From contig DZCR01000001.1 of assembly GCA_022736495.1 (NCBI GenBank), positions 36,726-100,725 on the forward strand: a stretch of 64,000 nt of DNA, in the 5' to 3' direction. Position numbers and translations under genes: made by a program. The stretch is from Desulfobacca acetoxidans (GTDB lineage: Bacteria; Desulfobacterota; Desulfobaccia; Desulfobaccales; 0-14-0-80-60-11). A model generated the notes under the pieces. It was not told the DNA's origin and did not search any database. It saw only the letters and a program-made list of their open reading frames with translations. Of the stretch, positions 1-64,000 are shown in pieces; positions within the stretch are counted from its first letter, which is position 1; every line of letters begins with the position of its first letter.

Positions 1-153
1 CGGCAACGCGGCAGCTACATCATCTTGACCAAGCATGGTCACATCGCCACCCTCTCCATCCCCGATCATACATATGTCGCTCGCGGTACTTTGCGTAGCC
101 TCATTGCCCGAGCCGGGATATCTTTGGAAGAATTCTTAGAACCCCTAACTTAA
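1..153 (+). CDS. hicA: HicA-family mRNA interferase toxin, C-terminal part (truncated by window edge)
   Basis: Only the last 50 codons lie in the window. They read R-G-S-Y-I-I-L-T-K, then S-I-P-D-H and A-R-G-T-L-R-S-L-I-A-R-A-G, and end E-E-F-L-E-P-L-T with a TAA stop. This is the usual C-terminal half of HicA (YcfA-like) toxins, small double-stranded-RNA-binding-fold proteins that cleave mRNA and are held inactive by HicB. The catalytic histidine of HicA normally sits in the segment just upstream of this fragment, so it cannot be checked. No HicB gene follows; the next gene is convergent. A HicB, if present, would have to be upstream of the window. The family call is fairly secure for a fragment; activity is unknown. 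Confidence 0.72.
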   Translation, partial: RQRGSYIILTKHGHIATLSIPDHTYVARGTLRSLIARAGISLEEFLEPLT

Positions 154-164
154 TGCAGATGTCT

Positions 165-911
165 TCAATCTACATTTCTTGGTCTATAAATCATCTGCAT
201 AGGTAGGCCTCGATCATCGAATTCCGGCGGGTTAGGCAGGCAACTCAAAGCACCAGGGCCTGTAAAAGCAGTAATGGCAGCCACTAAAGCGTCGAGGATG
301 TCATCTTTTGCCACATCTCTTCTCCGGTAATTACTAAGAGCATATGAGACAATTGCGGCTGTATCGGGATGACAAGATTTTAAGACTTGGAAGCGCTCTT
401 TAAATCCTTCGGCGTGCTTTTTATTGTGCTGCATAGGATTCCCGGCAAAAGCCCAAAAACATAACTCAGGGTGGATTTCTTTTACGCATGATAAAGCAGA
501 TCGATTTCTTTCAATAAATTTATCCATTTCCCGAATCTTTGGAATTATCCCCCATGTCATAGGAGATATGCGAGTCCCCGTTCGCCGTTCATTAATTTCG
601 TTAGCTTCATAATAAGTCGCCGCATAAACTGCTTTGCGGCAGGGAACCCGAAACACGCTCGATGCCCTTGGGGGACGAACTATTCTCCTTGCCTCTTTAT
701 CACAACGACGCTCTAAGCCCCCTTCTTCTTTAATTCCAATGGGAATGTCAATAAGGATTACAGAAGCTTTTTTAAACTTCCTCCATAATTCGCTAATATT
801 TTGGAAAACCTCCGTTTGCCATTGATTTTTCCCGACAATGAGAATAGCAAACCAACCTGTCTTGCATCCATCTGCTCCCACATAGAACGGTTTATTTTCA
901 AAATCCAGCAT
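165..911 (-). CDS. DUF429 family protein (predicted RNase H-fold nuclease)
   Basis: This 248-residue protein carries the conserved blocks of DUF429: an N-terminal V-G-A-D-G-C-K-T-G-W strand with an acidic residue, then I-D-I-P-I-G, R-C-D-K-E-A-R-R, S-S-V-F-R-V-P-C-R, E-I-H-P-E-L-C-F-W-A-F, and a C-terminal D-D-I-L-D-A-L-V-A-A acidic helix. The family is predicted to adopt a RuvC/RNase H-like fold with acidic metal-binding residues, but no reaction has been firmly assigned. The start ATG has an AGGGG element just upstream. The gene is convergent with the hicA fragment, leaving only 11 bases between the stops, and codirectional with the phosphatase gene that precedes it in transcription. Local sequence is somewhat AT-richer than the genes to its right. 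The family call is good; substrate and role are unknown. Confidence 0.8.
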   Translation of the reverse strand: MLDFENKPFYVGADGCKTGWFAILIVGKNQWQTEVFQNISELWRKFKKASVILIDIPIGIKEEGGLERRCDKEARRIVRPPRASSVFRVPCRKAVYAATYYEANEINERRTGTRISPMTWGIIPKIREMDKFIERNRSALSCVKEIHPELCFWAFAGNPMQHNKKHAEGFKERFQVLKSCHPDTAAIVSYALSNYRRRDVAKDDILDALVAAITAFTGPGALSCLPNPPEFDDRGLPMQMIYRPRNVD

Positions 912-938
912 AGAACCCCTGTTTACTATGGCTATTCG

Positions 939-1772
939 TTATAGGCAATATATTAATTCAGAATGCAACCCCCCATTACTCACCACAATATTAGGCGCGA
1001 AGATGTCGTAGTCGCCCCCATCAAAAGTAGTAATCTCCCCCCCGGCCTCTGTGACAATGACCACCCCCGCGGCGGTATCCCAGGGTTTCAGGTTTTCTTC
1101 GAAGTAGCCGTCGAAGCGGCCGCAGGCGATGTAGCTCATATCCAGGGCCGCAGAGCCGGCCCGGCGCAACCCTTGAGAAGCCGCCACCACCCGGCCTAAG
1201 CGGGCCATGGTCTTGGGTATGCGCTCCCGGATGTCGTAGGGAAACCCGGTGGCGATGAGGGCCCGGTCCATCCGGGCGGTATCGGAGACCCGGATGGGTT
1301 GACCGTTGCAGGTGGCCCCCCCGCCCCTTCTCCCCTCGAAGAGCTCATCCCGCATGGGGTCGTAGACCACCCCGTATTCCAGCACCCCGTCGGCTTCACA
1401 GGCGATGGACACGCAGAACGCCGGAATCCCGTGGGCGAAATTGACGGTGCCGTCCAGGGGGTCGATGATCCAACGGCACGTCGGCGGCGCGTCGGCTTCC
1501 CAGGCCAGACCGGGGGGGCCAATCTCCTGGGCAGCCGGGGGCGTCTGCCCCACCTCCCCCTCCCTTGCCGTTTCCTCCGCCAGAAAACCATGGTCCGGAA
1601 AGGCTTGGCGGATCATGCCGATGATGATTTCCTGGCATTGGTAATCCGTTTCGGTCACCGGGTCGATGGCCCCCTTCATGATAATCTCATGGGGTTGCTC
1701 GTAATTTAAGCGCATCACCGCGCCCGCGGCCAGCGCCGCTTGCCGCCCGATCTGGGCGATTTTGTCCATCAT
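939..1772 (-). CDS. Inositol monophosphatase family phosphatase
   Basis: This 277-residue protein has the Li-sensitive metal-dependent phosphatase signature: the Glu pair near residues 66-67 (L-A-E-E-T-A), W-I-I-D-P-L-D-G-T at 101-109 followed by N-F-A-H-G-I-P, and W-D-T-A-A-G at 231-236 with a downstream E-A-G-G. All metal ligands expected for IMPase/SuhB are present. Residues 70-97 form an insertion rich in Pro and Gly between the first two motifs that is longer than in the standard enzyme. Known members hydrolyse myo-inositol-1-phosphate, fructose-1,6-bisphosphate or PAP, or act as NusA-linked SuhB; the sequence alone does not choose among them. The start is the first of two adjacent ATGs, with AAGGAAA about 8 bases upstream. 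Confidence 0.88.
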   Translation of the reverse strand: MMDKIAQIGRQAALAAGAVMRLNYEQPHEIIMKGAIDPVTETDYQCQEIIIGMIRQAFPDHGFLAEETAREGEVGQTPPAAQEIGPPGLAWEADAPPTCRWIIDPLDGTVNFAHGIPAFCVSIACEADGVLEYGVVYDPMRDELFEGRRGGGATCNGQPIRVSDTARMDRALIATGFPYDIRERIPKTMARLGRVVAASQGLRRAGSAALDMSYIACGRFDGYFEENLKPWDTAAGVVIVTEAGGEITTFDGGDYDIFAPNIVVSNGGLHSELIYCL

Positions 1773-1791
1773 CTGCTTTCCTTGTTTTCCA

Positions 1792-1836
1792 GTTCAAAGT
1801 TCGAGGTTCGAGGTTCTAAAACTTTGAACTTTGAAC
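1792..1836. repeat. Intergenic inverted repeat of GTTCAAAGTT type
   Basis: Between the phosphatase and PPC-domain genes a left arm GTTCAAAGTT (1792-1801) is followed by two copies of a TCGAGGTTCG-like unit and then by the complementary arm AACTTTGAAC, present twice in overlapping register (1820-1829 and 1827-1836). It can fold into a stem of about 10 bp. A related AAACTTTGAACTTTT string lies near 60694, so this is probably a dispersed intergenic element. No T-run follows on either strand, so a terminator function is not supported. Confidence 0.5.
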
Positions 1837-1865
1837 CCTTTGATAACTATTACTAAACAATCCCA

Positions 1866-2324
1866 TTATTTTTTCTCCGGCCCCACCGTCAGCAACTGAA
1901 ACCCGGTCTCCGGGTCTTTCCGGCGCAGGGCAGCGGTCCCGACAATCTCCAGCACGACAACCTCGCCCACCAGCCAGACGTCCATCCCGGCCCGGGTGCA
2001 GCCCACGGTGGCCCGGCCTTCCCGGCCCGAGGCGGCGTGCATGTGGAGCACCGGTGCGCCTTTCTCGTCGGGGAAGAGCGTGCCCACCGCCAAAACCTCC
2101 TGGGACCCCCGGAGCATATGGATAAGCGGCACCACGGCATCAACGCGGTCGGCATCGGGGCCCACCACCACCTTGCTGCCGCTGGCGGCGCCGCCCAGGT
2201 AAAAGGCCAAGGCGTGGGTAAGATTCTGCTCCCAAGCAAAGGCCTCCAGGGTGTCGTTGAGACGCTCCCCGTCCTCCAGTCTCAGCACAAAGACTCGTCC
2301 CATCCTGCCTTCGGTGTAGTGCAT
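1866..2324 (-). CDS. PPC/DUF296 domain protein
   Basis: A single-domain 152-residue protein of the PPC (DUF296) family. It shows the characteristic opening R-V-F-V-L-R-L-E-D-G-E, a central G-S-Q-E-V-L-A-V-G-T-L segment and the conserved L-H-M-H-A-A-S-G motif, followed by the G-x-V-W-L-V-G-E-V strand. In plants this domain follows AT-hooks. Bacterial members are usually stand-alone, form trimers, and have a conserved His cluster that may bind a metal; their function is unsettled and is often guessed as DNA binding. No AT-hook is present here. The ATG is preceded by GGGAGA at proper distance. It is codirectional with the phosphatase gene downstream, separated by the inverted repeat. Confidence 0.82.
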   Translation of the reverse strand: MHYTEGRMGRVFVLRLEDGERLNDTLEAFAWEQNLTHALAFYLGGAASGSKVVVGPDADRVDAVVPLIHMLRGSQEVLAVGTLFPDEKGAPVLHMHAASGREGRATVGCTRAGMDVWLVGEVVVLEIVGTAALRRKDPETGFQLLTVGPEKK

Positions 2325-2422
2325 AATGTCTCCCTTCAGATGATCAGGGCGGACACAGGTCCACCTCTACAACTTATCATATTAAGGACAACCGTATTAG
2401 CCTTAGATTTATTTCTCAATGC

Positions 2423-3145
2423 TTACTTTTTCTTGGCCTTACCGGCTGCTTTCTTCCTTGGCGCGGTTTTGGCATTAACCGGGGCCGCAGCCATGCTCAC
2501 GGGCGTGAACAGGTTGACCGTGAGCAGGCCCATAAAGAAGCCCCCCAGGTGGGCCATCCAGGCCACCGCGCCGCCGCTGCGCAGGCCGTAGAATTGCAGC
2601 GCCAGCCATAGTCCCAACCAGACAAAAGCGGGGATGTACACCGCCTCCGGGCGCAACCGCCAGAAAACAATGGTGCAGATGGGAGACTTGGGCAGCCGGA
2701 TCAGATAACCGCCCAAGACCCCGGCGATGGCGCCGCTGGCGCCGATCAGGGGCGCAGCCAGGCTGGAGGCCGCCAGCACGTGAAAGATGCAGGCGAAAAA
2801 ACCGCAAAACAGGTAAAAACTGAGAAACCGAACGTGCCCCAGGTCATCTTCCAGGGCTTCCCCAAAGACCCAGAGAAACCACATGTTGCCGATAAGGTGC
2901 ACCCAGCCGGCGTGGAGGAAGAGGGAGCTGAACATGGTGGGCAATAGGCCCAAAGACTGGCGGAAGCTCAGGACCTTGAGGCGGCTCAGCTTGGAGGCTA
3001 CTGCGCCCTTATGATAAAACAGATCCGTCGTGGCGTCGGAGCCGATGTGCAGTTGATAGAGAAAAACTGCCAGATTGACGGCGATCAGGCCCAGAGTGAT
3101 CCAAGGCCACCGGCGTTGGGCCGGCGCCCCGCGCACGGGAATCAT
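2423..3145 (-). CDS. Rhomboid family intramembrane serine protease
   Basis: This 240-residue polytopic protein has the rhomboid catalytic dyad: Ser137 in G-A-S-G-A-I-A-G and His199 in W-M-A-H-L-G-G. The conserved H-x-x-x-N of the second helix is also there (His83 and Asn87 in H-L-I-G-N-M-W-F). About six hydrophobic helices are visible, beginning at residues 15-32 after a short basic N-terminus. The C-terminal 30 residues are rich in Ala, Pro and Lys and should lie in the cytoplasm. Rhomboids cleave single-pass membrane proteins within or near the bilayer. The substrate cannot be told from context. No strong ribosome-binding site precedes the ATG. Confidence 0.92.
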   Translation of the reverse strand: MIPVRGAPAQRRWPWITLGLIAVNLAVFLYQLHIGSDATTDLFYHKGAVASKLSRLKVLSFRQSLGLLPTMFSSLFLHAGWVHLIGNMWFLWVFGEALEDDLGHVRFLSFYLFCGFFACIFHVLAASSLAAPLIGASGAIAGVLGGYLIRLPKSPICTIVFWRLRPEAVYIPAFVWLGLWLALQFYGLRSGGAVAWMAHLGGFFMGLLTVNLFTPVSMAAAPVNAKTAPRKKAAGKAKKK

Positions 3146-3225
3146 GCCGCGGCTCCGGGCTGATTAATCGAGGCTTCTAATCGGTGGTTTTTGTCCACCC
3201 TGACCCTGCGGGAAATCCCCTCTAT

Positions 3226-3245
3226 CCCCCTTTTTTCAAAGGGGG
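3226..3245. repeat. CCCCCTTT/AAAGGGGG hairpin in the rhomboid-miaB intergenic region
   Basis: The 299-base gap between the divergent rhomboid and miaB genes holds a short perfect inverted repeat, CCCCCTTT then 4 bases then AAAGGGGG, within a C/G-tract-rich stretch (roughly 3200-3260). Strings of this kind recur in intergenic DNA of many Desulfobacterota, but only one copy is seen here. The rest of the gap must contain the two divergent promoters. I see no convincing -35/-10 pair and no open reading frame with coding character. Confidence 0.4.
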
Positions 3246-3444
3246 GAACCCGGCAGGGTTGTTGGAGTGCGGCGCGGTTTGCGATGGCCATCATAGTTCT
3301 CTGGGCAAGACTCCTTCTCCTGGCGGCAGGGTAGGGAATGAAGCTCCTGGCCTTTGCCAGGCGCATTGTACTCCAATGCCCCGGAGCTGTCCAGAGCCGG
3401 AAAGTTGAGTTGACAAGGGGGGGAGTTTCTAATAAATAGAATAC

Positions 3445-4785
3445 ATGGTTGGGGCGCAAAGGAAACTGTATATCCGGACGTTTGGCTGCCAAATGAACGT
3501 GGCCGATTCCGAGCTTATGGCCCAGGTTTTGGGCCGGGAGTATGCCCTGACGCCCCATGCCGAAGACGCCGACCTCTATCTGATCAACACCTGCGCCATT
3601 CGCCGCAAATCCGAAGAGAAGGTCCGGAGCCTTTTGGGAAGCTTAAAATCCCTGAAGCTCAGGCGGCCTCAACTGATCCTGGGCGTGGGCGGCTGCGTTG
3701 CGCAACAGGAAGGCGAGCGGCTGCTGGCCTTTGCCCCCCACCTCAACCTGGTGTTTGGCACCCAGGGCGTTTACCGGCTGCCGGAACTGGTGCGCCGGGC
3801 CTCATTGGGCGAACGGCCGGTGGACGTAGCCCTGGAGCGGGAAATCCCGGATTTGCCCCATTACGGCTGGTCGCCGGGGAAGGTTCAGTCCATGGTGACC
3901 ATCATGCAGGGCTGCGATAATTTTTGCACTTATTGTGTCGTCCCCTATGTGCGAGGTCGGGAGCACAGCCGGGCCCCCGAGGCCATTCTGGACGAGGTCG
4001 CCGCTTTTCTAGCCGCCGGCGGCAAAGAAGTGACCCTCCTGGGCCAGAACGTTAATTCCTACGGCCGGGGCTTGGCTGCGTCCATCACCTTTCCCCAGTT
4101 GCTGCAGCGTCTCGATGGGCTGCCGGGACTTGATCGCCTGCGGTTCGCGACGTCTCATCCCCGGGACCTTTCTCCTGCGCTGATCAGCTCTTTCGGCCAG
4201 TTGCCGACCCTGTGCGAGCATCTTCACCTGCCGGTGCAATCCGGAGCCAACCGCATCTTGAAGAAGATGAACCGGGGTTACACCCGGGAAGAATACCTGA
4301 GGAAAGTTGCGGCTTTGCGCCAGGCCTGTCCCGATATCGCGCTCACCACGGATCTCATCGTGGGTTTTCCGGGAGAGACGGCAGCGGACTTCAAGCAGAC
4401 CCTTGAGCTGATGCGGGAAGCTGGGTTTGACCAGGCCTTTTCTTTCAAATATTCCCCCCGCCCCCAAACCCCGGCGGCGACCTTTCCCGATCAGGTGTCG
4501 GAAGACATCAAAACCGAGCGCTTAATTGAGCTGCAAGCCTTACAGGATGAACACACCATGCGGTCCCATGTCCGCCTGGTGGGCCAGGAGCAGGAAGTGC
4601 TGGTGGAAGGCAAAAGTAAGCGTTCCCGCGAGGAGTTGTGCGGGCGACTCCGGAGTAATCAGGTCGTCAACTTCATCGGACCCCCGGAATTACTGGGATG
4701 TCTGACCCGGGTGGCCATAACCGCGGCGCACCCCCATTCTTTGAAGGGCCGGTGGCTAAAGCCTGCGTCCACTTCGTCAACGTAG
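3445..4785 (+). CDS. miaB: tRNA-2-methylthio-N6-dimethylallyladenosine synthase MiaB
   Basis: MiaB is a radical SAM methylthiotransferase that adds the 2-methylthio group to i6A37 of tRNAs reading UNN codons. The 446-residue product has the complete architecture. The UPF0004 domain carries Cys14 (T-F-G-C-Q-M-N), Cys50 (I-N-T-C-A-I-R) and Cys84 (G-G-C-V-A-Q-Q), which bind the auxiliary 4Fe-4S cluster. The radical SAM motif is C157-x3-C161-x2-C164 (G-C-D-N-F-C-T-Y-C), followed by V-R-G-R-E-H-S-R. The C-terminal 70 residues form a TRAM domain. The T-C-A-I-R-R-K-S-E-E-K segment favours MiaB over RimO or MtaB. It is followed after 36 bases by the bifunctional nuclease gene, a common pairing in this group. 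Confidence 0.96.
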   Translation: MVGAQRKLYIRTFGCQMNVADSELMAQVLGREYALTPHAEDADLYLINTCAIRRKSEEKVRSLLGSLKSLKLRRPQLILGVGGCVAQQEGERLLAFAPHLNLVFGTQGVYRLPELVRRASLGERPVDVALEREIPDLPHYGWSPGKVQSMVTIMQGCDNFCTYCVVPYVRGREHSRAPEAILDEVAAFLAAGGKEVTLLGQNVNSYGRGLAASITFPQLLQRLDGLPGLDRLRFATSHPRDLSPALISSFGQLPTLCEHLHLPVQSGANRILKKMNRGYTREEYLRKVAALRQACPDIALTTDLIVGFPGETAADFKQTLELMREAGFDQAFSFKYSPRPQTPAATFPDQVSEDIKTERLIELQALQDEHTMRSHVRLVGQEQEVLVEGKSKRSREELCGRLRSNQVVNFIGPPELLGCLTRVAITAAHPHSLKGRWLKPASTSST

Positions 4786-4821
4786 GGAGGAGGAGCTGAG
4801 GGCATTCCCCAGGGAGGCACC

Positions 4822-5319
4822 ATGTTAAGAGAAATGACGGTTTCCGGCTTGACCATCGACCCTTTCACCAACAGTCCCATCATGATCCTGAAAGATGTGG
4901 ATTCGGACAAAGCCGTGCCCATCTGGATCGGGTTGTTGGAGGCCACCGCGATTGCCAGTGAGTTGGAGAACATCAAATTCTCCCGTCCCATGACTCATGA
5001 TCTGTTGAAAAATATCATGGAGCTTATGGAGACCTCGGTGACCAAGGTGGAGGTCACCGACCTGCGGGATAACACCTACTTTGCCCTCATCTATCTCATC
5101 CGGGATGGCCAGGAAATCAGCATCGACGCCCGGCCCAGCGACGCCATTGCCTTGGCCTTGCGCACTAAGGCCCCCATCTTCGTGGCCGACGTGGTGATTC
5201 AAAAGGCGCGGCGGGTTGACCTGAGCGCCAAGGAGGCCATCACTACCGAAGACGCCAAGAAGTGGACCGAGGTGCTGGAAGGCCTGGACCCGGACGATTT
5301 TGGCAAGTATAAGATGTAG
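4822..5319 (+). CDS. Bifunctional nuclease family (DUF151) protein
   Basis: This 165-residue protein matches the BFN/DUF151 family: L-D-P-F-T-N-S-P-I-M-I-L-type opening, L-P-I-W-I-G-like segment (V-P-I-W-I-G-L-L-E-A), a central R-P-S-D-A-I-A-L-A-L-R block with the preceding Asp, and a C-terminal acidic tail. Members have a conserved acidic and Arg-rich surface. A homologue from plants was reported to have RNase and DNase activity, and a mycobacterial structure is known, but the bacterial role is unclear. GGGAGG lies 6 bases before the ATG. It starts 36 bases after miaB and probably shares its transcript. After the stop comes a pyrimidine-rich stretch (TTTCTCTCTTTTCTCTC). Confidence 0.88.
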   Translation: MLREMTVSGLTIDPFTNSPIMILKDVDSDKAVPIWIGLLEATAIASELENIKFSRPMTHDLLKNIMELMETSVTKVEVTDLRDNTYFALIYLIRDGQEISIDARPSDAIALALRTKAPIFVADVVIQKARRVDLSAKEAITTEDAKKWTEVLEGLDPDDFGKYKM

Positions 5320-5476
5320 TTTTCTCTCTTTTCTCTCTTCTGTTGCCGTAAGTAACCAGAGCGGGAGAGAAACTGCCTTTTCCATGCATATCGGCAACGG
5401 AGGACTCCCATAATCCCCAAAACTACCTAAACCCTGCCTTTAAGAACAGAAACCAGAAAATAGGAAAGACAAAACC

Positions 5477-6130
5477 TTGATAGACCTCCATACCCATTCC
5501 CTGTATAGCGACGGAGAACTACTGCCGACGGAGTTATGGCGCCGGGCCCAGGTCAAAGGCTACCGCTATCTCGGCATTACCGACCACGTCGACGCCTCGA
5601 ACTTCGAGGTGGTCTTCGCCCGGCTGCGAACTGCGGCCTTGAGCCTCAACCGGGGCGACTACCCGGTTCTTATCCCCGGTCTGGAGTTCACCCACCTGCC
5701 CCCGGCCCTCATTGCCCCTTTGACCGCCCAGGCCCGGGCGTTAGGGGTGCCCCTCATCGTGGTCCACGGCGAGACCCTGGCCGAACCGGTGGCCCCGGGG
5801 ACCAACCGGGCCGCCATCGAAGCCGACATCGACATCTTATCCCACCCCGGCCTCATCACCCTGGAGGAAGCCGCCCTGGCCCGAGAGCGGGGTATCTTCC
5901 TGGAACTGTCCGCCCGCAAAGGCCATGCCTTAGCCAACGGCCACGTGGCCCGGATGGCCCTGGAGGTGGGCGCTTCCCTCCTGGTCAACACCGACTCCCA
6001 CGGCCCCTCGGATCTCATCACCCGGCAGCAGGCCGAGCGCATTGCCCGGGGCGCAGGACTCAGAGAGCCCGCAGTCCAAACCCTCTTCGCCGACGCCGAA
6101 GCCCTGGCCCGCCGCCTGGCGGAGATCTAG
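5477..6130 (+). CDS. PHP-domain phosphoesterase (histidinol-phosphatase-like)
   Basis: This 217-residue PHP protein begins with I-D-L-H-T-H-S-L-Y-S-D-G-E (the H-x-H metal motif), continues with L-G-I-T-D-H-V-D-A, P-G-L-E-F-T-H, V-V-H-G-E-T, I-D-I-L-S-H-P-G and ends with the second metal cluster L-L-V-N-T-D-S-H-G. The set of His and Asp ligands for a trinuclear metal centre is complete. PHP enzymes hydrolyse phosphoesters such as histidinol phosphate or nucleotide 3'-phosphates. Small stand-alone forms like this one are often annotated histidinol phosphatase without proof. The start is TTG at 5477, since the ATG-less reading frame places the H-x-H motif at residues 4-6, where the family has it. 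Confidence 0.85.
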   Translation: MIDLHTHSLYSDGELLPTELWRRAQVKGYRYLGITDHVDASNFEVVFARLRTAALSLNRGDYPVLIPGLEFTHLPPALIAPLTAQARALGVPLIVVHGETLAEPVAPGTNRAAIEADIDILSHPGLITLEEAALARERGIFLELSARKGHALANGHVARMALEVGASLLVNTDSHGPSDLITRQQAERIARGAGLREPAVQTLFADAEALARRLAEI

Positions 6131-6211
6131 GACAGAGAAACACGAGAAAGAATCGGGGGAAGCCTGCTTTTTCTTAAAAGCCAGGTTCCCCCAAACCCCC
6201 TCCTGGATAAA

Positions 6212-6237
6212 TTGACATTATTCCCTTCTGGTATAAC
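6212..6237 (+). promoter_or_regulatory. Possible sigma-70 promoter upstream of the ComF-family gene
   Basis: TTGACA (6212-6217) is followed by TATAAC (6232-6237) at 14 bases, or by TAACAA (6234-6239) at 16 bases, in an AT-rich stretch about 90 bases before the ATG of the ComF-like gene. The -35 box is perfect. The spacing for the better -10 is short, so the exact -10 is uncertain. Confidence 0.35.
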
Positions 6238-6327
6238 AATATGGATGCCGCACCATCTTGCGATGGAATTGTTGGAAGTATTTAACTCATTGACAATTCT
6301 TCCTAGTTCCATTAACACTTAATTCCA

Positions 6328-7077
6328 ATGAACCCGGCTGATACTTCTGCATTGGGGTGGCTTAAACACTCCGCCTGTTCCATCCTGGAATTCTTCCTGC
6401 CCCGGCTCTGTCTCTTCTGCGGCGCGGCGGTGGGGGAGGAGGCGGAAGTCGCAGTCTGTCCGGAGTGCGAGGGTAAGATCGTGTGGGTGGAGAGCCCCTT
6501 GTGCACTCGCTGCGGGGCGGTGTTTGCCTCCCGGGACGGGGCCGATCGCGTCTGCGGCGACTGCCAGGCCGACCCGCCGCCCTTTACCCGGGCCCGAGCC
6601 GCGACCATTTATGACGGCGCCGCCGCCCAAGCCATCAAGCGTTTCAAGTTTACCCGCCAGATGCCCTATCTCCCGGTAATGCAGCATTGGCTGCAGCGTC
6701 CCCTGTGCCTGGAGTTGGTGGCGGACGCAGACTTGATTGTCCCCGTGCCTCTCCACCCCAAGCGCCTGAAACAGCGCGGCTTCAACCAGGCCCTGCTTCT
6801 GGCCAAAGCCTTTCCCCAGATCCCCATGGGCAGGGAAGCGGTGGTCCGGGTGCGCCACACCGCGCCCCAGGTTGAACTCAAGCCCAAAGAGCGCCGGGAC
6901 AACGTCAAGGGCGCCTTTGCGGTGCCCGACCCAGCCCTGGTGCAAGGTAAGAACGTCCTGCTCCTTGATGACGTCTATACCACCGGAGCCACGGTCCGGG
7001 AATGCGCCAGGGTCTTGCTCAAGGCCGGCGCTTGCCGGGTGGACGTCCTCACCGTGGCCCGGGTGAAACATGATTGA
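6328..7077 (+). CDS. ComF family phosphoribosyltransferase-fold protein
   Basis: A 249-residue ComF-like protein. The N-terminal 75 residues hold a zinc-ribbon type cluster (C-L-F-C-G, C-P-E-C, C-T-R-C-G, C-G-D-C), and the C-terminal part is a type I phosphoribosyltransferase domain with the PRPP-binding loop V-L-L-L-D-D-V-Y-T-T-G-A-T. An R-G-F-N-Q-A block and the R-R-D-N-V-K-G-A-F segment typical of ComF precede it. In competent bacteria ComF (with the ComFA helicase) supports DNA uptake; in others the role is unknown and the enzymatic activity unproven. No ComFA or other competence gene is nearby. There is no clear ribosome-binding site before the ATG. Confidence 0.88.
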   Translation: MNPADTSALGWLKHSACSILEFFLPRLCLFCGAAVGEEAEVAVCPECEGKIVWVESPLCTRCGAVFASRDGADRVCGDCQADPPPFTRARAATIYDGAAAQAIKRFKFTRQMPYLPVMQHWLQRPLCLELVADADLIVPVPLHPKRLKQRGFNQALLLAKAFPQIPMGREAVVRVRHTAPQVELKPKERRDNVKGAFAVPDPALVQGKNVLLLDDVYTTGATVRECARVLLKAGACRVDVLTVARVKHD

Positions 7078-7108
7078 AAAGCAGGGGGAAACGGGGAAAC
7101 AGATGTAG

Positions 7109-7176
7109 GGCGGGCATTGCCCGCCATCGGTGCCCATCTGCACTGCACTTAACCAACCACAGGCGAGACGCCTGTG
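7109..7176. repeat. Pair of REP-like hairpins between comF-like gene and rfaE2
   Basis: Two short perfect inverted repeats lie in the intergenic gap. One is GGCGGGCA-T-TGCCCGCC (7109-7125), preceded by GTA. The other is CACAGGCG-AGA-CGCCTGTG (7158-7176). Both resemble the GTAGGGCGGGC / GGCACAGGCGTCTCGCCTGTG type of intergenic element that is widespread in environmental bacterial genomes. Neither is followed by a T-run. Confidence 0.55.
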
Positions 7177-7205
7177 CCACTGGTCTAATAGGTAATGAGA
7201 CTTTC

Positions 7206-7700
7206 ATGACCGAATGCGCCACCAGCCATAAGGTGATCGCTAAGGAAGCCGCGGCCCTTTGGGTCAAAGGGCTCCAAGGTCAAGGCAAGCTGGCGGTTTT
7301 CACCAACGGCTGCTTCGATCTCCTGCACCGGGGACACGTGGCCTATCTGGAAGAAGCCCGTTCCCTGGGGGATGCCCTCATCGTGGGGGTCAATACCGAC
7401 GCCTCCGCGACCCGCTTGACCAAAGGTCCCGGCCGCCCCTTGACCCCGGAAACCGATCGGGCGCGAGTTTTGGCTGCGTTGGCCTGTGTGGACCGGGTGG
7501 TGCTGTTTGGCGAGGACACGCCTCTGGCGCTCATCACCTTGCTTGCCCCCGACATCCTGGTGAAGGGCGGCGACTACCAGGTCCACGAAATCGTGGGCCG
7601 GGAAGCGGTGGAAGCCCGGGGCGGCAAGGTGTTGTCCCTGCCCTTTCTGCCGGGTTACTCCACCTCCGCCCTTATCGCCCGCATCCGCTCGGGTCGTTAA
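7206..7700 (+). CDS. rfaE2: D-glycero-beta-D-manno-heptose 1-phosphate adenylyltransferase (RfaE2/HldE C-domain type)
   Basis: This 164-residue nucleotidyltransferase activates heptose-1-phosphate with ATP in ADP-heptose synthesis for lipopolysaccharide inner core. The N-terminal motif F-T-N-G-C-F-D-L-L-H-R-G-H-V-A-Y-L-E-E-A-R carries the H-x-G-H of this superfamily, followed by G-V-N-T-D-A-S, K-G-P-G-R-P-L-T and L-V-K-G-G-D-Y. E. coli fuses this domain to a kinase (HldE); here it is a separate gene, as in many deltaproteobacterial genomes, and the HldA-type kinase is not in the window. The open frame extends upstream to 7074 through the repeat hairpins, so the ATG at 7206 is chosen because family similarity starts shortly after it. 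Confidence 0.92.
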   Translation: MTECATSHKVIAKEAAALWVKGLQGQGKLAVFTNGCFDLLHRGHVAYLEEARSLGDALIVGVNTDASATRLTKGPGRPLTPETDRARVLAALACVDRVVLFGEDTPLALITLLAPDILVKGGDYQVHEIVGREAVEARGGKVLSLPFLPGYSTSALIARIRSGR

Positions 7701-7766
7701 GGTAATCGACCTCGACGGGATTCAGGCGCGATAACTTGCACAATATATAAAAATTCCTGAAACGGC

Positions 7767-7796
7767 TTGACTTCCGCGAGGCCGCCGGGAGATATT
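7767..7796 (+). promoter_or_regulatory. Possible promoter for gpmA
   Basis: TTGACT (7767-7772) is separated by 18 bases from GATATT (7791-7796), 38 bases before the gpmA ATG. The -35 matches five of six consensus bases, the -10 is weak. The intergenic gap of 133 bases offers no better pair in this orientation. Confidence 0.3.
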
Positions 7797-7833
7797 TAAA
7801 GCCAATACTGCGAGTCCTCCAGGAGATAAACTG

Positions 7834-8583
7834 ATGAAACAACTCGTCCTCCTCAGACACGGCGAAAGTATTTGGAACCGGGAAAATCGCTTTACAGGCT
7901 GGATTGATGTGGGTTTGAGCGACAAAGGCGTCCAGGAGGCCGAAGAAGCCGGGCGCCTGCTCAAGGAGGAAGGGTTCGTCTTTGATGTCGCTTACACTTC
8001 GGTGCTCAAGCGGGCCATCAAGACCCTGTGGATCGCGCTGGAGGGGATGGACCTGATGTGGATCCCGGTGCATCACAGTTGGCGCCTGAATGAGCGTCAT
8101 TACGGCGCACTCCAGGAGCTCAACAAGGCGGAGACCGTGGAAAAATATGGCATGGAGCAGGTGCAAATCTGGCGCCGCAGCTACAGCACCCCGCCTCCGG
8201 CCCTTACCCCGGATGACCCGCGCTACCCCGGCAAAGATCCGCGCTACGCTGATCTGTCGGTCAACGAACTCCCCCTGACCGAATGTCTCGAAGACGTGGT
8301 GGCGCGTTTTCTGCCGCATTGGCAGAAAATCATCGCGCCGGCCATTCTAGCCGGGAAAAGGGTGCTCATCGCCGCCCATGGCAACAGTCTGCGGGCTTTG
8401 GTGAAGTACCTGGATAAGGTTTCCGACGAGGATATCGTGTCCCTGAATATCCCCACCGGCATCCCGCTGGTGTACGAATTGAATGATGATTTGACGCCCA
8501 TAAAAAGCCGTTATTTGGGCGACCCCGAGGCGGCAAAGAAAGCGGCCCAAGCCGTGGCGAATCAGTTAAAGGGCGGGAAATAG
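7834..8583 (+). CDS. gpmA: 2,3-bisphosphoglycerate-dependent phosphoglycerate mutase
   Basis: GpmA interconverts 3- and 2-phosphoglycerate in glycolysis and gluconeogenesis. The 249-residue protein has the full signature. The phosphohistidine motif is L-L-R-H-G-E-S (His9), followed by W-N-x-x-[14 protein letters not shown] and the substrate-binding block around R-R-S-Y appear next, and the second catalytic His lies in [10 protein letters not shown]. Length fits the 247-250 residues of the family. AGGAGA precedes the ATG by 7 bases. In an autotrophic or acetate-using anaerobe it would mainly serve gluconeogenesis. Confidence 0.97.
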
Positions 8584-8702
8584 TCACTTATATCGTTTGC
8601 CGCAAATTCTGGCCAATTGCTGATTTTTAAATGCCCCTAAATCCAGGGCGGCCGCCTGAGTCCGCGGCAAAAGAAAAATTATTTATGAAGCGCATCTTGG
8701 TA

Positions 8703-9812
8703 TTACTCCCGCAAACCCGCGTAGGCTAAGGGCAACAGGGCCAGGCTGATGGCCCCGGAGACAATCAGCGGCACCTGGTAGCCATAGGCCCCGCCCAGGG
8801 GGCCGAAGATCAGGGAGCCGGCAAACACTCCCAGGGTGGTGGTGAGCGCAATCAGGCTGGCGCTGCCGCCGATGCGGTCCACGTGAAAGAGCCGGGTGAT
8901 GGTGGTGTAGGTTTCCATAAGGATGAGGCCATCCCCGAATCCATGCACCGCCCGCCAGGCGAAAGACCACGCCAGGTCCGGATAGGTCATGCAAATATGG
9001 CCGACGCCGGAAAACACCAGGGCCAGGGCCAGAAAGGTCAGGGGCTTTAAGCGCCCGGCCCAGAATCGCCCGTAGAGATAGGCGGTGAGGGCCACTACCC
9101 CGAATTCCCCAGCCATGTAGACGCCCACCCCCAGGGGCGACAAGCCTAGGTTGTGCTCCAGAAACAACGACAGGCTGGTGGCTTCGGCCCCCCAGTGCAA
9201 GGTGAAGAGAAAGAGCCAGGTGACGAAAAACAGCACCGGGGCCGCCAGAAAATCCCGGCCGTAGTCAAACCAGGCCGTGCGCACTCCCCGGGTCACCGGC
9301 AGGCGCACCGTGGGCGCGATCAGGAGCAGCACCCCCAGACTGAACAGCTTCAAGGTGATGGTGAAATCCAGCCAGTAATACGCCGCGCCGCCCAAAAGCA
9401 CCCCCACGAACATCCCGCCCATGCGCATGGCGTTGTACTGTCCCAGGCGCCGAGGCGCATCCGCATGGTCTTCTTTGAACAGGAGGGTATCTAAGGAGAG
9501 CCGGAAAAGCTGGATGCTCAGGCCGAACCCCCAAAAGGCCGCCAGGAAGGGCCAGAAACTCCCCACCAACGCCAGCCCCCAGAGGCTGGCCCCGGTTGCG
9601 GCCAGCCCTATCCGGGTGAGAATCCGGGCGGGATAACGGTCGCCGATGACGCCCACGGGGAAGGACACCAAGATGGCGTTCAGGCTGAGGACTGCGTAGA
9701 GGAGCCCGATCTGGCCTCCGGAAAAATGGAGACTACCTTTTAGGTAAAGGGGAAGGAGAAAATAGATGCAGGAGATGACCGCGGAATAGACACTGATGTA
9801 GAAGGGGAGCAC
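8703..9812 (-). CDS. MFS transporter
   Basis: This 369-residue hydrophobic protein has about 11-12 predicted membrane helices in the arrangement of the major facilitator superfamily. After helix 2 comes G-V-I-G-D-R-Y-P-A-R, the MFS motif A loop (G-x-x-x-D-R). The N-terminus enters a helix almost at once (residues 2-22). The chain is shorter than the usual 400 residues. The start is GTG at 9812; no good ribosome-binding site is visible, so a few N-terminal residues may be missing. Substrate cannot be predicted. It is codirectional with, and downstream of, the NIL-ferredoxin gene, with an 85-base gap. Confidence 0.85.
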   Translation of the reverse strand: MLPFYISVYSAVISCIYFLLPLYLKGSLHFSGGQIGLLYAVLSLNAILVSFPVGVIGDRYPARILTRIGLAATGASLWGLALVGSFWPFLAAFWGFGLSIQLFRLSLDTLLFKEDHADAPRRLGQYNAMRMGGMFVGVLLGGAAYYWLDFTITLKLFSLGVLLLIAPTVRLPVTRGVRTAWFDYGRDFLAAPVLFFVTWLFLFTLHWGAEATSLSLFLEHNLGLSPLGVGVYMAGEFGVVALTAYLYGRFWAGRLKPLTFLALALVFSGVGHICMTYPDLAWSFAWRAVHGFGDGLILMETYTTITRLFHVDRIGGSASLIALTTTLGVFAGSLIFGPLGGAYGYQVPLIVSGAISLALLPLAYAGLRE

Positions 9813-9897
9813 AATCTAGGCCGTTTTAACGCATTTCCCAGTTCAAATACAATAATTTTGCCTGCAACTTTGGCAGTTTCCTACCTTAAACCTTAAA

Positions 9898-10320
9898 TTA
9901 CAGGGCGCTCCGGTCGAGGCTAACCTCCATGGCCCGAGCCGGACAGACCGGACAACACAGCTCGCAGGCGCTGCATTTGGTGGCGTCAAACAGCACCTCC
10001 ATCTCCGGCCGCTTGATGAAGAGGGCCCCGGTGGGACAGACCGCCGTACAAGCGCCGCACTGGTAACAGCGCTCTTCATTACGCCGCACATCCCGGGCGA
10101 CCCGCTGGACCTTAACCCCCGCTTCCCGCAGGTATTTGAGGCCCCGGCGAAAATTCTTCGGGTGCCCCCTCAACTCCATGACCATCACCCCTTCTTTGCG
10201 GGGATAGATGGTGGCCTTGAGCAGATTAAACTCCAGGTCGTAATCCTTGACCAGGCGATAAATGATGGGTTGATCCACCACCTCCTGGGAAAATCGCAGC
10301 ACTAACATTTCCGCGTGCAT
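9898..10320 (-). CDS. NIL domain / 2[4Fe-4S] ferredoxin
   Basis: This 140-residue protein joins an N-terminal NIL-type domain (about residues 5-75; F-S-Q-E-V-V-D-Q-P-I-I-Y, then L-L-K-A-T-I-Y-P-R-K-E-G) to a bacterial ferredoxin. The ferredoxin clusters are C-Y-Q-C-G-A-C-T-A-V-C-P and C-S-A-C-E-L-C-C-P-V-C-P, the second with an extra Cys. NIL domains bind amino acids such as methionine in MetN ABC ATPases. Stand-alone NIL-ferredoxins are common in anaerobes and have been linked to sulfur incorporation and homocysteine or methionine metabolism. That link is family knowledge, not shown here. GAGGATTAGG lies directly before the ATG. Confidence 0.88.
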   Translation of the reverse strand: MHAEMLVLRFSQEVVDQPIIYRLVKDYDLEFNLLKATIYPRKEGVMVMELRGHPKNFRRGLKYLREAGVKVQRVARDVRRNEERCYQCGACTAVCPTGALFIKRPEMEVLFDATKCSACELCCPVCPARAMEVSLDRSAL

Positions 10321-10467
10321 ATCCTAATCCTCAATAAGCCGTCTTATGTGAAATGCCTTCACGCGTCGCAAGCGGCTTGGTTCTTCAGATAATCTTTGGG
10401 CGTCAGTTTTCCCATCATAAAGTATGCCAAGCCAGCCCCTCTTGTGAATCTCCTTTGGTTTTCCTGG

Positions 10468-11178
10468 CTAAGAAAGCTCCGGCGCCCAGAAAGGGCGGGT
10501 CTGGGCAATTTCTCTTATAGCGCCCACAAATCCGCTTAAATAATCCTGCTTGCGGGAAACATAATCCAAGCATAACCGTTTTTGGAAAAAATCCCCTGAA
10601 AACAATTTGACCAAGTCTGCAAGTTGGATAATGCCTTCTTCGGTAGCAGGATCAAACCGGATCCAGTTGCGGATGTGCTCTTCCGACCGGAAGAGATTCA
10701 TGGTGCTTCACGCATGGGGGAGACGGCCCAGCCATTTCGAGAATGGCACCGCAACGTACCCTAAAGTTTCTTCCGGTACCGCTTTCAATATCTGCCCATC
10801 CCGGATTTCAATGTGAACCGGCAAACCGCAATCAAGGCACGGGGCTGCAATCTGGACAACCTTCCCTGGGAAAAGCCAGCAAACTGCCAGCGACTCAAAA
10901 CCTCATTGACCAAACCACTTTTGTTTGCCATCCACAGTGATGCGATATTGGGTGGGGAGATTACTGAAAGGGGCAAAACTGCTTATGTAGTCAGTGTCGG
11001 GAAACAACCAAATTCCTGGAATCCCTGCGGACATCAGGTCGTGAAGAGCCCTGCGGGCTTCCTCAAGCGGAATCTGCAGCTCCCCCGCTAACTCCGTGTA
11101 GTGGGGCGCCTGACCCGACTGCACCATCCTTGTCAAGATCGCATGGTATACTTTATCCAAGAGGCTTGGTGAGCTCAT
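10468..11178 (-). CDS. Alkylmercury lyase (MerB)-like protein with two predicted selenocysteines
   Basis: Read through two in-frame TGA codons (10905-10903 and 10710-10708), this frame gives one uninterrupted 236-residue protein. The first 91 residues are a winged-helix domain (A-P-H-Y-T-E-L-A, E-E-A-R-R-A-L-H-D-L-M) and the F-A-P-F-S-N-L-P-T-Q-Y-R segment. The TGAs are codons 92 (F-G-Q-U-G-F-E-S-L-A-V) and 157 (P-H-A-U-S-T-M-N-L-F). In MerB the catalytic cysteines are Cys96 and Cys159, in W-C-A-L-D and F-C-C-H-V-H-F-F-A contexts, so both TGAs fall where catalytic Cys is expected. The Asp99 position is Glu95, and Cys114 and Cys117 match the third conserved Cys region. Each TGA is followed by a SECIS-like hairpin. 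MerB breaks C-Hg bonds; the true substrate here is open. The ATG has GGGGAGG upstream. Alternative reading: a decayed gene, made unlikely by the placement of the stops. Confidence 0.85.
10678..10695 (-). promoter_or_regulatory. Bacterial SECIS-like hairpin for the second UGA (codon 157)
   Basis: Counting U of the UGA as 1, nucleotides 16-22 (CUCUUCC) pair perfectly with 27-33 (GGAAGAG) around the tetraloop GGUC at 23-26. The E. coli fdhF SECIS also presents GGUC in its apical loop, at nucleotides 22-25 from the UGA, which is the part SelB recognises. Stem, loop and distance therefore all agree with a functional bacterial SECIS inside the reading frame. Confidence 0.82.
10875..10891 (-). promoter_or_regulatory. 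Bacterial SECIS-like hairpin for the first UGA (codon 92)
   Basis: From the U of the UGA, nucleotides 15-20 (GCUGGC) can pair with 26-31 (GCUGGC) through four Watson-Crick and two G-U pairs, leaving the loop AGUUU at 21-25. The G-U step at 22-23 is where bacterial SECIS elements carry the conserved loop G-U. The stem is weaker than that of the second element but correctly placed. Confidence 0.65.
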
Positions 11179-11182
11179 TGTC

Positions 11183-11201
11183 CTTACCTCCCCTAGGTAA
11201 G
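11183..11201 (-). promoter_or_regulatory. Dyad over the ribosome-binding site of the MerB-like gene
   Basis: CTTACCT (in transcript sense) is followed by AGGGG and then AGGTAAG, a perfect 7-bp inverted repeat. It lies between the -10 box and the ATG and contains the GGGGAGG ribosome-binding site. It could be an operator for a metal- or stress-responsive repressor, or an RNA hairpin that hides the ribosome-binding site. No regulator gene of ArsR or MerR type is in the neighbourhood. Confidence 0.5.
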
Positions 11202-11210
11202 ATTACGTAA

Positions 11211-11238
11211 ATTATATCAGATAATTGGCCTTCCTCAA
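11211..11238 (-). promoter_or_regulatory. Sigma-70 promoter of the MerB-like gene
   Basis: On the minus strand TTGAGG (11238-11233) is followed after 16 bases by a perfect TATAAT (11216-11211). The predicted transcription start is near 11204, immediately before the dyad. The -35 box overlaps the last codons of purL, so the gene has its own transcription unit. Confidence 0.6.
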
Positions 11239-14219
11239 ATCAGGTCGCCAAAACGGCGCTCCCAGGCGGACTTGAGGGTTTCCAATGGGGCCGCCAGCAT
11301 GGGCTGCCCGTGCCGAGAAATCTCTACGGTTTGATCGGAGCGCACCTGGCCGATTAAGGTAAGGGGCTGGCCGCGCCAGAGTTCTTCCAGGCGGACCTGG
11401 TGGGCCGGGTCGATGCTCACCAGGAACCGCCCGGCCGACTCGGAGTAGAGACTGGCGTAGGCCGGAGATTCCGGGGCCACCCGGCTCAGGTCCGCCTCTA
11501 CGCCCAACCCCGCGGCCAGGCTTGACAGAACCAGGTGCACCCCCAGGCCGCCCCGATAGAGGCCGTGGGCCGAGGCCAACAGTTCGGCCCGGATCGCCTC
11601 TTCGAGCAAACGGTAATAAGCGAGAAATTCCTCGGGGTGAACCTCAGGCACACTCAGGCCCACATAGCCCAACATCTCGTAAAATTCCGAGCCGCCCAGT
11701 TCGGGCCGGGTGTCGCCCACCAAATAAATGAGGTCTCCGGGCCGCTTCCATTCCGGGCTCAGGGCCCGACGCAGGTCCGGCAGCACGCTCACCGCGGTAA
11801 AAAACAGGGTGGGCAGACCGCTTACCCGGTGCATCTCCCCATAGGCGCCGGGTATCACACCGTCCACATACATGCTGTCTTTACCCGACAACAATGGAAC
11901 CCCGTAAGCCAGGCACAGATCCTTGAGGGCCAGGCAGGAGCGCACCAGTTGGGCCGCCTTGTAGCGCCCGTCGGGATTCACGCCTGGATCGTATTCCACG
12001 CTGGGCCAGCAGAAATTATCCACCCCGCCGATGTGGTCCAGGGTCCCGCCCACCGCCAGCAAACGCCGCACCGCCTCGTCGATGGTCACCGCGGTCATGT
12101 GATAGGTGTCGATCTGGGAATAAGCGGGGCACACGGCCAGGCTCAGGGCCAGCCCCCGGCGGGAGTCCGGCCGGGGGCGCAGGATCGCGGCATCGCCGGG
12201 CACCGGGGTGAACTCTCCCACCAGGGGTTTGATCACGCTGGCCCCCTGGACCTCGTGGTCGTATTGCCGGGAGATCCACTCCCGGGAGCAAATGTTGGGC
12301 CGGTCCAGCAGGGCCAGGAGAACGCCCAGGTGGTCTCCGGGGTCGCTCAGGACCGGCTCGGTCAGACGGGTCTCCGGCGGCAGCCATTCGGCTGCAAACT
12401 CCCAGGGAGGGAACTCCTCCTCCAGGAATGACAAATCCATATAAGCGCAGGTGCGGCCCTGGTATTTTACCTCCAGAACTCCGCGGTCGGTATAGCGGCC
12501 CATGACGGTGGCCTCCACCGCATGCTTCCGGGCCAGGCCCTTGAAGGCGGCTTCGTGCTCCGGCTTGACGGCCACCACCATGCGTTCCTGAGATTCGGAC
12601 ACCCAGATTTCCCAGGGGTCCAGCCCCTGGTATTTGAGGGGTATCGCCTCCAGCCAGACTTCGCCGCCGCCGGCCATTTGAGCCGATTCCCCCACCGCCG
12701 AGGACAGCCCGCCGCCGCCGCAGTCGGTGATGAAGGTGATGAGCCCCTGGTCCCGGGCCTCTAACAGGAAGTCATGCATGTTCTTCTGGGTGTAGGGGTC
12801 GCCGATCTGGACGTGGCCCGCCGGGGTGCCGGGAGAGGAGACCTCGGACGACGCAGTAACCCCGTGGATGCCATCCTGGCCCACCCGGCCGCCGCAGGTA
12901 ACGATCAGGTCGCCGGGGTGCGCGGCTTTGTCGGCCCCGGGCTCGCCGTTGATTTCCCGAGGCAGCAACCCCACCGCGCCCACAAACACCAGGCATTTAC
13001 CCAAATAGGCGGCATCGAAATAGAGGGCGCCGTTGACGGTGGGCACCCCGCTCTTGTTGCCGCCGTCTTTGACGCCTTCAATGACGCCGTCCAGGAGCCG
13101 CCGGGGGTGCAGTCGGGGTTTGAGCGGCCCGGCATAGTTCCGGGGACCCACGCAAAAGCCGTACAGGCCCCCGATGAGGCGAGCCCCTTTGCCAGTCCCC
13201 AGAGGGTCCCGGTAAACGCCCACAATGCCGGTAAGTGAGCCGCCGTAGGCCTCCAGGTTGGAAGGGGAATTGTGGGTCTCGCCCTTGATCACGTAGGAAA
13301 ACTCGTCGTCCAACTGCCCCACCCCGGCGTTATCCCAGAGCACCGAGACCACCCAGGGTTTGTGTTTGCTGATCTCCCGGGTGGGTGCGGAGATGCAGGT
13401 CTTGAACGGATTTTCCAGGATGAAGCTTTCCCCGCTCCTCAAATCCCGGTAATGGAAGCGCCCCCGGAAGGTGTTGTGGTTGCAGTGGTCGCTGCGGGCC
13501 TGGGCCAGGTATTCCAGTTCCACGTCAGTGGGGGCGGACAGCCCCACCGCAGCCCGCCGGGCCTGGACTTCCGGACGCTGAAAGTAATCCAGGATAACCG
13601 GTAGGTCGGCATCCCGGAGCGCCAGATGACGCTGGCAGCTCAGGTGCTTGAGGACTTCCGGCGAGGCGATCTCAAAGGCCTCCACCGCGGGGGTGTGGGC
13701 CAGCGCCACCCGAGGCAGAATAATGCCTATGCCTTTATCGGAGTCCCAGGTCTCCCGGGAAAAAATCCGGAATTCCTGGACCATGTCGTTAGCCAGGAGT
13801 TCCCGGGCGATCTGGGCCGCATGGTTCCCGGTGAGCTGGTCGCCGGTTAACAGGAAGAGCTTGGAGGTATACACCGCGGCCCCGGTGGGTAGGGGCTGCC
13901 CCAGATAGGCTTCCAGGGCTTCCCGGGCCACAGCCCCGGCCGTATCCCGCACGCCGGGCTTAAAGCCCACCCAAATGGCCCATTGGAAATCCCGGGCCAG
14001 GGTTTGAAAGCTGGAGACTTGGGTGGTGGGATGCGTGAAGATCTCCGTGCGGATCGCCTCCAGGCTCGCCAGGGGAAGATCCACATCCAGCATGAGCACT
14101 CGCAAAACCCGGACAGCCGTGAGGTCAAAGCCGAAGTATTCCCGGGCCTGGCGACGCACCCCCTCCCCTTCTGCGTCGATCAGGTCCGGGCGCCAACCGA
14201 TTTCCAGCCGCACTGCCAT
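11235..14219 (-). CDS. purL: Phosphoribosylformylglycinamidine synthase, PurL type with N-terminal PurS-like region
   Basis: PurL converts FGAR to FGAM with ATP and ammonia in purine synthesis. This 994-residue protein begins with about 180 residues that look like PurS-type modules (R-L-E-I-G-W-R-P-D-L, D-A-E-G-E-G-V-R-R). The PurL core follows: an A-R-S-D-H-C-N-H-N-T-F-R-G-like catalytic block, F-S-Y-V-I-K-G-E-T-H-N-S-P-S, G-T-G-K-G-A-R-L-I-G-G, D-C-G-G-G-G-L-S-S-A-V-G-E and a second AIRS half with L-L-S-G-K-D-S-M. No glutaminase domain is attached, so a separate PurQ is expected elsewhere. The length lies between small PurL (about 740) and the large three-domain enzyme (about 1300), which fits a PurS-PurL fusion. 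GGGGAG precedes the ATG. Confidence 0.93.
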   Translation of the reverse strand: MAVRLEIGWRPDLIDAEGEGVRRQAREYFGFDLTAVRVLRVLMLDVDLPLASLEAIRTEIFTHPTTQVSSFQTLARDFQWAIWVGFKPGVRDTAGAVAREALEAYLGQPLPTGAAVYTSKLFLLTGDQLTGNHAAQIARELLANDMVQEFRIFSRETWDSDKGIGIILPRVALAHTPAVEAFEIASPEVLKHLSCQRHLALRDADLPVILDYFQRPEVQARRAAVGLSAPTDVELEYLAQARSDHCNHNTFRGRFHYRDLRSGESFILENPFKTCISAPTREISKHKPWVVSVLWDNAGVGQLDDEFSYVIKGETHNSPSNLEAYGGSLTGIVGVYRDPLGTGKGARLIGGLYGFCVGPRNYAGPLKPRLHPRRLLDGVIEGVKDGGNKSGVPTVNGALYFDAAYLGKCLVFVGAVGLLPREINGEPGADKAAHPGDLIVTCGGRVGQDGIHGVTASSEVSSPGTPAGHVQIGDPYTQKNMHDFLLEARDQGLITFITDCGGGGLSSAVGESAQMAGGGEVWLEAIPLKYQGLDPWEIWVSESQERMVVAVKPEHEAAFKGLARKHAVEATVMGRYTDRGVLEVKYQGRTCAYMDLSFLEEEFPPWEFAAEWLPPETRLTEPVLSDPGDHLGVLLALLDRPNICSREWISRQYDHEVQGASVIKPLVGEFTPVPGDAAILRPRPDSRRGLALSLAVCPAYSQIDTYHMTAVTIDEAVRRLLAVGGTLDHIGGVDNFCWPSVEYDPGVNPDGRYKAAQLVRSCLALKDLCLAYGVPLLSGKDSMYVDGVIPGAYGEMHRVSGLPTLFFTAVSVLPDLRRALSPEWKRPGDLIYLVGDTRPELGGSEFYEMLGYVGLSVPEVHPEEFLAYYRLLEEAIRAELLASAHGLYRGGLGVHLVLSSLAAGLGVEADLSRVAPESPAYASLYSESAGRFLVSIDPAHQVRLEELWRGQPLTLIGQVRSDQTVEISRHGQPMLAAPLETLKSAWERRFGDLI

Positions 14220-14440
14220 AGCTCTCCCCAGATATCCATGGATTGTTATGGGGAATATACCTCAAGGCAAACCGGATAGAAAGGCTAAGTTTTTCAGAGA
14301 ATGGCCAGCAGAATCAAGTCCAGAAGCTCAAGCTGCGCGCCGTTACTGCGTTCAAGACAGAAATAGCCGCTTTGAAATAGCGTTAGTTCGCTTCCCGAAG
14401 CTTCGGGGGCTGATTTCAAGCGCCCAAGGCCGGCATAACC

Positions 14441-14650
14441 CTAGCAGGCATTGGAAAATTGGCGCTGTGGCTTCGCATAAACCTGGAAGCTCAAACGGTG
14501 GGTCTTACCATGGTCACAGATATAGGTGTGATAATTGCCATCCTGCGGGAGGTTGGATAGGACGCCCATGATCATGAGGGTTGTCAAACCCTCGAGGTTG
14601 AACTGCAGCAGTTCGTGTTTTTGGCAGCCGGAATCAACTAACGTAAGCAT
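14441..14650 (-). CDS. Small hypothetical protein (69 residues)
   Basis: The open frame extends to 14773, but the ATG at 14650 is chosen because AAGGAGGA lies at ideal distance before it. The product is M-L-T-L-V-D-S-G-C-Q-K-H-E-L-L-Q-F and continues with a G-L-T-T-L-M-I-M-G-V-L segment, then H-T-Y-I-C-D-H-G-K-T-H. It has three Cys and five His, no signal peptide and no membrane helix. I do not recognise a family. It stands alone between purL (231 bases upstream region included) and rsmB; the AT-rich DNA at 14720-14800 should contain its promoter. The strong ribosome-binding site is the main reason to believe it. Confidence 0.6.
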   Translation of the reverse strand: MLTLVDSGCQKHELLQFNLEGLTTLMIMGVLSNLPQDGNYHTYICDHGKTHRLSFQVYAKPQRQFSNAC

Positions 14651-14881
14651 TCTCGGTTCCTCCTTGAACTGAGACACTTGGTGCTCTTGGGGTAAGGCGC
14701 ATCCTTGCGCACCCCGATCTTGCTTCCTATTATGCATAAATGCGTATTTTTTTCTATAGGTAAAATTGCACAAAAGCCTCTAGGCAAAAATACCTAAGTT
14801 AAGAAGATAAAAAATAAGATGGGCTCGCTGATGTTGCCGGTAGCGGGAAGTCGCATTCGTCCAGCCTGCTGCACCAATTCC

Positions 14882-16258
14882 TTATGCCCTGGCCAGCACC
14901 GCCGCGAAAAAGGCATCCAGATCATGGTCCTCCGGAGAGCTCCGAAAAAAACCGGGGGCCTGAACCAAATCCCGGGCCTGGGGCGGCAAAAGGCTGGCAT
15001 CGGTGGCCAGATGAAATTCCGGGTGTTCGGCAAGGAAATGGTCGATCTGGGCCTCATTTTCCTCGGGTTCGGTGGTGCAGGTGATATAAAGCAGGCGACC
15101 GCCCGGTTTTAGGAGCCTGACGGCCTGGGATAGCAACGCGGCTTGCCGGGGTGGGAACGTGGCCAGGTCAGATTCCTTCAGCCGGCCTTTGATCTCCGGG
15201 TGGCGCCGCAGGATGCCCAAGGAAGAGCACGGCACGTCCAGAACCAGCGCATCCATGATGCCGCTTTTTAAGGGCAGGGCCGCAGCCGCGTCGGCACGAA
15301 GGGGCTGCACAATCTCTACTCCCCAGCGTCGCGTATTCAGCTTTAATTCCCGCAGCCGGCCCGGATGGCTGTCCACCGCCACCAGCAAGCCGGTATTTCC
15401 CATGATTTCAGTCAGGTGGGTGGTCTTGCCTCCTCGTCCCGCGCCGATTTCCGTCAGGCGCAGGCCCGGCCTCAGGGGCAGCAGGCCGGCAAGAAGCTGA
15501 GCCCCCTCGTCCTGAAAGAGCCAAAGGCCTTCCCGGTAAGAGGGTAAGTCCGTAGGCGAAGCCTGAATCGTCTCAAAAATGAGGCCTGCGGGAGAAAAGC
15601 GGCCGCGCCGGGCAACCACCCCTTCCCGGGACAACCGGGCCATGAGGCGGTCGGGATCGGTTTTCAAGGTGTTCACCCGCACGGAGCGGGGCGGTATCCG
15701 GTTGTTGGCGCCCAGGCGCGCCGCGGTGCCTTGCCGTCCATAGCGCGCCAGCCAGCGTCTTACCAGCCAGGCGGGGTGTGAGTGCAACACGCTTAGGGCC
15801 ACTACCGGATCTGATTCGGGATCGGGCAGGGGGGGCGTTTCCCCTGCGGCCAGCCGGCGCAATACCGCGTTGACAAAGCCCACGTGACTCCGGGGCAAGG
15901 CCCGGGCCTTGGCCAGATTCCCGGCTTCATGGAGAACCGCACGGGCCGGCACTCGATCCAACATCAGGATCTGATAGGCTCCAAGGCGCAGAAGTTGGAG
16001 GACCAGGGGATGGAGTTTTTTCAGGGGCAGTTGAGAGAGTTGGGATAACACATAATCCAGCCGTATCTCCCAGCGCTTCACTCCTTGGACCAGCTCCAGG
16101 AGCAAGCCCCGCTCCGGCCGCGACAGCCCTGGGTGACGCTTGAGGGTGGCGGCAAGCAACTCCTCCACCGACCGTCCCTGGCGAGCGGCAGCGGCCAGAA
16201 TATCCAGGGCCAACGCCCGGGCGCCGGTTGGATGCGGTGATGGCCGGGGATTATTCAT
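14882..16258 (-). CDS. rsmB: 16S rRNA (cytosine-967-C5)-methyltransferase RsmB
   Basis: RsmB methylates C967 of 16S rRNA. The 458-residue product has the N-terminal NusB-like RNA-binding domain (A-R-A-L-A-L-D-I-L, L-L-L-E-L-V-Q-G-V, about residues 10-140) followed by a Rossmann methyltransferase. SAM binding is at E-I-G-A-G-R-G-G-K-T-T-H-L, and the two NOL1/NOP2/Sun signature cysteines are in D-V-P-C-S-S-L-G and Y-I-T-C-T-T-E-P-E-E-N-E. The E-I-G-A-G-R replaces the more usual D-A-C-A-A-P. In related genomes def, fmt, a DUF116 gene and rsmB form one cluster; here a K+ channel gene on the other strand interrupts that order. Confidence 0.94.
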   Translation of the reverse strand: MNNPRPSPHPTGARALALDILAAAARQGRSVEELLAATLKRHPGLSRPERGLLLELVQGVKRWEIRLDYVLSQLSQLPLKKLHPLVLQLLRLGAYQILMLDRVPARAVLHEAGNLAKARALPRSHVGFVNAVLRRLAAGETPPLPDPESDPVVALSVLHSHPAWLVRRWLARYGRQGTAARLGANNRIPPRSVRVNTLKTDPDRLMARLSREGVVARRGRFSPAGLIFETIQASPTDLPSYREGLWLFQDEGAQLLAGLLPLRPGLRLTEIGAGRGGKTTHLTEIMGNTGLLVAVDSHPGRLRELKLNTRRWGVEIVQPLRADAAAALPLKSGIMDALVLDVPCSSLGILRRHPEIKGRLKESDLATFPPRQAALLSQAVRLLKPGGRLLYITCTTEPEENEAQIDHFLAEHPEFHLATDASLLPPQARDLVQAPGFFRSSPEDHDLDAFFAAVLARA

Positions 16259-16508
16259 GGGGTCAAACTTACCGCGCAGTTGGACATGCCGATATTTTTA
16301 AACTATGCCTCTCATACTTCTCGATTCATCATAGCAAAACTTTTTATCATCCCTAACTTAATTCAAGGCCCGCCAGCACCTATTTTAGTAAGCCCGTTCC
16401 CTGGCGGGGGGAGAGGGATAGGAAAACTCGCGAATTTCTCTTGCCTCCTGCAAGCGCTATGGTTTTAATATCTTAGCAGAGAATGATTGCCAAATTTCAG
16501 ATATTAAC

Positions 16509-17708
16509 ATGAGTCCCCCTGACAAATTGTTAACCCGAAAATCCCAAAAAGGGTGGCGCCGCGCTCTGAATTGGCTGCTGGCGCTGCGGCCCGAGTGGCC
16601 CCTGGCCCTGGCCCTGATGATTGGCGGCGCCTTAAACATCGAAACCGGCCTCCGATATAACCTCGTGGCCTTCAGCCAGATCGGACCCCTGAGCAGTTTA
16701 GGCCGTTCATTGTCGGTCCTGGGCAGCAGCTCCCAAGTCTTCCTGGGGGCCTGCCTGCTCCTGGTGGGTATTGGCTTAATGAGGCGGTTGGCCATAGCCT
16801 GGGCCTTTGCGGTGCTCCTTTTGGCCGTAGTCGTTGGGGTTAACCTGGCCCAGAGTTACCGGGGGGCCAGCCTCATCCTTTCCAGCCTGGTGCTCCTGGC
16901 CCTGGTGATCCTCCGGCGGTATTTCACCCGACGCACTAACACGGCCAATTACCTCTTCTCTGTTATGGGCATCCTGATCACCCTGGCTTATGGCAGCTTT
17001 GGGTCCTATATGCTGGGGGCGGGATTTCACCCCAAAATCCCCGACCTGACTTCGGCTTTTTATTTCACTATCATTACCCTGTCCACGGTGGGTTACGGCG
17101 ATATCGTTCCCATCACCTATGAAACCCGTCTTTTTGTGGTATCCCTGGTCATCGTAGGTTTGAGCGTTTTCATCACCGCCATTGCTTCGATTTTGGGACC
17201 GGCCCTTTCCGGCGAAATCTACCGCTTTTTCAATCCCAGAGAAAAAACCATGAAACCAAAAAATCACGTCATCCTGGCAGGGGAAGGGTCGCTGGCTACC
17301 AACACCGCTCGGGAACTCCAGGCCAGGGGCATCCCTTTCGTCCAGATCGTCTCCTTAGCCTCTACTCCCCCGAACCTGCCCGAGGAACTGATAGTGCGCG
17401 GCAATGCCGGCGACGACCAGGTGCTTAAAGAAGCAGGCATCGGGGATGCTGTCCTGGTCATCGCCGCCCGGGACGACGATGGTGAAAACGCCTTTATTTC
17501 CCTGGTGGCCAAGGATTTGAATCCCAGCGTCAAAGTCCTGGCAGTCGCCAGCACTCGCGGGTCCATCCGCCGGTTGAGGCTGGCCAGGGCTGAAGTGGTC
17601 TTTGCGCCGTCGGTGGTGGGCGGCCGCCTGCTGGCCAACATCGTGGAAGGCAAGGAAATCCCTACGGAATTTAAAGACCTCCTGGAGGGTTCAAGGAAAA
17701 AGACCTGA
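16509..17708 (+). CDS. Two-pore-helix type potassium channel with TrkA-N (RCK) domain
   Basis: This 399-residue protein has four to five hydrophobic helices in the first 150 residues, then a channel pore: F-Y-F-T-I-I-T-L-S-T-V-G-Y-G-D-I-V-P (selectivity filter T-V-G-Y-G-D, near residue 197) followed by an inner helix. The cytosolic part from about residue 250 is a RCK/TrkA-N Rossmann domain (H-V-I-L-A-G-E-G-S-L-A-T-N-T-A-R-E-L, later D-D-D-G-E-N and V-A-S-T-R-G-S). The G-x-G-x-x-G nucleotide loop reads A-G-E-G-S-L-A, slightly altered. It is a ligand-gated K+ channel of the VIC superfamily. The extra N-terminal helices are longer than in MthK-type channels. No clear ribosome-binding site is seen at the ATG. 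Confidence 0.9.
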   Translation: MSPPDKLLTRKSQKGWRRALNWLLALRPEWPLALALMIGGALNIETGLRYNLVAFSQIGPLSSLGRSLSVLGSSSQVFLGACLLLVGIGLMRRLAIAWAFAVLLLAVVVGVNLAQSYRGASLILSSLVLLALVILRRYFTRRTNTANYLFSVMGILITLAYGSFGSYMLGAGFHPKIPDLTSAFYFTIITLSTVGYGDIVPITYETRLFVVSLVIVGLSVFITAIASILGPALSGEIYRFFNPREKTMKPKNHVILAGEGSLATNTARELQARGIPFVQIVSLASTPPNLPEELIVRGNAGDDQVLKEAGIGDAVLVIAARDDDGENAFISLVAKDLNPSVKVLAVASTRGSIRRLRLARAEVVFAPSVVGGRLLANIVEGKEIPTEFKDLLEGSRKKT

Positions 17709-17850
17709 GACACCCCTTAGACAGTCACCCCATACCCGGGAAAGTGGCACGAATCTACGGCCTGCGCCGGGATACTCGAGATCAGGTGTCTTCCAACTAC
17801 CCAGTAGCTTTTTGTCCCAAGAATTGATCAGCGCAGCAGATATAGCCGAT

Positions 17851-18681
17851 TCAAGCCGACTGGGGCTGGGGCTTCTCGGCGGGCACCGCCGGGGAGGGCA
17901 GCAGAAAGATGCTCAGGGCTTCTTCCACCTTCTCCAGGTCTACCAGGGTATCATAGCAGGGGCCATGGGGCCGTTGATTAATAACGCCGAAGACCGGCAA
18001 CGGATAGCTGTCCTGAATGCCGCTGCTGAGATCCCGCTCGCAGGCCACCGCGATAATCAGGCGGGGTTTGCGTTCCACCACGATCCGCCGTGCCAAAGTG
18101 CCGCCGGTGGCCACTGCTAGCCCCACCCCGTATTTTTCCGACAGGTCCATTAAGCCGGTAATGGGACATTTGCCGCAGCGTTTGCAGTGCACCGTACTGC
18201 CCGTAATCCGAAACTGGCATTCGTGGAATTGCAGGCAATGGGGCATGAGCAGGAGCAATTTATCCGCAGTAGTCTTTAGGTGTTGCGCCAGGACCAACTG
18301 ATTGTTGATTTCGATGAAAGAGCGCCGCACCTTCTCCTTGGAGACGCCGGCTAATTTTCCCACCCCGGTCATCAAAGGCAGCAGCAGCTTGATCACCAAC
18401 CCTCGAAGTTTACGGGAAAAAAACAGGTCCCGCCCCAGAACCACGGTAAGGGCCAGCGTGACCAGAATGCCCAGCACCAGCAGCAACAGGACGCCGAAGA
18501 TGATTCCCAGGATCAAAGGCAGATCGGGATGGATCGTGGTTAGCCCCACGTAGGGCACATACCAGAGGATGGCCAGCAGGACCGTGAACAGAACGCAGGT
18601 TATGACCAGCAAGCCCAAAAAGATGCGCTTTTGGGGCCGCAGGGAATTGCCGCCGTTCAAAATTTTGACTGGCTCATCCAT
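17851..18681 (-). CDS. DUF116 family membrane-anchored cysteine-rich protein
   Basis: This 276-residue protein begins with two hydrophobic helices (about residues 20-45 and 58-85), then a cytosolic part. The diagnostic DUF116 cysteine pattern is C-L-Q-F-H-E-C-Q-F-R followed by H-C-K-R-C-G-K-C-P-I. Near the C-terminus are A-C-E-R-D-L and P-V-F-G-V-I-N. The Cys set suggests an iron-sulfur or zinc site. DUF116 genes accompany fmt/def/rsmB in Desulfobacterota and lipoate/biotin-type enzymes in other phyla; the function is unknown. It starts 8 bases after the stop of fmt in the same direction, so the two are probably cotranscribed. Confidence 0.87.
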   Translation of the reverse strand: MDEPVKILNGGNSLRPQKRIFLGLLVITCVLFTVLLAILWYVPYVGLTTIHPDLPLILGIIFGVLLLLVLGILVTLALTVVLGRDLFFSRKLRGLVIKLLLPLMTGVGKLAGVSKEKVRRSFIEINNQLVLAQHLKTTADKLLLLMPHCLQFHECQFRITGSTVHCKRCGKCPITGLMDLSEKYGVGLAVATGGTLARRIVVERKPRLIIAVACERDLSSGIQDSYPLPVFGVINQRPHGPCYDTLVDLEKVEEALSIFLLPSPAVPAEKPQPQSA

Positions 18682-18689
18682 GAGTATTT

Positions 18690-19634
18690 TTATTCCAGTA
18701 CTTGCCCGATCAGGGGTTGGCCCCGTAAAAATTCGGCGGCTATCAGGCGCTTGTGCCCCGCCGCTTGCACTTCCGCCACCGTGATGCTCCCCTGACCACA
18801 GGCGATTTCCAGACCTTGAGGGGTCAGGCGCAGCACCGTTCCTGGCGCAGCCACCTTTCCTGCGCTCTTCTTAAGCCGGGCTCCGAAAACCTTGAGAACC
18901 TGGCCTCGCCATTGGGCGGCAGCGCCGGGCTTCGGGTCCAGGGCTCGAATCCAACCCGCCACTTCCGGGGCCGGAAGTTCCCAATGGAGGCGGCGCATCT
19001 CGCGGCTGATGGGTGGGGCCAAGGTAGCTTCGGCCTCATTCTGGGGGACTTTGATGGTTTCTCCCCGCCGCAATACGTCCAGGGATTGGACCAGTAAAGT
19101 TGCGCCTACCTCCGCCAAACGGGCGTACAACGTCCCGAAATTGTCTTCTGCAGCAATGGGCACTGTCTCCTGAAGGAAAATCGGTCCCGCATCCAGTTCC
19201 TGGCGCAGCCACTGGATGGTTACCCCGGTCATCTTATCCCCCTTTACCAGAGCCCAATTGATAGGGGCCGCCCCGCGGTAACGCGGCAGGAGGGAAGCGT
19301 GGACGTTGAGGGACCCCACGGCTGGCAAAGCCAGAATTTCGGGGGGGAGAATCCGGCCGTAGGCCACGACGATCATCAGGTCGGGCGCCAGCGCCGCAAG
19401 AGCCCGGGTAAACTCGGGGTCCTTGAGGCGGTGCGGCTGCAGTACCGGCAGATTCCAGGCGCCAGCCAGTTCCTTCACCGGTGAGAATGTGACCACCTGT
19501 CCCCGCCCCCGAGGCCGGTCCGGTTGGGTCACCACCGCAGCCACCTCTTCCCCCGCGGCCAGGACGGCCTCCAGAGACGGCACGGCGAACTGGGGAGTGC
19601 CCATGAAAATCAGGCGCCAGGGTCCTGATTTCAC
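18690..19634 (-). CDS. fmt: Methionyl-tRNA formyltransferase
   Basis: Fmt formylates initiator Met-tRNA using 10-formyl-tetrahydrofolate. The 314-residue product has the expected opening F-M-G-T-P-Q-F-A-V-P-S-L, the catalytic segment L-N-V-H-A-S-L-L-P-R-Y-R-G-A-A-P-I-N-W-A (Asn, His and the S-L-L-P-R-Y-R-G loop) and the downstream D-A-G-P-I. The C-terminal about 100 residues form the OB-fold tRNA-binding domain (G-W-I-R-A-L-D-P-K-P-G-A). Its ATG overlaps the stop of def by 4 bases, so def and fmt are translationally coupled. Confidence 0.97.
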   Translation of the reverse strand: MKSGPWRLIFMGTPQFAVPSLEAVLAAGEEVAAVVTQPDRPRGRGQVVTFSPVKELAGAWNLPVLQPHRLKDPEFTRALAALAPDLMIVVAYGRILPPEILALPAVGSLNVHASLLPRYRGAAPINWALVKGDKMTGVTIQWLRQELDAGPIFLQETVPIAAEDNFGTLYARLAEVGATLLVQSLDVLRRGETIKVPQNEAEATLAPPISREMRRLHWELPAPEVAGWIRALDPKPGAAAQWRGQVLKVFGARLKKSAGKVAAPGTVLRLTPQGLEIACGQGSITVAEVQAAGHKRLIAAEFLRGQPLIGQVLE

Positions 19635-20140
19635 CTGGCGGCCACCTGCTTCTTCATTCGTCTTAAGTAGAGTCCCCGCTTGAGGCGGCTGATATGGTCG
19701 ATAAACAGAATGCCGTTCAGATGGTCGATTTCGTGCTGCAGAACCACGGCCAGCAAGCCCTCGCCGGTGATCTCTATGGGCTTGCCTTCCCGGTCCAGGC
19801 CTTTCACCAGCACTCGCGCATGGCGTCGCACCTCGGCGGCATAGTCTGGCACCGACAGGCAGCCCTCCTCGTGGATGATTTCACTTTCCGCCTCAACAAT
19901 GCAGGGGTTAAGCACCGCCTGGAGCTGGCGTGACCTAACCTCCTTATGGGCAATATCAAAGACGATAAGGCGCTTGAGCTCTCCCACCTGGTTGGCTGCC
20001 AGGCCTATACCCGGCGCGGCGTACATCGTCTCCGCCATGTCATCGATCAGACGCTGCAGGTTGCCGTTAATATTGGCAATCTCCTTGGCCTCCCGCCGCA
20101 GCACCGGATCGGGTAATTTGCAAATTGGTAATACTGCCAT
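19631..20140 (-). CDS. def: Peptide deformylase
   Basis: Def removes the N-formyl group from nascent proteins. The 169-residue protein has all three motifs: G-I-G-L-A-A-N-Q-V-G, E-E-G-C-L-S-V-P-D (metal-ligand Cys) and Q-H-E-I-D-H-L-N-G (H-E-x-x-H). The V-P-D-Y-A at the second motif and the short C-terminus point to a type 1 enzyme. It is the first gene of the def-fmt-DUF116 unit. The ATG is about 135 bases from the terminator that ends the upstream Spy-like gene. Confidence 0.97.
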   Translation of the reverse strand: MAVLPICKLPDPVLRREAKEIANINGNLQRLIDDMAETMYAAPGIGLAANQVGELKRLIVFDIAHKEVRSRQLQAVLNPCIVEAESEIIHEEGCLSVPDYAAEVRRHARVLVKGLDREGKPIEITGEGLLAVVLQHEIDHLNGILFIDHISRLKRGLYLRRMKKQVAAR

Positions 20141-20275
20141 AACCTTGCCATTTTTCGGATAAATTAATTTCCTTGTTTAACTTTAAGTCAGAATCGGAAA
20201 ATTTTCAAGAACTGAGCAGAAGCACCGGTAAAAATCTGCACGCAGCAACGCCGGCTCGGGCGTTGGCGGGGTCAG

Positions 20276-20312
20276 ACAAAAAGGACAAGGGCAGCTTTCG
20301 CCGCCCCTGTCC
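20276..20312 (-). terminator. Rho-independent terminator of the Spy-like gene
   Basis: On the minus strand GGACAGGGGCGGC-GAAA-GCTGCCCTTGTCC forms a long hairpin with one mismatch and one G-U pair and a GAAA loop, followed by TTTTT. It begins 35 bases after the stop of the Spy-like gene. Confidence 0.85.
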
Positions 20313-20347
20313 GTGTCTAAGGGGGATTAAAAGATGAGAGAGAAATC

Positions 20348-20833
20348 TTACTTGGCCGGAGGGCCACCGGGGCCCATGCCGCCACCGGGACCGGCCATGA
20401 GGCAACCGCCAGGACCCATACCCATGCCGTGGCCACCCATACCCATGCCATGACCAAAACCCTGTGCCAGCTGCGGGGCGATCTTGCGGGCTTCCAGACG
20501 AAAGGCCACACTCTTTTCCTGCATTTGGTCCTTCAGGGCATTCAACTCTTTCTGTTTGGCGACAATGGCCTTCTCATCGGGAGTTGCGGCCTTCCACAGC
20601 GCCGCCAACTCCGCGTGCTTGACCACCATCTGTTTGCGCACTGCCGCGGTATCATTCATGAACTTCTGTTTGAGGTCAAAGAGCTTCCCGGCCTGATCCG
20701 GGGTCAGGTTCATGGCTCCCATCATGCCGCAACCCATACCGCCGCCCCAGGGGCGGGCCCAGGACGACGCCGCCAGACCCGCGGTCAACGCCAGGGCCAA
20801 CAGAACCACCAGGGACATCTTACTCGCTTTCAT
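20348..20833 (-). CDS. Spy/CpxP-like periplasmic metal-stress protein
   Basis: This 161-residue protein has a signal peptide (positive K-A-S-K, hydrophobic L-V-V-L-L-A-L-A-L-T-A-G-L, A-x-S-x-A region near residues 24-28). A helical core with M-N-L-T-P-D-Q-A-G-K-L-F-D-L-K-Q-K-F follows, which is the L-T-x-x-Q motif of Spy/CpxP/ZraP-type chaperones. The C-terminal 35 residues are a Gly-Met-His-rich tail (repeats of G-H-G-M-G-M-G), likely able to bind metal ions. It is a single-gene unit with its own terminator. CpxP-like proteins sense or buffer envelope and metal stress; the metal is not predictable. Confidence 0.8.
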   Translation of the reverse strand: MKASKMSLVVLLALALTAGLAASSWARPWGGGMGCGMMGAMNLTPDQAGKLFDLKQKFMNDTAAVRKQMVVKHAELAALWKAATPDEKAIVAKQKELNALKDQMQEKSVAFRLEARKIAPQLAQGFGHGMGMGGHGMGMGPGGCLMAGPGGGMGPGGPPAK

Positions 20834-20972
20834 CGGTTGTATCTCCTTTAATCTCTGCTCAGGTTTATAAGACCGGTAATCCGGCCTTTAATAGGTTAAA
20901 CCCCCGGCAGGGACAAACCCGGCGCGACGGTGTGATTTTTTTTTGGCAAAGATAATTTGCAGAACGCAGTCT

Positions 20973-21134
20973 TTATGAAGGGATTTTCTCTAAGTGGTGG
21001 GCAAAAACGTACTTCCAGCCCTCGAGGCCCCGGATACGCTGCTCGATACCGTCGGTAAGAAACAGGGTGCCGAAATTCGCCTGCCTTCGGGCCAGCAACT
21101 CTGAGGAGGCGCCTGCACCTTTGCCCTGGTTCAC
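20973..21134 (-). CDS. Possible small protein coupled to the adenylate cyclase gene
   Basis: A GTG at 21134 overlaps the TGA stop of the cyclase gene in a GTGA arrangement, typical of translational coupling. The frame runs for 53 residues (M-N-Q-G-K-G-A-G-A-S-S-E-L, then F-G-T-L-F-L-T-D-G-I-E-Q-R-I and W-K-Y-V-F-A-H-H-L-E-K). Composition is protein-like, with no signal peptide or membrane helix. I recognise no family. It could be a small partner of the cyclase or a chance frame. Confidence 0.35.
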   Translation of the reverse strand: MNQGKGAGASSELLARRQANFGTLFLTDGIEQRIRGLEGWKYVFAHHLEKIPS

Positions 21135-23083
21135 GCCGCCCCCTTGTTCCGGCGCCACTTTCCATAGATTTCCGGGGGCGCCGAGGTGAAACTGATGAGG
21201 GCCTCGCACCGCCCGCCCTCCAGACGCGTCACTCCGGTGACCTTGCCGTAGATATGACCCGGCATCGGTTCTAACGTATCATCCAACAATGTCAGGCGGA
21301 CATCCTCCCATTCCGCCACCGTCCCTTCCAGGTTGACCAAGGCGGCGGTGTCGCACAGATGCGTAACCCAGGCCTGCCTGGCGGCGGCCCCGGTGACAAT
21401 CTTGTCTTTGAGGTGGTGCAGGTGCACCATAATCTCTTCCGGTAATTTTACCAGCGCCTCGGACTTGTCCGGCAGCCGGATATTATAAGGGGGGCCGATT
21501 CCCTGGACATCATAGAGCGTGGCCTTGCCCGCCATTCCCTTCACCTCCACCTGCATCACATTTCTTACTTCCACCAGGTCCTTGACCCTGCTGTAGGTTG
21601 CAGCGCTGATGAGCACCTCTCCGGCCAGGGCGAAGCCTTCCATCCTTGAGGCAAAATTCACGTCGGAGCCCACCACGCTATACTTGGTCCGCCTTTCCGA
21701 GCCGATGTTGCCCACTACCACGGCGCCGGTGTTCACCCCGATACCCATGGCCAACAGGGGCAGGCCGTCGGCCAGGTTCTCAGCATTGATTTCATCCATG
21801 GCAGCCTGCATCTGCAGGGCGCAAGCGACGGCCCGGGCCGGATGATCCTCCCGAGGCTCGGGCGCGCCGAAGAAGGCCAGGATGCCGTCTCCCAGGATTT
21901 CATCAATGACCGCCTGGTTATCCAACAGGATTTCTATCATCTTGCTTAGATAACGGTTGAGAAAGGTGATTATCTGCTCCGGGTCCATTTCGGCGGTGAT
22001 GGCGGTGAAGCCCCGCAAGTCCGACATGATGATAGAGACCTCCCGGGTCTCTCCCCCCATTTCCCGGGCCTCTTTGGAAGCTAGCAGTTTACTCACCACT
22101 TCCTGGGTGACGTAGCGCCCAAAGGTATCCCGGATGAAATCCCGTTTGGCAATGTAGTCGATGAGCTGCTGTCCCAGTTCGTTGAAGGAATGGGCCAGTT
22201 CCGCCACCTCGCGCACGCCTCGTTCCGGCACGGCCACCGCAAAATTACCTTCCCCCACCTGCCGCACCCCATCCCGGAGACGAGAAATGGGCCGGGAAAT
22301 GGCGCCTGCAAACCACAGCCCCGAAAACCCTCCCAAAAGACACAAGGCCAGCCCGGCAAAGAGGCCGCCCCACATCACTTCCCGGTTGAGGCCGTTAAAG
22401 TGCTCTATAGTCTGTTGCCTGGCTTGCTCCGTGGCGAGCCGGCAGGAGTCCTGCATGCGCTGCTGGGTCGGTAGAAAAAATTCATCCAGATTGACGATAG
22501 CCCCAGCAATGAAAGGGGTGCCGGGAATATGGACCCTTACCGAGAATCTCCGCCGTTCCCGCTTATCCTTATCGAAAAATGTAAAATAACCTTTAACCCG
22601 GTCGGTGGTGAAGGAACGCCGGATCAACGCTGTGGTCTCCGGGTATTCCTTCTCCCAATCCAGTTGGTTGCGGCCTTCCACGCTTTTATCGGGATGAAAC
22701 AGGATGTAGCCGTGCTTATCATATAAATCTACATACCCGGCGGGACCATCCGGCGTATAGATCGACTGGGTGGCGATCTTCCTCAGAAAGAGGTCCCGGC
22801 GCAGTTTGGCGTAATCATAGGTTTTTTTCCCCCCCAAGAGATAGCCCAGCTCTCGGGCCACATCTTCCGCCTTATCCTGGACGATATATTCCCCCACCTG
22901 CGTGAGAATGTGGTCCGATTGCCGCACATTCGCCTCGCCCAACTGACTGACGGCGCGATCTGCAATGTTAATGGAGTTCTTGCTGAGGTCGTGCATCACG
23001 TAATCGTCGATAAACCAGGTGCCGATCCCCAGTATGGCAATGAGCGCCAGATAGGACAGCAGCAGATAAGTGCGCAGTTTCAT
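21131..23083 (-). CDS. Membrane-bound class III adenylate/guanylate cyclase with Cache and HAMP domains
   Basis: A 650-residue sensor cyclase. An N-terminal membrane helix (residues 5-25) leads to an extracytoplasmic Cache-like domain of about 220 residues (G-Y-V-D-L-Y-D-K-H-G-Y-I-L-F-H-P-D). A second helix and a HAMP domain follow (I-S-R-P-I-S-R-L-R-D-G-V-R-Q-V-G-E-G-N-F). The class III catalytic domain has metal-binding Asp in I-M-S-D-L-R-G-F-T and D-G-I-L-A-F-F-G, and K-Y-S-V-V-G-S-D-V-N-F-A-S-R-M as substrate segment. Lys in T-K-Y-S and the later Asp favour ATP as substrate. An extra C-terminal region of about 150 residues is not part of the cyclase domain. The frame is open to 23236, but the ATG at 23083 directly precedes the first membrane helix and is preferred. 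Confidence 0.9.
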   Translation of the reverse strand: MKLRTYLLLSYLALIAILGIGTWFIDDYVMHDLSKNSINIADRAVSQLGEANVRQSDHILTQVGEYIVQDKAEDVARELGYLLGGKKTYDYAKLRRDLFLRKIATQSIYTPDGPAGYVDLYDKHGYILFHPDKSVEGRNQLDWEKEYPETTALIRRSFTTDRVKGYFTFFDKDKRERRRFSVRVHIPGTPFIAGAIVNLDEFFLPTQQRMQDSCRLATEQARQQTIEHFNGLNREVMWGGLFAGLALCLLGGFSGLWFAGAISRPISRLRDGVRQVGEGNFAVAVPERGVREVAELAHSFNELGQQLIDYIAKRDFIRDTFGRYVTQEVVSKLLASKEAREMGGETREVSIIMSDLRGFTAITAEMDPEQIITFLNRYLSKMIEILLDNQAVIDEILGDGILAFFGAPEPREDHPARAVACALQMQAAMDEINAENLADGLPLLAMGIGVNTGAVVVGNIGSERRTKYSVVGSDVNFASRMEGFALAGEVLISAATYSRVKDLVEVRNVMQVEVKGMAGKATLYDVQGIGPPYNIRLPDKSEALVKLPEEIMVHLHHLKDKIVTGAAARQAWVTHLCDTAALVNLEGTVAEWEDVRLTLLDDTLEPMPGHIYGKVTGVTRLEGGRCEALISFTSAPPEIYGKWRRNKGAA

Positions 23084-23319
23084 GGATACCCCAATCTCCC
23101 CCTGATCTGCTGAGAGAAAAGCTCGCAGCCGGGACCACTGATCTGGATCATACAATGTTTCGGCAACTTCAGGAAATATAATGAATTGATTTCGGCAAGA
23201 ACAAAAGCATGCAAGAGCGCGGCCCGTGGCAACCACAATTCATTAGGCCAGCGTGCGCAATACGCCCCCATAAAAAGAAAATAAAATCCTTTCAATATAA
23301 AAAACAGCGGACTGCTTGA

Positions 23320-24627
23320 TCAGGGGTAGATCCGATCCAACAGGCGCGGAAAGGGAATGGTCTCCCGGACATGGTGCAGCCCGCAGAGCCAAGCCACCAG
23401 GCGCTCGATGCCCAGGCCGAAGCCGCCGTGGGGCACGCTGCCGTATCGCCGCAGGTCCAGGTACCATTCCAGGGGCCCCTGGGGGAGGTGATGTTCTCGG
23501 ATGCGGGCCAGTATGGTGTCGAGATCATGGATGCGCTGGGAGCCCCCAACGATCTCGCCGTAGCCCTCCGGGGCCAGCATGTCCACGCAGAGCACCAGCC
23601 GGGGATCATCCGGGTCCGATTCCATATAGAAGGCCTTGGCCTCCTTGGGGTAGCGGTGCACCAGCACCGGCCGGGGAAACCTCTGCGAGAGCACGGTTTC
23701 CTCATCACCGCCCAGATCGTCCCCCCAGGCCAGGTCCTTGCCTTCCTGCTTCAGGAGTTCCAGGGCCTCGGCGTAGCTCAGGCGGGGAAAAGGTCCGGCC
23801 ACTTCCCGAAGCGGCGCGAGATCCCGCTCCAGCAGGCGCAGGTGCGGCTCCTGGTGTGCCAGCACTCTTTCCACCACGGTGCGGACCAGGGATTCGGCCA
23901 GTTCCATAACGTCGTCCAGGGTAAAAAAAGCCGCCTCGGCTTCCACCATCCAGAACTCGGTCAAATGCCGCCGGGTCTTGGATTTTTCCGCCCGGAACGT
24001 GGGCCCGAAGCAGTAGACCCGGCCCAGGGCCATGGCCGCGGCCTCCAGGTAAAGCTGGCCGCTTTGGGAGAGATAGGCCTTGCCCCGGTCCAAATAATCC
24101 GTCTCAAACAGGCTGCTGGTGCCTTCGCAGGCGGTGGGGGTGAGAATGGGCGTGTCCACCAGGACAAAGCCGCGCTCGTGGAAAAAGTCGCGGCAAGCCC
24201 GGCAGACCTCGTCCCGAATCCTCAAGATGGCCTGCTGCCGGGGCGACCGCAGCCACAGGTGCCGCCGGTCCATGAGAAAGGCCACCCCGTGTTCCTTGGG
24301 GGAAATGGGATATTCTTGGGAAATTTGCACGGGAACAATCCGGCTAACTTCCAGCTCAAAACCCCCGGGGGCCCGAGGCTCAGCTTTGACGCGGCCTGAT
24401 AGCGTGAGTGAGGATTCCAGGGTAAGGTGCTCGAATTGCTGAAAATCCTCTTCCGGCAGATTCCCCTTGACCAAAACCCCCTGGGCCAGGCCGGTCCCAT
24501 CCCGAAGCACCAGGAAGCGAATCTTGCCGCTGGAACGCAAATGATAGACCCAACCTCGCAGAGTAACGACCTGGCCGATATATTGGGGAAGATCGGAGAT
24601 AACCGAAATTATAGGCTTTTCTATCAT
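23320..24627 (-). CDS. asnS: Asparaginyl-tRNA synthetase
   Basis: AsnS charges tRNA-Asn. The 435-residue class II enzyme has an N-terminal OB-fold anticodon domain ([18 protein letters not shown]). Motif 2 appears as [19 protein letters not shown], and motif 3 as [10 protein letters not shown]. The K-S-K-T-R-R-H segment distinguishes AsnS from AspS. It is the last gene of the mfd - SurA-like - asnS series, starting 49 bases after the stop of the SurA-like gene. Its presence implies at least partial direct Asn-tRNA charging. Confidence 0.94.
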
Positions 24628-24675
24628 CAGCGCCCTTATTGACCCTTGGCCCCTTACTGCTTACCGCTCACTTTT

Positions 24676-25623
24676 CTAAAGCATAACTTTGATATGGGCC
24701 TTCTCCCTTAAGGTTTTAACCCATCCGGTGAACTCCTTTTCCATGTCCTGCTGCTGCAACATCCGCCGAATCTCCGGGGCTACCTCCTCAAAGGGGCGGG
24801 CCTCGCCGCTGCGGCGGCCCAAAACCTGTATTAATTGAAAGCCTTGCGGCGTTGCCACCGGCATGACTTCCTTCGGCTTTAGTTTATCCAGATGTTCGGC
24901 CAGCCGGGGATCCAGGTCGCTTTGGGACACAAAGCCCACATCCGAGGGACTGAGGGAGAGCTTGCCCGCCGCCTCCGAGAAAGGCATGCCCTGCTTGATA
25001 TCCTTTAAGATGGTTTCAGCTTTTTGCTTGGTTTCCTCTTTTTGGGCATCGGTGGCATCGGGAGGAAAAGGCAGCCTTAAGGTGAGGATATGCACCTGGG
25101 AGCCGCCTTGCTTAAAGCGCTCGTTATACACCCGGCGAACCTCGGCGTCATTGACGGTGATCTTGGACCCCACCGCCACCGCCAATAACCGGTCCTGGGT
25201 TATTTGATCCGCTAGCTGCTGCTTGAATTCCTTTAAAGAGAGACCCTGGTTGCTCAGGGCTTTGGCCAGGACTTCGTCATTAGGGATATTGTTGCGCTTC
25301 TTGAAGTGCTCCAGGGCCTCGTTTATCTCGTTGGGACTCACCACGATACCCCGGCGCTTGGCCTCCGCCTTGGCCAGCTTACGGTCAATCAACGCCTCCA
25401 GCATTTCCCGCTGCATTTTTTTATCCGTGTGTCCGGTGGGCTTAATACCGGACTGCGCTTGTATTGATTTAGCCAGGTTGTCCAACTCCGACATGGTGAT
25501 AATATCGTTGTTTACTTCGGCCACAATCCGGTCCACCACTTCAGCCGCTCCCGGTCTTGCCAGGCCTAACTGGACCAGGATAACCACGAGAGCAAACACC
25601 CAACATCCTGCGATTTTGGTCAT
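24676..25623 (-). CDS. SurA-like periplasmic peptidyl-prolyl isomerase
   Basis: A 315-residue exported chaperone. A signal peptide (residues 1-27, ending G-A-A) precedes V-V-D-R-I-V-A-E-V-N-N-D-I-I-T-M-S-E-L, the conserved opening of SurA_N. The N-domain extends to about residue 165, then one parvulin rotamase domain (Q-V-H-I-L-T-L-R, G-M-P-F-S-E-A-A, G-F-V-S-Q-S-D-L, V-M-P-V-A-T-P-Q-G-F-Q-L-I-Q-V-L). E. coli SurA has two parvulin domains; one is usual in deltaproteobacteria. It assists outer-membrane protein folding. It begins 4 bases after the stop of mfd and is cotranscribed. Confidence 0.92.
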   Translation of the reverse strand: MTKIAGCWVFALVVILVQLGLARPGAAEVVDRIVAEVNNDIITMSELDNLAKSIQAQSGIKPTGHTDKKMQREMLEALIDRKLAKAEAKRRGIVVSPNEINEALEHFKKRNNIPNDEVLAKALSNQGLSLKEFKQQLADQITQDRLLAVAVGSKITVNDAEVRRVYNERFKQGGSQVHILTLRLPFPPDATDAQKEETKQKAETILKDIKQGMPFSEAAGKLSLSPSDVGFVSQSDLDPRLAEHLDKLKPKEVMPVATPQGFQLIQVLGRRSGEARPFEEVAPEIRRMLQQQDMEKEFTGWVKTLREKAHIKVML

Positions 25624-25627
25624 CGGT

Positions 25628-28600
25628 TTAATCCTCTATTTCAGGCTTAACAAAAGACTGCGCTTCTTTCAAGCAATTTTGCAATCGCTCAATCAGGGAG
25701 CCGCTTTGCGGCAGATGGATCCGCAAGGTTTGCTCCGGTGAGAGGCGATAGGTGCGCGGCTTTTTTTTAAGCATATCCAACAAACGCGGCAAATCCAGTC
25801 GGTCCGGATAAGCAAACTGCAACACCGCACAACTGTCCTGCATATCCAGGCGCTTGACCCCCAACTGCCGCAACTGGTGTTTGGCCCGGACCACCTCCAG
25901 GAGATTGCGCCCCTCTGTGGGCAGCGGGCCAAAGCGGTCGAGAAATTCCTCTTCCAATTCGCTCACCATGGCCGGGGTTAGGCGGCCGGAGAGACGCCGA
26001 TAGAGCGCCAGGCGCTGCTGCACATCGGGAACATAATCTTCGGGCAGATACGCGGCCAGGGGGAGATGGATTTCCGGGTCCGGCGTCTCATCGATGGGCG
26101 CCTCTCCTTTAAATTCTCGAATGGCGCTCTCCAGCAGTTGCAGATAAAGCTCGTAGCCTACTTCCGCCACCTGGCCCGACTGGGCCTGCCCCAAGAGGTT
26201 GCCGGCCCCTCTGATCTGCAGGTCGTGCATGGCAATTTTGAACCCGGAGCCCAGTTCGGTGAACTCCATTAAGGCCTTGAGACGCTTTTGGGCCTCGCTG
26301 GACAGCGCGGCTTCATCCGGCACCAGCAGGTAGGCATAGGCCTGGGCCTGGCTGCGCCCCACCCGGCCCCGCAACTGATAGAGCTGGGCCAACCCCAGGG
26401 TATGGGCCCGATTGATAATGATGGTGTTGGCCGCGGGGATGTCCAGTCCGGCTTCGATGATGGCCGTGCACACCAGGACATCCACCTCCCGGTGCCAGAA
26501 GCGCACCATCACCTGCTCCAGTTCCTTTTCCGGCATCTGGCCATGGGCCATGGCTACCCGTGCTTCCGGCGCCATTTCCTTAATGTGCCGGGCCCAAACG
26601 CCCAGGCTGCGCACCCGGTTATGCACGAAAAAAACCTGACCGCCCCGGACCAGCTCCCGGCGGATGGCGGACTGGAGCACCCCAGGTTCCGGCCGGCAGA
26701 CATAAGTCCGAATGGCGCGCCGGTTCTCCGGCGGGGTATTGATCAGGCTCAACTCCCTGAGACCCGTGAGAGATAACTGCAAAGTGCGGGGGATGGGGGT
26801 GGCGGTGAGGGTAAGGACATCCACGGTGCGCCGCCATTCCTTCAGCCGCTCTTTCTGGCGCACCCCGAACCGCTGCTCTTCATCGATGATGGCCAGCCCC
26901 AAATCCCGGAACGCCACGTCCTTGGACAGCAGGCGATGGGTGCCGATAAGGATGTCCACTTTGCCTTGGGCCACCTCCGCCAGAATACTTTTTTGTTCCT
27001 TGGGTGTTTTGAACCGGCTGAGCACCCGCACCTCTAAAGGGGAATGGGCCAGGCGGCGCCGGAACGTGTCAAAATGTTGCTCCGCCAACACCGTGGTGGG
27101 CACCAGAACCGCCACCTGCTTGCCGTCCATGGCGGCCTTAAACGCTGCTCGCACCGCCACCTCGGTTTTGCCGTAGCCGACGTCGCCGCAAATCAGGCGG
27201 TCCATGGGCTTCTCCGAGACCATGTCCCCCAGCGTGTCGGCGATGGCCTGCAACTGGTCGGGGGTCTCCTCGTATTCGAAGGTGGCCTCGAACTCCCGGT
27301 AAGCCGGGTCCGGCGGGGAAAAGTGATGGCCCGGCAGCACCCGGCGCAGCGCATACAGCTCCACCAGCTCCCGGGCGATTTTTTCCACCGCCTTTTTTAC
27401 CCGGGACTTGGAGCGCTCCCAGGATTTGCCCCCCAAGCGCTCCACCCGCGGGTTTACGCCTTCCACCCCCAAGTATTTCTGCACCAGGTTGAGGCGATCC
27501 ACGGGGAGATACAGCCGGTCGCCCCCTTGATATTCCAGCTCCAAAAAGTCGTTGACTTCACTGCCCACCGTGAGTTTGACCAGCCCCCGGTAGATGCCGA
27601 TGCCGTGGTCCAGATGGACCACAAAGTCGTCTTCCGTCAGATCGCCCAGGGAGGCGAGATCCTGGGGCGGGGGCGCAGCCTTGCGGCGCCGGCCTTCCGG
27701 CCGCAAACCCAGGGCCTCGTCTTCGGTGAGGACAATCAAGCCCTCCGAGAGCAGCTTAAAGCCCCCGGTCAATTCACCCACCGTGATGTCCACCCGGGGT
27801 CCGGGCTCCCAGGTGGGCATGGGGAGGAACACCGCGTCCAGGCCTTCTTCCCCCAGCAAGCGCGCCAGACGCTCACCTCGATGCCGGCTCAGGGACACCA
27901 AGACCACGTGAAAGCCGGAACTGCGCCATTCTCCCAGACGTTGCGCCAGGGCCGGGATGAGACGCCCGGCTTCCTCAGAGTCCCGGGCCAGTTCTTCAGC
28001 CAGGTGGTCGTTTTTCTCGACCTGGAAGGTAATATCCTGCTCCTGGTCCGGGTGCCCCCAGGCCAAGACAGGGCAGAAAATCCCGGCGAACCGGCGGCGC
28101 TGGTCCTCCCAGGGCGTCTGGTCCAACCAGCCCGGGGGTTCTGCGGCCGCGGCCTCTTCCTGCTGCTGCAGTTCCTGGCCCAGGATCAAGGGGTCCCATT
28201 CCACCACCACGGTATCTTCAGGCAAAAAATCCCACAGGGTCTGGGGGTTGTCATAAAATTCCTGCAAATGGCGTTCGATGCGGGGGAAATGCCGGCCCTC
28301 GTTGACATGACGCCAAAATTCCGGGTCCTGCCGCCGGCTGCGGCCTGCCAGCGCCCGCTCTTTGACGGCTTCATCCAGCACCACTTCATTGGCGGGAAGC
28401 ACCGTCAGGTCATCCAGGGTTCCTTGGGAGCGCTGGGTGGCGGGATCAAAAAGCCGGATGGACTCAACCTCGTCCCCCCAGAACTCCAGGCGCACCGGCT
28501 GATCATACAGGGGCGGAAACAGGTCGATAACCCCGCCCCGGACGCTGAACTCACCTTTTTCTTCCACCACCGGGCGGCGCTCATACCCGCCTTCCAAAAG

Positions 28601-29089
28601 GTGTTGCAGAAATTCCGGCCGCTCCAGATTTTCTCCTGCCACCACATAGGCCAGCAGATCCCGGAGACGTTTTGCCGGCGGGAGTTTCTGGCGCACGGCC
28701 AGGGCCGGGGCCACCATAAAAAACGGCTCCCGGGAAGTCAACGCCACGTATGCGGCCGCCAAGCGGGCGCAGCTTACGTCCGCGTCAAAGCTCAGTTCCC
28801 GGAAAGGCAAAACTTCGTGGGCCGGGAACAGCACCACCCGTGACTCCGGGCCGGTGGCCTTGACAATCTCCTCGGCAAGAAAAAAATTTAAATCCTTAAA
28901 AAAATGTTCATAAAAGTTGACATTTGGCGTAATGAGGAGAATCGGGCGCTGGATTTGCTGAAAGAGACGGGCCAAAACATAAGCCCCGGCCCCAGGAGTG
29001 AGCCCTTGGAGATAGGCCTGCCGCGGTTCCCGGGAGAGGGCGGCGGCCAGGTGCGGCGCTTTGGCGCTGGCTGATGATGTTACTGCCAC
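25628..29089 (-). CDS. mfd: Transcription-repair coupling factor
   Basis: Mfd removes RNA polymerase stalled at DNA damage and recruits UvrA. The 1153-residue protein is full length: the UvrB-like N-terminal region (V-V-L-F-P-A-H-E-V-L-P-F), the CarD-like RNA-polymerase-interacting domain (D-F-V-V-H-L-D-H-G-I-G-I-Y-R-G-L) and the RecG-like translocase with Walker A G-D-V-G-Y-G-K-T-E-V-A and Walker B D-E-E-Q-R-F-G-V. T-A-T-P-I-P-R-T-L and Q-L-R-G-R-V-G-R-S are present, and the TRCF C-terminal domain is complete. A TATACT (29129-29124) about 35 bases before the ATG is a plausible -10 box. It is the first gene of the mfd - surA-like - asnS unit. Confidence 0.97.
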   Translation of the reverse strand: MAVTSSASAKAPHLAAALSREPRQAYLQGLTPGAGAYVLARLFQQIQRPILLITPNVNFYEHFFKDLNFFLAEEIVKATGPESRVVLFPAHEVLPFRELSFDADVSCARLAAAYVALTSREPFFMVAPALAVRQKLPPAKRLRDLLAYVVAGENLERPEFLQHLLEGGYERRPVVEEKGEFSVRGGVIDLFPPLYDQPVRLEFWGDEVESIRLFDPATQRSQGTLDDLTVLPANEVVLDEAVKERALAGRSRRQDPEFWRHVNEGRHFPRIERHLQEFYDNPQTLWDFLPEDTVVVEWDPLILGQELQQQEEAAAAEPPGWLDQTPWEDQRRRFAGIFCPVLAWGHPDQEQDITFQVEKNDHLAEELARDSEEAGRLIPALAQRLGEWRSSGFHVVLVSLSRHRGERLARLLGEEGLDAVFLPMPTWEPGPRVDITVGELTGGFKLLSEGLIVLTEDEALGLRPEGRRRKAAPPPQDLASLGDLTEDDFVVHLDHGIGIYRGLVKLTVGSEVNDFLELEYQGGDRLYLPVDRLNLVQKYLGVEGVNPRVERLGGKSWERSKSRVKKAVEKIARELVELYALRRVLPGHHFSPPDPAYREFEATFEYEETPDQLQAIADTLGDMVSEKPMDRLICGDVGYGKTEVAVRAAFKAAMDGKQVAVLVPTTVLAEQHFDTFRRRLAHSPLEVRVLSRFKTPKEQKSILAEVAQGKVDILIGTHRLLSKDVAFRDLGLAIIDEEQRFGVRQKERLKEWRRTVDVLTLTATPIPRTLQLSLTGLRELSLINTPPENRRAIRTYVCRPEPGVLQSAIRRELVRGGQVFFVHNRVRSLGVWARHIKEMAPEARVAMAHGQMPEKELEQVMVRFWHREVDVLVCTAIIEAGLDIPAANTIIINRAHTLGLAQLYQLRGRVGRSQAQAYAYLLVPDEAALSSEAQKRLKALMEFTELGSGFKIAMHDLQIRGAGNLLGQAQSGQVAEVGYELYLQLLESAIREFKGEAPIDETPDPEIHLPLAAYLPEDYVPDVQQRLALYRRLSGRLTPAMVSELEEEFLDRFGPLPTEGRNLLEVVRAKHQLRQLGVKRLDMQDSCAVLQFAYPDRLDLPRLLDMLKKKPRTYRLSPEQTLRIHLPQSGSLIERLQNCLKEAQSFVKPEIED

Positions 29090-29639
29090 TATATAAGAAT
29101 ATCCTGAAGGAAGTGCCTTTTCAAGTATAGCAAATTAATGTATCCGGCGTTGCAGGTTTCCCTTGAAGAACATATGGTTAAATTATGAAACAATCGGCCT
29201 GACGGAAAGTCGCATGATGCGATATTGACACCCCGCGGAAAAATTTTTTTACTTTTTTGGCTGATTAATGCTACCAAGGCCTAAACCCATCTCACCCTGG
29301 AAAGCCGGAGTTCCCAAGCCCATAATTTGCGACGGATCCGCTCGGGGGCAGGCAACGTGCTCAAATGGCAGGCTGTTGGTAACGGCCCCGGTTTTCACCT
29401 GACCCCGTCACCCTAAAATAATTTCCCTCAATGTAGGTCTGGCAACAAACTTGCATAAGAATCTGAATAAGAGCGCCGGGATCAGTAATTGGTTAGAATG
29501 CTTCTATGCAGGCATAAATCAGCCGCCTTTCTCATCATGTGCGGCAAGCGGCCGGCGGATCCGCACCTCCGGAATTAATGCCGCCGGGGTTGCTTGCCGA
29601 TAGGGAATATAATACCTTTAAAGATGACGGGGACAACAC
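29090..29639. other. 550-base intergenic region between mfd and csrA-fliW
   Basis: No coding frame of convincing character is found. The left end holds the presumed mfd promoter. A sigma-54 promoter lies at 29440-29455. Two copies of the palindrome-containing string CGGATCCGC occur near 29333-29341 and 29557-29565; the second is within the leader of csrA-fliW. CsrA binds GGA in hairpin loops, so the GGA in this palindrome, and the GGGGAC at the ribosome-binding site, might allow feedback control. That is inference. I found no recognisable riboswitch class. Confidence 0.5.
29440..29455 (+). promoter_or_regulatory. Sigma-54 (-24/-12) promoter for csrA-fliW
   Basis: TGGCAACAAACTTGCA fits the RpoN consensus TGGCAC-N5-TTGCA: the invariant GG at -24 and GC at -12 are present with the required 10 bases between them. 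It lies about 185 bases before the GTG start, giving a leader of about 170 bases. Sigma-54 control is usual for mid-level flagellar genes in this phylum. Confidence 0.6.
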
Positions 29640-30401
29640 GTGCTCATCCTTACCCGCAAAGTTGGTGAAAGTATTATCGTCGGCGACAATATCCGGGTGG
29701 TGGTATTGGAAGCCCGCGGCCGGCAGATCCGATTAGGCATCGAGGCTCCTCCAGAAATCGTGGTCTTGAGAGAGGAAATTGCCCAGCGCCTGATCAATGA
29801 TAACCTCTCAGCAGCCAGCTTCAACTACCGTGACGCCGAGGAGGCGGTCAGGGTGTTTGCCAGCAGTGCTGCCGGCGCCCTGGCCATGCCGTCGCCCCAC
29901 CCCGAATCTCCGCTCGTCACCATCTACTCCAACGCCCTTGGCCGGGTCACCGTCTCCGAGGATCAAATCATCACCTTCCCTTCGGGGCTGCCGGGATTTC
30001 CCAATTACCAGCGCTTTGCTCTGCTTTATGACCATTTGAAGTCGCCGTTTTACTGTCTCCAATCCGTGGACAATCCCTCCCTGGCGTTTGTGGTAACGGA
30101 ACCTGCGGCCCTGGTGCCGGATTATCAGCCCAAGAACGGCGCCAACGATTTAAGAGATTTGCAGGCTAACAGTCTTGATGATCTGCAAATGTTGGTGACC
30201 CTGACCATCCCCCCCGGCCGGCCGGGGGAGATGACCGCCAACTTGATGAGCCCGCTCCTGATCAACCGGGCCCAAGGATTGGGCAAACAGGTGGTCATCG
30301 ACAAGCCCCAGTATTCCCATCAACACCCGGTTATCACGGCTAAACCAGGCTGCCAGTCTCAATGGGGTATCAACGGCAAAGTGGTAAACAATGGCCATTA
30401 A
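29640..30401 (+). CDS. CsrA-FliW fusion protein
   Basis: One continuous 253-residue frame joins two regulators normally encoded separately. Residues 1 to about 62 are a complete Csr[21 protein letters not shown], and V-V-L-R-E-E-I with Leu4 and Arg44, the RNA-binding residues, at standard positions. A linker of about 30 residues rich in Ala, Ser and Pro follows. Residues about 92 to 235 are FliW ([14 protein letters not shown], then G-L-P-G-F). CsrA represses translation of flagellin and other mRNAs; FliW binds CsrA and relieves that repression until flagellin captures FliW. The start is GTG, with GGGGAC 8 bases upstream. No other flagellar gene is nearby. Confidence 0.92.
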
Positions 30402-30463
30402 TGTTCAATTAGATGAACAATTTCTTCACCCATAAACAGGATTAACCCCAGACAAACTCCCTC

Positions 30464-30499
30464 AAAAGCACCAGGCGGGCCCCCTGGCCCGCCTGGTGC
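30464..30499 (-). terminator. Strong hairpin terminator of the hdr operon
   Basis: GCACCAGGCGGGCC and its perfect complement enclose a 4-base loop (30468-30499). On the minus strand TTTT follows directly, so it best serves the hdrA-mvhD operon ending at 30523. On the plus strand no T-run follows, though the stem might also stop transcripts from csrA-fliW. Confidence 0.75.
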
Positions 30500-30522
30500 C
30501 GTGTGCCCCCCGCCAACAAAGT

Positions 30523-31332
30523 TCACATAGGCTTGGTTTCCATGGTGGACTCATCTCCCAAGAATTTCCAGGGCGAGAGACCGGCTTCCGGGGAACCGGT
30601 ATCATAGTCAAACAATTCTTTCACCAGCAGGTTCCCTTTTTTGTAGAGCACGCGCAGGGGGATGTCCGCAGGACAGTTCTCTTCGCACAGGCCGCAGTCA
30701 ATGCAGCGGCCGGCCATATGAATGGCCCGGACCAGTTGAAAGATACTGTCCGGGGGCACCGTCCCTGTGCTCATTAAATCGGGATGCTCCAGGGAGCATT
30801 CCTTGCAAAAGCACATGGGGCACACATCCCGGCAGCCGTAGCACTTGATGCAGCGGTTGAACGCGCCCAGCCATTCCTGAAAGGCCTCATCGCTCGCCAA
30901 GGCATCGATGCGGTCCACCCGCTTACTCCGCAGCACCGGTTCGCACTTTTCCCCGTAGTCGATGACCGAAGCCCAGGGGCCGGGACATTCGCAATAGTCC
31001 GCCTGATCCTGGGGGCAGGCAATGCCCACCAGCACCACCTTTTCCGGGTCCAACTGGCCCCATTTGTAGAGCTCGTTGAGGCCCCGTTCGTCGCAGCCTC
31101 TGACCTGAATGGCAAAGGTGTCCCTCGGGTAGCGGGAAGCGACCTGCTGCAAAAGTTTGTCCAGGGGATAGCGGGCATCCCCCGGCGCCACAATGGCCTC
31201 CTTCACTTCCTCCAGGTGTTCCGCAGTGAACATGTGGGGCAGCGGGTGGCCTTCCTTCATTTTATATCCCAGATATCCGGCCACCTTGCCTGCTTTGAGC
31301 AGGTTCCGGACTTTTTCCCGTAGCCTATCCAT
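30523..31332 (-). CDS. 4Fe-4S dicluster electron-transfer protein of the hdr operon
   Basis: This 269-residue protein has an N-terminal part of about 120 residues resembling the FrhB/FdhB-type domain (I-Q-V-R-G-C-D-E-R-G-L and V-G-I-A-C-P-Q-D-Q). It then has cysteine clusters: C-I-K-C-Y-G-C-R-D-V-C-P-M-C-F-C-K-E-C and C-I-D-C-G-L-C-E-E-N-C-P-A-D-I-P. The first cluster has the unusual run C-P-M-C-F-C-K-E-C also seen in formate-dehydrogenase/F420-hydrogenase beta-like partners of Hdr complexes. There is no membrane helix, so it should be cytoplasmic. It is the last gene of the operon hdrA-mvhD-this gene. It probably passes electrons between HdrA/MvhD and an as yet unseen dehydrogenase or ferredoxin; the donor is not determined. 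Confidence 0.8.
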   Translation of the reverse strand: MDRLREKVRNLLKAGKVAGYLGYKMKEGHPLPHMFTAEHLEEVKEAIVAPGDARYPLDKLLQQVASRYPRDTFAIQVRGCDERGLNELYKWGQLDPEKVVLVGIACPQDQADYCECPGPWASVIDYGEKCEPVLRSKRVDRIDALASDEAFQEWLGAFNRCIKCYGCRDVCPMCFCKECSLEHPDLMSTGTVPPDSIFQLVRAIHMAGRCIDCGLCEENCPADIPLRVLYKKGNLLVKELFDYDTGSPEAGLSPWKFLGDESTMETKPM

Positions 31333-31364
31333 ACGCTTTTATCCTTATGTTGCCCATAGGCGGG

Positions 31365-31796
31365 TTACGCCGCCTGGGGGGTCCGCTTCAGGCGCGAGGG
31401 GCCCATTTCCCTGATTTTTTCGGTAAAATCCCGGATCGTTTGGGCCAGCTTGGGACCTTCCGCCGCGGAGATCCACTCCAGGTGCAAGCGGCCGTCTTCG
31501 TAGCCGGTGAATTTCAGGAGATCCTGGAGGAACCGCATGCGTTTGATGGTCATGTAATTGCCCCTCAGATAGTGGCAGTCGCCGATGTGGCAGCCGCCGA
31601 TGAGCACCCCGTCGGCGCCTTTCTGGAAGGCCCGGAGCACGTGGTGGGGTGACACCGTCCCGGAGCACATAACCCGGATCACCCGGATGTTGGGAGGATA
31701 TTGCAAGCGCGAAACGCCGGCCAGGTCGGCCCCGGCATAGGTACACCAGTTACAGAAAAACCCAATGATTTTCGGTTCGAACTTTTTGTCGGTCAT
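31365..31796 (-). CDS. mvhD: MvhD-family [2Fe-2S] electron-transfer subunit
   Basis: MvhD/VhuD/FlxD proteins connect hydrogenase, formate dehydrogenase or flavoprotein modules to HdrA. The 143-residue product has the family opening I-I-G-F-F-C-N-W-C-T-Y-A-G-A-D, then R-V-M-C-S-G-T-V-S, and the G-A-D-G-V-L-I-G-G-C-H-I-G-D-C-H-Y block. In some methanogens the last Cys (G-D-C-H-Y) is selenocysteine; here it is an ordinary Cys, although the neighbouring HdrA uses a Sec codon. It lies 42 bases after hdrA and 33 bases before the iron-sulfur gene, within one operon. Position and the five conserved cysteines make the assignment firm. Confidence 0.93.
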   Translation of the reverse strand: MTDKKFEPKIIGFFCNWCTYAGADLAGVSRLQYPPNIRVIRVMCSGTVSPHHVLRAFQKGADGVLIGGCHIGDCHYLRGNYMTIKRMRFLQDLLKFTGYEDGRLHLEWISAAEGPKLAQTIRDFTEKIREMGPSRLKRTPQAA

Positions 31797-31837
31797 GCCC
31801 CAATCCTTATTACGGGAATACCTGAAATGAAGCGAGG

Positions 31838-34800
31838 TTAGGCCCCCGCAGCTTCTCCCAGCTCGGTTTCCAGGTCCTTTAACGCCTCATCCACCTGGGT
31901 GTAAATCTGTTTGTGGCTGAACCCGAACAGCGTGATGCACTCGGAGGGACAGTTGGCCGCGCAGGTGCCGCAGCCTTTGCACAACGCCTGGTTGACCTCG
32001 CACACGTCGTCCCGTTCCTTGTAATCGATGGCCCCGAAGGGACAAACCCCCACGCAGGCCTGACAACCGGAACACGCCGCCGCATCAATCTGGGCCACCA
32101 CGCCCCCGGCCCGGATCGCCTCCTGGGCCAGGACCACCGAAGCCCGGGCCGCCGCGGCCTTGGCCTGGGCAATGGCTTCATCCATGGGTTTGGGGTAGTG
32201 GGCCAGGCCAGCCACGAACACGCCATCCGTGGCGAAATCCACGGGCCTGAGCTTCATGTGGGCTTCCAGAAAGAAGCCGTCGTTGTTCAAGGGCACCTTG
32301 AACAACTGAGCCAGCTTTTCCTGGTCCTTGACGATGATGGCGCTGGCCAGGGTCAGAACATCCGGGGTGATGGTCAGGGGGATGCCCAGGATGTTGTCCC
32401 GCACCGTCACCGTCAGGCCGCCGTCTGCGGACTGCATCACCTGGGGTTTGTTCTCCAGGTCGAAGCGGATAAAGATCACACCCTTGGCCCGGGCCTCTTT
32501 ATAGAGGTTTTCCCGCCGCCCATAAGTGCGCAGATCCCGATAGAGGATGTAGACATCCATGTCGGGATTGATTTCTTTGAGCCTGAGGGCATTATCCACG
32601 GAATGGGTACAGCATATCCGGCTGCAATAGGGCCGCTCCGGCTCCCGGGAGCCCACGCATTGGATGAAGACCGCGCTCTTGGCCCCCATGACCAGGGGAT
32701 CCTGTTCCCGCAAGGCCTTGTCCATTTCCAGGTTCACCAACACCCGGGGATTCTCTTCATAAAGATATTCCTTGGGTTTAAAGGAGTGGCCGCCGATGGC
32801 AATGACCGCGGCGCCATGCTCTACCTCGGTGGAGCGGCCTTCACCGGTGATGAGAGACGTAAAATTTCCCACAAACCCCTGAACGCTGCTGACTTCGGAA
32901 TTGAGGTGCACGTCGATCTTGGGGTGACCGTTTACCCGCCGCACCAACTCGTCCACATAAGGCCGCACCGCTTCCCCGTTCCAGGTCTGGTTGAGTTTCA
33001 GGGCATGACCGCCCAGGAAACCCTTTTTTTCCACCAGGTCTACTTTGTAGCCTTGGCTGGCCAAACCCAGCGCGGCCTCCATGCCGGCCACGCCACCCCC
33101 GATAATGAGACCGGCCTTGCTGACGGGCAGGTCAAATTCCTGCAAAGGCGGCTGCAGGCCTACGGTGGCCACGGCCATGCGCACCTGGTCTTTGGCCCGG
33201 TGCGTTGCGGCCTCGGGCTCGTTCATGTGCACCCAGGAGCCCTGGTCCCGGATGTTGGCCATTTGAAAGAGGTACTTATTGAGGCCGGCTTCCTTGATGG
33301 TCTCCTGGAAGGTGGGTTCATGGGTGCGCGGCGTGCAGGAGGCCACCACCACGCGATTGAGGTTGTGCTCCTTAATGCGCTCCTTGATAAGTTCCTGGGT
33401 ATCCTGGGAGCAGGCAAACAGGCTGTTCTCCACAAATGCCACGTTCGGCAGCGTCTTAGCGTAATCCCGCACCGCTTCCACATCGATGACGCTGGCGATA
33501 TTGATGCCGCAGTGGCAAACAAACACGCCGATGCGGGGGACTTCCTGAGACACATCCCGCTCGCCGAAAACGGGTTTTTTCTTGGCCAGGGAGTACCGGG
33601 CGTCGGCCAAAAGTTCGCTGGCCGCCGCGGCCGCGGCCGAGGCCTCCATCACCGATTGGGGGATATCCTTGGGGCCCTGGAAAGCGCCACAGACAAAGAT
33701 TCCCGGCTGGTTGGTCGAGACCGGCGTAAACGACGAGGTTTCGGTAAAGCGGTCGGCGTTTAGTTCGACACCCAGAACGCGGCTCAATTCTATGGCACTG
33801 GGAGCCACCTCCAGACCGGTGGACAGCACCAACAAGTCGAAGGTTTCCACCTTCAAGGCGCCGTCTTCGCTCAGGTAGCGGATACTGACGTTTTCGGTGC
33901 CCGGCACCGGATCGATGCTGTGGACCCGGGAGCGGATAAACCGAATCCCGAATTCTTCTTCGGCCCGCCAGTAGTATTTCTCAAATTCCTTGCCGTGGGT
34001 GCGCATATCCATAAAGAAAATGGCGGCGTCCAGGGGCTCTTTGCTATGCTCCTTGGCAATCACCGCCTCCTTGATGGCATACATGCAACACACCGCCGAG
34101 CAGTAGCTGTTATCGCAGTGATGCAGGTCCCGGGACCCCACGCACTGCAGCCAGGCGATCTTTTTGGGCTCTTTATGATCTGATGGCCTGACCATGTGGC
34201 CTTGGAAAGGCCCGGCGGCCGCCAGGATGCGCTCAAACTCCATGCCCGTGATGACGTTGGGAAATTCGGTGTAATGATAACCCGCATATTTGGCCGGATC
34301 GTAAGGCTTAAAACCCGGGGCCAAAATCACTGCGCCCACCGTCACATCCTTTTCCACATCCTCCTGCGAGAAATCCACTGCCCCGGTGGGACAGAACTTT
34401 TCGCAGGCCCTGCACTTGCCCCCTTTCTGAAAATAGATGCAGACATCCTTATCAATGGCATACTTGGGGGGGATTGCCTGGGCATAGGCCATGTACGCGG
34501 CCTTGCGGGGGGCCAGATTCAGGTTGAATGCATCGGGGACTCTTTTGGGGCATTTCTCGGCGCAGAGACCGCAAGCAATACACTTGGCCATATCGATATA
34601 GCGCGCCATCTGACGCACCTTAACCGAGAAATGGCCCGGGTCGCCGCTGATGCCCACGACCTGGGCCGGAGCCAGGATCTCGATATTAATGTGCCGGCCG
34701 ACCTCGACCAGCTTGGGCGAAATGATTCACATTGCACAGTCATTGGTGGGGAAGGTCTTGTCAAGCTGCGACATGACCCCACCAATGGCCGGCTTCTCCT

Positions 34801-34921
34801 CAACCATATAAACAAAATATCCGGCATTGGCCAGATCCAAAGCCGCCTGCATCCCGGCAATCCCGCCGCCGACCACCATCACCGCGCCAATCGGTTGCTT
34901 TTTTAGCTCATTTGCGCCCAT
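31838..34921 (-). CDS. hdrA: HdrA-like flavin/iron-sulfur protein, selenocysteine-containing, double module
   Basis: Reading TGA at 34729-34727 as selenocysteine gives one 1027-residue protein; taking it as a stop leaves a 64-residue stub and a headless second frame. The UGA is codon 65 in [18 protein letters not shown], the same place where Sec-containing HdrA of methanogens has U and other HdrA has Cys. An FAD site [11 protein letters not shown] lies at residue 18. Iron-sulfur motifs are C-I-A-C-G-L-C (about 115), C-R-A-C-E-K-F-C-P (about 174) and two ferredoxin clusters near 950 and 983. A second flavin/NAD-type loop, [11 protein letters not shown], lies near 605, so it is a double HdrA module. 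HdrA performs flavin-based electron bifurcation. HdrB and HdrC are not adjacent. Confidence 0.93.
34698..34716 (-). promoter_or_regulatory. SECIS-like hairpin of hdrA
   Basis: Counted from the U of the UGA, GGUCG at 21-25 is a loop closed by U20-A26 and C19-G27, with further pairs A17-U29, C15-G31 and C14-G32, interrupted by two mismatches. Loop sequence and distance match bacterial SECIS elements, but the stem is imperfect. Confidence 0.5.
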
Positions 34922-35018
34922 CAGGTTTCACCTGTATTCGTTCAAATTCGGTTCGCATGATTGGAATCCGAAAATAACCCCATCTCTGGTGCCAAGTTTT
35001 TAAGGATTATTGTGACTT

Positions 35019-35046
35019 ATAGTATAAACCGTCGACTGTATGTCAA
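35019..35046 (-). promoter_or_regulatory. Sigma-70 promoter of the hdr operon
   Basis: On the minus strand a perfect TTGACA (35046-35041) is followed by TACTAT (35024-35019) at 16 bases, within the string TATACTATAA. The leader to the hdrA ATG is about 95 bases. A GTCGAC palindrome lies in the spacer. Confidence 0.65.
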
Positions 35047-35157
35047 GGGAAATCGGCCTGTTCACCGACCTCACAGGGTCTTGATTTTCCATAGGGGCAT
35101 CTTAACGTATCTCGCATCACCCTGTCTTTAATTATACAGAAATGGGGAGATACCGGC

Positions 35158-35316
35158 ATGAATTTTAACCTGAAAACCCTGACCCTGGCTCTGGAATCTG
35201 CGCTGCTGTTATGATCCGCCTCACCTGTGGCGGCCGGCACGATAAAAATCGTCTGACTTTACCAGGACGTGAGCTTTGTTGTCCCGCGAAATTATGCTAT
35301 AATTTTATTAGCCTGA
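35158..35316 (+). pseudogene. Relic of a small secreted-protein gene
   Basis: An ATG with GGGGAGA upstream opens M-N-F-N-L-K-T-L-T-L-A-L-E-S-A-L-L-L, a signal-peptide-like start, then meets TGA. Past that stop the same frame continues S-A-S-P-V-A-A-G-T-I-K-I-V, a natural signal cleavage region, then a second TGA and L-Y-Q-D-V-S-F-V-V-P before ending at 35314. It looks like the decayed start of an exported protein. Selenocysteine at these places is not credible for a signal peptide. The rest of the hdrA - 35527 gap (about 600 bases) contains only the promoters listed. Confidence 0.35.
35276..35303 (+). promoter_or_regulatory. Possible upstream promoter for the 35.5 kb gene
   Basis: TTGTTG (35276-35281), 16 bases, and a perfect TATAAT (35298-35303). 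It lies 220 bases before the secreted-protein gene. Confidence 0.45.
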
Positions 35317-35404
35317 ACCGTAAGGATGGTGTGGATGTCTCACTCCCCCGGAAGTTTAAAGAAAAACCCCCAGGCGAATTTTTTTCCGGAGCCTATCAAT
35401 TATA

Positions 35405-35434
35405 TTGACATTTTCCTTTGTGCGCATATATTAT
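35405..35434 (+). promoter_or_regulatory. Sigma-70 promoter for the small secreted protein
   Basis: A perfect TTGACA (35405-35410) is followed by TATATTAT, giving TATATT at 16 bases or TATTAT at 18 bases (35429-35434). The leader to the ATG at 35527 is about 85 bases. Two good promoters in tandem suggest an abundant transcript. Confidence 0.65.
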
Positions 35435-35526
35435 GGCCTGGAAAGGAGTTTGGTGGCTTTTTCTCAATATACTCCACTGGGGGGGGAGAAGCCAGGTATC
35501 AACTTTAGGAACAAGGAGGAAGGTGT

Positions 35527-35859
35527 ATGCGGTCTAAAGTGGTGGTTTGGTTGCTGGTGGTAGTGGTAGCCGTGTTCTTCGTGTCTTCTCTCGCCTCAGC
35601 ACAAGCGGGAACCGCTAAGTTGCTTTGCGTTTCCAAGAAACAGCTGAAAGGGGATGAGACGGTAGCTTCTTGCCTGGCCAAAGGTGAACGGTTTGCGATA
35701 GTTGACCCTTATGGCATGGTGCGGATTTTGACCCCGGAAGAAATCGAGCTGACTAAGGCTTTCAATCCCAAAGCCTTCGAGACCCGGGCTTTCGGCATGA
35801 ATTACATCAAGATAGCTCCGGCACTGCCGCCGCTCTCTGTTCCCAAAGAAGCCAACTGA
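35527..35859 (+). CDS. Small secreted hypothetical protein
   Basis: A 110-residue protein with a clear signal peptide: M-R-S-K, a Val-rich hydrophobic core (residues 5-21) and A-S-A-Q as likely cleavage site near residue 26. The mature part of about 84 residues has two Cys (L-L-C-V-S, A-S-C-L-A) that could form a disulfide, then F-A-I-V-D-P-Y-G-M-V-R-I-L-T-P-E-E. It ends with a Pro-rich tail. I do not recognise the family. AAGGAGGAAGGTGT precedes the ATG, and tandem promoters and a good terminator flank it. This is a compact, probably highly expressed single-gene unit. Confidence 0.82.
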   Translation: MRSKVVVWLLVVVVAVFFVSSLASAQAGTAKLLCVSKKQLKGDETVASCLAKGERFAIVDPYGMVRILTPEEIELTKAFNPKAFETRAFGMNYIKIAPALPPLSVPKEAN

Positions 35860-35897
35860 TTTTTCCTGCTGCTTAACCCGAATCAACCTGCTGGTTG

Positions 35898-35925
35898 GCC
35901 CCCAAAGCCCGCTTTGGGGGCTTTT
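35898..35925 (+). terminator. Rho-independent terminator after the secreted-protein gene
   Basis: GCCCCCAAAG, loop CCCG, CTTTGGGGGC, then TTTT. It starts 39 bases after the stop codon and ends about 24 bases before the sufC ATG. Confidence 0.88.
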
Positions 35926-35948
35926 CCGTTGTCCCGGTCGAGGCTCTT

Positions 35949-36674
35949 ATGCTTGCAATTGATGACCTTTGGGTGAACATTGATGGCAAAGAAGTGCTCA
36001 AGGGGGTCAATCTCCAGGTCCCCGTTGGGGAAACCCATATCCTCTTCGGCAAAAACGGCTCTGGCAAATCCAGTCTCCTTATGACCCTCATGGGCTTCGA
36101 GCGTTATCAGGTCAAACAGGGGCGGATCAGCCTCCTGGGTAAAGATATCACTCACCTGCCCATCTATGAACGGGCTCGCCTGGGTCTGGGCATTGCCTTC
36201 CAACGTCCCCCCACCATCCGGGGGGTTAAAACCGCGGACGTCTTAAGGGTGTGCTCTCGGGGGGTCATCGCCCCCGAGGTCCTGGGCGCGCTCTACGACT
36301 TCACGCCGTTTCTGGACCGAGAAGTCAATTACGGCTTTTCCGGCGGTGAACTCAAGCGCTCCGAACTTCTGCAGCTCCTGGCCCAAAACCCCAAGATGGT
36401 GCTCCTGGATGAACCGGAATCCGGCGTGGATCTGGAGAATCTGCAGGTGGTGGGTAAGATTATCGCCCACTTGCTCCAGAAGCATCGCCGCCGCCAACGC
36501 CGGGAAAAGTCTGGTCTGATCATTACCCACACCGGCTTCATCATGGATTACGTCAATGCCGACCGGGCTTATATCCTGAGCGACGGCCGTCTGTGCTGTC
36601 AGGGCAACCCCCAGGAATTATTGCATGATATCAAGAACTATGGTTACGAGGAATGCGCCAAATGTCGCAGATAA
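35949..36674 (+). CDS. sufC: SUF/SMS iron-sulfur assembly ATPase SufC
   Basis: SufC is the ABC-type ATPase of the SUF scaffold for Fe-S cluster assembly. The 241-residue product has Walker A G-K-N-G-S-G-K-S-S, the Q-loop region F-Q-R-P-P-T-I-R-G, the SufC-specific signature N-Y-G-F-S-G-G-E-L-K-R and Walker B M-V-L-L-D-E-P-E-S-G-V-D. The open frame reaches back to 35895 through the preceding terminator, so the ATG at 35949 (M-L-A-I-D-D-L) is chosen. It overlaps the next gene by 22 bases. Only sufC and one sufB/D-like gene are present, the two-gene minimal (SMS-like) arrangement of many anaerobes. Confidence 0.94.
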   Translation: MLAIDDLWVNIDGKEVLKGVNLQVPVGETHILFGKNGSGKSSLLMTLMGFERYQVKQGRISLLGKDITHLPIYERARLGLGIAFQRPPTIRGVKTADVLRVCSRGVIAPEVLGALYDFTPFLDREVNYGFSGGELKRSELLQLLAQNPKMVLLDEPESGVDLENLQVVGKIIAHLLQKHRRRQRREKSGLIITHTGFIMDYVNADRAYILSDGRLCCQGNPQELLHDIKNYGYEECAKCRR

Positions 36675-37870
36675 AAGAACGCGCCGAAGCCAGTCGGCAT
36701 AAGCAGGCGGCCTTTGGGACTGACCTCAATCTGGAGGAGTTCTCCCGCCAGGGGGGGGCCTGGGATTATGACCCTGACTACCGGCAGTTTTCCCCGGAGG
36801 AGCGCGGCCGTCTCCTCACCACGGGCATCGAACTCACCGACGAAGACCATGCCGGCACCTTCCTCCAGGCCGATAAAGCCATTGTCCACTGCCATTCCCG
36901 GCAATCCGGCGTGGAAGTTTTGCCCATTACCGAAGCTGTCAGCCGGCACGACTGGGTCAAAAGCCTCCTCTGGGGTCTGGTGGCGGTGGATGCCGATAAA
37001 TACACCGCCGAGACCGAACTTGCATTGGATAACGGCTATTTCATCCGGGCCCTGCAGGGGGCGAAGATCGCCCAACCGGTGGAATCTTGCCTTTATATTC
37101 GCACCGACCGTTTCGCCCAACACGTGCATAATCTGGTGATCGTGGAAGAAGGGGCCGAACTCCACATCATCACCGGTTGCGCTACCCACCCCGGGGTCCG
37201 CTCCGGCCTGCACATCGGCGTGTCGGAATTCTACGTCAAAAAAGGTGGACAGCTCACTTTCACCATGGTCCACAACTGGGGCGAAGACGTCCATGTCCGG
37301 CCCCGCACCGCAGTCATGGTGGAGGAAGGCGGCCGCTACATCTCCAACTATATCCTGCTGCGGCCGGTGAAAACCGTGCAAACGTACCCCACCGTCACCT
37401 TAAACGGCGCAGGCGCCATGGCCCGCCTCCAGTCCATCCTCATTGCCCATCCCGGCTGCGAATTGGACGTGGGCGGCCGGGTGATCCTCAAGGCCCCTCA
37501 CACCCGGGCCGAAGTCATTGCCCGCACCCTGGCCATCGGCGGCTACAGCATGGCCCGGGGCCACCTGGTGGGCCTGGCGCCGGACATCAAGGCCCACCTG
37601 GAGTGCCGGGGCCTCATCCTGGGCAACGGCGTGGTCCACGCCATTCCGGAACTGGAAGGCCGGGTGGCCGGGGTGGATATGTCCCACGAAGCCGCGGTGG
37701 GCAAGATCGCCGCCGAGGAAGTGGAATACCTCATGGCTCGGGGCCTGGACGAAGAAGAAGCCGTTTCCACCATTGTCCGGGGTTTTCTCAATGTCAAGAT
37801 CGAAGGCTTGCCCCAAGCCCTTGAAGGCGAACTGGAGCAGGCCATCCAAGAAACTAATAAGGGCCTATAA
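36653..37870 (+). CDS. SufB/SufD-family scaffold protein (two-gene SUF/SMS system)
   Basis: This 405-residue protein is the partner of SufC. The central region has the beta-helix features of SufBD (L-H-I-I-T-G-C-A-T-H-P, H-I-G-V-S-E-F-Y-V-K-K-G, F-T-M-V-H-N-W-G, A-M-A-R-L-Q-S-I-L). Near the C-terminus are V-D-M-S-H-E-A-A-V-G-K-I and Y-L-M-A-R-G-L-D-E-E-E-A, the conserved SufC-interaction part, with S-H-E-A. It is shorter than SufB (about 480) and close to SufD or SmsB in length. With one B/D protein only, the scaffold should be a homodimer with two SufC. ATGs at 36653 and 36662 are both possible starts, inside the end of sufC. Confidence 0.92.
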   Translation: MRQMSQIKERAEASRHKQAAFGTDLNLEEFSRQGGAWDYDPDYRQFSPEERGRLLTTGIELTDEDHAGTFLQADKAIVHCHSRQSGVEVLPITEAVSRHDWVKSLLWGLVAVDADKYTAETELALDNGYFIRALQGAKIAQPVESCLYIRTDRFAQHVHNLVIVEEGAELHIITGCATHPGVRSGLHIGVSEFYVKKGGQLTFTMVHNWGEDVHVRPRTAVMVEEGGRYISNYILLRPVKTVQTYPTVTLNGAGAMARLQSILIAHPGCELDVGGRVILKAPHTRAEVIARTLAIGGYSMARGHLVGLAPDIKAHLECRGLILGNGVVHAIPELEGRVAGVDMSHEAAVGKIAAEEVEYLMARGLDEEEAVSTIVRGFLNVKIEGLPQALEGELEQAIQETNKGL

Positions 37871-37989
37871 AACCAGCTAAAGGCAGCAAACGGCTTCTGC
37901 CGCTAATCCCTTACTATTCCCCCATGTGCCTCAGGGATTTTCAGTAGAAGAAAGACACTCCGGACATGCTGCTTCTTTATCCAATTTAG

Positions 37990-38013
37990 AAAGGGGCGGA
38001 GAATCTCCGCCCC
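37990..38013 (-). terminator. Terminator of the protease gene
   Basis: GGGGCGGAG, loop ATT, CTCCGCCCC is followed by TTTCTAAATT on the minus strand, 24 bases after the stop of the protease gene. On the plus strand the T-run is delayed, but the hairpin may also serve the suf transcript. Confidence 0.65.
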
Positions 38014-38036
38014 TGACCATTTTGCTCAATCTGCGG

Positions 38037-39086
38037 TTAGCCCATGGCTTCCGCCACCTCCACCCGCAAGAGAGACCGCACGTTTTCAATCTGGTTAGCT
38101 ATCATCGCGGAAGAGGACCCGGCAAACAGCAATCCTACCGCAACCCCATCCAAAGTAGTCACCAGGGAACCTGAATCACCCCCGGCCGACATATTCGTGG
38201 TCACGATTTGATCCTTGAACCTCGCCACCTTGCCTCCGCCATAGCCCACGTCCACTGTGGCGTTGATCGCCGTGATTCTCCCGGTGGTAAAATTGGTGGT
38301 GCGGCCTGTCTTTTTCACCAGCAAGCCAACCCCGATCAATGCCTTCCGCCGCCAGGCCCGCACCGGCCCAGTCCAGTAAATTTCCCGGTCGAGATCGTGG
38401 AATTGCCCTTCGGCAACGGCGCAATCCACCAAGTTGCGGTGCAGGGTCCGGGATATGGGGGGTTCAAAGGTGATGGGGATAAATCGACTCAACGTGGCGA
38501 TCCGGTCGGCCGGGTCCGTACCCCCATCATAGGGTCCGGGCTGAAGAATGGGATCACCGGGGCTGGCTACGTTGGAGTTGGCCAGGACGTGGTTATTACT
38601 CAGGATGTAAAATTTGGGGGGAATACCAATGCCTTGGGCGGGCGGACTGACACCCCCTCCCGGCAGGATGTCATAGACGCACGTGGCAATGGTGCCCGCC
38701 GTAATTTTGAAATGACCGACGCTGTAGCCACCTTTGGCGGGACGAACACGCTTCCCGAGGGTTTGTATTGAACCCGTCAACTCTCCGCCCCCGGCCATGG
38801 GATAACCTATCGCCAAGACGTCGGTTTGCATCTGGGCTAGTTGCTTGGGCACCATATCAGCCACTCGGCACTGCTCCTCTTCCACCTTTTGGCTCACCAG
38901 CACCACCAGGGCCGGTTCCCCCGTAGGCTGACCATTCTTCCATTTGACTCCCACCCCCATGCCCATAACGTTAGCAAGTTGTTTCTCAGGAATATAAAGA
39001 AATTCTTCCACGCTGGCCTCAAAGGCTTTTTTGGCCTCTGCAATGGCCGCATCCGCTAACACCATTTTGTTTAGGTTTACCTTCAT
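38037..39086 (-). CDS. Trypsin-like serine protease with N-terminal accessory domain
   Basis: The 349-residue protein has a chymotrypsin-type triad: His166 in L-S-N-N-H-V-L-A, Asp221 in N-L-V-D-C-A-V-A and Ser305 in S-A-G-G-D-S-G-S-L-V. There is no signal peptide, so it should be cytoplasmic unless exported by another route. Residues about 38-92 (N-V-M-G-M-G-V-G-V-K, V-V-L-V-S-Q-K-V, M-V-P-K-Q-L, M-Q-T-D-V) form an accessory domain that recurs as the next gene's whole product. It resembles the Nal1-like or S1-like bacterial proteases often annotated as hypothetical. AAGGAGG precedes the ATG by 6 bases. The two genes are 45 bases apart and probably cotranscribed, the small gene first. Confidence 0.82.
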   Translation of the reverse strand: MKVNLNKMVLADAAIAEAKKAFEASVEEFLYIPEKQLANVMGMGVGVKWKNGQPTGEPALVVLVSQKVEEEQCRVADMVPKQLAQMQTDVLAIGYPMAGGGELTGSIQTLGKRVRPAKGGYSVGHFKITAGTIATCVYDILPGGGVSPPAQGIGIPPKFYILSNNHVLANSNVASPGDPILQPGPYDGGTDPADRIATLSRFIPITFEPPISRTLHRNLVDCAVAEGQFHDLDREIYWTGPVRAWRRKALIGVGLLVKKTGRTTNFTTGRITAINATVDVGYGGGKVARFKDQIVTTNMSAGGDSGSLVTTLDGVAVGLLFAGSSSAMIANQIENVRSLLRVEVAEAMG

Positions 39087-39131
39087 GGCAACCTCCTTCC
39101 CGATTCCGGGGTGGTTAGGAAATTTCGTCCC

Positions 39132-39356
39132 TCATAGCTGGGCCACGATCTCCCCGACCTCTTCCACATCAGTCTGGTACCCCTCCAGAATTTTGGGGAC
39201 AATTTCGTGAGGCTGGAGGGTAGATTCTGGCACCTTTTGCACCACCAAGACCTTAATAACAGGTTTCCCGTCTTTCTCCCCGATCGCTACCCCCTTCACA
39301 TTGGGGAGCTGCATCAATTGCTCTTCATTTTGTTCCATCACGTTTTTGATGGTCAT
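39132..39356 (-). CDS. Stand-alone copy of the protease N-terminal domain
   Basis: This 74-residue protein (L-P-N-V-K-G-V-A-I-G-E-K-D-G-K-P, V-L-V-V-Q-K-V-P, E-I-V-P-K-I-L-E-G-Y-Q-T-D-V-E-E-V-G) aligns over most of its length with residues 38-92 of the downstream protease. Shared features are N-V-x-G, the L-V-V/L-V-x-Q-K-V strand, V-P-K-x-L and Q-T-D-V. The fold is likely a small alpha/beta domain. In proteases such a domain could act as a prodomain, inhibitor or substrate adaptor, so the free copy could regulate the protease in trans. That role is inferred from homology and gene order only. No signal peptide. Confidence 0.75.
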   Translation of the reverse strand: MTIKNVMEQNEEQLMQLPNVKGVAIGEKDGKPVIKVLVVQKVPESTLQPHEIVPKILEGYQTDVEEVGEIVAQL

Positions 39357-39883
39357 TGGTTAAAGGCCTCTAAAGATGGTCATATCTTGTAGTTTAGCTA
39401 GATTATAATGATTAATCACTAATAATAGATGTTCAAGAGGCCTCAATAGTTTTCTCTTTAATTTTCTTTCCGCTGGAGATACTCAAAAAAAAGACACCAG
39501 ACAGCATGCAGATCCTTTTTTGGGGCGCGGTCCTGCTGGTTCCGGCCAGACCCTGGCCACCGAGCGCGTTTGGAAACCGTGCCCCACGCAGCCCGGGAGG
39601 ACACCGTACTTTATCCCGCCTTCCGTCGGTAATCTCCCCCAAAGAGTTTATGGCCCTGAGGGAGACCTTTGAAGACAAGGAAGAGAAGTTGTTTGGGAAA
39701 AACGGCTTCGAGAAGATCGTGGGTCAGGGGTCCGACCTGGAAAAGCAGTTGGGGATCTACGAACTATCCCGATTTACGCCTGAGGTTAGAGCCTGGCTAC
39801 TTGTCACTCGGCGCCAAAGGATTGCGATCTATTTAATATAAAAGGCGATTTTCATCCAACTTAACTGAAAACCGAAAACTGTT
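39357..39883 (+). other. Intergenic stretch with a short frame of uncertain status (39650-39841)
   Basis: The 527 bases between the small protease-domain gene and the lipoprotein gene hold one plus-strand frame of interest. From ATG 39650 it reads M-A-L-R-E-T-F-E-D-K-E-E-K-L-F-G-K-N-G-F-E-K-I-V, then L-E-K-Q-L-G-I-Y-E-L-S-R-F-T-P-E-V and stops at 39841 (63 residues). The amphipathic character looks like real protein, possibly coiled coil, but there is no ribosome-binding site and the upstream part of the frame looks non-coding. I read it as a gene fragment. The DNA near 39370-39480 is AT-rich and should hold the promoter of the protease operon. Confidence 0.3.
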
Positions 39884-40297
39884 TTATTTGGATGTGGCCG
39901 GGGGCGCCTCTTTCACCGGGACAACCAGGTTATCCCACCCTTGCCGGCGGCTCAGCCCTGAACTGTGCGTCACCAGGCTGACGAGAAACCACTGTTGCTG
40001 ACCGCCCGGAAGGGTCAGAAGCTGGAACCGGGCCGCATAGATCACAGGTTTTTGCCCCTTATCGCTGGGGTTCCCGATGAGCACATAGGCCAACTGGTTG
40101 CCAGCGTTCTCCTCGGATCTGTAGAATCCGTAAAAATCCGCTACCTTGCAAAAGCTGGGGTTCCAACTGTCCAACGTGTTCTGGGCCGCTGTGGGCGTCA
40201 ATCGGGGAGTCTGGGGGGTTGAGGGCACGGTACAGCCCAGAAAACAACACAACAAGAGCACTATCGCCGCCAAGCGGCGCCGGCCTGACCACTTCAT
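39884..40297 (-). CDS. Predicted lipoprotein
   Basis: A 137-residue protein with a lipoprotein signal: basic M-K-W-S-G-R-R-R, hydrophobic L-A-A-I-V-L-L-L-C-C-F, lipobox F-L-G-C (Cys22). After a Pro/Thr-rich spacer the mature domain has N-P-S-F-C-K-V-A-D-F-Y-G-F-Y-R, Y-V-L-I-G-N-P-S-D and Q-Q-Q-W-F-L-V-S-L-V-T-H. I recognise no family. It should be attached to the outer or inner membrane facing the periplasm. GGAGGAGAAGGGC precedes the ATG. Single gene, no operon partner visible. Confidence 0.8.
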   Translation of the reverse strand: MKWSGRRRLAAIVLLLCCFLGCTVPSTPQTPRLTPTAAQNTLDSWNPSFCKVADFYGFYRSEENAGNQLAYVLIGNPSDKGQKPVIYAARFQLLTLPGGQQQWFLVSLVTHSSGLSRRQGWDNLVVPVKEAPPATSK

Positions 40298-40496
40298 GCC
40301 CTTCTCCTCCTCATAACTTGGCCTGGAGGCCGTCCGGCTCCTGGCCGAGTCTTAAGCCTGGATACTCAATTCATTCTAACTATATCCGGGCCGAGATGAT
40401 ACTGAAATTTGTAGGGCGCCCAAGAACCGGCCGTCGCAGTCGTAACCCATAGGGGTCCCATAGTGTTTACATAGTGCTTGAAATTTCCGTTGTCAA

Positions 40497-41384
40497 TCAT
40501 TTTCCCGGAGAACCGCCGGTTGGCTCGGTATTCAAAATCAAGGGCAGGCCGTCTTTGCCGCCTACGATGACAAGTTTGGTGTTATTGGATTCGGCCAGGG
40601 CCCGGGTCGTTTCGATCCCTTTCCAGCGCAGCAACTGCTCGGACAAGCCCTGGGAGATGATCCTCTGGAAGTCCTGGATGCCCTGGGCTTCGATACGCTT
40701 GCGCTCCGCTTCCTGGCGTTCTTTATCCAGGACGAAGCGCATCTGTTGGGCCTGCTGGTCTGCGGCCAACTTGGAGTTAATGGCGTCCACCACGAGCTGG
40801 GGCAGTTGAATGCGGCGCAGCAGGATGGCTTCCACGACAAACCCCCGGGGTTTCAAATCCTGAACCAATTCCGTAAAAATCTCGGTAGTGATCACTTCCC
40901 GGCCTGAAGTATACAGATCTTTGGACTCGTGTTTCACCGTGTTGTTACGGATGGCCGACCGAAACTGAGGTTTGACCACCACATCCTCAAAATTGGGGCC
41001 CAGCTCCCGGTAAACCTGGTCCGCCTTATCGGGCGTCAGGTGATAGAGGCAGGAAACCTCCAATACCACGTTCAAGCCTTCCTTGGATGGCGCCTCGGCG
41101 TGTTCGAAAACCTCCTTGGTGCGAACGCTCATAAGTTCCATGGAGGCCAACGGATTTACCAGGTGAACTCCCTCGGGGATAGTGCCATATACCTTCCCCA
41201 GAAGCACCAGGACCCCGACGTTCCCCGGGGGCACTATCTTGGCCGTAGAAATGGCCACCGTCGCCACGATCACCAGAATAGCCAGCAACCAACGGATTTG
41301 CGGGTACTTCTGGAGTTGCGGCACGTTGCGCCCCAGCACCACCAGGGCCAGGGCAATCAAAACACCTAACAGGACCAAACTCAT
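40497..41384 (-). CDS. SPFH/prohibitin-family membrane protein
   Basis: This 295-residue protein has an N-terminal membrane helix pair (residues 1-20 and about 34-50, the second I-R-W-L-L-A-I-L-V-I-V-A-T-V-A). An SPFH/Band 7 domain follows: V-P-P-G-N-V-G-V-L-V-L-L-G-K-V, G-I/V-H-L-V-N-P-L-A, V-R-T-K-E-V-F-E, then S-A-I-R-N-N-T-V. The region from about 195 to 250 is an Ala/Glu/Gln-rich coiled coil (L-A-A-D-Q-Q-A-Q-Q-M-R-F, K-E-R-Q-E-A-E-R-K-R-I-E-A). Prohibitin-like proteins form large membrane rings and often interact with FtsH-type proteases. ATG 41384 is preferred to 41396 because GGAGGG lies 5 bases before it. Confidence 0.9.
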   Translation of the reverse strand: MSLVLLGVLIALALVVLGRNVPQLQKYPQIRWLLAILVIVATVAISTAKIVPPGNVGVLVLLGKVYGTIPEGVHLVNPLASMELMSVRTKEVFEHAEAPSKEGLNVVLEVSCLYHLTPDKADQVYRELGPNFEDVVVKPQFRSAIRNNTVKHESKDLYTSGREVITTEIFTELVQDLKPRGFVVEAILLRRIQLPQLVVDAINSKLAADQQAQQMRFVLDKERQEAERKRIEAQGIQDFQRIISQGLSEQLLRWKGIETTRALAESNNTKLVIVGGKDGLPLILNTEPTGGSPGK

Positions 41385-41579
41385 ACTTCCCTCCATCCTT
41401 GAGGCCCGGAGTTAACGGATTAGCCAGAAATTTAGTGGTACAAGCCTCTGGCCTGTGGAAACCAGGAAGCATCGTTACCGCAGGGTTAAAGGAGACCGGC
41501 AGGCCGGGAGAGCAACTGTGGTGATATCGGGCTCCCACTCTCTTAAGAAGCCGTTCCGGGAGGCGCATCCGAAGCACCC

Positions 41580-42203
41580 CTATTTTTGCAAGAGACGGCT
41601 CCGGGAGCGGCCCACGTTCTGGAACACTGCCTGAAAGTCTCGATAAAGTCTTTTGTTATGCCGGACCCGGTGCCCCTTTTTCAGATAAAGTTGAGGATCG
41701 GGATTCTCGCCCAAAAGGTCCAGACCCTCCCAGCCACCCGGCCGGGGGAAGGCGTAATACGGATATTCCTTGGGGATGCCCCGCACGTAGGTCACCTGGG
41801 GGACCACCCACTCCAGCCGGGCCTGATAAAGCCGGTGCATGCCGTCGTTGATGATCAAGGCCACCGTGCCGTCCGCTTCAAAGGATTCCTCCACGACGGG
41901 AGGGTAGAGATCATAGACCGCTTCCTCGCCGTCGGCCTGCCGCACCGTGTACGTGACGTAACCGTCAAGGCGAAAAAGGTCTACCCCCCAGTCTGCCAGA
42001 CTCCAGCGCAATTCCTGGGTTTTGCGCAATTCCTGGAGCCAAATATAATTCTGCGGGGGGTTAAGGCACCGGGTATGAATCTGCTCCAGACTGATCAAGG
42101 CCTGCGAATAAATCAGGACATCCGTCCTTTCTAGCAGGGGCACCCGCCTGAGACGGTCAATCAAGGCTTCCTGAGGATGATGTTCGAGCGCGATAATGTC
42201 CAT
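41580..42203 (-). CDS. Hypothetical protein with a ParB/sulfiredoxin-like motif
   Basis: A 207-residue soluble protein. The segment V-A-L-I-I-N-D-G-M-H-R-L-Y-Q-A resembles the D-G-x-H-R motif of ParB/Srx-type nucleotide-binding folds, where the usual sequence is I-x-D-G-x-H-R-x-x-A. Other parts (L-R-R-V-P-L-L-E-R-T-D, P-P-V-V-E-E-S-F, G-I-P-K-E-Y-P-Y-Y-A-F-P) are not recognised. No signal peptide or membrane helix. It lies upstream of, and codirectional with, the SPFH gene at a distance of about 195 bases. The motif suggests CTP/ATP binding or hydrolysis, but this is a weak inference. Confidence 0.6.
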   Translation of the reverse strand: MDIIALEHHPQEALIDRLRRVPLLERTDVLIYSQALISLEQIHTRCLNPPQNYIWLQELRKTQELRWSLADWGVDLFRLDGYVTYTVRQADGEEAVYDLYPPVVEESFEADGTVALIINDGMHRLYQARLEWVVPQVTYVRGIPKEYPYYAFPRPGGWEGLDLLGENPDPQLYLKKGHRVRHNKRLYRDFQAVFQNVGRSRSRLLQK

Positions 42204-42395
42204 TTCTTTGAACGAAATTCCGGTAAGAGTTCACAAATTTGAATCAGGAGAAGCTGATAGAAGTGTTGTTTGATATTAACATCATCTGACGGGATGTGGG
42301 GAAAAATTGTGCAGCGGCAACCAAAATTCAGGAAAATGGCCGGGCCCTCCAGTCGCATGGGGAAAAGACCCCGCTCTCACCTCAAGAAGCGGCGC

Positions 42396-42614
42396 CTAAC
42401 ACTGTCCCCTCAAGAAGCGCGTCGGCGGGCTCAACAAGAAAGGGCCAAACCAGTCCCGCACGATAAACCCGAAGTTGGGCTCTGCCGGGCGGGGAGAGCT
42501 TTCTTCCTCAGCTTCAGCATTTAAGAGCTCGAAAAAACTTTCAGCCACAATCTCTTCCGGGAGAGATTCGGGCAGCCAGATGGGAAAATGTTCTTCTTTT
42601 CCAACATATGCCAT
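42396..42614 (-). CDS. Small acidic hypothetical protein
   Basis: A 72-residue frame starting at ATG 42614 (M-A-Y-V-G-K-E-E-H-F-P-I-W), with AAGGA about 10 bases upstream. It continues L-P-E-S-L-P-E-E-I-V-A-E-S-F-F-E-L-L-N-A-E-A-E-E-E and ends with R-F-L-R-G-Q-C. The first half is strongly acidic and helical. It starts 57 bases after the stop of the endonuclease III gene in the same direction. I recognise no family. An overlapping plus-strand frame (42270-42524) is more basic and has no ribosome-binding site. Confidence 0.45.
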   Translation of the reverse strand: MAYVGKEEHFPIWLPESLPEEIVAESFFELLNAEAEEESSPRPAEPNFGFIVRDWFGPFLLSPPTRFLRGQC

Positions 42615-42670
42615 AATAATTTTTCCTTGCCCGATGTATTGCAACTCCCGTACCAAAAATCGGGCAAGTT

Positions 42671-43330
42671 CTACTCCTCCGGCCAGCCTTGCACGGGACA
42701 GGCATCACACTGCGGTTTAGGACGGCACCAAGCCTTGCCCAGGCGAACCAGTAAGGCGTGGTATTCCTGATACAGGGGCACCTGGGGCGGCAGATGCTCC
42801 ATGAACAATTGCCGCAATTCTTCATAAGCGTAGGTCTCGGGAATGAAGTCATGGCGACTGAGAATGCGAAAAGTATAGGCATCAACGACAAACGTGGGTT
42901 TAGCCAAGGCGTAGAGAAGAATGCTATCCGCCGTCTCCGGACCGATCCCTTTGACGGCCAAAAGCAACGGCCGCAAGTTCTCCAGGCTGTCGCCAGCCAT
43001 AAGTTCCATGGAATTCCGATAATGGTTCGCCAGAAAATTGAGAAAATTCTTGAGCCGCCGGGCCTTAATATTATAGTAACCTGCCGGCCGGATCAGCCGG
43101 GCCAGATCTCCCTCGGGTAGCTCGTGCAAGGCTTGCGGCTCCAGCACCCCATGCTCTTTTAGGGCCGCGATGGCCAGAGTCACATTTTTCCAATTGGTGT
43201 TTTGGGTCAGAATTGCGCCCACCGCCACTTCAAAGGGCGTATCACCCGGCCACCACCCCTGGGGTCCGTTAACCTCCCACAACCGTTCATAGAGTTCGTG
43301 CAACAATCTGCCCCTGCGAGCTGCCCCCAT
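42671..43330 (-). CDS. Endonuclease III domain (HhH-GPD) DNA glycosylase, iron-sulfur type
   Basis: This 219-residue protein belongs to the Nth/MutY superfamily of base-excision glycosylases. It shows D-T-P-F-E-V-A-V-G-A-I-L-T-Q-N-T-N-W-type opening, the helix-hairpin-helix V-K-G-I-G-P-E-T-A-D-S-I and the GPD loop F-V-V-D-A-Y-T-F-R-I-L with catalytic Asp. The Nth lysine position in the HhH is replaced (G-P-E-T-A-D), so it is not canonical Nth; this variant is annotated endonuclease III domain protein or Mig-like. C-terminal cysteines (W-C-R-P-K-P-Q-C-D-A-C-P) hold a 4Fe-4S cluster. ATG 43330 is preferred to 43369 because GGAGAG lies 3-8 bases upstream. Confidence 0.88.
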   Translation of the reverse strand: MGAARRGRLLHELYERLWEVNGPQGWWPGDTPFEVAVGAILTQNTNWKNVTLAIAALKEHGVLEPQALHELPEGDLARLIRPAGYYNIKARRLKNFLNFLANHYRNSMELMAGDSLENLRPLLLAVKGIGPETADSILLYALAKPTFVVDAYTFRILSRHDFIPETYAYEELRQLFMEHLPPQVPLYQEYHALLVRLGKAWCRPKPQCDACPVQGWPEE

Positions 43331-43553
43331 AATCTCTCCTCGCAAATAACTTCCCCTCGTGTTTTGCATTCTATCATATCCGGCCAGGCCCCCAATTCCC
43401 GCTCTTCCGCAATGTTTTTTCCCAGATCCCCGGACCTACAGCAACATGTTCTTAATAATTTAGCATTTTTTTTTGCCGCCACCCTGTGATAGAATGCATG
43501 GAGCTTTCCGAGATTTCGGGGTCAATTCAACTCTTCTCCTCACAGGACGAATC

Positions 43554-45488
43554 TTGAGCAAGCGCATCACTTTCAAGCCATACGAGATTACCATCGAGGT
43601 CCCGGACGGAGAAAACCTGCTCCGGGCCGCCTTGCAGGCCGGCGTCCACATCAATGCCTCCTGCGGTGGCGAGGGCGTCTGCGGTAAGTGCCGGGTCTTG
43701 CTGGAATCGGGAGAGCTCACCAGCACCCGCTCCGGGCTGATCAGCGACGAGGACTGGGATCTGGGTTACCGCCAGGCCTGCCAGAGCTGGGTTGATGCCG
43801 ATGTGGTGATTCGCATCCCGCCGGAGTCCTTATTGGACCGGCGCACTCTTACCCGCCGCCGGGCCGGCATCGGTTTGCGCCCCAGCCCCATCGACCTCGC
43901 GGCCTTGAAGGCCGAAGGGCTTTATAACCCGGCCTTTCAAAAGAAATTCGTTGAGCTGCCGCCGCCTTCCCTGACGGACAATGTCTGTGATTTGAGCCGC
44001 CTGGAGCAGGGCCTGGCTCACCAGCACGGCCTGGACAACGTCGTCCATGATTTCTTTATGCTGCGCAAGCTGGCGAAGGTAATGCGGGAGGACAACTTTC
44101 GGATCACTGCTACTCTGGACTTTGCCCAGCGGCGCTCCCGGAAGCCTCGGATCGTTGACCTCGAAGCGGGGGACACCAGTGGGCGGCATTACGCCCTGGC
44201 CATCGACATCGGCACCACCACTGTCTGGGTCCAACTCCTGGACCTGGCTGCGGGCGCTATCATCGGCCACGCTGCGGATTACAACTCCCAGATGAGCTAC
44301 GGCGACGACGTCATTAGCCGCATCGTTTTCAGCCAAAAAGAACCGGGGCTGCAAAAGCTGCAACGTTCCGTGGCTGCCACCATCAACCAGGTGATGCACC
44401 GGCTCCTGAAAAAGCATAAGCTGCCGGTAACGGAGATTTCCCACCTTACCGTGGCCGCCAACACCACCATGACCCACCTGTTCTATGGCATCGACCCCAA
44501 ATATATCCGCCTGTCTCCCTATACCCCCACCGCCTGCCACACCCCGCCGGTCCGGGCCCGGGACCTGGGCTTGGAGGTGCCTGACCACGTCTTCATCTAT
44601 TCGGTGAGTTCCGTATCCAGTTACGTCGGCGGTGACATCGTTTCCGGGGTCCTGGCCTCGGGCATCTACAAAGACCCCAAGCTGACCCTGTTCATCGACA
44701 TCGGCACCAATGGCGAAATCGTCATCGGCAACGAACAGTGGCTGGCCTGCGCGGCCTGCTCGGCCGGACCGGCCTTTGAAGGCGGCGGCATCAAGTTCGG
44801 GATGCGGGCCGCCGCCGGCGCCATCGAGGAAGTCAGCATCAACCCGAAAACCTACGAGCCCATGCTCCTGACCATCGACATGGTGAAACCCAAGGGCATC
44901 TGCGGCTCCGGCTTGATCAACATCCTGGCGGCCATGATGGAGGCGGACATAATTTCCCCCAACGGCAAGTTTCGGGATGACTTGCATACATCCCGGATTC
45001 GCCAGGGGAATGAGGGACAAGAATACGTCCTGGCCATGGCCCCGGACACCCAGAGCGGGGAAGATATTACCCTGAGCGAGTCCGACATTGACAACCTGAT
45101 GCGGGCCAAAGGGGCCATGTTTGCGGGTTACGTCACCCTGCTGGAGAACGTCGGGCTCAAGATCCAGGACCTGGAGCAGGTGATCCTGGCCGGGGCCTTC
45201 GGCAATTTCCTCAACATCGATAACGCCATCACCATCGGGCTCCTGCCCGATCTGCCCCGGGAAAACTACCACTATGTGGGCAACGCCTCCCTCCAGGGCG
45301 CATCACTGCTGGCCTTCTCCCGGGACTTGCTGGAGGAGGAACGCCGGGTGGCCGACATGATGACCAACTTCGAACTCTCCGAGACCCCAGGTTTCATGGA
45401 CCAATACATCGCCGCCTTGTTTCTGCCTCATACCAAGATGGATTATTTTCCCAGCGTCGCCGAACGCCTGAAGGCCGCCAAAGACTGA
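43554..45488 (+). CDS. RACo-like corrinoid-protein reductive activator (ferredoxin + ASKHA ATPase)
   Basis: RACo-type proteins use ATP to drive reduction of inactive Co(II) corrinoid proteins such as the CoFeSP of the Wood-Ljungdahl pathway or methyltransferase corrinoid subunits. This protein of about 644 residues starts with a [2Fe-2S] ferredoxin (C-G-G-E-G-V-C-G-K-C, with a fourth Cys in Y-R-Q-A-C-Q). The DUF4445 ASKHA region follows (A-L-A-I-D-I-G-T-T-T-V-W-V, S-Y-V-G-G-D-I-V-S-G, T-L-F-I-D-I-G-T-N-G-E-I-V, G-G-G-I-K-F-G-M-R-A-A-A-G-A-I). I chose TTG 43554 since the ferredoxin fold begins right after it; ATG 43497 would add 19 unlike residues. No corrinoid-protein gene is adjacent. Confidence 0.88.
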   Translation: MSKRITFKPYEITIEVPDGENLLRAALQAGVHINASCGGEGVCGKCRVLLESGELTSTRSGLISDEDWDLGYRQACQSWVDADVVIRIPPESLLDRRTLTRRRAGIGLRPSPIDLAALKAEGLYNPAFQKKFVELPPPSLTDNVCDLSRLEQGLAHQHGLDNVVHDFFMLRKLAKVMREDNFRITATLDFAQRRSRKPRIVDLEAGDTSGRHYALAIDIGTTTVWVQLLDLAAGAIIGHAADYNSQMSYGDDVISRIVFSQKEPGLQKLQRSVAATINQVMHRLLKKHKLPVTEISHLTVAANTTMTHLFYGIDPKYIRLSPYTPTACHTPPVRARDLGLEVPDHVFIYSVSSVSSYVGGDIVSGVLASGIYKDPKLTLFIDIGTNGEIVIGNEQWLACAACSAGPAFEGGGIKFGMRAAAGAIEEVSINPKTYEPMLLTIDMVKPKGICGSGLINILAAMMEADIISPNGKFRDDLHTSRIRQGNEGQEYVLAMAPDTQSGEDITLSESDIDNLMRAKGAMFAGYVTLLENVGLKIQDLEQVILAGAFGNFLNIDNAITIGLLPDLPRENYHYVGNASLQGASLLAFSRDLLEEERRVADMMTNFELSETPGFMDQYIAALFLPHTKMDYFPSVAERLKAAKD

Positions 45489-45546
45489 GCCAGCCTTGCG
45501 CTGCCGCCATACCAGTTATATACTTGACAAACCCAAATCTCAGAAA

Positions 45547-45652
45547 TTGAGCAAAAAAAATTCTGCGGACCTTTGAAGAAACCATAAAACGTCTCCTGGA
45601 AACCCTTTCTTCCAAAAAACCAAAGAAAACCCAGAAGACGTTACCGAAGTGA
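45547..45652 (+). pseudogene. Possible small gene disrupted at an A8 run
   Basis: TTG 45547 opens M-S-K-K and runs into a stop unless the frame shifts at the run of eight A (45553-45560). In the shifted frame it continues I-L-R-T-F-E-E-T-I-K-R-L-L-E-T-L-S-S-K-K-P-K-K-T-Q-K-T and stops at 45650. The pattern F-E-E-T-I-K-R-L-L-E-T-P/L-x-x-K-K-P resembles short basic bacterial proteins whose function is unknown. Slippage at A8 or simple decay would both explain it. It overlaps the end of the convergent Fic gene by 12 bases. Confidence 0.3.
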
Positions 45653-46831
45653 TAAAAAGCTGTGGGTTTTGGATTTAGGCATCTTTTTAATCTTTTCAAA
45701 AAATTCTGACTCTGTTATCTCAGTAGCCCATTCCAATCTAACAAAGATATTATAAGTATTGTCCTCCTTAGTGAAGTCGATTGCACCAAGTCCTATTAGA
45801 TGATTGAGGTCTCGAATGAAGGCTTTGTATGAATTGTTAAGATTCTTATAGATTAAATTAACTTTGTTATATAACTTAACCAAATTATAATTTTCGTCAA
45901 GAAGTAATTTTAATATTTCAATCTGTCTTTCAGCTATAACGCGTTTTCTCGTGGATTGAAGTCGGATAAATAAATCATACATATTATTCCTAAAGAGGGC
46001 CTTCGATATATTCTTCTTAATTTCATCAAATAATCTTTGGCATTGCAATTTAATCCCTTTTAGTCCAAATAAAATAAATGGTGTTAAGTTGTGATTACTT
46101 GCCCTTACCTGTGCAAGTGTGTTCAAATAATCATTCTTTTCCTCGTAATAATAATTTGACATTGCGATAAAAAGTGAATCTCTTAATCCTATTTTTTGCA
46201 GCATTAATGCCTCTAACGCCCTTGCAGTTCGGCCATTTCCATCAAGGAATGGATGCATGGCGGCGAAATGATAATGTGAGGCAAGAGCTTGGATTAGGGG
46301 GTCGTGACCAAGGAAATCTTGATTAATGGCTTTTATTAATAATGTAAATGCCTTAAGACACTGATCTCCACCTTCACAACCCCTATGTCTGGGCATCCCG
46401 AATATTACGTTCTGGTCGCGATTGCGGAGTTCGCCTGGAGGACAATGATCATCATCAGCATCTATAATAATTAACCTATGGATATGACATATTAATTCTT
46501 CTGTAACTGGTTCATCGTTATCTAGTCCAGCAATCCAGCGATAAGCTTTTACCGTTGCGGCCGCCTGCCTTTGCGAACGTGTAGTTAATTGTTCGATGTT
46601 TTCATTAAGCGCAGCATCGAGTTCCCCTTCGGTAAAGTCGGCACCCTCTATTCTCGATGTACCTGCAACTTCACGTTTTAACTGGACAATCTGTAACTCT
46701 TCGGCCCATCTTTTTTGATAGGGGATTGTTTTGAGGGAGAGTAAGGCAGCTTTGGCTTCGATAAGGTGATCAACAATTGCCAGCTTATCATATATCATCC
46801 ATTTTTTAGGCAATTCATATTTAATCGACAT
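45641..46831 (-). CDS. Fic-domain protein (class II, N-terminal inhibitory helix)
   Basis: Fic enzymes transfer AMP, or sometimes other phosphate-linked groups, onto target proteins. The 396-residue product has the core motif H-P-F-L-D-G-N-G-R-T-A-R-A-L with all catalytic residues. The inhibitory helix motif S/T-x-x-x-E-G is present near residue 63 (T-S-R-I-E-G-A-D-F-T) in the Fic_N region, making it a class II, self-inhibited enzyme. The C-terminal 130 residues contain a winged-helix-like part (A-E-R-Q-I-E-I-L-K-L-L). The gene is markedly AT-richer than its neighbours, which suggests recent transfer. No antitoxin-like gene is adjacent. No ribosome-binding site precedes the ATG. Confidence 0.92.
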   Translation of the reverse strand: MSIKYELPKKWMIYDKLAIVDHLIEAKAALLSLKTIPYQKRWAEELQIVQLKREVAGTSRIEGADFTEGELDAALNENIEQLTTRSQRQAAATVKAYRWIAGLDNDEPVTEELICHIHRLIIIDADDDHCPPGELRNRDQNVIFGMPRHRGCEGGDQCLKAFTLLIKAINQDFLGHDPLIQALASHYHFAAMHPFLDGNGRTARALEALMLQKIGLRDSLFIAMSNYYYEEKNDYLNTLAQVRASNHNLTPFILFGLKGIKLQCQRLFDEIKKNISKALFRNNMYDLFIRLQSTRKRVIAERQIEILKLLLDENYNLVKLYNKVNLIYKNLNNSYKAFIRDLNHLIGLGAIDFTKEDNTYNIFVRLEWATEITESEFFEKIKKMPKSKTHSFLSLR

Positions 46832-46839
46832 GAGATATG

Positions 46840-46865
46840 ATTATCACAGATAATTTCCATGTCAA
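46840..46865 (-). promoter_or_regulatory. Fic promoter with overlapping dyad; possibly leaderless
   Basis: On the minus strand TTGACA (46865-46860) lies 28 bases before the ATG. A -10-like GATAAT sits in the dyad ATTATC-TGT-GATAAT (46854-46840, 6-bp arms). The predicted start would fall on or next to the ATG, and there is no Shine-Dalgarno sequence, so the mRNA may be leaderless. The dyad at the -10 could be an autoregulatory operator. Confidence 0.4.
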
Positions 46866-47047
46866 GTAGTTTTTAATATATATAATTTACTGGAATATAA
46901 GTAAATTTAGTTTTTTGGCAATTTTGGTAAGCATTTTCATTTCCATCTTATTTCCAATAAATTATTTATCCAATTGTCTATTTCCTCCTTTTTTGGCTTG
47001 TAAAGTATAAAATCGCCTCAAAACACGCCGCGCTGTACCCTTACCCC

Positions 47048-47623
47048 CTATTCCGCCGAATCCCCAAACATCAGGCGCTGGGGCATATTCACCAGGCTGG
47101 CCTGGCCGGCCCTGTAGGTGATGATCCAGACCCGGTCGAACACGTTCTCCGGCCATGGGGGCGGTTCCGGGTAAACACCCAGGGCCGCAGCCATCCGGGG
47201 GATATACTCATGATCCCAACAGATAAGCACAGTTTTTTTTTGATATTTAAGGTTGGTAAGGACCTCTTGGGCCAGGTCGGCATAATCCCATTTGGCGTAG
47301 TGGGCATCGGGGAGCACTTTCAGGTAAGTGGACAGGGGAGTGATGGTCTCAAGAGTACGCTGACTGAATTCACCCGGGCCAATTTTGGCGGCAAACAGGG
47401 CCGTGGGCAGGCCTTGATAGATTAACTCCGGAGTTTGGGTAAAAAAGGGCACGAAGGCCATGGCCCGTTCTTGCCCCTTGAGGGACAGGCTGACGGCGCT
47501 TTTTTCCGAAGGCTTCTCGGCGTGGCGGATGATGAGAACCTGGGCCGGTTGGGCCAGGGCAAAAGATGCGGCCAGACCCAGGATAGTCAGTCCCAGCAAG
47601 GCCAGCCGGACAGGTCGCTTCAT
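47048..47623 (-). CDS. Secreted histidine phosphatase family protein
   Basis: This 191-residue protein has a signal peptide (M-K-R-P-V-R-L-A-L-L-G-L-T-I-L-G-L, cleavage near A-L-A-Q) and the phosphoglycerate-mutase-like motif L-I-I-R-H-A-E-K-P (R-H-x-E). Later are S-L-K-G-Q-E-R-A, S-Q-R-T-L-E-T-I-T and the second His in C-W-D-H-E-Y-I. This is the usual arrangement of branch 1 histidine phosphatases, often annotated SixA- or PhoE-like. Exported forms act on unknown substrates. The start at 47623 is chosen because GGAGC and the signal peptide agree; an ATG-like start at 47644 would precede the basic region. Confidence 0.85.
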   Translation of the reverse strand: MKRPVRLALLGLTILGLAASFALAQPAQVLIIRHAEKPSEKSAVSLSLKGQERAMAFVPFFTQTPELIYQGLPTALFAAKIGPGEFSQRTLETITPLSTYLKVLPDAHYAKWDYADLAQEVLTNLKYQKKTVLICWDHEYIPRMAAALGVYPEPPPWPENVFDRVWIITYRAGQASLVNMPQRLMFGDSAE

Positions 47624-47705
47624 AGGGCTGCTCCTGACAAGCAAAGTTCCTTTGCAGATATTAAGGAGAGGTTGGCAGGATGCTCTGCCCCCCCTTAAAA
47701 CGCCT

Positions 47706-48037
47706 CTACGCCAACTTTTTCAACAGCCAGGCCATATTATCCGCCAGGTCGGTGATGGTCTTGAGACCCTCGGCATCATTGGCAGCATCCCCGGGTTTCA
47801 GGCCGTAGGCGATGGGCCAGTAGCTGGAACCCGGCGTAACCATGCCCATGATGCAGAACCAAAACTGCAACTGAGCATAGGTGAAGTTGACCCCGGCCCG
47901 CCGGGCTGCCACGATGGGGGTGCTCACCTTGCGAGCGAAGGGGTTGCCTGCCCCTCCAACACCTTGAGCGCTTCGGTGAGCAGCAAACGGGTGTTCCCCT
48001 GGGGCCGGGGCGAACCCGATATGGCCAATACCTTCAT
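47706..48037 (-). pseudogene. Flavodoxin/NADPH-dependent FMN reductase gene with internal deletion
   Basis: The N-terminus (ATG 48037; M-K-V-L-A-I-S-G-S-P-R-P-Q-G-N-T-R-L-L-L, the FMN phosphate loop) and the C-terminus (K-V-S-T-P-I-V-A-A-R-R-A-G, M-V-T-P-G-S-S-Y-W, D-N-M-A-W-L-L-K-K-L) of a flavodoxin-fold oxidoreductase are both present but in different frames. About 70-80 residues between them are missing, including the Cys-rich and P-V-Y-F-type segments. The junction lies near 47945. The N-terminal frame ends at TGA 47924 shortly after it. The lesion is a deletion with frameshift, so the gene should be dead. Confidence 0.85.
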
Positions 48038-48319
48038 CAGATGGTTCCTCCCACGACGGCATATTTTCCGCAAAGCAATAGCTTTTGAGTATACTCTGGG
48101 CAGACCCACAGTATCAAGGGGGAGAAGTCCAATCTCGTGCAAACCGGCGTTTTGAAAGTAACTCGTGATAGCCATTAACTTTATTGTCATTTCCAGCAGC
48201 CGCGGTGGCAATATCCACAAATACTTCTTACCGCCCGATAATCATTCTGCTGGCCCTACCTTGATTTTTACCTGCTCATGGGCTATTTTTTATAAAATAG
48301 ATTAATTGTAGAGGCAAGC

Positions 48320-48493
48320 ATGTCCCAAGAAGATGTGAAAGCCAGGATAAAAGCCGCGGCGCCGCATGGCAAGATCGCTTGCGCCGTGGCCTTCCGCCTG
48401 GCGGAAGAACTGGACCTCTCCCGGAAAGACTTGGGGGAGTTGCTCAACGAACTCAAGATTAAAATCATCCAGTGTCAGCTGGGTTGTTTTTGA
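48320..48493 (+). CDS. Small protein (57 residues) coupled to radical SAM gene
   Basis: ATG 48320 (GAGGCAAG upstream) gives M-S-Q-E-D-V-K-A-R-I-K-A-A-A-P-H-G-K-I-A, then C-A-V-A-F-R-L-A-E-E-L-D-L-S-R-K-D-L-G-E-L and ends I-I-Q-C-Q-L-G-C-F. Its stop is only one base from the radical SAM ATG, so the two are translationally linked. The middle looks like a helix-turn-helix. The C-terminal C-Q-L-G-C-F and the earlier Cys could bind metal or be modified. I recall similar conserved small proteins in anaerobes but no function. It was too short for standard gene finding. Confidence 0.72.
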   Translation: MSQEDVKARIKAAAPHGKIACAVAFRLAEELDLSRKDLGELLNELKIKIIQCQLGCF

Positions 48494-48494
48494 C

Positions 48495-49415
48495 ATGGCC
48501 CACCTTTTCGGTCCGGTTCCGTCTCGGCGTCTGGGGCGGTCATTAGGGGTCGATCTCATCCCCCCCAAGACCTGCCCGTATGATTGTATTTATTGCGAGG
48601 TGGGGGTCACTACCCACAAGACCCGGCAGCGCTTTTCCTACCAAACCGAGACCATCATCACTGAACTGGAGGATTACCTCAACGATGCGCCCCAGCCACC
48701 CGATGTCATCACTTTGGCCGGTTCCGGCGAACCCACTCTTAACCTGGGATTGGGCCGCATCATCCGGGTCATCAAAGAGATGAGCCATATTCCGGTGGCC
48801 GTGCTCACCAACGGCGCCTTGTTGTACCTGCCCGAGGTGCGCCAGGAGTTGGCCGCCGCAGATATGGTCCTTCCCTCCCTGGATTCCGCCCGGGAAGCGA
48901 CCTACCGGCTTATCAACCGGCCCCTGCCCGACCTTTCCCTGGAGTCGCTCCTTGAGGGCCTTACGTCTTTCCGCCGGGAGTACCGCGGCAAAATCTGGCT
49001 TGAAATCATGCTCCTTAAGGGGCTCAATGACACTGACGCGGAACTGACCCTCCTGCGGCGGGCCTTTAAGGAAATCGCTCCGGACAGAATTCAGCTTAAC
49101 ACCGCGGTGCGTCCGGTGGTGGAAGTTGCCGCCCGCCCTCTGGACAGGGCAGAAATGGACGCAGCCGCCGCGTTCCTGCAAGGGCCGGTGGAGGTCATCG
49201 CCTCCTTCAACCAGGAGGATATTGCCGAACTGCCCTGCCAGGATGAAGACCTTGTAGAAATGCTCTCCCGGCGTCCCATGACTGCGGCGGATATCGCCAA
49301 GGCCTTGGGCCTGTCTTTGGTGCAGGTAGTGGCCCGTCTGAAAGGCCTCCAGGACTCGGGGCGTATTACCCATGACCGTTATCACGACCAGGAGTTTTAT
49401 CGCCATCAAACGTAA
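48495..49415 (+). CDS. Radical SAM protein with C-terminal winged helix
   Basis: This 306-residue protein begins F-G-P-V-P-S-R-R-L-G-R-S-L-G-V-D and then has C-P-Y-D-C-I-Y-C (C-x3-C-x2-C) for the 4Fe-4S-SAM cluster, L-A-G-S-G-E-P-T-L as the G-G-E-P-like SAM motif, and a TIM-barrel. From about residue 245 a helix-turn-helix type region follows (M-T-A-A-D-I-A-K-A-L-G-L-S-L-V-Q-V). The opening P-S-R-R-L-G-R-S-L-G-V-D belongs to a conserved but poorly characterised radical SAM group (sometimes compared with wyosine enzymes). The start at 48495 fits this opening; the frame is open back to 48366. The small protein upstream may be its substrate or partner. Confidence 0.88.
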   Translation: MAHLFGPVPSRRLGRSLGVDLIPPKTCPYDCIYCEVGVTTHKTRQRFSYQTETIITELEDYLNDAPQPPDVITLAGSGEPTLNLGLGRIIRVIKEMSHIPVAVLTNGALLYLPEVRQELAAADMVLPSLDSAREATYRLINRPLPDLSLESLLEGLTSFRREYRGKIWLEIMLLKGLNDTDAELTLLRRAFKEIAPDRIQLNTAVRPVVEVAARPLDRAEMDAAAAFLQGPVEVIASFNQEDIAELPCQDEDLVEMLSRRPMTAADIAKALGLSLVQVVARLKGLQDSGRITHDRYHDQEFYRHQT

Positions 49416-49490
49416 GCGACCTGCTCTCATGCCATCCAGGCATTGATGAATCTTTGCAACGAGCTGTCCGCAATTCGGGGGATACGAATC

Positions 49491-52400
49491 ATGCACGGCA
49501 ATTTTGACGTGGGACTGGATATTGGTTCAGTAAGTGTCAACCTGGTGCTTATGGATCCAAAAGGCGAGGTGCTCAAAGATGAATACCGCCGCCACCTGGG
49601 GGCGCCATCTCGCACAGCTTTAGACTTGCTGGAAAACCTGGGACCGGAGTTCCCCCTGGAAGAGTGCCGCCTGGCAGCATTTACCGGCTTGGGCGGCAAA
49701 CGCCTGGCGGATATTCTTGGTTGCCCGTTTGTCAACGAAGTTATCGCCCAGGGCCGGGGCACCTATCACTTTGCTCCCCAAGCCCGCACCATCATTGATA
49801 TGGGGGGCGAAGACGCCAAGATCATCATGGGGAATGAGCAAAACGGCCACCTGGTCATCGAGGATTTCGCCATGAACACCATGTGCGCCGCGGGCACCGG
49901 CTCCTTCCTGGACCAGCAGGCGCACCGGTTGGGTTACACCATCGAAGAGTTCAGCGAACTGGCCTTGAAGTCCACCACCCCGCCCCGGGTAGCCGGACGC
50001 TGCAGCGTCTTTGCCAAGACCGACATGATTCACCTCCAGCAGGGGGCCACCCCGGATTACGAGATCATTGCCGGCCTCTGCCAGGCCATGGCCCGTAACT
50101 TGAAAAGCAATATCGCCAAGGGCAAGACTTTTGCCCCGCCGATTGCCTTCCAGGGCGGCGTGGCCCACAACCTGGGCGTGCGCCAGGCCTTCCGCCAGGT
50201 CTTTAATCTGGACGAAGCCGGTCTCGTTATCCCGCCGCACTTCTGTTCCCTGGGAGCCGTGGGCGCGGTGCTGGTGGCCCGGGAAAACCCGCCTGCCGAT
50301 TTCCGTCTGGATTTAGGTCCCCTGCGGGAACATCTGCTCAAAGATGACGACCTATCCCGACGCCTGCCACCCCTGGAACCGCCGCAGGTTTTAGGCCCGG
50401 AACACTACGAGGTCATTGACCTGCCCGAGGACAGCTCGGTGGCGGAAGCCTACCTGGGCATTGACGTGGGCTCCATCAGCACCAACGTGGTGGTCATCGA
50501 CTCTGAAATGCGGGTGTTGGCCCGGGAATACCTCATGACTGCCGGCCGGCCGCTGGAGGCCATCACCGAGGGACTGCGCCGGGTGGGCGCTAAGCTCCAG
50601 GATCGGATAAAAATCATGGGCGCGGCCACCACCGGTTCGGGCCGCTACCTCACCGGCGACTTCATCGGGGCCGACGTGGTACGCAATGAAATCACCGCCC
50701 AGGCTACTGCCGCCGCAGCCATCGACCCCACCGTGGACACCATTTTTGAGATCGGCGGCCAGGACTCCAAGTTCATCAGCTTAAGCCACGGCGCCATCGT
50801 GGATTTCATGATGAACAAGGTCTGCGCCGCAGGCACCGGCTCCTACCTGGAGGAACAGGCCGAAAAGTTGGGCATTTCCATCAAAGGCGAGTTTGGCGAT
50901 CTGGCCCTGGCGGGCAAAAACCCCGTGCGCCTGGGCGAGCGCTGCACGGTGTTCATGGAATCCGACCTGGTGCACCACCAGCAACGGGGTGCGGCCAAGG
51001 AAGACCTGGTGGCCGGGCTGTCCTACTCCATCGTCCAGAACTACCTCAATAAGGTGGCGGAAGACCGGCCCATCGGCAATAACATCTTTTACCAGGGGGC
51101 CACTGCGGCCAACCGGGGCATTGTCGCAGCCTTTCAGCACGTCTGCGGCAAAAAGATCACCGTGCCGCCTCACCACGACGTGACTGGGGCCATCGGCGCC
51201 GCGCTCCTCGCCATGCGGGAACGGGACTGGGCCGAGTCCAAATTCAAGGGCTTCGACCTGGCCGATCGCCAATACGAAATTACTTCCTTTGAATGTAACG
51301 GCTGCCCCAATAGCTGCGAAATCCGCCAGGTCAAGATCGAAGGCGAAAAGCCCCTGTTCTACGGCAGCCGCTGCGAAAAATACGAAGTGGGCAAGGCCCA
51401 AAAGCAATACGACCTGGCCGACCTGCTCCTGGAGCGCGAAAACTGGCTCTACGGCGAAGAGCCGCCCCAAGAGGGCAAACGAGGTCCCATCGGCATCCCC
51501 CGGACCATGTTCTTCCAGGAACTCATGCCCTTCTTCCGAGCCTTTTTCGAAGACCTGGGCTTCACGGTGGTCTACTCGCCCAAGACCAATAAGAAGGTGA
51601 TCAACCAGGGGGTGGAAGCCCTGGCCGCGGAGCCCTGCTACCCAGTGAAGGTGGCCCACGGCCACATCCTGGACCTGCTCAAGGCCGGGGTCAAGCGCAT
51701 CTTCCTGCCCAGCATCATCGACCTGCCCCACCCCCATCCCGAAATCGGCCGCGGCGTGGTCTGCCCCATGGCCCAATCCCTGACCTACACCGTGCCTACG
51801 TCCATCAATTTCGCCGAGTTTGGTGCCAAGCTGCTTTCTCCGGTGCTCTACTTCGGCCGGGGCAACCGCTGGCTGCGCCAGGGTTTGCGGAATTTGGGCA
51901 AGGAGTTGGGCGTCAGCGCCTTCAAGATCAACCGGGCCATGCTCCAGGCCCAGGCGGCCCAGCAGGCCTATTATGAACGCCTCCATGCCCGGGGCCGGGA
52001 AATCCTGAATTCTCTGCCTCCGGACGGTCTGCTCATGATTCTCATCGGCCGCCCCTATAACGCCCTGGACCCCGGCATGAACCTCAACCTCCACCGCAAG
52101 CTGCGGCAGTTGGGCGTCCTGGCCATGCCCATGGACTTTCTGCCGGTAGATGACGTTCAGGAATTGGATGAAATCAAACCCATGTACTGGCGCTTTGGCC
52201 AGAAAATCCTGGGCGTGGCGGAACATATCCGCCAGGATCCCCGCCTCTATGGCGTCTTCATCACCAATTTCGGCTGCGGCCCTGACTCCTTTATTCAGCA
52301 CTTTTTCAAAGACCGGATGAGGGGTAAGCCTTACCTTGAAATCGAGATCGACGAGCACTCCTCCGACGTCGGGGCCATCACCCGCCTGGAAGCCTTCCTG

Positions 52401-53675
52401 GATAGCTTGAAAAACGTCACGGTGGAACCGACAACGGCCCGGATATCGCCATATCGTTACCGGGTCACGGGCAATCTCAAGCGCAAGATTTATCTCCCCC
52501 CCATGACCGACCAGGCCCTGGGTTTGGTGGCCGCGTTCGAGGCCTGCGGCGGCGAGGCCGAGGCCTTGCCGGACTCCGATGCCGAGACCCTGGAATTGGG
52601 CCGCCGCTTAACCAGCGGCAAGGAATGCTACCCCCTTATCCTTACCACCGGCGACCTGGCCAAACTGGTGCAGCGCCCGGATTTCGACCCAGACAAGAGC
52701 GCCTTCTTCATGCCCGCGGCCGACGGCCCCTGCCGGTTCGGCCAATACCACCGCTTCCACCGCCTGGTGTTGGATGATTTAGGCTTTCCCCAGGTACCGG
52801 TCTACTCCCCGGACCAGAACGAAAATATGTTCAAGGAAGTGGGCATGGTGGGCGATGACTTCTCTCGCGTCGCCTGGAACGGCGTGGTGGCCATCGATCT
52901 TTTGGAAAAGAAACTCCGGGAGACCCGACCCTATGAATCCGTCCCCGGTGAGGCCGACAAGGTCTACGAGCACTATCTCGACAAAGTATTCCAGGCTCTG
53001 CGCAGCCGGGGCGATGTCACCGGAACTCTCAAAGAAGCCCGCCGGGTTTTCGACGACGTCTCCGTGAGCGTCAACGGCGGCAAGCCCGTGGTCGGGGTGG
53101 TGGGGGAAATCTACACCCGGGCTAATAAGTTTGCCAATGAAAACGCGGTGCGGGAGATCGAATCTCTGGGGGGCGAGGTCTGGATGCCGCCCATCGGTGA
53201 GTGGCTCCTCTATGTCACTCACTCCTCCAAGCATGATGCCTGGGTCAACCGGCACTTTCGGGAACTCCTCACGGTTTGCCTGGAAGAACGGGTTCAGAAA
53301 AGGGACGAACACCACCTGGAAAAAATCTTTCACGGCAGTATCAAAAATCTGCTGGAGCCCTCCATTCCCCAAACCTTTGAGATGGCCAAAGACTATCTGC
53401 ACCCGTCGTTTGAAGGCGAGGCCATCTTGAGTATGGGCAAGTCCCACGACTTCGTGAACAAGGGGGCCTGCGGCCTGGTGAACATCATGCCCTTCACCTG
53501 TATGCCGGGCACCGTGGTAAACTCCCTGTTCAAGCTCTTTAGGGAGCGCCACGACAACATCCCCTTCCTCAACCTGGCCTACGACGGCCAGGAACAGACC
53601 CACACCCGCACCCGCCTGGAGGCCTTCATGTACCAGGTGCGCCAGTTCAAGGCCCGGAAGGTAGGGGAAAGGTAA
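49491..53675 (+). CDS. Giant acyl-CoA dehydratase activase-like protein (two BcrAD/BadFG domains + DUF2229)
   Basis: This 1394-residue protein contains two ASKHA ATPase domains of the BadF/BadG/BcrA/BcrD family: the first about residues 5-280 (V-G-L-D-I-G-S-V-S-V-N-L-V, M-C-A-A-G-T-G-S-F-L), the second about 320-600 (L-G-I-D-V-G-S-I-S-T-N-V-V, V-C-A-A-G-T-G-S-Y-L). The C-A-A-G-T-G cysteines are the ligands of the 4Fe-4S cluster that bridges HgdC-type dimers. A further C-N-G-C-P-N-S-C motif (near 605) and a DUF2229/HgdB-like region (G-I-P-R-T-M-F-F, A-E-P-C-Y-P-V-K) fill the rest. HgdC activates 2-hydroxyacyl-CoA or benzoyl-CoA reducing enzymes. Here activator and dehydratase-like parts are in one chain; the substrate is unknown. 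Start ATG 49491 has GGGGGA upstream. Confidence 0.9.
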   Translation: MHGNFDVGLDIGSVSVNLVLMDPKGEVLKDEYRRHLGAPSRTALDLLENLGPEFPLEECRLAAFTGLGGKRLADILGCPFVNEVIAQGRGTYHFAPQARTIIDMGGEDAKIIMGNEQNGHLVIEDFAMNTMCAAGTGSFLDQQAHRLGYTIEEFSELALKSTTPPRVAGRCSVFAKTDMIHLQQGATPDYEIIAGLCQAMARNLKSNIAKGKTFAPPIAFQGGVAHNLGVRQAFRQVFNLDEAGLVIPPHFCSLGAVGAVLVARENPPADFRLDLGPLREHLLKDDDLSRRLPPLEPPQVLGPEHYEVIDLPEDSSVAEAYLGIDVGSISTNVVVIDSEMRVLAREYLMTAGRPLEAITEGLRRVGAKLQDRIKIMGAATTGSGRYLTGDFIGADVVRNEITAQATAAAAIDPTVDTIFEIGGQDSKFISLSHGAIVDFMMNKVCAAGTGSYLEEQAEKLGISIKGEFGDLALAGKNPVRLGERCTVFMESDLVHHQQRGAAKEDLVAGLSYSIVQNYLNKVAEDRPIGNNIFYQGATAANRGIVAAFQHVCGKKITVPPHHDVTGAIGAALLAMRERDWAESKFKGFDLADRQYEITSFECNGCPNSCEIRQVKIEGEKPLFYGSRCEKYEVGKAQKQYDLADLLLERENWLYGEEPPQEGKRGPIGIPRTMFFQELMPFFRAFFEDLGFTVVYSPKTNKKVINQGVEALAAEPCYPVKVAHGHILDLLKAGVKRIFLPSIIDLPHPHPEIGRGVVCPMAQSLTYTVPTSINFAEFGAKLLSPVLYFGRGNRWLRQGLRNLGKELGVSAFKINRAMLQAQAAQQAYYERLHARGREILNSLPPDGLLMILIGRPYNALDPGMNLNLHRKLRQLGVLAMPMDFLPVDDVQELDEIKPMYWRFGQKILGVAEHIRQDPRLYGVFITNFGCGPDSFIQHFFKDRMRGKPYLEIEIDEHSSDVGAITRLEAFLDSLKNVTVEPTTARISPYRYRVTGNLKRKIYLPPMTDQALGLVAAFEACGGEAEALPDSDAETLELGRRLTSGKECYPLILTTGDLAKLVQRPDFDPDKSAFFMPAADGPCRFGQYHRFHRLVLDDLGFPQVPVYSPDQNENMFKEVGMVGDDFSRVAWNGVVAIDLLEKKLRETRPYESVPGEADKVYEHYLDKVFQALRSRGDVTGTLKEARRVFDDVSVSVNGGKPVVGVVGEIYTRANKFANENAVREIESLGGEVWMPPIGEWLLYVTHSSKHDAWVNRHFRELLTVCLEERVQKRDEHHLEKIFHGSIKNLLEPSIPQTFEMAKDYLHPSFEGEAILSMGKSHDFVNKGACGLVNIMPFTCMPGTVVNSLFKLFRERHDNIPFLNLAYDGQEQTHTRTRLEAFMYQVRQFKARKVGER

Positions 53676-53720
53676 TATGCAGGGGGGAACTCCCGCCATG
53701 AAGTGATTCAATTTTCCATA

Positions 53721-53752
53721 AAAAGGCAGGGCTTCGGCCCTGTCTTTTTTCT
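53721..53752 (+). terminator. Rho-independent terminator of the activase gene
   Basis: AAAAGGCAGGGC-TTCG-GCCCTGTCTTTTTT: a perfect stem with UUCG tetraloop and a run of T, 46 bases after the stop. Confidence 0.93.
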
Positions 53753-54131
53753 TTCAATCCACAATTCATATAAAAAAATACCAGCGGTTATGGCCTCAGC
53801 CCAAAACCCACCTGTGAAATTTATCCATCGCTGTGAAATCGGTATCGCCCCCGCCATCTGGCTGATTACAGCCTCCGTAACCCCCCCTACCATTTTATGC
53901 CGCGGCCCTCTTAGTTTAGGTGCGTTGGGCGTCTTTCGCCCCCTTATCCTCAGCGGCATTTTGGCCCTGGCCTGCGCCGCCCAAGTTATCTGGGAAGTCA
54001 TTGTCCAGCTCCAGGCTGAATGAATATAAATATAGACTGTTTGCCAAGTCCTGCGGTAATTGATAACATCCCCATCGGCAAGGCTAGGCGATGCCGCCCA
54101 GGCGCCGACCCCATGACAAACGGAGGAAATC
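53753..54131. other. Non-coding stretch, with one doubtful frame
   Basis: Between the terminator and the zinc-ribbon membrane protein gene. A plus-strand frame from ATG 53790 to 54023 would encode 77 residues with a hydrophobic C-terminal third (L-I-L-S-G-I-L-A-L-A-C-A-A-Q-V). It lacks a ribosome-binding site, and an antisense frame of similar length overlaps it. I do not call it. No clear promoter was found. Confidence 0.3.
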
Positions 54132-54854
54132 ATGCCCTCATGCCCTAATTGCGGCCATCAATTATCCGGGGACGCACTCCATTGCCCCGTCTGCGGGCAG
54201 TCCCTGCCTTTGCCGCCGCCTCCCGATAACCGTCTCCACCCACGGACGCAACAAGCGTTGCCTCTGGGGTACTATATGCGGAGTGGCTGGGATTTATTCC
54301 AACAATATCCCTTTGGGTTTATCGGCTTTGGCCTGCTAAACCTCCTCATCCAAGTGGCCTTACATAACCTACCCTTCCTGGGGTCCTTGGCATCCTTCGC
54401 CGTCAGTCCCCCTTTGATGATGGGCAACTTTGTCGTGGCCGCCAAACTCATGCACCGGCAAACCCCACAATTTCGTGATTTTTTTTCGGGCTTTTACTGC
54501 TTTTGGCCCCTTTTCTTGGTTTCCCTGGTGAGTTCGATCTTGATCGCTATCGGCATGGTGCTTTTGATTATCCCGGGCATCTATCTGCTCGTGGGTTATC
54601 TCTTTGCTCCCAGCCTGGTGGTGGATCAAGGCCTGGACTTCTGGCCGGCCCTGGAGCTCAGCCGCAAAACGATAAACCCTGTGTGGTTCAGCTTTTTCGT
54701 TTTTATGCTCCTGCTGACCGGCGTTAATCTGGCTGGAATTCTGCTGTTCGGCCTGGGGCTTCTGGCAACCATCCCCCTATCGTTCTGCGCGTGGACTGTG
54801 GCGTACGGCGACCTCTTCGGTTTCCAGTCGGATTACTCCGGGGAGGCCCTTTAA
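54132..54854 (+). CDS. Zinc-ribbon membrane protein
   Basis: This 240-residue protein starts with a double zinc ribbon, C-P-N-C-G-H and C-P-V-C-G-Q (Cys 4, 7, 18 and 21). A Pro-rich linker follows, then a membrane domain of about six hydrophobic segments (G-F-I-G-F-G-L-L-N-L-L-I, W-P-L-F-L-V-S-L-V-S-S-I-L, I-I-P-G-I-Y-L-L-V-G-Y). The membrane part resembles the DUF975 or glycerophosphodiester-phosphodiesterase-type multi-helix modules (I-P-G-I-Y-L-x-V-x-Y, then L-S-R-K-T-I). Function unknown. ACGGAGGAAATC precedes the ATG. Confidence 0.83.
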   Translation: MPSCPNCGHQLSGDALHCPVCGQSLPLPPPPDNRLHPRTQQALPLGYYMRSGWDLFQQYPFGFIGFGLLNLLIQVALHNLPFLGSLASFAVSPPLMMGNFVVAAKLMHRQTPQFRDFFSGFYCFWPLFLVSLVSSILIAIGMVLLIIPGIYLLVGYLFAPSLVVDQGLDFWPALELSRKTINPVWFSFFVFMLLLTGVNLAGILLFGLGLLATIPLSFCAWTVAYGDLFGFQSDYSGEAL

Positions 54855-54907
54855 TTACTCTTTTATCTACGTGTTTTCCAATAATTTACTTTCTAATCTT
54901 TGGCAAG

Positions 54908-55237
54908 ATGCATATACAAAGCGTCATCATTATTTGTAGTTTGCTCGGAATATTCTCTTTATCGCCTATCAATTTATTCTTAAATAAAATATCATTGTTG
55001 GGGCGAATATTTAATAAAGATTGGTCGGCTTTAATAGCCTTGTTTATATCAATTTCCTTTAATGCCTTGGCTCATGAATTACCCAATACCTTTGCCTGGA
55101 AATGGCGTTATCAAAATATGCCTTTCACTTCTCTGAAAATACTGGATGTCCCGGTAATAGTTCTTACCGTCGGTTGGACTTATTTAACCATTTTCGCTAT
55201 CTCAGGCAATGAATTATTCTTCCATGAATCAAATTGA
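54908..55237 (+). CDS. Small AT-rich membrane protein, unknown family
   Basis: From ATG 54908 the frame encodes 109 residues with three or four hydrophobic segments (M-H-I-Q-S-V-I-I-I-C-S-L-L-G-I-F, W-S-A-L-I-A-L-F-I-S-I-S-F, V-P-V-I-V-L-T-V-G-W-T-Y-L). Between the second and third is A-L-A-H-E-L-P-N-T-F-A-W-K-W-R-Y, which looks functionally conserved. The frame continues upstream into the end of the zinc-ribbon gene, so the start is uncertain. Base composition is far more AT-rich than the flanking genes, suggesting foreign origin. Its end overlaps the long form of priA by 29 bases. Confidence 0.5.
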   Translation: MHIQSVIIICSLLGIFSLSPINLFLNKISLLGRIFNKDWSALIALFISISFNALAHELPNTFAWKWRYQNMPFTSLKILDVPVIVLTVGWTYLTIFAISGNELFFHESN

Positions 55238-57485
55238 GCCCCCTGCGAAAATCATGGGGATGGCCTCCCTCTGGGAGGTGGCGGTGGCTCTTCCCCTCCC
55301 CCACCCTTTGACCTATCGGCTGCCCGCCGCCCTGGCGGCCGCGGCCCAAGTGGGCAGCCTGGTCCGGGTGCCGGTAGGTCGCCGCCAGGTAATGGGGTAT
55401 CTCCTGGGCCCGACCCCTGAGACCCCTCCCGGGACCCTCCGGGACATCCAGGAGGTCCTCGACCCCATACCCCGCTTCGGCCCTGAGTTGGTGCCCCTGT
55501 TCCGCTGGGTTGCGGATTACTATCAGTATCCCCTGGGGGAAGCCTTGAGCTTCATCATTCCCGGCGGGACCCCGGTCACCAAGGCGCGGCGGGACCTCTG
55601 GGCCAGTCCTATGGACCAACCGGAAAACGAGCCAAGCCCTCCAAAGCGCCTGGGGCCCAAGTCTTTAGCCATTCTCACCCATCTCCGGGAGGCCGGCCCC
55701 ACTGCGGTGAAAGAGCTTCAGGTCCTTTTCCCCGCCTGTCACGACAGCCTGCGCCGATTGCAAATTCGAAACTTAATTTTATTGGAAGATCGTACCCGCC
55801 TGCGCACCCTCTCGGCCGAAGCCCCTCCAAACAAAGAAGCATCTAAGCTCACCCTGGTCCCCGAACAGGAACAGGCTTTAGCGGCCATCGTTCAGGGGAT
55901 CGACGCCGGTGGGTTTGCCCCCTTTTTGCTGCACGGCGTCACCGCCAGCGGCAAAACCGAGGTCTACCTGAGCGCGGCCTCCCATGCCTTGGCCCGGGGC
56001 CGTCAGATCCTGGTCCTAATGCCCGAAATAGCTTTAACGCATCCCGTGGCCCAGGCCTTTAAGCGCCGCTTCGGCCCCCGGGTCGCCCTGCTCCACAGCG
56101 GCCTATCCCAGGCCTTCCGGGTGGATCAATGGCGTCGTATCATGGTGGGAGAAGTGGATATTGTGGTGGGCGCCCGTTCCGCGGTCTTTGCCCCTTTACC
56201 CCGTCTGGGATTGGTGGTGGTGGATGAAGAACACGACCCCTCCTACAAGCAAGAGGGTGGCTTCCTCTACCAGGCCAGGGACGTGGCACTCTATCGGGGC
56301 AAACTGGCAGGGGCTGCGGTGGTCCTGGTCTCCGCCACTCCCCAGGTGACCACCTGCCATTATGCCCGGGAGGGCAAATATCGCTATCTGCATCTGGGCC
56401 GCCGGGTAACTCCCCAGGACCTGCCCGAAATCCACCTGGTGGACTTGCGGACCCAGCGAGGCGACAAAAGTCTCAAGATCATTTCCCGCTCCCTGTTCAC
56501 AGCTTTGGAGGACGTGCTCCGCCGCGGCGAACAGGCCCTGCTGTTTCTCAATCGCCGGGGTTATGCCCGAGCCATGTTCTGTCTTTTTTGCGGCCAGGTC
56601 TTCCAGTGCCGCAATTGCAGCGTGGCCCTGACCCATCATCAGGCCCAGGATCGCCTGGTCTGCCATTACTGCGGTTATGCTGAAGCCGTGCCTTCAATAT
56701 GCCCCCACTGCCAGTCCACCGCCATCAAGCGCTACGGGGTGGGCACCGAACAGGTAGAAGCAGAAGTTAAACGCAAGTTCCCCGGCGCCCGGGTGGCCCG
56801 GCTGGACCGAGATACCGCGCCCCACAGCGGCCGGGCCCTCACAGTCTTGCAGGACTTTGCCGCAGGGGAACTGGATCTTTTGGTGGGCACCCAGATGATC
56901 ACCAAGGGCCATCACTTTCCTCAGGTTACCCTCGTGGGGGTCATCGCCGCGGATCTCAGTCTCTTTTTCCCGGAGTATCACGCCGGTGAGCGCACCTTCC
57001 AACTCTTATCGCAGGTAGCCGGACGCGCCGGCCGGGGTGCGGGCAAGGGCACGGTGCTGATCCAGACCTACCAGCCGGAGCACTACGTCTTCCAGACAGT
57101 GCAAGCCCATGATTACGACAGCTTTTTTCAGCGGGAGATAGAAAGCCGTCGGCAGTTGGGGTACCCGCCCTTCACCCGCCTGGCTCTCATACGGTTAAGC
57201 GGCCCCCAGGAGGAGCCCGTCATCCGGGAGGCTCGGCGCCTGGCCGCCGCCTTGGAGCATTTTCGGAGCAGCGATAAAGACTTGTGCGCCCAGGTGCGGC
57301 TCTTGGGACCGGCCCCCGCAGGCCTCACCCGCCTCCAGGGCCGATTCCGCTGGCAGATTCTCATCAAAAGCTACGGCCGCCCTCCCCTGCTCCGCCTGCT
57401 CCAACACCTGCGCCAAGTCTGGACCCCCGCGCCCCGCGCGCGTCTCAGCCTCACCCTGGATATCGACCCGACCACCCTGTTTTAG
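55209..57485 (+). CDS. priA: Primosomal protein N' (replication restart helicase)
   Basis: PriA rebuilds replication forks outside oriC. The protein of up to 758 residues has the N-terminal DNA 3'-end-binding domain (V-A-L-P-L-P-H-P-L-T-Y-R-L-P), helicase motifs (G-V-T-A-S-G-K-T-E-V-Y, V-V-V-D-E-E-H-D-P-S-Y-K-Q, L-L-F-L-N-R-R-G-Y-A-R). The zinc-binding cysteines C-L-F-C-G, C-R-N-C, C-H-Y-C-G and C-P-H-C follow, with the C-terminal domain complete. Motif I/II and all zinc ligands are intact. The start is uncertain: ATG 55209 overlaps the upstream gene, while ATGs at 55254 and 55260 lie closer to the conserved region (M-A-S-L-W-E-V). Confidence 0.94.
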   Translation: MNYSSMNQIEPPAKIMGMASLWEVAVALPLPHPLTYRLPAALAAAAQVGSLVRVPVGRRQVMGYLLGPTPETPPGTLRDIQEVLDPIPRFGPELVPLFRWVADYYQYPLGEALSFIIPGGTPVTKARRDLWASPMDQPENEPSPPKRLGPKSLAILTHLREAGPTAVKELQVLFPACHDSLRRLQIRNLILLEDRTRLRTLSAEAPPNKEASKLTLVPEQEQALAAIVQGIDAGGFAPFLLHGVTASGKTEVYLSAASHALARGRQILVLMPEIALTHPVAQAFKRRFGPRVALLHSGLSQAFRVDQWRRIMVGEVDIVVGARSAVFAPLPRLGLVVVDEEHDPSYKQEGGFLYQARDVALYRGKLAGAAVVLVSATPQVTTCHYAREGKYRYLHLGRRVTPQDLPEIHLVDLRTQRGDKSLKIISRSLFTALEDVLRRGEQALLFLNRRGYARAMFCLFCGQVFQCRNCSVALTHHQAQDRLVCHYCGYAEAVPSICPHCQSTAIKRYGVGTEQVEAEVKRKFPGARVARLDRDTAPHSGRALTVLQDFAAGELDLLVGTQMITKGHHFPQVTLVGVIAADLSLFFPEYHAGERTFQLLSQVAGRAGRGAGKGTVLIQTYQPEHYVFQTVQAHDYDSFFQREIESRRQLGYPPFTRLALIRLSGPQEEPVIREARRLAAALEHFRSSDKDLCAQVRLLGPAPAGLTRLQGRFRWQILIKSYGRPPLLRLLQHLRQVWTPAPRARLSLTLDIDPTTLF

Positions 57486-57503
57486 AGCCAGTGGCACTGG
57501 CTC
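57485..57503 (+). terminator. Hairpin directly after priA
   Basis: GAGCCAGT-GGC-ACTGGCTC begins at the last base of the stop codon. No T-run follows, so it may be a weak or factor-dependent terminator, or merely a 3'-end stabilising stem. Confidence 0.4.
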
Positions 57504-57572
57504 CCAGCTTGTGGGGAAATCTTTTGAAATATTTGGGGATTTTCACAAGCCTGGGTCTGTGCGCAGGCCAAC

Positions 57573-57707
57573 TCAGGCCGCCACCGCTATCACCCGGTCG
57601 CGCCCTTTTTTCTTGGCCCGGTAAAGGGCGGCATCCGCGGCCTGAATCAGAGAGCTGCCCGAACGGCCATTCTCGGGAAAGACAGCCAGACCGATAGAAA
57701 TAGTGAT
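57573..57707 (-). pseudogene. 3' fragment of a GGDEF diguanylate cyclase gene
   Basis: The last 44 codons of a GGDEF domain are intact: I-T-I-S-I-G-L-A-V-F-P-E-N-G, then L-I-Q-A-A-D-A-A-L-Y-R-A-K-K-K-G-R-D-R-V. Upstream on the minus strand (beyond about 57710) the frame stays open but no longer resembles a GGDEF domain: the active-site loop and the N-terminal part are gone. A 5' deletion or rearrangement has cut the gene at this point, next to the stand-alone domain gene on the opposite strand. Confidence 0.75.
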
Positions 57708-57825
57708 GGGGTGTAAACATTGGGCCACCCCACGAGATGGGGATGCCGCAGGGACGAGCTCTTTTTTGGCTGTACGGTTTGGACGGATCGGTAAAATTTC
57801 TCTTCTAGGTGATCGTAAGACGAAC

Positions 57826-57854
57826 TTGACCGAACTGGCTAAATTAGCTACCAT
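57826..57854 (+). promoter_or_regulatory. Possible promoter of the small domain gene
   Basis: TTGACC (57826-57831), spacer of 17, TACCAT (57849-57854), about 65 bases before ATG 57919. The spacing is ideal, the boxes are partial matches. Confidence 0.4.
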
Positions 57855-57918
57855 TTTAAGGGGAGTTTTATTTGTTGCGCGCCAACGACCGGCCGAGCGG
57901 ATTGTGGCATGGAAAGCG

Positions 57919-58314
57919 ATGGTAACTACCTTGAAGCGCACCTGGCGACATCTTACCGAAACTCCGTCGGTTAAGACCCAGGCGAAGCTGGTCGACGGAT
58001 ACACGCATTTTCAAGCCTGGGTCGCTGCCAACAACCAGGTTTTGAACCTGATGGCGGACAGGGAAGCAAAGCCTTCAGGCGCCCACCTCTTTGAGCTGCA
58101 TGATCTCAATGCCGCAGTAAGTCAACTCCACCGGGAAACCAGCACGTTGGTGATGGCCATAAACGGCTTGCGGAGCAATCGCTCTCAAGCCCTGGAGCCG
58201 CGCGTGTGCGTCCATGGAGAAGACGTCCTCAACCGCGGCCGGAAGATTTCCTGTGGCCCCCGGTATGTTAAACAACTGGACATCTCGCAGCATTTCGATA
58301 GTATGATTTATTAG
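57919..58314 (+). CDS. Stand-alone domain homologous to the N-terminus of the PEP-synthase-like protein
   Basis: From ATG 57919 (GGAAAG upstream) the frame encodes 131 residues. The part Y-T-H-F-Q-A-W-V-A-A-N-N-Q-V-L, then M-A-D-R-E-A-K-P-S-G, aligns with F-T-H-F-R-H-L-L-E-N-N-N-Q-A-L, M-A-D-M-E-E-K-L-S-G of the protein at 61285, and similarity continues to N-G-L-R-S-N-R / N-L-L-T-H-N-R. About a third of 74 aligned positions are identical by eye. The C-terminal 45 residues are unrelated. It lies directly before the sensor kinase (33 bases), with the response regulator and its larger homologue downstream. The domain may be an adaptor or sensor-binding module shared by the pathway. The family is not known to me. 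Confidence 0.6.
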   Translation: MVTTLKRTWRHLTETPSVKTQAKLVDGYTHFQAWVAANNQVLNLMADREAKPSGAHLFELHDLNAAVSQLHRETSTLVMAINGLRSNRSQALEPRVCVHGEDVLNRGRKISCGPRYVKQLDISQHFDSMIY

Positions 58315-58347
58315 TGCCGTGCCGACTTTTTAGGATAAAAATAGATT

Positions 58348-60666
58348 ATGCGCCGTTTTCCGTTCTTCGCTTCCCGCTACGCGCTGGCCCTGCTGTTGAC
58401 GGTCAATTTCGTGCTTCTGGGGACCAGCATCTATCTGGGGGTCAAGTCCGCCAACCAGATGAAGGAGATCGTCAAAGCCGACTTCAACCAGCAACAACTC
58501 GTGCTGGCCAAGCATACCGCCAGCCTCCTGGAACAGGATATCAACTTCCTCAAACGCGAGTTGAGCACACTGAACTTCTCGCCTTCCATTCAGTACCTGG
58601 AGCCGTTGTCCTGGGCCAACCGCATGCGGGCCACTTTGGCCAGTGTTCGGGAAGAAGGGGTGGTGGAGATTGTGCGCATCACCCCGGACGGCAAACGGGC
58701 CTACCGGGTGGACAGCCGGGGCGTGGACCAGATCACCACCGGCTCCTTCAAGGACGCCCCGTACATGCAGTGGGCCGCCAACCCGGAACACAAGGGGCAG
58801 ATCCTGGTGATGCCGGTATCCACCAATATTCCCCACCACGTGGGCCGGCTCATCACCATCATGGCCGTGCCCACCTATGAGATGTCGGTGGACGATACCC
58901 ATCCCCGCCCCTCGGGGTCCTTCGCCGGGGTGTTGGCCTTCTATATGGACGCCCACGCCTTGGCCAAAAAGTTTACCCAGGGCATCCGCAGCGGCAAGAC
59001 CGGTTACGCCTGGATTATGGATAGTGACGGCGTCTTCCTCAACCATCCGGAACGCGACTTCATTGGCAAAAATGCCTTTATGGTGCGCAAAGAACGCATG
59101 CCTGCCATCTCTTTTGATGCCATCAATCAGATCCAACGGGAGAAGATGCTGGCCGGTGAGGAAGGCTTAGGCACCTATATGTCCGGGTGGCATAAAGGCA
59201 TGGCCGGAGAAATCCCGAAGCTCATCGCCTATGCTCCCGTGCAACTGGAAGAGCAGAGTGTAGTTCAGGACAACAAACCCACGGCCTCCTGGTCCGTGGC
59301 CGTGGTTGCCCCTGCCAGCGAAGTGGAGGGGGTGATCCACACCCTTTATACCCGGCAGTTCTACCTCCAGGTGATCATCGGCCTGGTGGTCCTGTCAGGC
59401 ACCATCGTTATGCTGAATTTCCGCTATGAGCAGCAATTTTCCTCCAGCCTGGAAGAAGAAGTGAACCGGCAGAAGATAAAATTGCAGAAATCTGAAGCCC
59501 GCTACCAGGGGTTGGTGGAAAACGCCGCGGACCTGATCTACACCGTGGATGGCGAGGGCCGCATCCTCTCCATCAATCGCTATGCCGCCAGCCTGTTCGC
59601 CACGGCTCGGTCGGCAGTTAAACCGGCAGGAAACGGCGCCTTGGTGGAAGGCTCTTCCCAGGAGTTCGTCGGGCGCACTTTCTATGATATCTTTAAAACC
59701 AAAACCGCCGACTTCCACATGGAGTGGCTCCGGGAAGTCAAGGAAACCGGCAAGGTTAGGAGCAAACGCCATCCCGTGAGCATCGGCGACCAGGAGTTCT
59801 GGTTCTCCACCAGCATCGTGGGCATCAAGGATGAGCAGGGCAACACCTTCGCTTATGAGATCATTTCCCGGAACATCACCGGTCGCAAGGCCATTGAAGA
59901 CCGGATGATCAATATGGAAAAGCTGGCTTCCATCGGCACCCTGGCCGCGGGGGTAGCCCATGAAATCAATAATCCCATGACCGTGATCCTGGGGTTCACC
60001 GAACACCTGCTGGAACAGTCGGAATCTATGCCCGAGATTCACGAAACCCTCCAGATCATTGAGGATGAAGGCCTGCGCTGCAAAAAAATCGTGGAAAACC
60101 TCCTCACTTTTGCCCGTACCCCGGAAACCAGCGAAACCTCTACAGAGGTCACCGGCCTCCTGGAAAAAACCCTGGCAGTGGTGAAGAACACCCTGCTCAC
60201 CAAAAAGATTCGCCTGGAAACCAACCTGGCCCCCACCCTGCCTCGGGTCAAGGGCGATCCCCGGGAACTGCAACAGGTCTTTATCAACCTGATCAACAAC
60301 GCCGCCGACGCCATGCCGGGCGGCGGAACCCTCAAAATCCTCACCACCCCCAGTCCCGACGGCAAACGAGTCTCCGTCGAATTTGTCGACACCGGCTCCG
60401 GCATCCCCCGGGAAGCCCAAGCCAAGATCTTCGACCCCTTTTTCACCACCAAGGAGACGGGCAAAGGCATCGGCCTGGGTCTTTCCATGAGTTATGGCAT
60501 TATCAGCAAGTTCGGCGGGAACATCATCTTCACCAGTTTCCCCGCGGATGAATATCCCGAGAAGCATGGCACCACCTTTACCGTTTATCTACCCATTATT
60601 ACCGGCCCCGAGGCCGAGGCGGCCGCCCCGGAAAACCAGGCCGAACCGACTGCGGCCATCTCATAA
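58348..60666 (+). CDS. Membrane sensor histidine kinase (Cache-PAS-HisKA-HATPase)
   Basis: This 772-residue kinase has an N-terminal membrane helix (about 10-30), a long extracytoplasmic region to about residue 338 of dCache type (T-G-Y-A-W-I-M-D-S-D-G-V-F-L-N-H-P), and a second helix (I-I-G-L-V-V-L-S-G-T-I-V-M-L). A PAS domain (from about 382; G-L-V-E-N-A-A-D-L-I-Y-T-V-D) follows. The phosphoacceptor His is near 537 in A-A-G-V-A-H-E-I-N-N-P-M, and the HATPase domain has N-L-I-N-N-A-A-D-A-M, D-T-G-S-G-I and G-L-G-L-S. The ligand should be a small organic molecule outside the cell. It is followed after 60 bases by its likely response regulator. Confidence 0.95.
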   Translation: MRRFPFFASRYALALLLTVNFVLLGTSIYLGVKSANQMKEIVKADFNQQQLVLAKHTASLLEQDINFLKRELSTLNFSPSIQYLEPLSWANRMRATLASVREEGVVEIVRITPDGKRAYRVDSRGVDQITTGSFKDAPYMQWAANPEHKGQILVMPVSTNIPHHVGRLITIMAVPTYEMSVDDTHPRPSGSFAGVLAFYMDAHALAKKFTQGIRSGKTGYAWIMDSDGVFLNHPERDFIGKNAFMVRKERMPAISFDAINQIQREKMLAGEEGLGTYMSGWHKGMAGEIPKLIAYAPVQLEEQSVVQDNKPTASWSVAVVAPASEVEGVIHTLYTRQFYLQVIIGLVVLSGTIVMLNFRYEQQFSSSLEEEVNRQKIKLQKSEARYQGLVENAADLIYTVDGEGRILSINRYAASLFATARSAVKPAGNGALVEGSSQEFVGRTFYDIFKTKTADFHMEWLREVKETGKVRSKRHPVSIGDQEFWFSTSIVGIKDEQGNTFAYEIISRNITGRKAIEDRMINMEKLASIGTLAAGVAHEINNPMTVILGFTEHLLEQSESMPEIHETLQIIEDEGLRCKKIVENLLTFARTPETSETSTEVTGLLEKTLAVVKNTLLTKKIRLETNLAPTLPRVKGDPRELQQVFINLINNAADAMPGGGTLKILTTPSPDGKRVSVEFVDTGSGIPREAQAKIFDPFFTTKETGKGIGLGLSMSYGIISKFGGNIIFTSFPADEYPEKHGTTFTVYLPIITGPEAEAAAPENQAEPTAAIS

Positions 60667-60726
60667 TGGATAGGCAGTAATTCAACAGCCCTTAAACTTT
60701 GAACTTTTTCGGAACAGGAGGACAAG

Positions 60727-61131
60727 ATGCCGGAGAGGATACTGGTCGTCGACGATGAGCCCAATATGCTCAGGTTACTGAAAACCATCCTGATGGATAA
60801 GACCGGCTATGAGGTCACCACGACCAATAATCCCCTGGAAGTGAGCAAAATGCTCCAGGAAGCTCATTATGATCTGGTGATTACCGATCTCAAGATGCCC
60901 TTGGTGGATGGCATCGACCTCATCGGCATCGTCAAAGGTATCGACGCCACCCTGCCCATTATTGTGATTACGGCTTACGGCACCATCGAGACCGCCGAAG
61001 AGGCCATCCAGAAGGGCGCCTATGATTTTATCACCAAGCCCTTCCGCAAAGAGACCATCCTCATCACCATGAAAAGGGCTCTGGAGTGGAAGCGCCTGCG
61101 GGGTGAGTTGGCAACCCTGAAAAAGGAGTAA
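60727..61131 (+). CDS. Single-domain response regulator
   Basis: A 134-residue receiver domain with the acidic pair D9-D10 (V-V-D-D-E-P), phosphoacceptor Asp54 (V-I-T-D-L-K-M-P), Thr in V-I-T-A-Y-G and Lys in I-T-K-P-F. No output domain is attached; only about 15 residues follow the receiver fold. AGGAGGACAAG precedes the ATG. It must act through protein contact, and the obvious candidates are the PEP-synthase-like protein encoded 150 bases downstream or the kinase itself. Such receiver-only proteins also occur in chemotaxis and phosphorelays. Confidence 0.95.
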   Translation: MPERILVVDDEPNMLRLLKTILMDKTGYEVTTTNNPLEVSKMLQEAHYDLVITDLKMPLVDGIDLIGIVKGIDATLPIIVITAYGTIETAEEAIQKGAYDFITKPFRKETILITMKRALEWKRLRGELATLKKE

Positions 61132-61284
61132 TAGAGCCGCCCGTGGCCGCCAAACTCTGGCCGCGCCTGGCACGCCCTATAAAGGAATTGTGAGTTCCAT
61201 TTTCATTCTAAAATCCTTAACTGCGGAACTCCCTTTTTGGCTAATTGATAGTAGTTAACTGCTCAAAGCTCAACGCTGACTGCC

Positions 61285-63852
61285 ATGGTTTTTAAATTCC
61301 TGCGGCGGTTCCTGAAAGAAGACGTGGACGAACGCCTCCTCTTGCAGGAAAAATTTACCCATTTCCGCCACCTCCTGGAGAACAACAATCAGGCCCTGGA
61401 AACCATGGCGGACATGGAAGAGAAACTTTCCGGCGATTACGTCTTCGACTCCAGCTATCTCTATTCTCGCGTCGACCTCTTGGGCCAACAGATTGACGCC
61501 ATGGTTACTTCCCTCAATCTCCTGACGCACAATCGCTATAGCGACTTGGTTCCCATTGCCGCGCGCCTCCAGCACGAGATGCTCGAAGTCCTGGAGGCCG
61601 CGCCCGCCATCCCGGATACCCCCTATATCCTGCCGTTATCGGCCCTGGATCAGACCCTGGCCCCGGCGGTGGGCGGCAAAATGGCCAACCTGGGGGAGAT
61701 CGGCAACCGCATCGGCCTGCCGGTGCCCCAAGGTTTCGCCATTACCGCCGCGGCTTACAAGCGCTTCCTGGAATCCTCCAGCCTGGCGGCGGACATAGAA
61801 GCCAAGCTCTCCGAGGCCAGCATCCAGGACCTGGATACCCTCAAAACCATCAGCCGGGAATTGCAAATCATGGTGCGCCGGGCCCCCCTCCCCCCGGATC
61901 TGGAAGAAGCTATCGTCCAGGCAGGCCAGGACTTGCCCACCCGCAGGCTGGCGGTCCGCTCCAGCGCCGTAGGCGAGGACACCGAATTCTCCTTTGCCGG
62001 TCAGTTTGCCACCCTGCTCAACGTGGACGCGGCCTCTTTGCCCGAGCACTACAAGGAAATCGTGGCCAGCAAGTTCACCTCCCGGGCCATTTTTTATTGG
62101 AAATATCAGCAATTTTCCATCAACGCCCTGCCCATGGCCGTGGGCGTCCTGGCCATGGTCCCGGCCCGGGCCAGCGGCGTCATGTTTTCCCTGGACCCTC
62201 ATGCCCCCCGGGACGACACCGTCATCCTTTCCGCGGTCTGGGGCCTGGGCAAGTACGCGGTGGACGGTACCGTGTCCCCGGACCTCTTTACGGTGAGCCG
62301 CCAGGAACCCTACCCCATCACCAAACGCCGGGTGGTCCCAAAACCCGTGGCCTTGATCTGCGGCTCGAAAGAGGGAGTTGAGGAGATCGCCCTGGACCCC
62401 GGCCAGGCCCAGGCCCCCTGCCTCACCGACCGCCAGGTCCGCACCCTGGCCGATATTGCTCTGGAGTTGGAGGAACATTTCGGGGCGCCCCAGGATATCG
62501 AGTGGACCGTGGGCGAGGCCGGCAACATTGTCATTCTGCAATCCCGGCCGCTGCGCATCAGCACCCCGGCCTTTGCCGAAGAGGAGCGGAAACCACTGCC
62601 CGAGCCCCAGGCGCCGCCGTTGCTGCACTACGGCATCCGGGCGGTGGGGGGCGCGGCCGCGGGCCGGGTCCACCTTTTTCTCCATGATGAAGACGTGGGC
62701 GGCATCCCTATGGGCGCCGTGGTGGTGGCCCGCCAACCCTCGGCCCGCCTGGTGCTGGTCATGGACCGCATCAGTGCCATCATCACCGAAGTGGGGAGCC
62801 CCACCGATCACATGACCATCCTGGCCCGGGAGTTCCGCATTCCCACCCTGGTGGAGGTGGGCGGGGCCACCAAGGTCCTCCATTCCGGCCAATTGGTCAC
62901 CGTGGACGCCGACGCCGCCCTGATCTATCCCGGCATCCTTACCGAGCTGTTGCAGCGCAGGGTGCACCCCCAAGAAGAATGGCGCAGTGACCCGGTTTAC
63001 CAAAAATTGCGCCGGGTGTTACAGCTCGTCACCCGCCTCCACCTCCTGGACCCGGAGAGCCCGGAATTCCTGGCCAAAAACTGCCGCACCCTGCACGACA
63101 TCACCCGCTTCAGCCACGAAAAGGCCATGGATGCCATGTTTATGCCGGACATGGACAAGGCCCTGGAATCCCACCACGTCAGCCGCCTCAAGACCGACCT
63201 TCCCATCAACCTGTTCATCCTGGACTTAGGCGGCGGCCTCAAGGTCACGGGACAGGAGCAGGTGACCGAGGACGACATCGTCAGCCGCCCCTTCAAGGCC
63301 CTGCTCCGCGGCTTTCACCACCCCGGGGTGACCTGGGCCGGCCAGGTGGCTCCGGACCTCAAAGGCTTTATTTCGGTCTTTGCCAACACCATGTATGATA
63401 CCGCCAAGGGGGAGCGGGGGCTGGGGGGCAAGAGTTTCGCCATCGTCACCGGGAACTATCTTAATTTTAACTCCCGCATCGGCTACCATTTCGGCATTGT
63501 GGATGCCTATATTTCCGAAGAAAAAAACGACAATTATATCAGTTTCCAGTTCAAGGGCGGAGCCGCCCAAATCGACCGCCGGGAGCGCCGCGCCCGCCTG
63601 GTCAAGCAAATCCTGGACGATCTGGGCTTCAAAGCCCTGACCAGGGGCGACCTGGTCCAGGGCCGCCTGGTCAAACTCTCCCTGCTGGAGACGGAGCAGA
63701 CCCTGGAACTGGCCGGCCTGCTCATCGCCTTCTGCCGCCAACTCGACCTGGCCCTGGCCTCCGACGCGGTCATGGAACGGGTCCTGAACGCCTTCAAAAC
63801 CGAAGACTACAGCCTCAAATGCCTGCGCCCCCAAGCAGCCGCCACGGGCTGA
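61285..63852 (+). CDS. PEP-synthase-like phosphotransferase with unusual N- and C-terminal domains
   Basis: 855 residues. Residues 1-105 form a small domain shared with the stand-alone protein at 57919. About 115-430 is the ATP-grasp part of pyruvate phosphate dikinase/PEP synthase (G-G-K-M-A-N-L-G-E-I, V-R-S-S-A-V-G-E-D, F-A-G-Q-F-A-T). About 455-550 is the swivelling phosphohistidine domain, His near 509 in S-P-T-D-H-M-T-I-L-A-R-E-F. In PpsA and PPDK a PEP/pyruvate TIM barrel follows; here the last 300 residues show none of its motifs and instead read L-F-I-L-D-L-G-G-G-L and G-K-S-F-A-I-V-T-G-N-Y-L-N-F-N-S. So ATP-driven His phosphorylation is plausible, but the acceptor is unknown. Rifampicin phosphotransferase orders its domains differently. 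Confidence 0.82.
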   Translation: MVFKFLRRFLKEDVDERLLLQEKFTHFRHLLENNNQALETMADMEEKLSGDYVFDSSYLYSRVDLLGQQIDAMVTSLNLLTHNRYSDLVPIAARLQHEMLEVLEAAPAIPDTPYILPLSALDQTLAPAVGGKMANLGEIGNRIGLPVPQGFAITAAAYKRFLESSSLAADIEAKLSEASIQDLDTLKTISRELQIMVRRAPLPPDLEEAIVQAGQDLPTRRLAVRSSAVGEDTEFSFAGQFATLLNVDAASLPEHYKEIVASKFTSRAIFYWKYQQFSINALPMAVGVLAMVPARASGVMFSLDPHAPRDDTVILSAVWGLGKYAVDGTVSPDLFTVSRQEPYPITKRRVVPKPVALICGSKEGVEEIALDPGQAQAPCLTDRQVRTLADIALELEEHFGAPQDIEWTVGEAGNIVILQSRPLRISTPAFAEEERKPLPEPQAPPLLHYGIRAVGGAAAGRVHLFLHDEDVGGIPMGAVVVARQPSARLVLVMDRISAIITEVGSPTDHMTILAREFRIPTLVEVGGATKVLHSGQLVTVDADAALIYPGILTELLQRRVHPQEEWRSDPVYQKLRRVLQLVTRLHLLDPESPEFLAKNCRTLHDITRFSHEKAMDAMFMPDMDKALESHHVSRLKTDLPINLFILDLGGGLKVTGQEQVTEDDIVSRPFKALLRGFHHPGVTWAGQVAPDLKGFISVFANTMYDTAKGERGLGGKSFAIVTGNYLNFNSRIGYHFGIVDAYISEEKNDNYISFQFKGGAAQIDRRERRARLVKQILDDLGFKALTRGDLVQGRLVKLSLLETEQTLELAGLLIAFCRQLDLALASDAVMERVLNAFKTEDYSLKCLRPQAAATG

Positions 63853-64000
63853 GTACAGTTTTCTATAAATACGGTAACTACTGAGCCTCTTGCAAAAGTC
63901 GCTTTTGTTAATTTATTGAAAAAAATAAGCCTCATCGGCGCTCCTATGCTAAGGGCCTGTCATAAAATAACTCTATCAAGATTAGGAATTCTATGCTAAT

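What the first reader, a model, noticed from the sequence alone, without database searches (positions are those of the whole stretch)
10468..11178. MerB-like protein with selenocysteine at both catalytic cysteine positions
Two in-frame TGA codons, at codons 92 and 157, interrupt an otherwise perfect 236-codon frame. They fall where MerB has its catalytic Cys96 and Cys159 (spacing 65 versus 63). The rest of the frame has no lesion, conserved segments continue on both sides of each TGA, and both TGAs are followed by hairpins with SECIS-like loops at the correct distance. Decay would not place two stops of the same kind at exactly the two active-site thiols. Mercury binds selenium far more strongly than sulfur, so a diselenol/selenol-thiol active site would change organomercury chemistry, or the protein may act on another substrate (organoarsenic, organotin, alkyl-metal or a redox target). 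I do not recall a described double-Sec MerB homologue, but I could not search.
Basis: partly seen in the sequence, partly recalled or inferred. Interest (0 to 1): 0.95.

Follow-up and report, generated by a model that had tools for sequence, protein, structure and literature searches.

The report
Double-selenocysteine mercury-lyase-like enzyme
A gene that looks broken by two stop codons is a real gene shared by many uncultured bacteria, mostly anaerobes: the evidence says both stops are read as selenocysteine, exactly where the organic-mercury-splitting enzyme MerB has its two catalytic cysteines, so ordinary gene finding cuts the protein short; what it acts on is not yet known.

The parts
10468..11178 (-). 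double-selenocysteine MerB-like gene, 236 codons plus TAG stop
11187..11193 (-). Shine-Dalgarno-like GGGGAGG, 8 nt before the ATG
   Evidence: sequence printed
10903..10905 (-). TGA codon 92 = Sec92, aligned to MerB Cys96
10894..10896 (-). Glu95, aligned to MerB Asp99; E in 71 of 71 rows with a residue
10875..10891 (-). SECIS-like hairpin 1 (nt 15-31 counted from the T of TGA codon 92), loop AGTTT here; GGTCT is commonest in relatives (27 of 65)
   Evidence: 385 of 390 pair cells formed
10837..10839 (-). Cys114 of conserved CLDC motif, aligned to MerB Cys117
   Evidence: C 70, gap 2
10828..10830 (-). Cys117 of conserved CLDC motif
   Evidence: C 67, S 3, gap 2
10708..10710 (-). TGA codon 157 = Sec157, aligned to MerB Cys159
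10678..10695 (-). SECIS-like hairpin 2 (nt 16-33 counted from the T of TGA codon 157), CTCTTCC-GGTC-GGAAGAG
   Evidence: 472 of 483 pair cells formed, loop GGTC in 65 of 69
10603..10968 (-). PF03243 MerB domain (residues 71-192), 68.3 bits against cut-off 27
9898..10320 (-). downstream neighbour, NIL-domain ferredoxin (context only; no such neighbour cluster)
11235..14219 (-). upstream neighbour purL (PurSL); it ends in TGA used as an ordinary stop

Best explanation
A stand-alone selenoenzyme of the MerB fold in which both catalytic thiols are selenols. Shown by sequence: UGA92 and UGA157 are conserved, each has its own SECIS-like hairpin, and they sit at the Cys96 and Cys159 positions, with Glu95 at the Asp99 position. 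Inferred: both are decoded as Sec, the two selenols capture a soft alkyl-metal cation (most likely R-Hg+), Glu95 protonates the leaving carbon, and the metal stays between the two seleniums until handed to a cellular thiol or to sulfide. It would be a low-concentration organometal (methylmercury-type) lyase of anaerobes.
Against: Function untested; Sec not detected in a protein. Asp99, named essential in MerB (PMC8261052, passage), is Glu. No mer operon beside it; a MerA match over cut-off in only 1 of 15 carrier genomes, although weaker matches are reported in 14 of 15 genomes as they are in 13 of 14 controls. Neighbours not conserved. hgcA is absent from 9 of the 20 double-TGA genomes, from 33 of 64 carriers and from the five near relatives of the window organism; the association is not corrected for kinship, and the 20 include at least one genome (G085, L129) whose double-TGA gene is of another MerB subfamily. 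The window's own genome was not available, and its two nearest sampled relatives (G042, G221) have no MerB-domain match. Two of 205 listed relatives have Ser or Gly at column 92.
Confidence: 0.6

Rival explanations
1. Real double-selenoprotein, but a non-mercury enzyme: it cleaves another carbon-metal(loid) bond (As, Sn, Se, Te) or does diselenide/selenol redox chemistry.
For: No mer genes beside it; MerA over cut-off in 1 of 15 carriers; five Chloroflexi copies lie by a HTH/PBP-like regulator and an ABC transporter that looks like molybdate/tungstate systems (the transporter naming is by eye); the conserved CLDC pair adds two thiols. The relative SaoL is assigned to a 'Sec-assisted organometallic' system (PMC13188914, passages).
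Against: The MerB active-site columns are kept with chemically alike residues, including an acid at the Asp99 column in 71 of 71 rows, which a plain redox protein would not obviously need.
Confidence: 0.3
2. Real double-selenoprotein acting as a non-catalytic mercury or soft-metal sponge or sensor through its winged-helix N-terminus and diselenol site.
For: The N-terminal domain resembles winged helices of LexA and DtxR-type regulators; a diselenol site would hold Hg(II) very tightly (recalled chemistry); no conserved neighbour.
Against: The alignment to MerB2 covers model residues 1-203, so the enzyme MerB has the same N-terminal part; invariance of Glu95 and Gln91 points to catalysis.
Confidence: 0.08
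3. Pseudogene: two nonsense mutations in a dying merB.
For: Frames with a few TGAs are common in this GC-rich window.
Against: The same two TGAs in 62 loci whose titles name several phyla, with hairpin constraint and covariation.
Confidence: 0.005
4. TGA is reassigned (for example to Trp) in these organisms, so there is no selenocysteine.
For: 53 of 205 listed database proteins show Trp at both columns, one more does on inspection (P0063).
Against: Trp most likely comes from table-4 gene calling (inferred; their DNA was not seen). purL next door stops at TGA; in the 72 DNA rows the columns hold TGA or Cys (H in one broken row), and no Trp codon; SelA and SelB are present.
Confidence: 0.01

Closest known systems
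[quoted passage not shown]
   Same: MerB-domain selenoprotein; in L106 (173.9 bits, over the cut-off of 140) the Sec codon of the matched domain (TCUN) falls at the same column as Sec157 and is followed by a similar hairpin
   Different: L106 has Cys at the Cys96 column and Asp at the Asp99 column; the review gives SaoL one Sec and an operon with six selenoprotein genes (PMC13188914). The window protein has Sec at both columns, Glu for Asp, no such neighbours seen, and scores 41.6 bits
MerB organomercurial lyase (PF03243; PDB 1s6l, 3f0o and kin; MerB2 5c17)
   Different: Sec for Cys96 and Cys159, Glu for Asp99, an extra Cys (CLDC), about 27 residues beyond the MerB-aligned part, no mer genes beside it; 30.9 bits against the MerB cut-off of 193
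HgcA and HgcB mercury-methylation proteins, listed with Sec-containing forms in PMC13188914
   Same: Sec forms of mercury-handling proteins
   Different: no such match in the family scans run here, and the reaction is the opposite one (recalled)

Membership tests
bacterial selenoprotein | in-frame UGA conserved in homologues and exchanged with Cys | tested here: met
   column 92 U65/C6, column 157 U69 with H in one broken row; Cys/Cys proteins; exceptions at column 92 Ser (P0075) and Gly (P0103)
bacterial selenoprotein | SECIS hairpin directly 3' of each UGA | tested here: met
bacterial selenoprotein | host has selA, selB, selC | tested here: inconclusive
   the window's own genome is not held; in carrier relatives SelA 15/15, SelB 60/64, tRNA-Sec 12/15 over cut-off
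bacterial selenoprotein | Sec detected in the protein | not testable with these tools
   needs 75Se labelling or mass spectrometry
MerB (alkylmercury lyase) | PF03243 above gathering score | tested here: met
   68.3 bits, cut-off 27
MerB (alkylmercury lyase) | NCBIfam curated cut-off | tested here: not met
   NF009710 30.9 of 193; NF033555 24.1 of 200
MerB (alkylmercury lyase) | Cys96, Asp99, Cys159 | tested here: not met
   Sec, Glu, Sec at the aligned columns; chemically alike but not the same residues
MerB (alkylmercury lyase) | MerB fold | tested here: met
MerB (alkylmercury lyase) | organomercurial cleavage activity | not testable with these tools
   assay needed
SaoL | NF040728 cut-off 140 bits | tested here: not met
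   41.6 bits
SaoL | Cys-Sec dipeptide, single Sec | tested here: not met
   Ala-Sec, two Sec
SaoL | SAO operon | tested here: inconclusive
   window neighbours are purL, a NIL ferredoxin and an MFS protein and no neighbour cluster exceeds 9 of 73 loci including the window, but the SAO models were not run on the loci

The most novel reading that the evidence does not exclude
A family of diselenol organomercury lyases, spread through uncultured anaerobes including many hgcA-bearing putative mercury methylators, whose UGA codons make gene callers truncate it, so that it is a hidden methylmercury-degrading activity missing from merB surveys.
Probability: 0.3. Interest if true: 0.92.

Novelty: new variant of a known kind. 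Interest (0 to 1): 0.78.

Why it matters
It would be an enzyme family in which Sec replaces both catalytic thiols of a metal-handling active site. It can be tested at once, because Cys/Cys relatives exist as natural controls. Two merB surveys seen in passages required Cys159 (PMC11308531) or built their model on Cys96 and Cys159 (PMC9948709) and so would probably drop these genes. Among 205 listed database relatives, 144 have Cys at 92 and end without an alignable column 157, and 53 carry Trp at both columns. If active on methylmercury, it would bear on how methylating anaerobes without a recognised MerB demethylate mercury.

Tried and rejected
Conserved operon: clustering of 677 neighbouring ORFs around 72 loci plus the window gave no cluster in more than 9 loci. 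Small shared contexts only: Fe-S/FAD genes in some Syntrophaceae, HTH regulator plus ABC transporter in five Chloroflexi. Rfam scan of the window at gathering scores: 0 matches; ARAGORN: no tRNA. Viral contigs: 30 stretches matched a pattern, none a relative. Wider codon windows (94-104, 159-169) gave only p=0.076 and p=0.089 for reduced synonymous entropy; the significant test uses the hairpin codons of the window's own fold (96-101, 162-167), a definition adopted. Of the six C92 members, four still fold a similar hairpin and two (L048, L055) do not, so loss of the hairpin with loss of Sec is only partly seen. tRNA-Sec was not over cut-off in 3 of 15 genomes (G002, G006, G007), though SelA and SelB were. 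Four of 49 carrier genomes (G322, G329, G332, G343) lacked SelB at the threshold. Tree of 82 rows: the family is one group against 11 other MerB rows (100/99); CU and CC each need at least 2 changes nested in UU. This suggests ancestral Sec/Sec with later Cys, but the root is a midpoint and there are long branches and open forks. The tree left out L049, L067, L068, L070, L072. Ten other TGA-containing window frames were scanned with Pfam: two had a domain, neither crossing a TGA (with the piece lengths). Foldseek against PDB: after MerB, the rows with E above 0.3 are no evidence. Papers: PMC9879109 and PMC12013261 (cited in PMC13188914 for the SAO and Tso systems) are not held, so a double-Sec MerB described there cannot be excluded. 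PMC2398784, PMC5029168 and PMC12013277 were searched by terms only and do not hold 'MerB' in the main text. PMC8261052: term search, no 'selenocysteine'. PMC9312934: one passage, lists an 'Alkylmercury lyase MerB-like protein' with the accession that PMC13188914 gives for SaoL.

Full report
OBSERVATION. The gene lies on the minus strand, 11178 to 10468. It has a GGGGAGG ribosome site 8 nt before its ATG, 236 codons, a TAG stop, and TGA at codons 92 and 157. Frames interrupted only by TGA are common in this window, so the frame alone proves little. The homologues do. A scan of a collection with one genome per species gave 72 loci that encode a relative. Reading each through TGA gave 72 aligned rows including the window; L068 was left out. 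Both columns are TGA in 63 rows, Cys/TGA in 6 (L041, L048, L052, L055, L065, L066), and 3 rows are partial or broken (L067, L070, L072). Record titles name Deltaproteobacteria, Syntrophaceae, Desulfobacterales, Nitrospirae, Nitrospinae, Poribacteria, Abyssobacteria, Chloroflexi with SAR202, and a few MAGs labelled Alphaproteobacteria, Acidimicrobiia and Actinobacteria; MAG labels may be wrong.

In the protein database, of 205 listed relatives (the best 120 of each of two searches, overlaps counted once), 106 have Cys at 92 and end at about residue 156, 38 have Cys at 92 and end without an alignable column 157, 53 have Trp at both columns, 3 have Cys at both, and 5 are other. Of those 5, P0063 also has Trp at both on inspection, and P0075 and P0103 have Ser and Gly at column 92. 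The Trp rows look like translation with table 4, which I infer. So ordinary annotation cuts or mistranslates this protein.

SECIS. Behind each TGA folds a hairpin: nt 15-31 counted from the T of codon 92 (loops mostly GGTCT 27 and GGTCA 12 of 65) and nt 16-33 from codon 157 (loop GGTC in 65 of 69). Pair cells formed: 385 of 390 and 472 of 483. In 63 UU rows the hairpin codons have mean normalised synonymous entropy 0.23 (11 codons) against 0.87 (152 codons), p=1.3e-6; the eight lowest of these 163 codons all lie in the hairpins. Two wider windows tried first gave p=0.076 and 0.089, and the narrower definition was adopted afterwards from the window's own fold. The basal pair of hairpin 2 covaries: CTC with GAG 41, TTC with GAA 20, against 5 and 2 mixed, p=1.2e-10 by Fisher, not corrected for kinship. 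This is RNA-level selection as expected of bacterial SECIS elements (their layout is recalled).

HOST. The window's genome is not held. Its PurL is 88% identical to a protein named Thermodesulfobacteriota and 84% to one named Desulfobaccales. In 15 carrier genomes SelA and SelB pass their cut-offs in 15 of 15 and tRNA-Sec in 12 of 15; of 14 named control genomes, 1, 2 and 5 pass. SelB passes in 45 of 49 further carriers and in 5 of 5 genomes nearest to the window by PurL among 297 sampled. The two nearest of these have no MerB-domain match.

RELATIVES WITHIN MerB. In the 15 carrier genomes, 18 of 18 PF03243 matches over cut-off hold two TGAs, and a nineteenth, below it, has one. In 297 genomes of the phylum, 34 have PF03243, of which 20 hold a double-TGA copy. 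Other subfamilies also use Sec codons: L101 and L129 have TGA at both columns but keep Asp (AAUAID), L102 has TGA at both, and L106 is over the SaoL cut-off (173.9 bits) with Cys and Sec. A hairpin of the same kind is predicted after the second Sec codon in L129, L102 and after the one Sec codon of the domain in L106, but not as the best fold in L101, L109 or L110. Sec at the Cys159 column therefore looks old in MerB-like proteins, with Sec at the Cys96 column in some groups; this is inference.

HOW IT LIKELY WORKS. In MerB, Cys96, Asp99 and Cys159 are named as essential (PMC8261052, passage); that the thiols bind the metal and Asp99 delivers the proton is recalled. With Sec at both, a more acidic and more mercury-loving pair would take up R-Hg+ at very low concentration, and Glu95 would protonate carbon. 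Product release is the hard step and might use the CLDC thiols, cellular thiols or sulfide. All of this paragraph beyond the residue positions is inference. The lack of mer genes as conserved neighbours and a MerA match over cut-off in only 1 of 15 carriers speak against the classical resistance pathway.

hgcA LINK. HgcA over cut-off: 10 of 15 and 21 of 49 carriers. In the phylum sample it is 11 of 20 double-TGA genomes against 72 of 277 others, odds ratio 3.5, p=0.009. This is not corrected for kinship, includes the centre genome G001, and mixes subfamilies (G085 holds the L129 type; the copies of G122, G145 and G274 were not examined). The five nearest relatives of the window organism have none. 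It is a lead only.

NOVELTY. A 2026 review's table (119 families by its own count; PMC13188914, section 7 parts 1 and 2 read) lists one MerB-like selenoprotein, SaoL, with one Sec. NCBIfam release 20 has no model that takes the window protein above cut-off. Searches of the held library showed no paper on a double-Sec MerB in the rows listed; several listings were capped (for example 12 of 1,763). The two most relevant papers are not held. I rate it a new variant of a known kind.

Noticed in passing
L101 1171..1920 (+) and L129 about 1429..2586 (-): A second, very divergent MerB-like group with TGA at both catalytic columns that keeps Asp at the Asp99 position (AAUAIDAIA ... AFUR).
   Followed up: partly
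G015 (genome of L013), loci L096, L100, L103: Three MerB-domain matches in one Nitrospirae MAG, each reported with two in-frame TGAs.
   Followed up: no
L053, L054, L056, L059, L061: In five Chloroflexi loci the gene sits beside a HTH/PBP-like regulator and an ABC transporter that by eye resembles molybdate/tungstate systems (Pfam run only on the regulator of L053).
   Followed up: partly
L010 4103..5968 (+): Gene starts 32 nt behind a B12-binding radical SAM protein, a candidate partner in alkyl chemistry.
   Followed up: no
window 31371..32498 (-): MvhD/FlpD-type hydrogenase delta subunit domain; the family has Sec forms elsewhere (review table), but here the domain lies behind the TGAs of the frame.
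   Followed up: partly
carrier genomes: 31 of 64 searched carriers of this gene also carry the mercury-methylation gene hgcA.
   Followed up: partly
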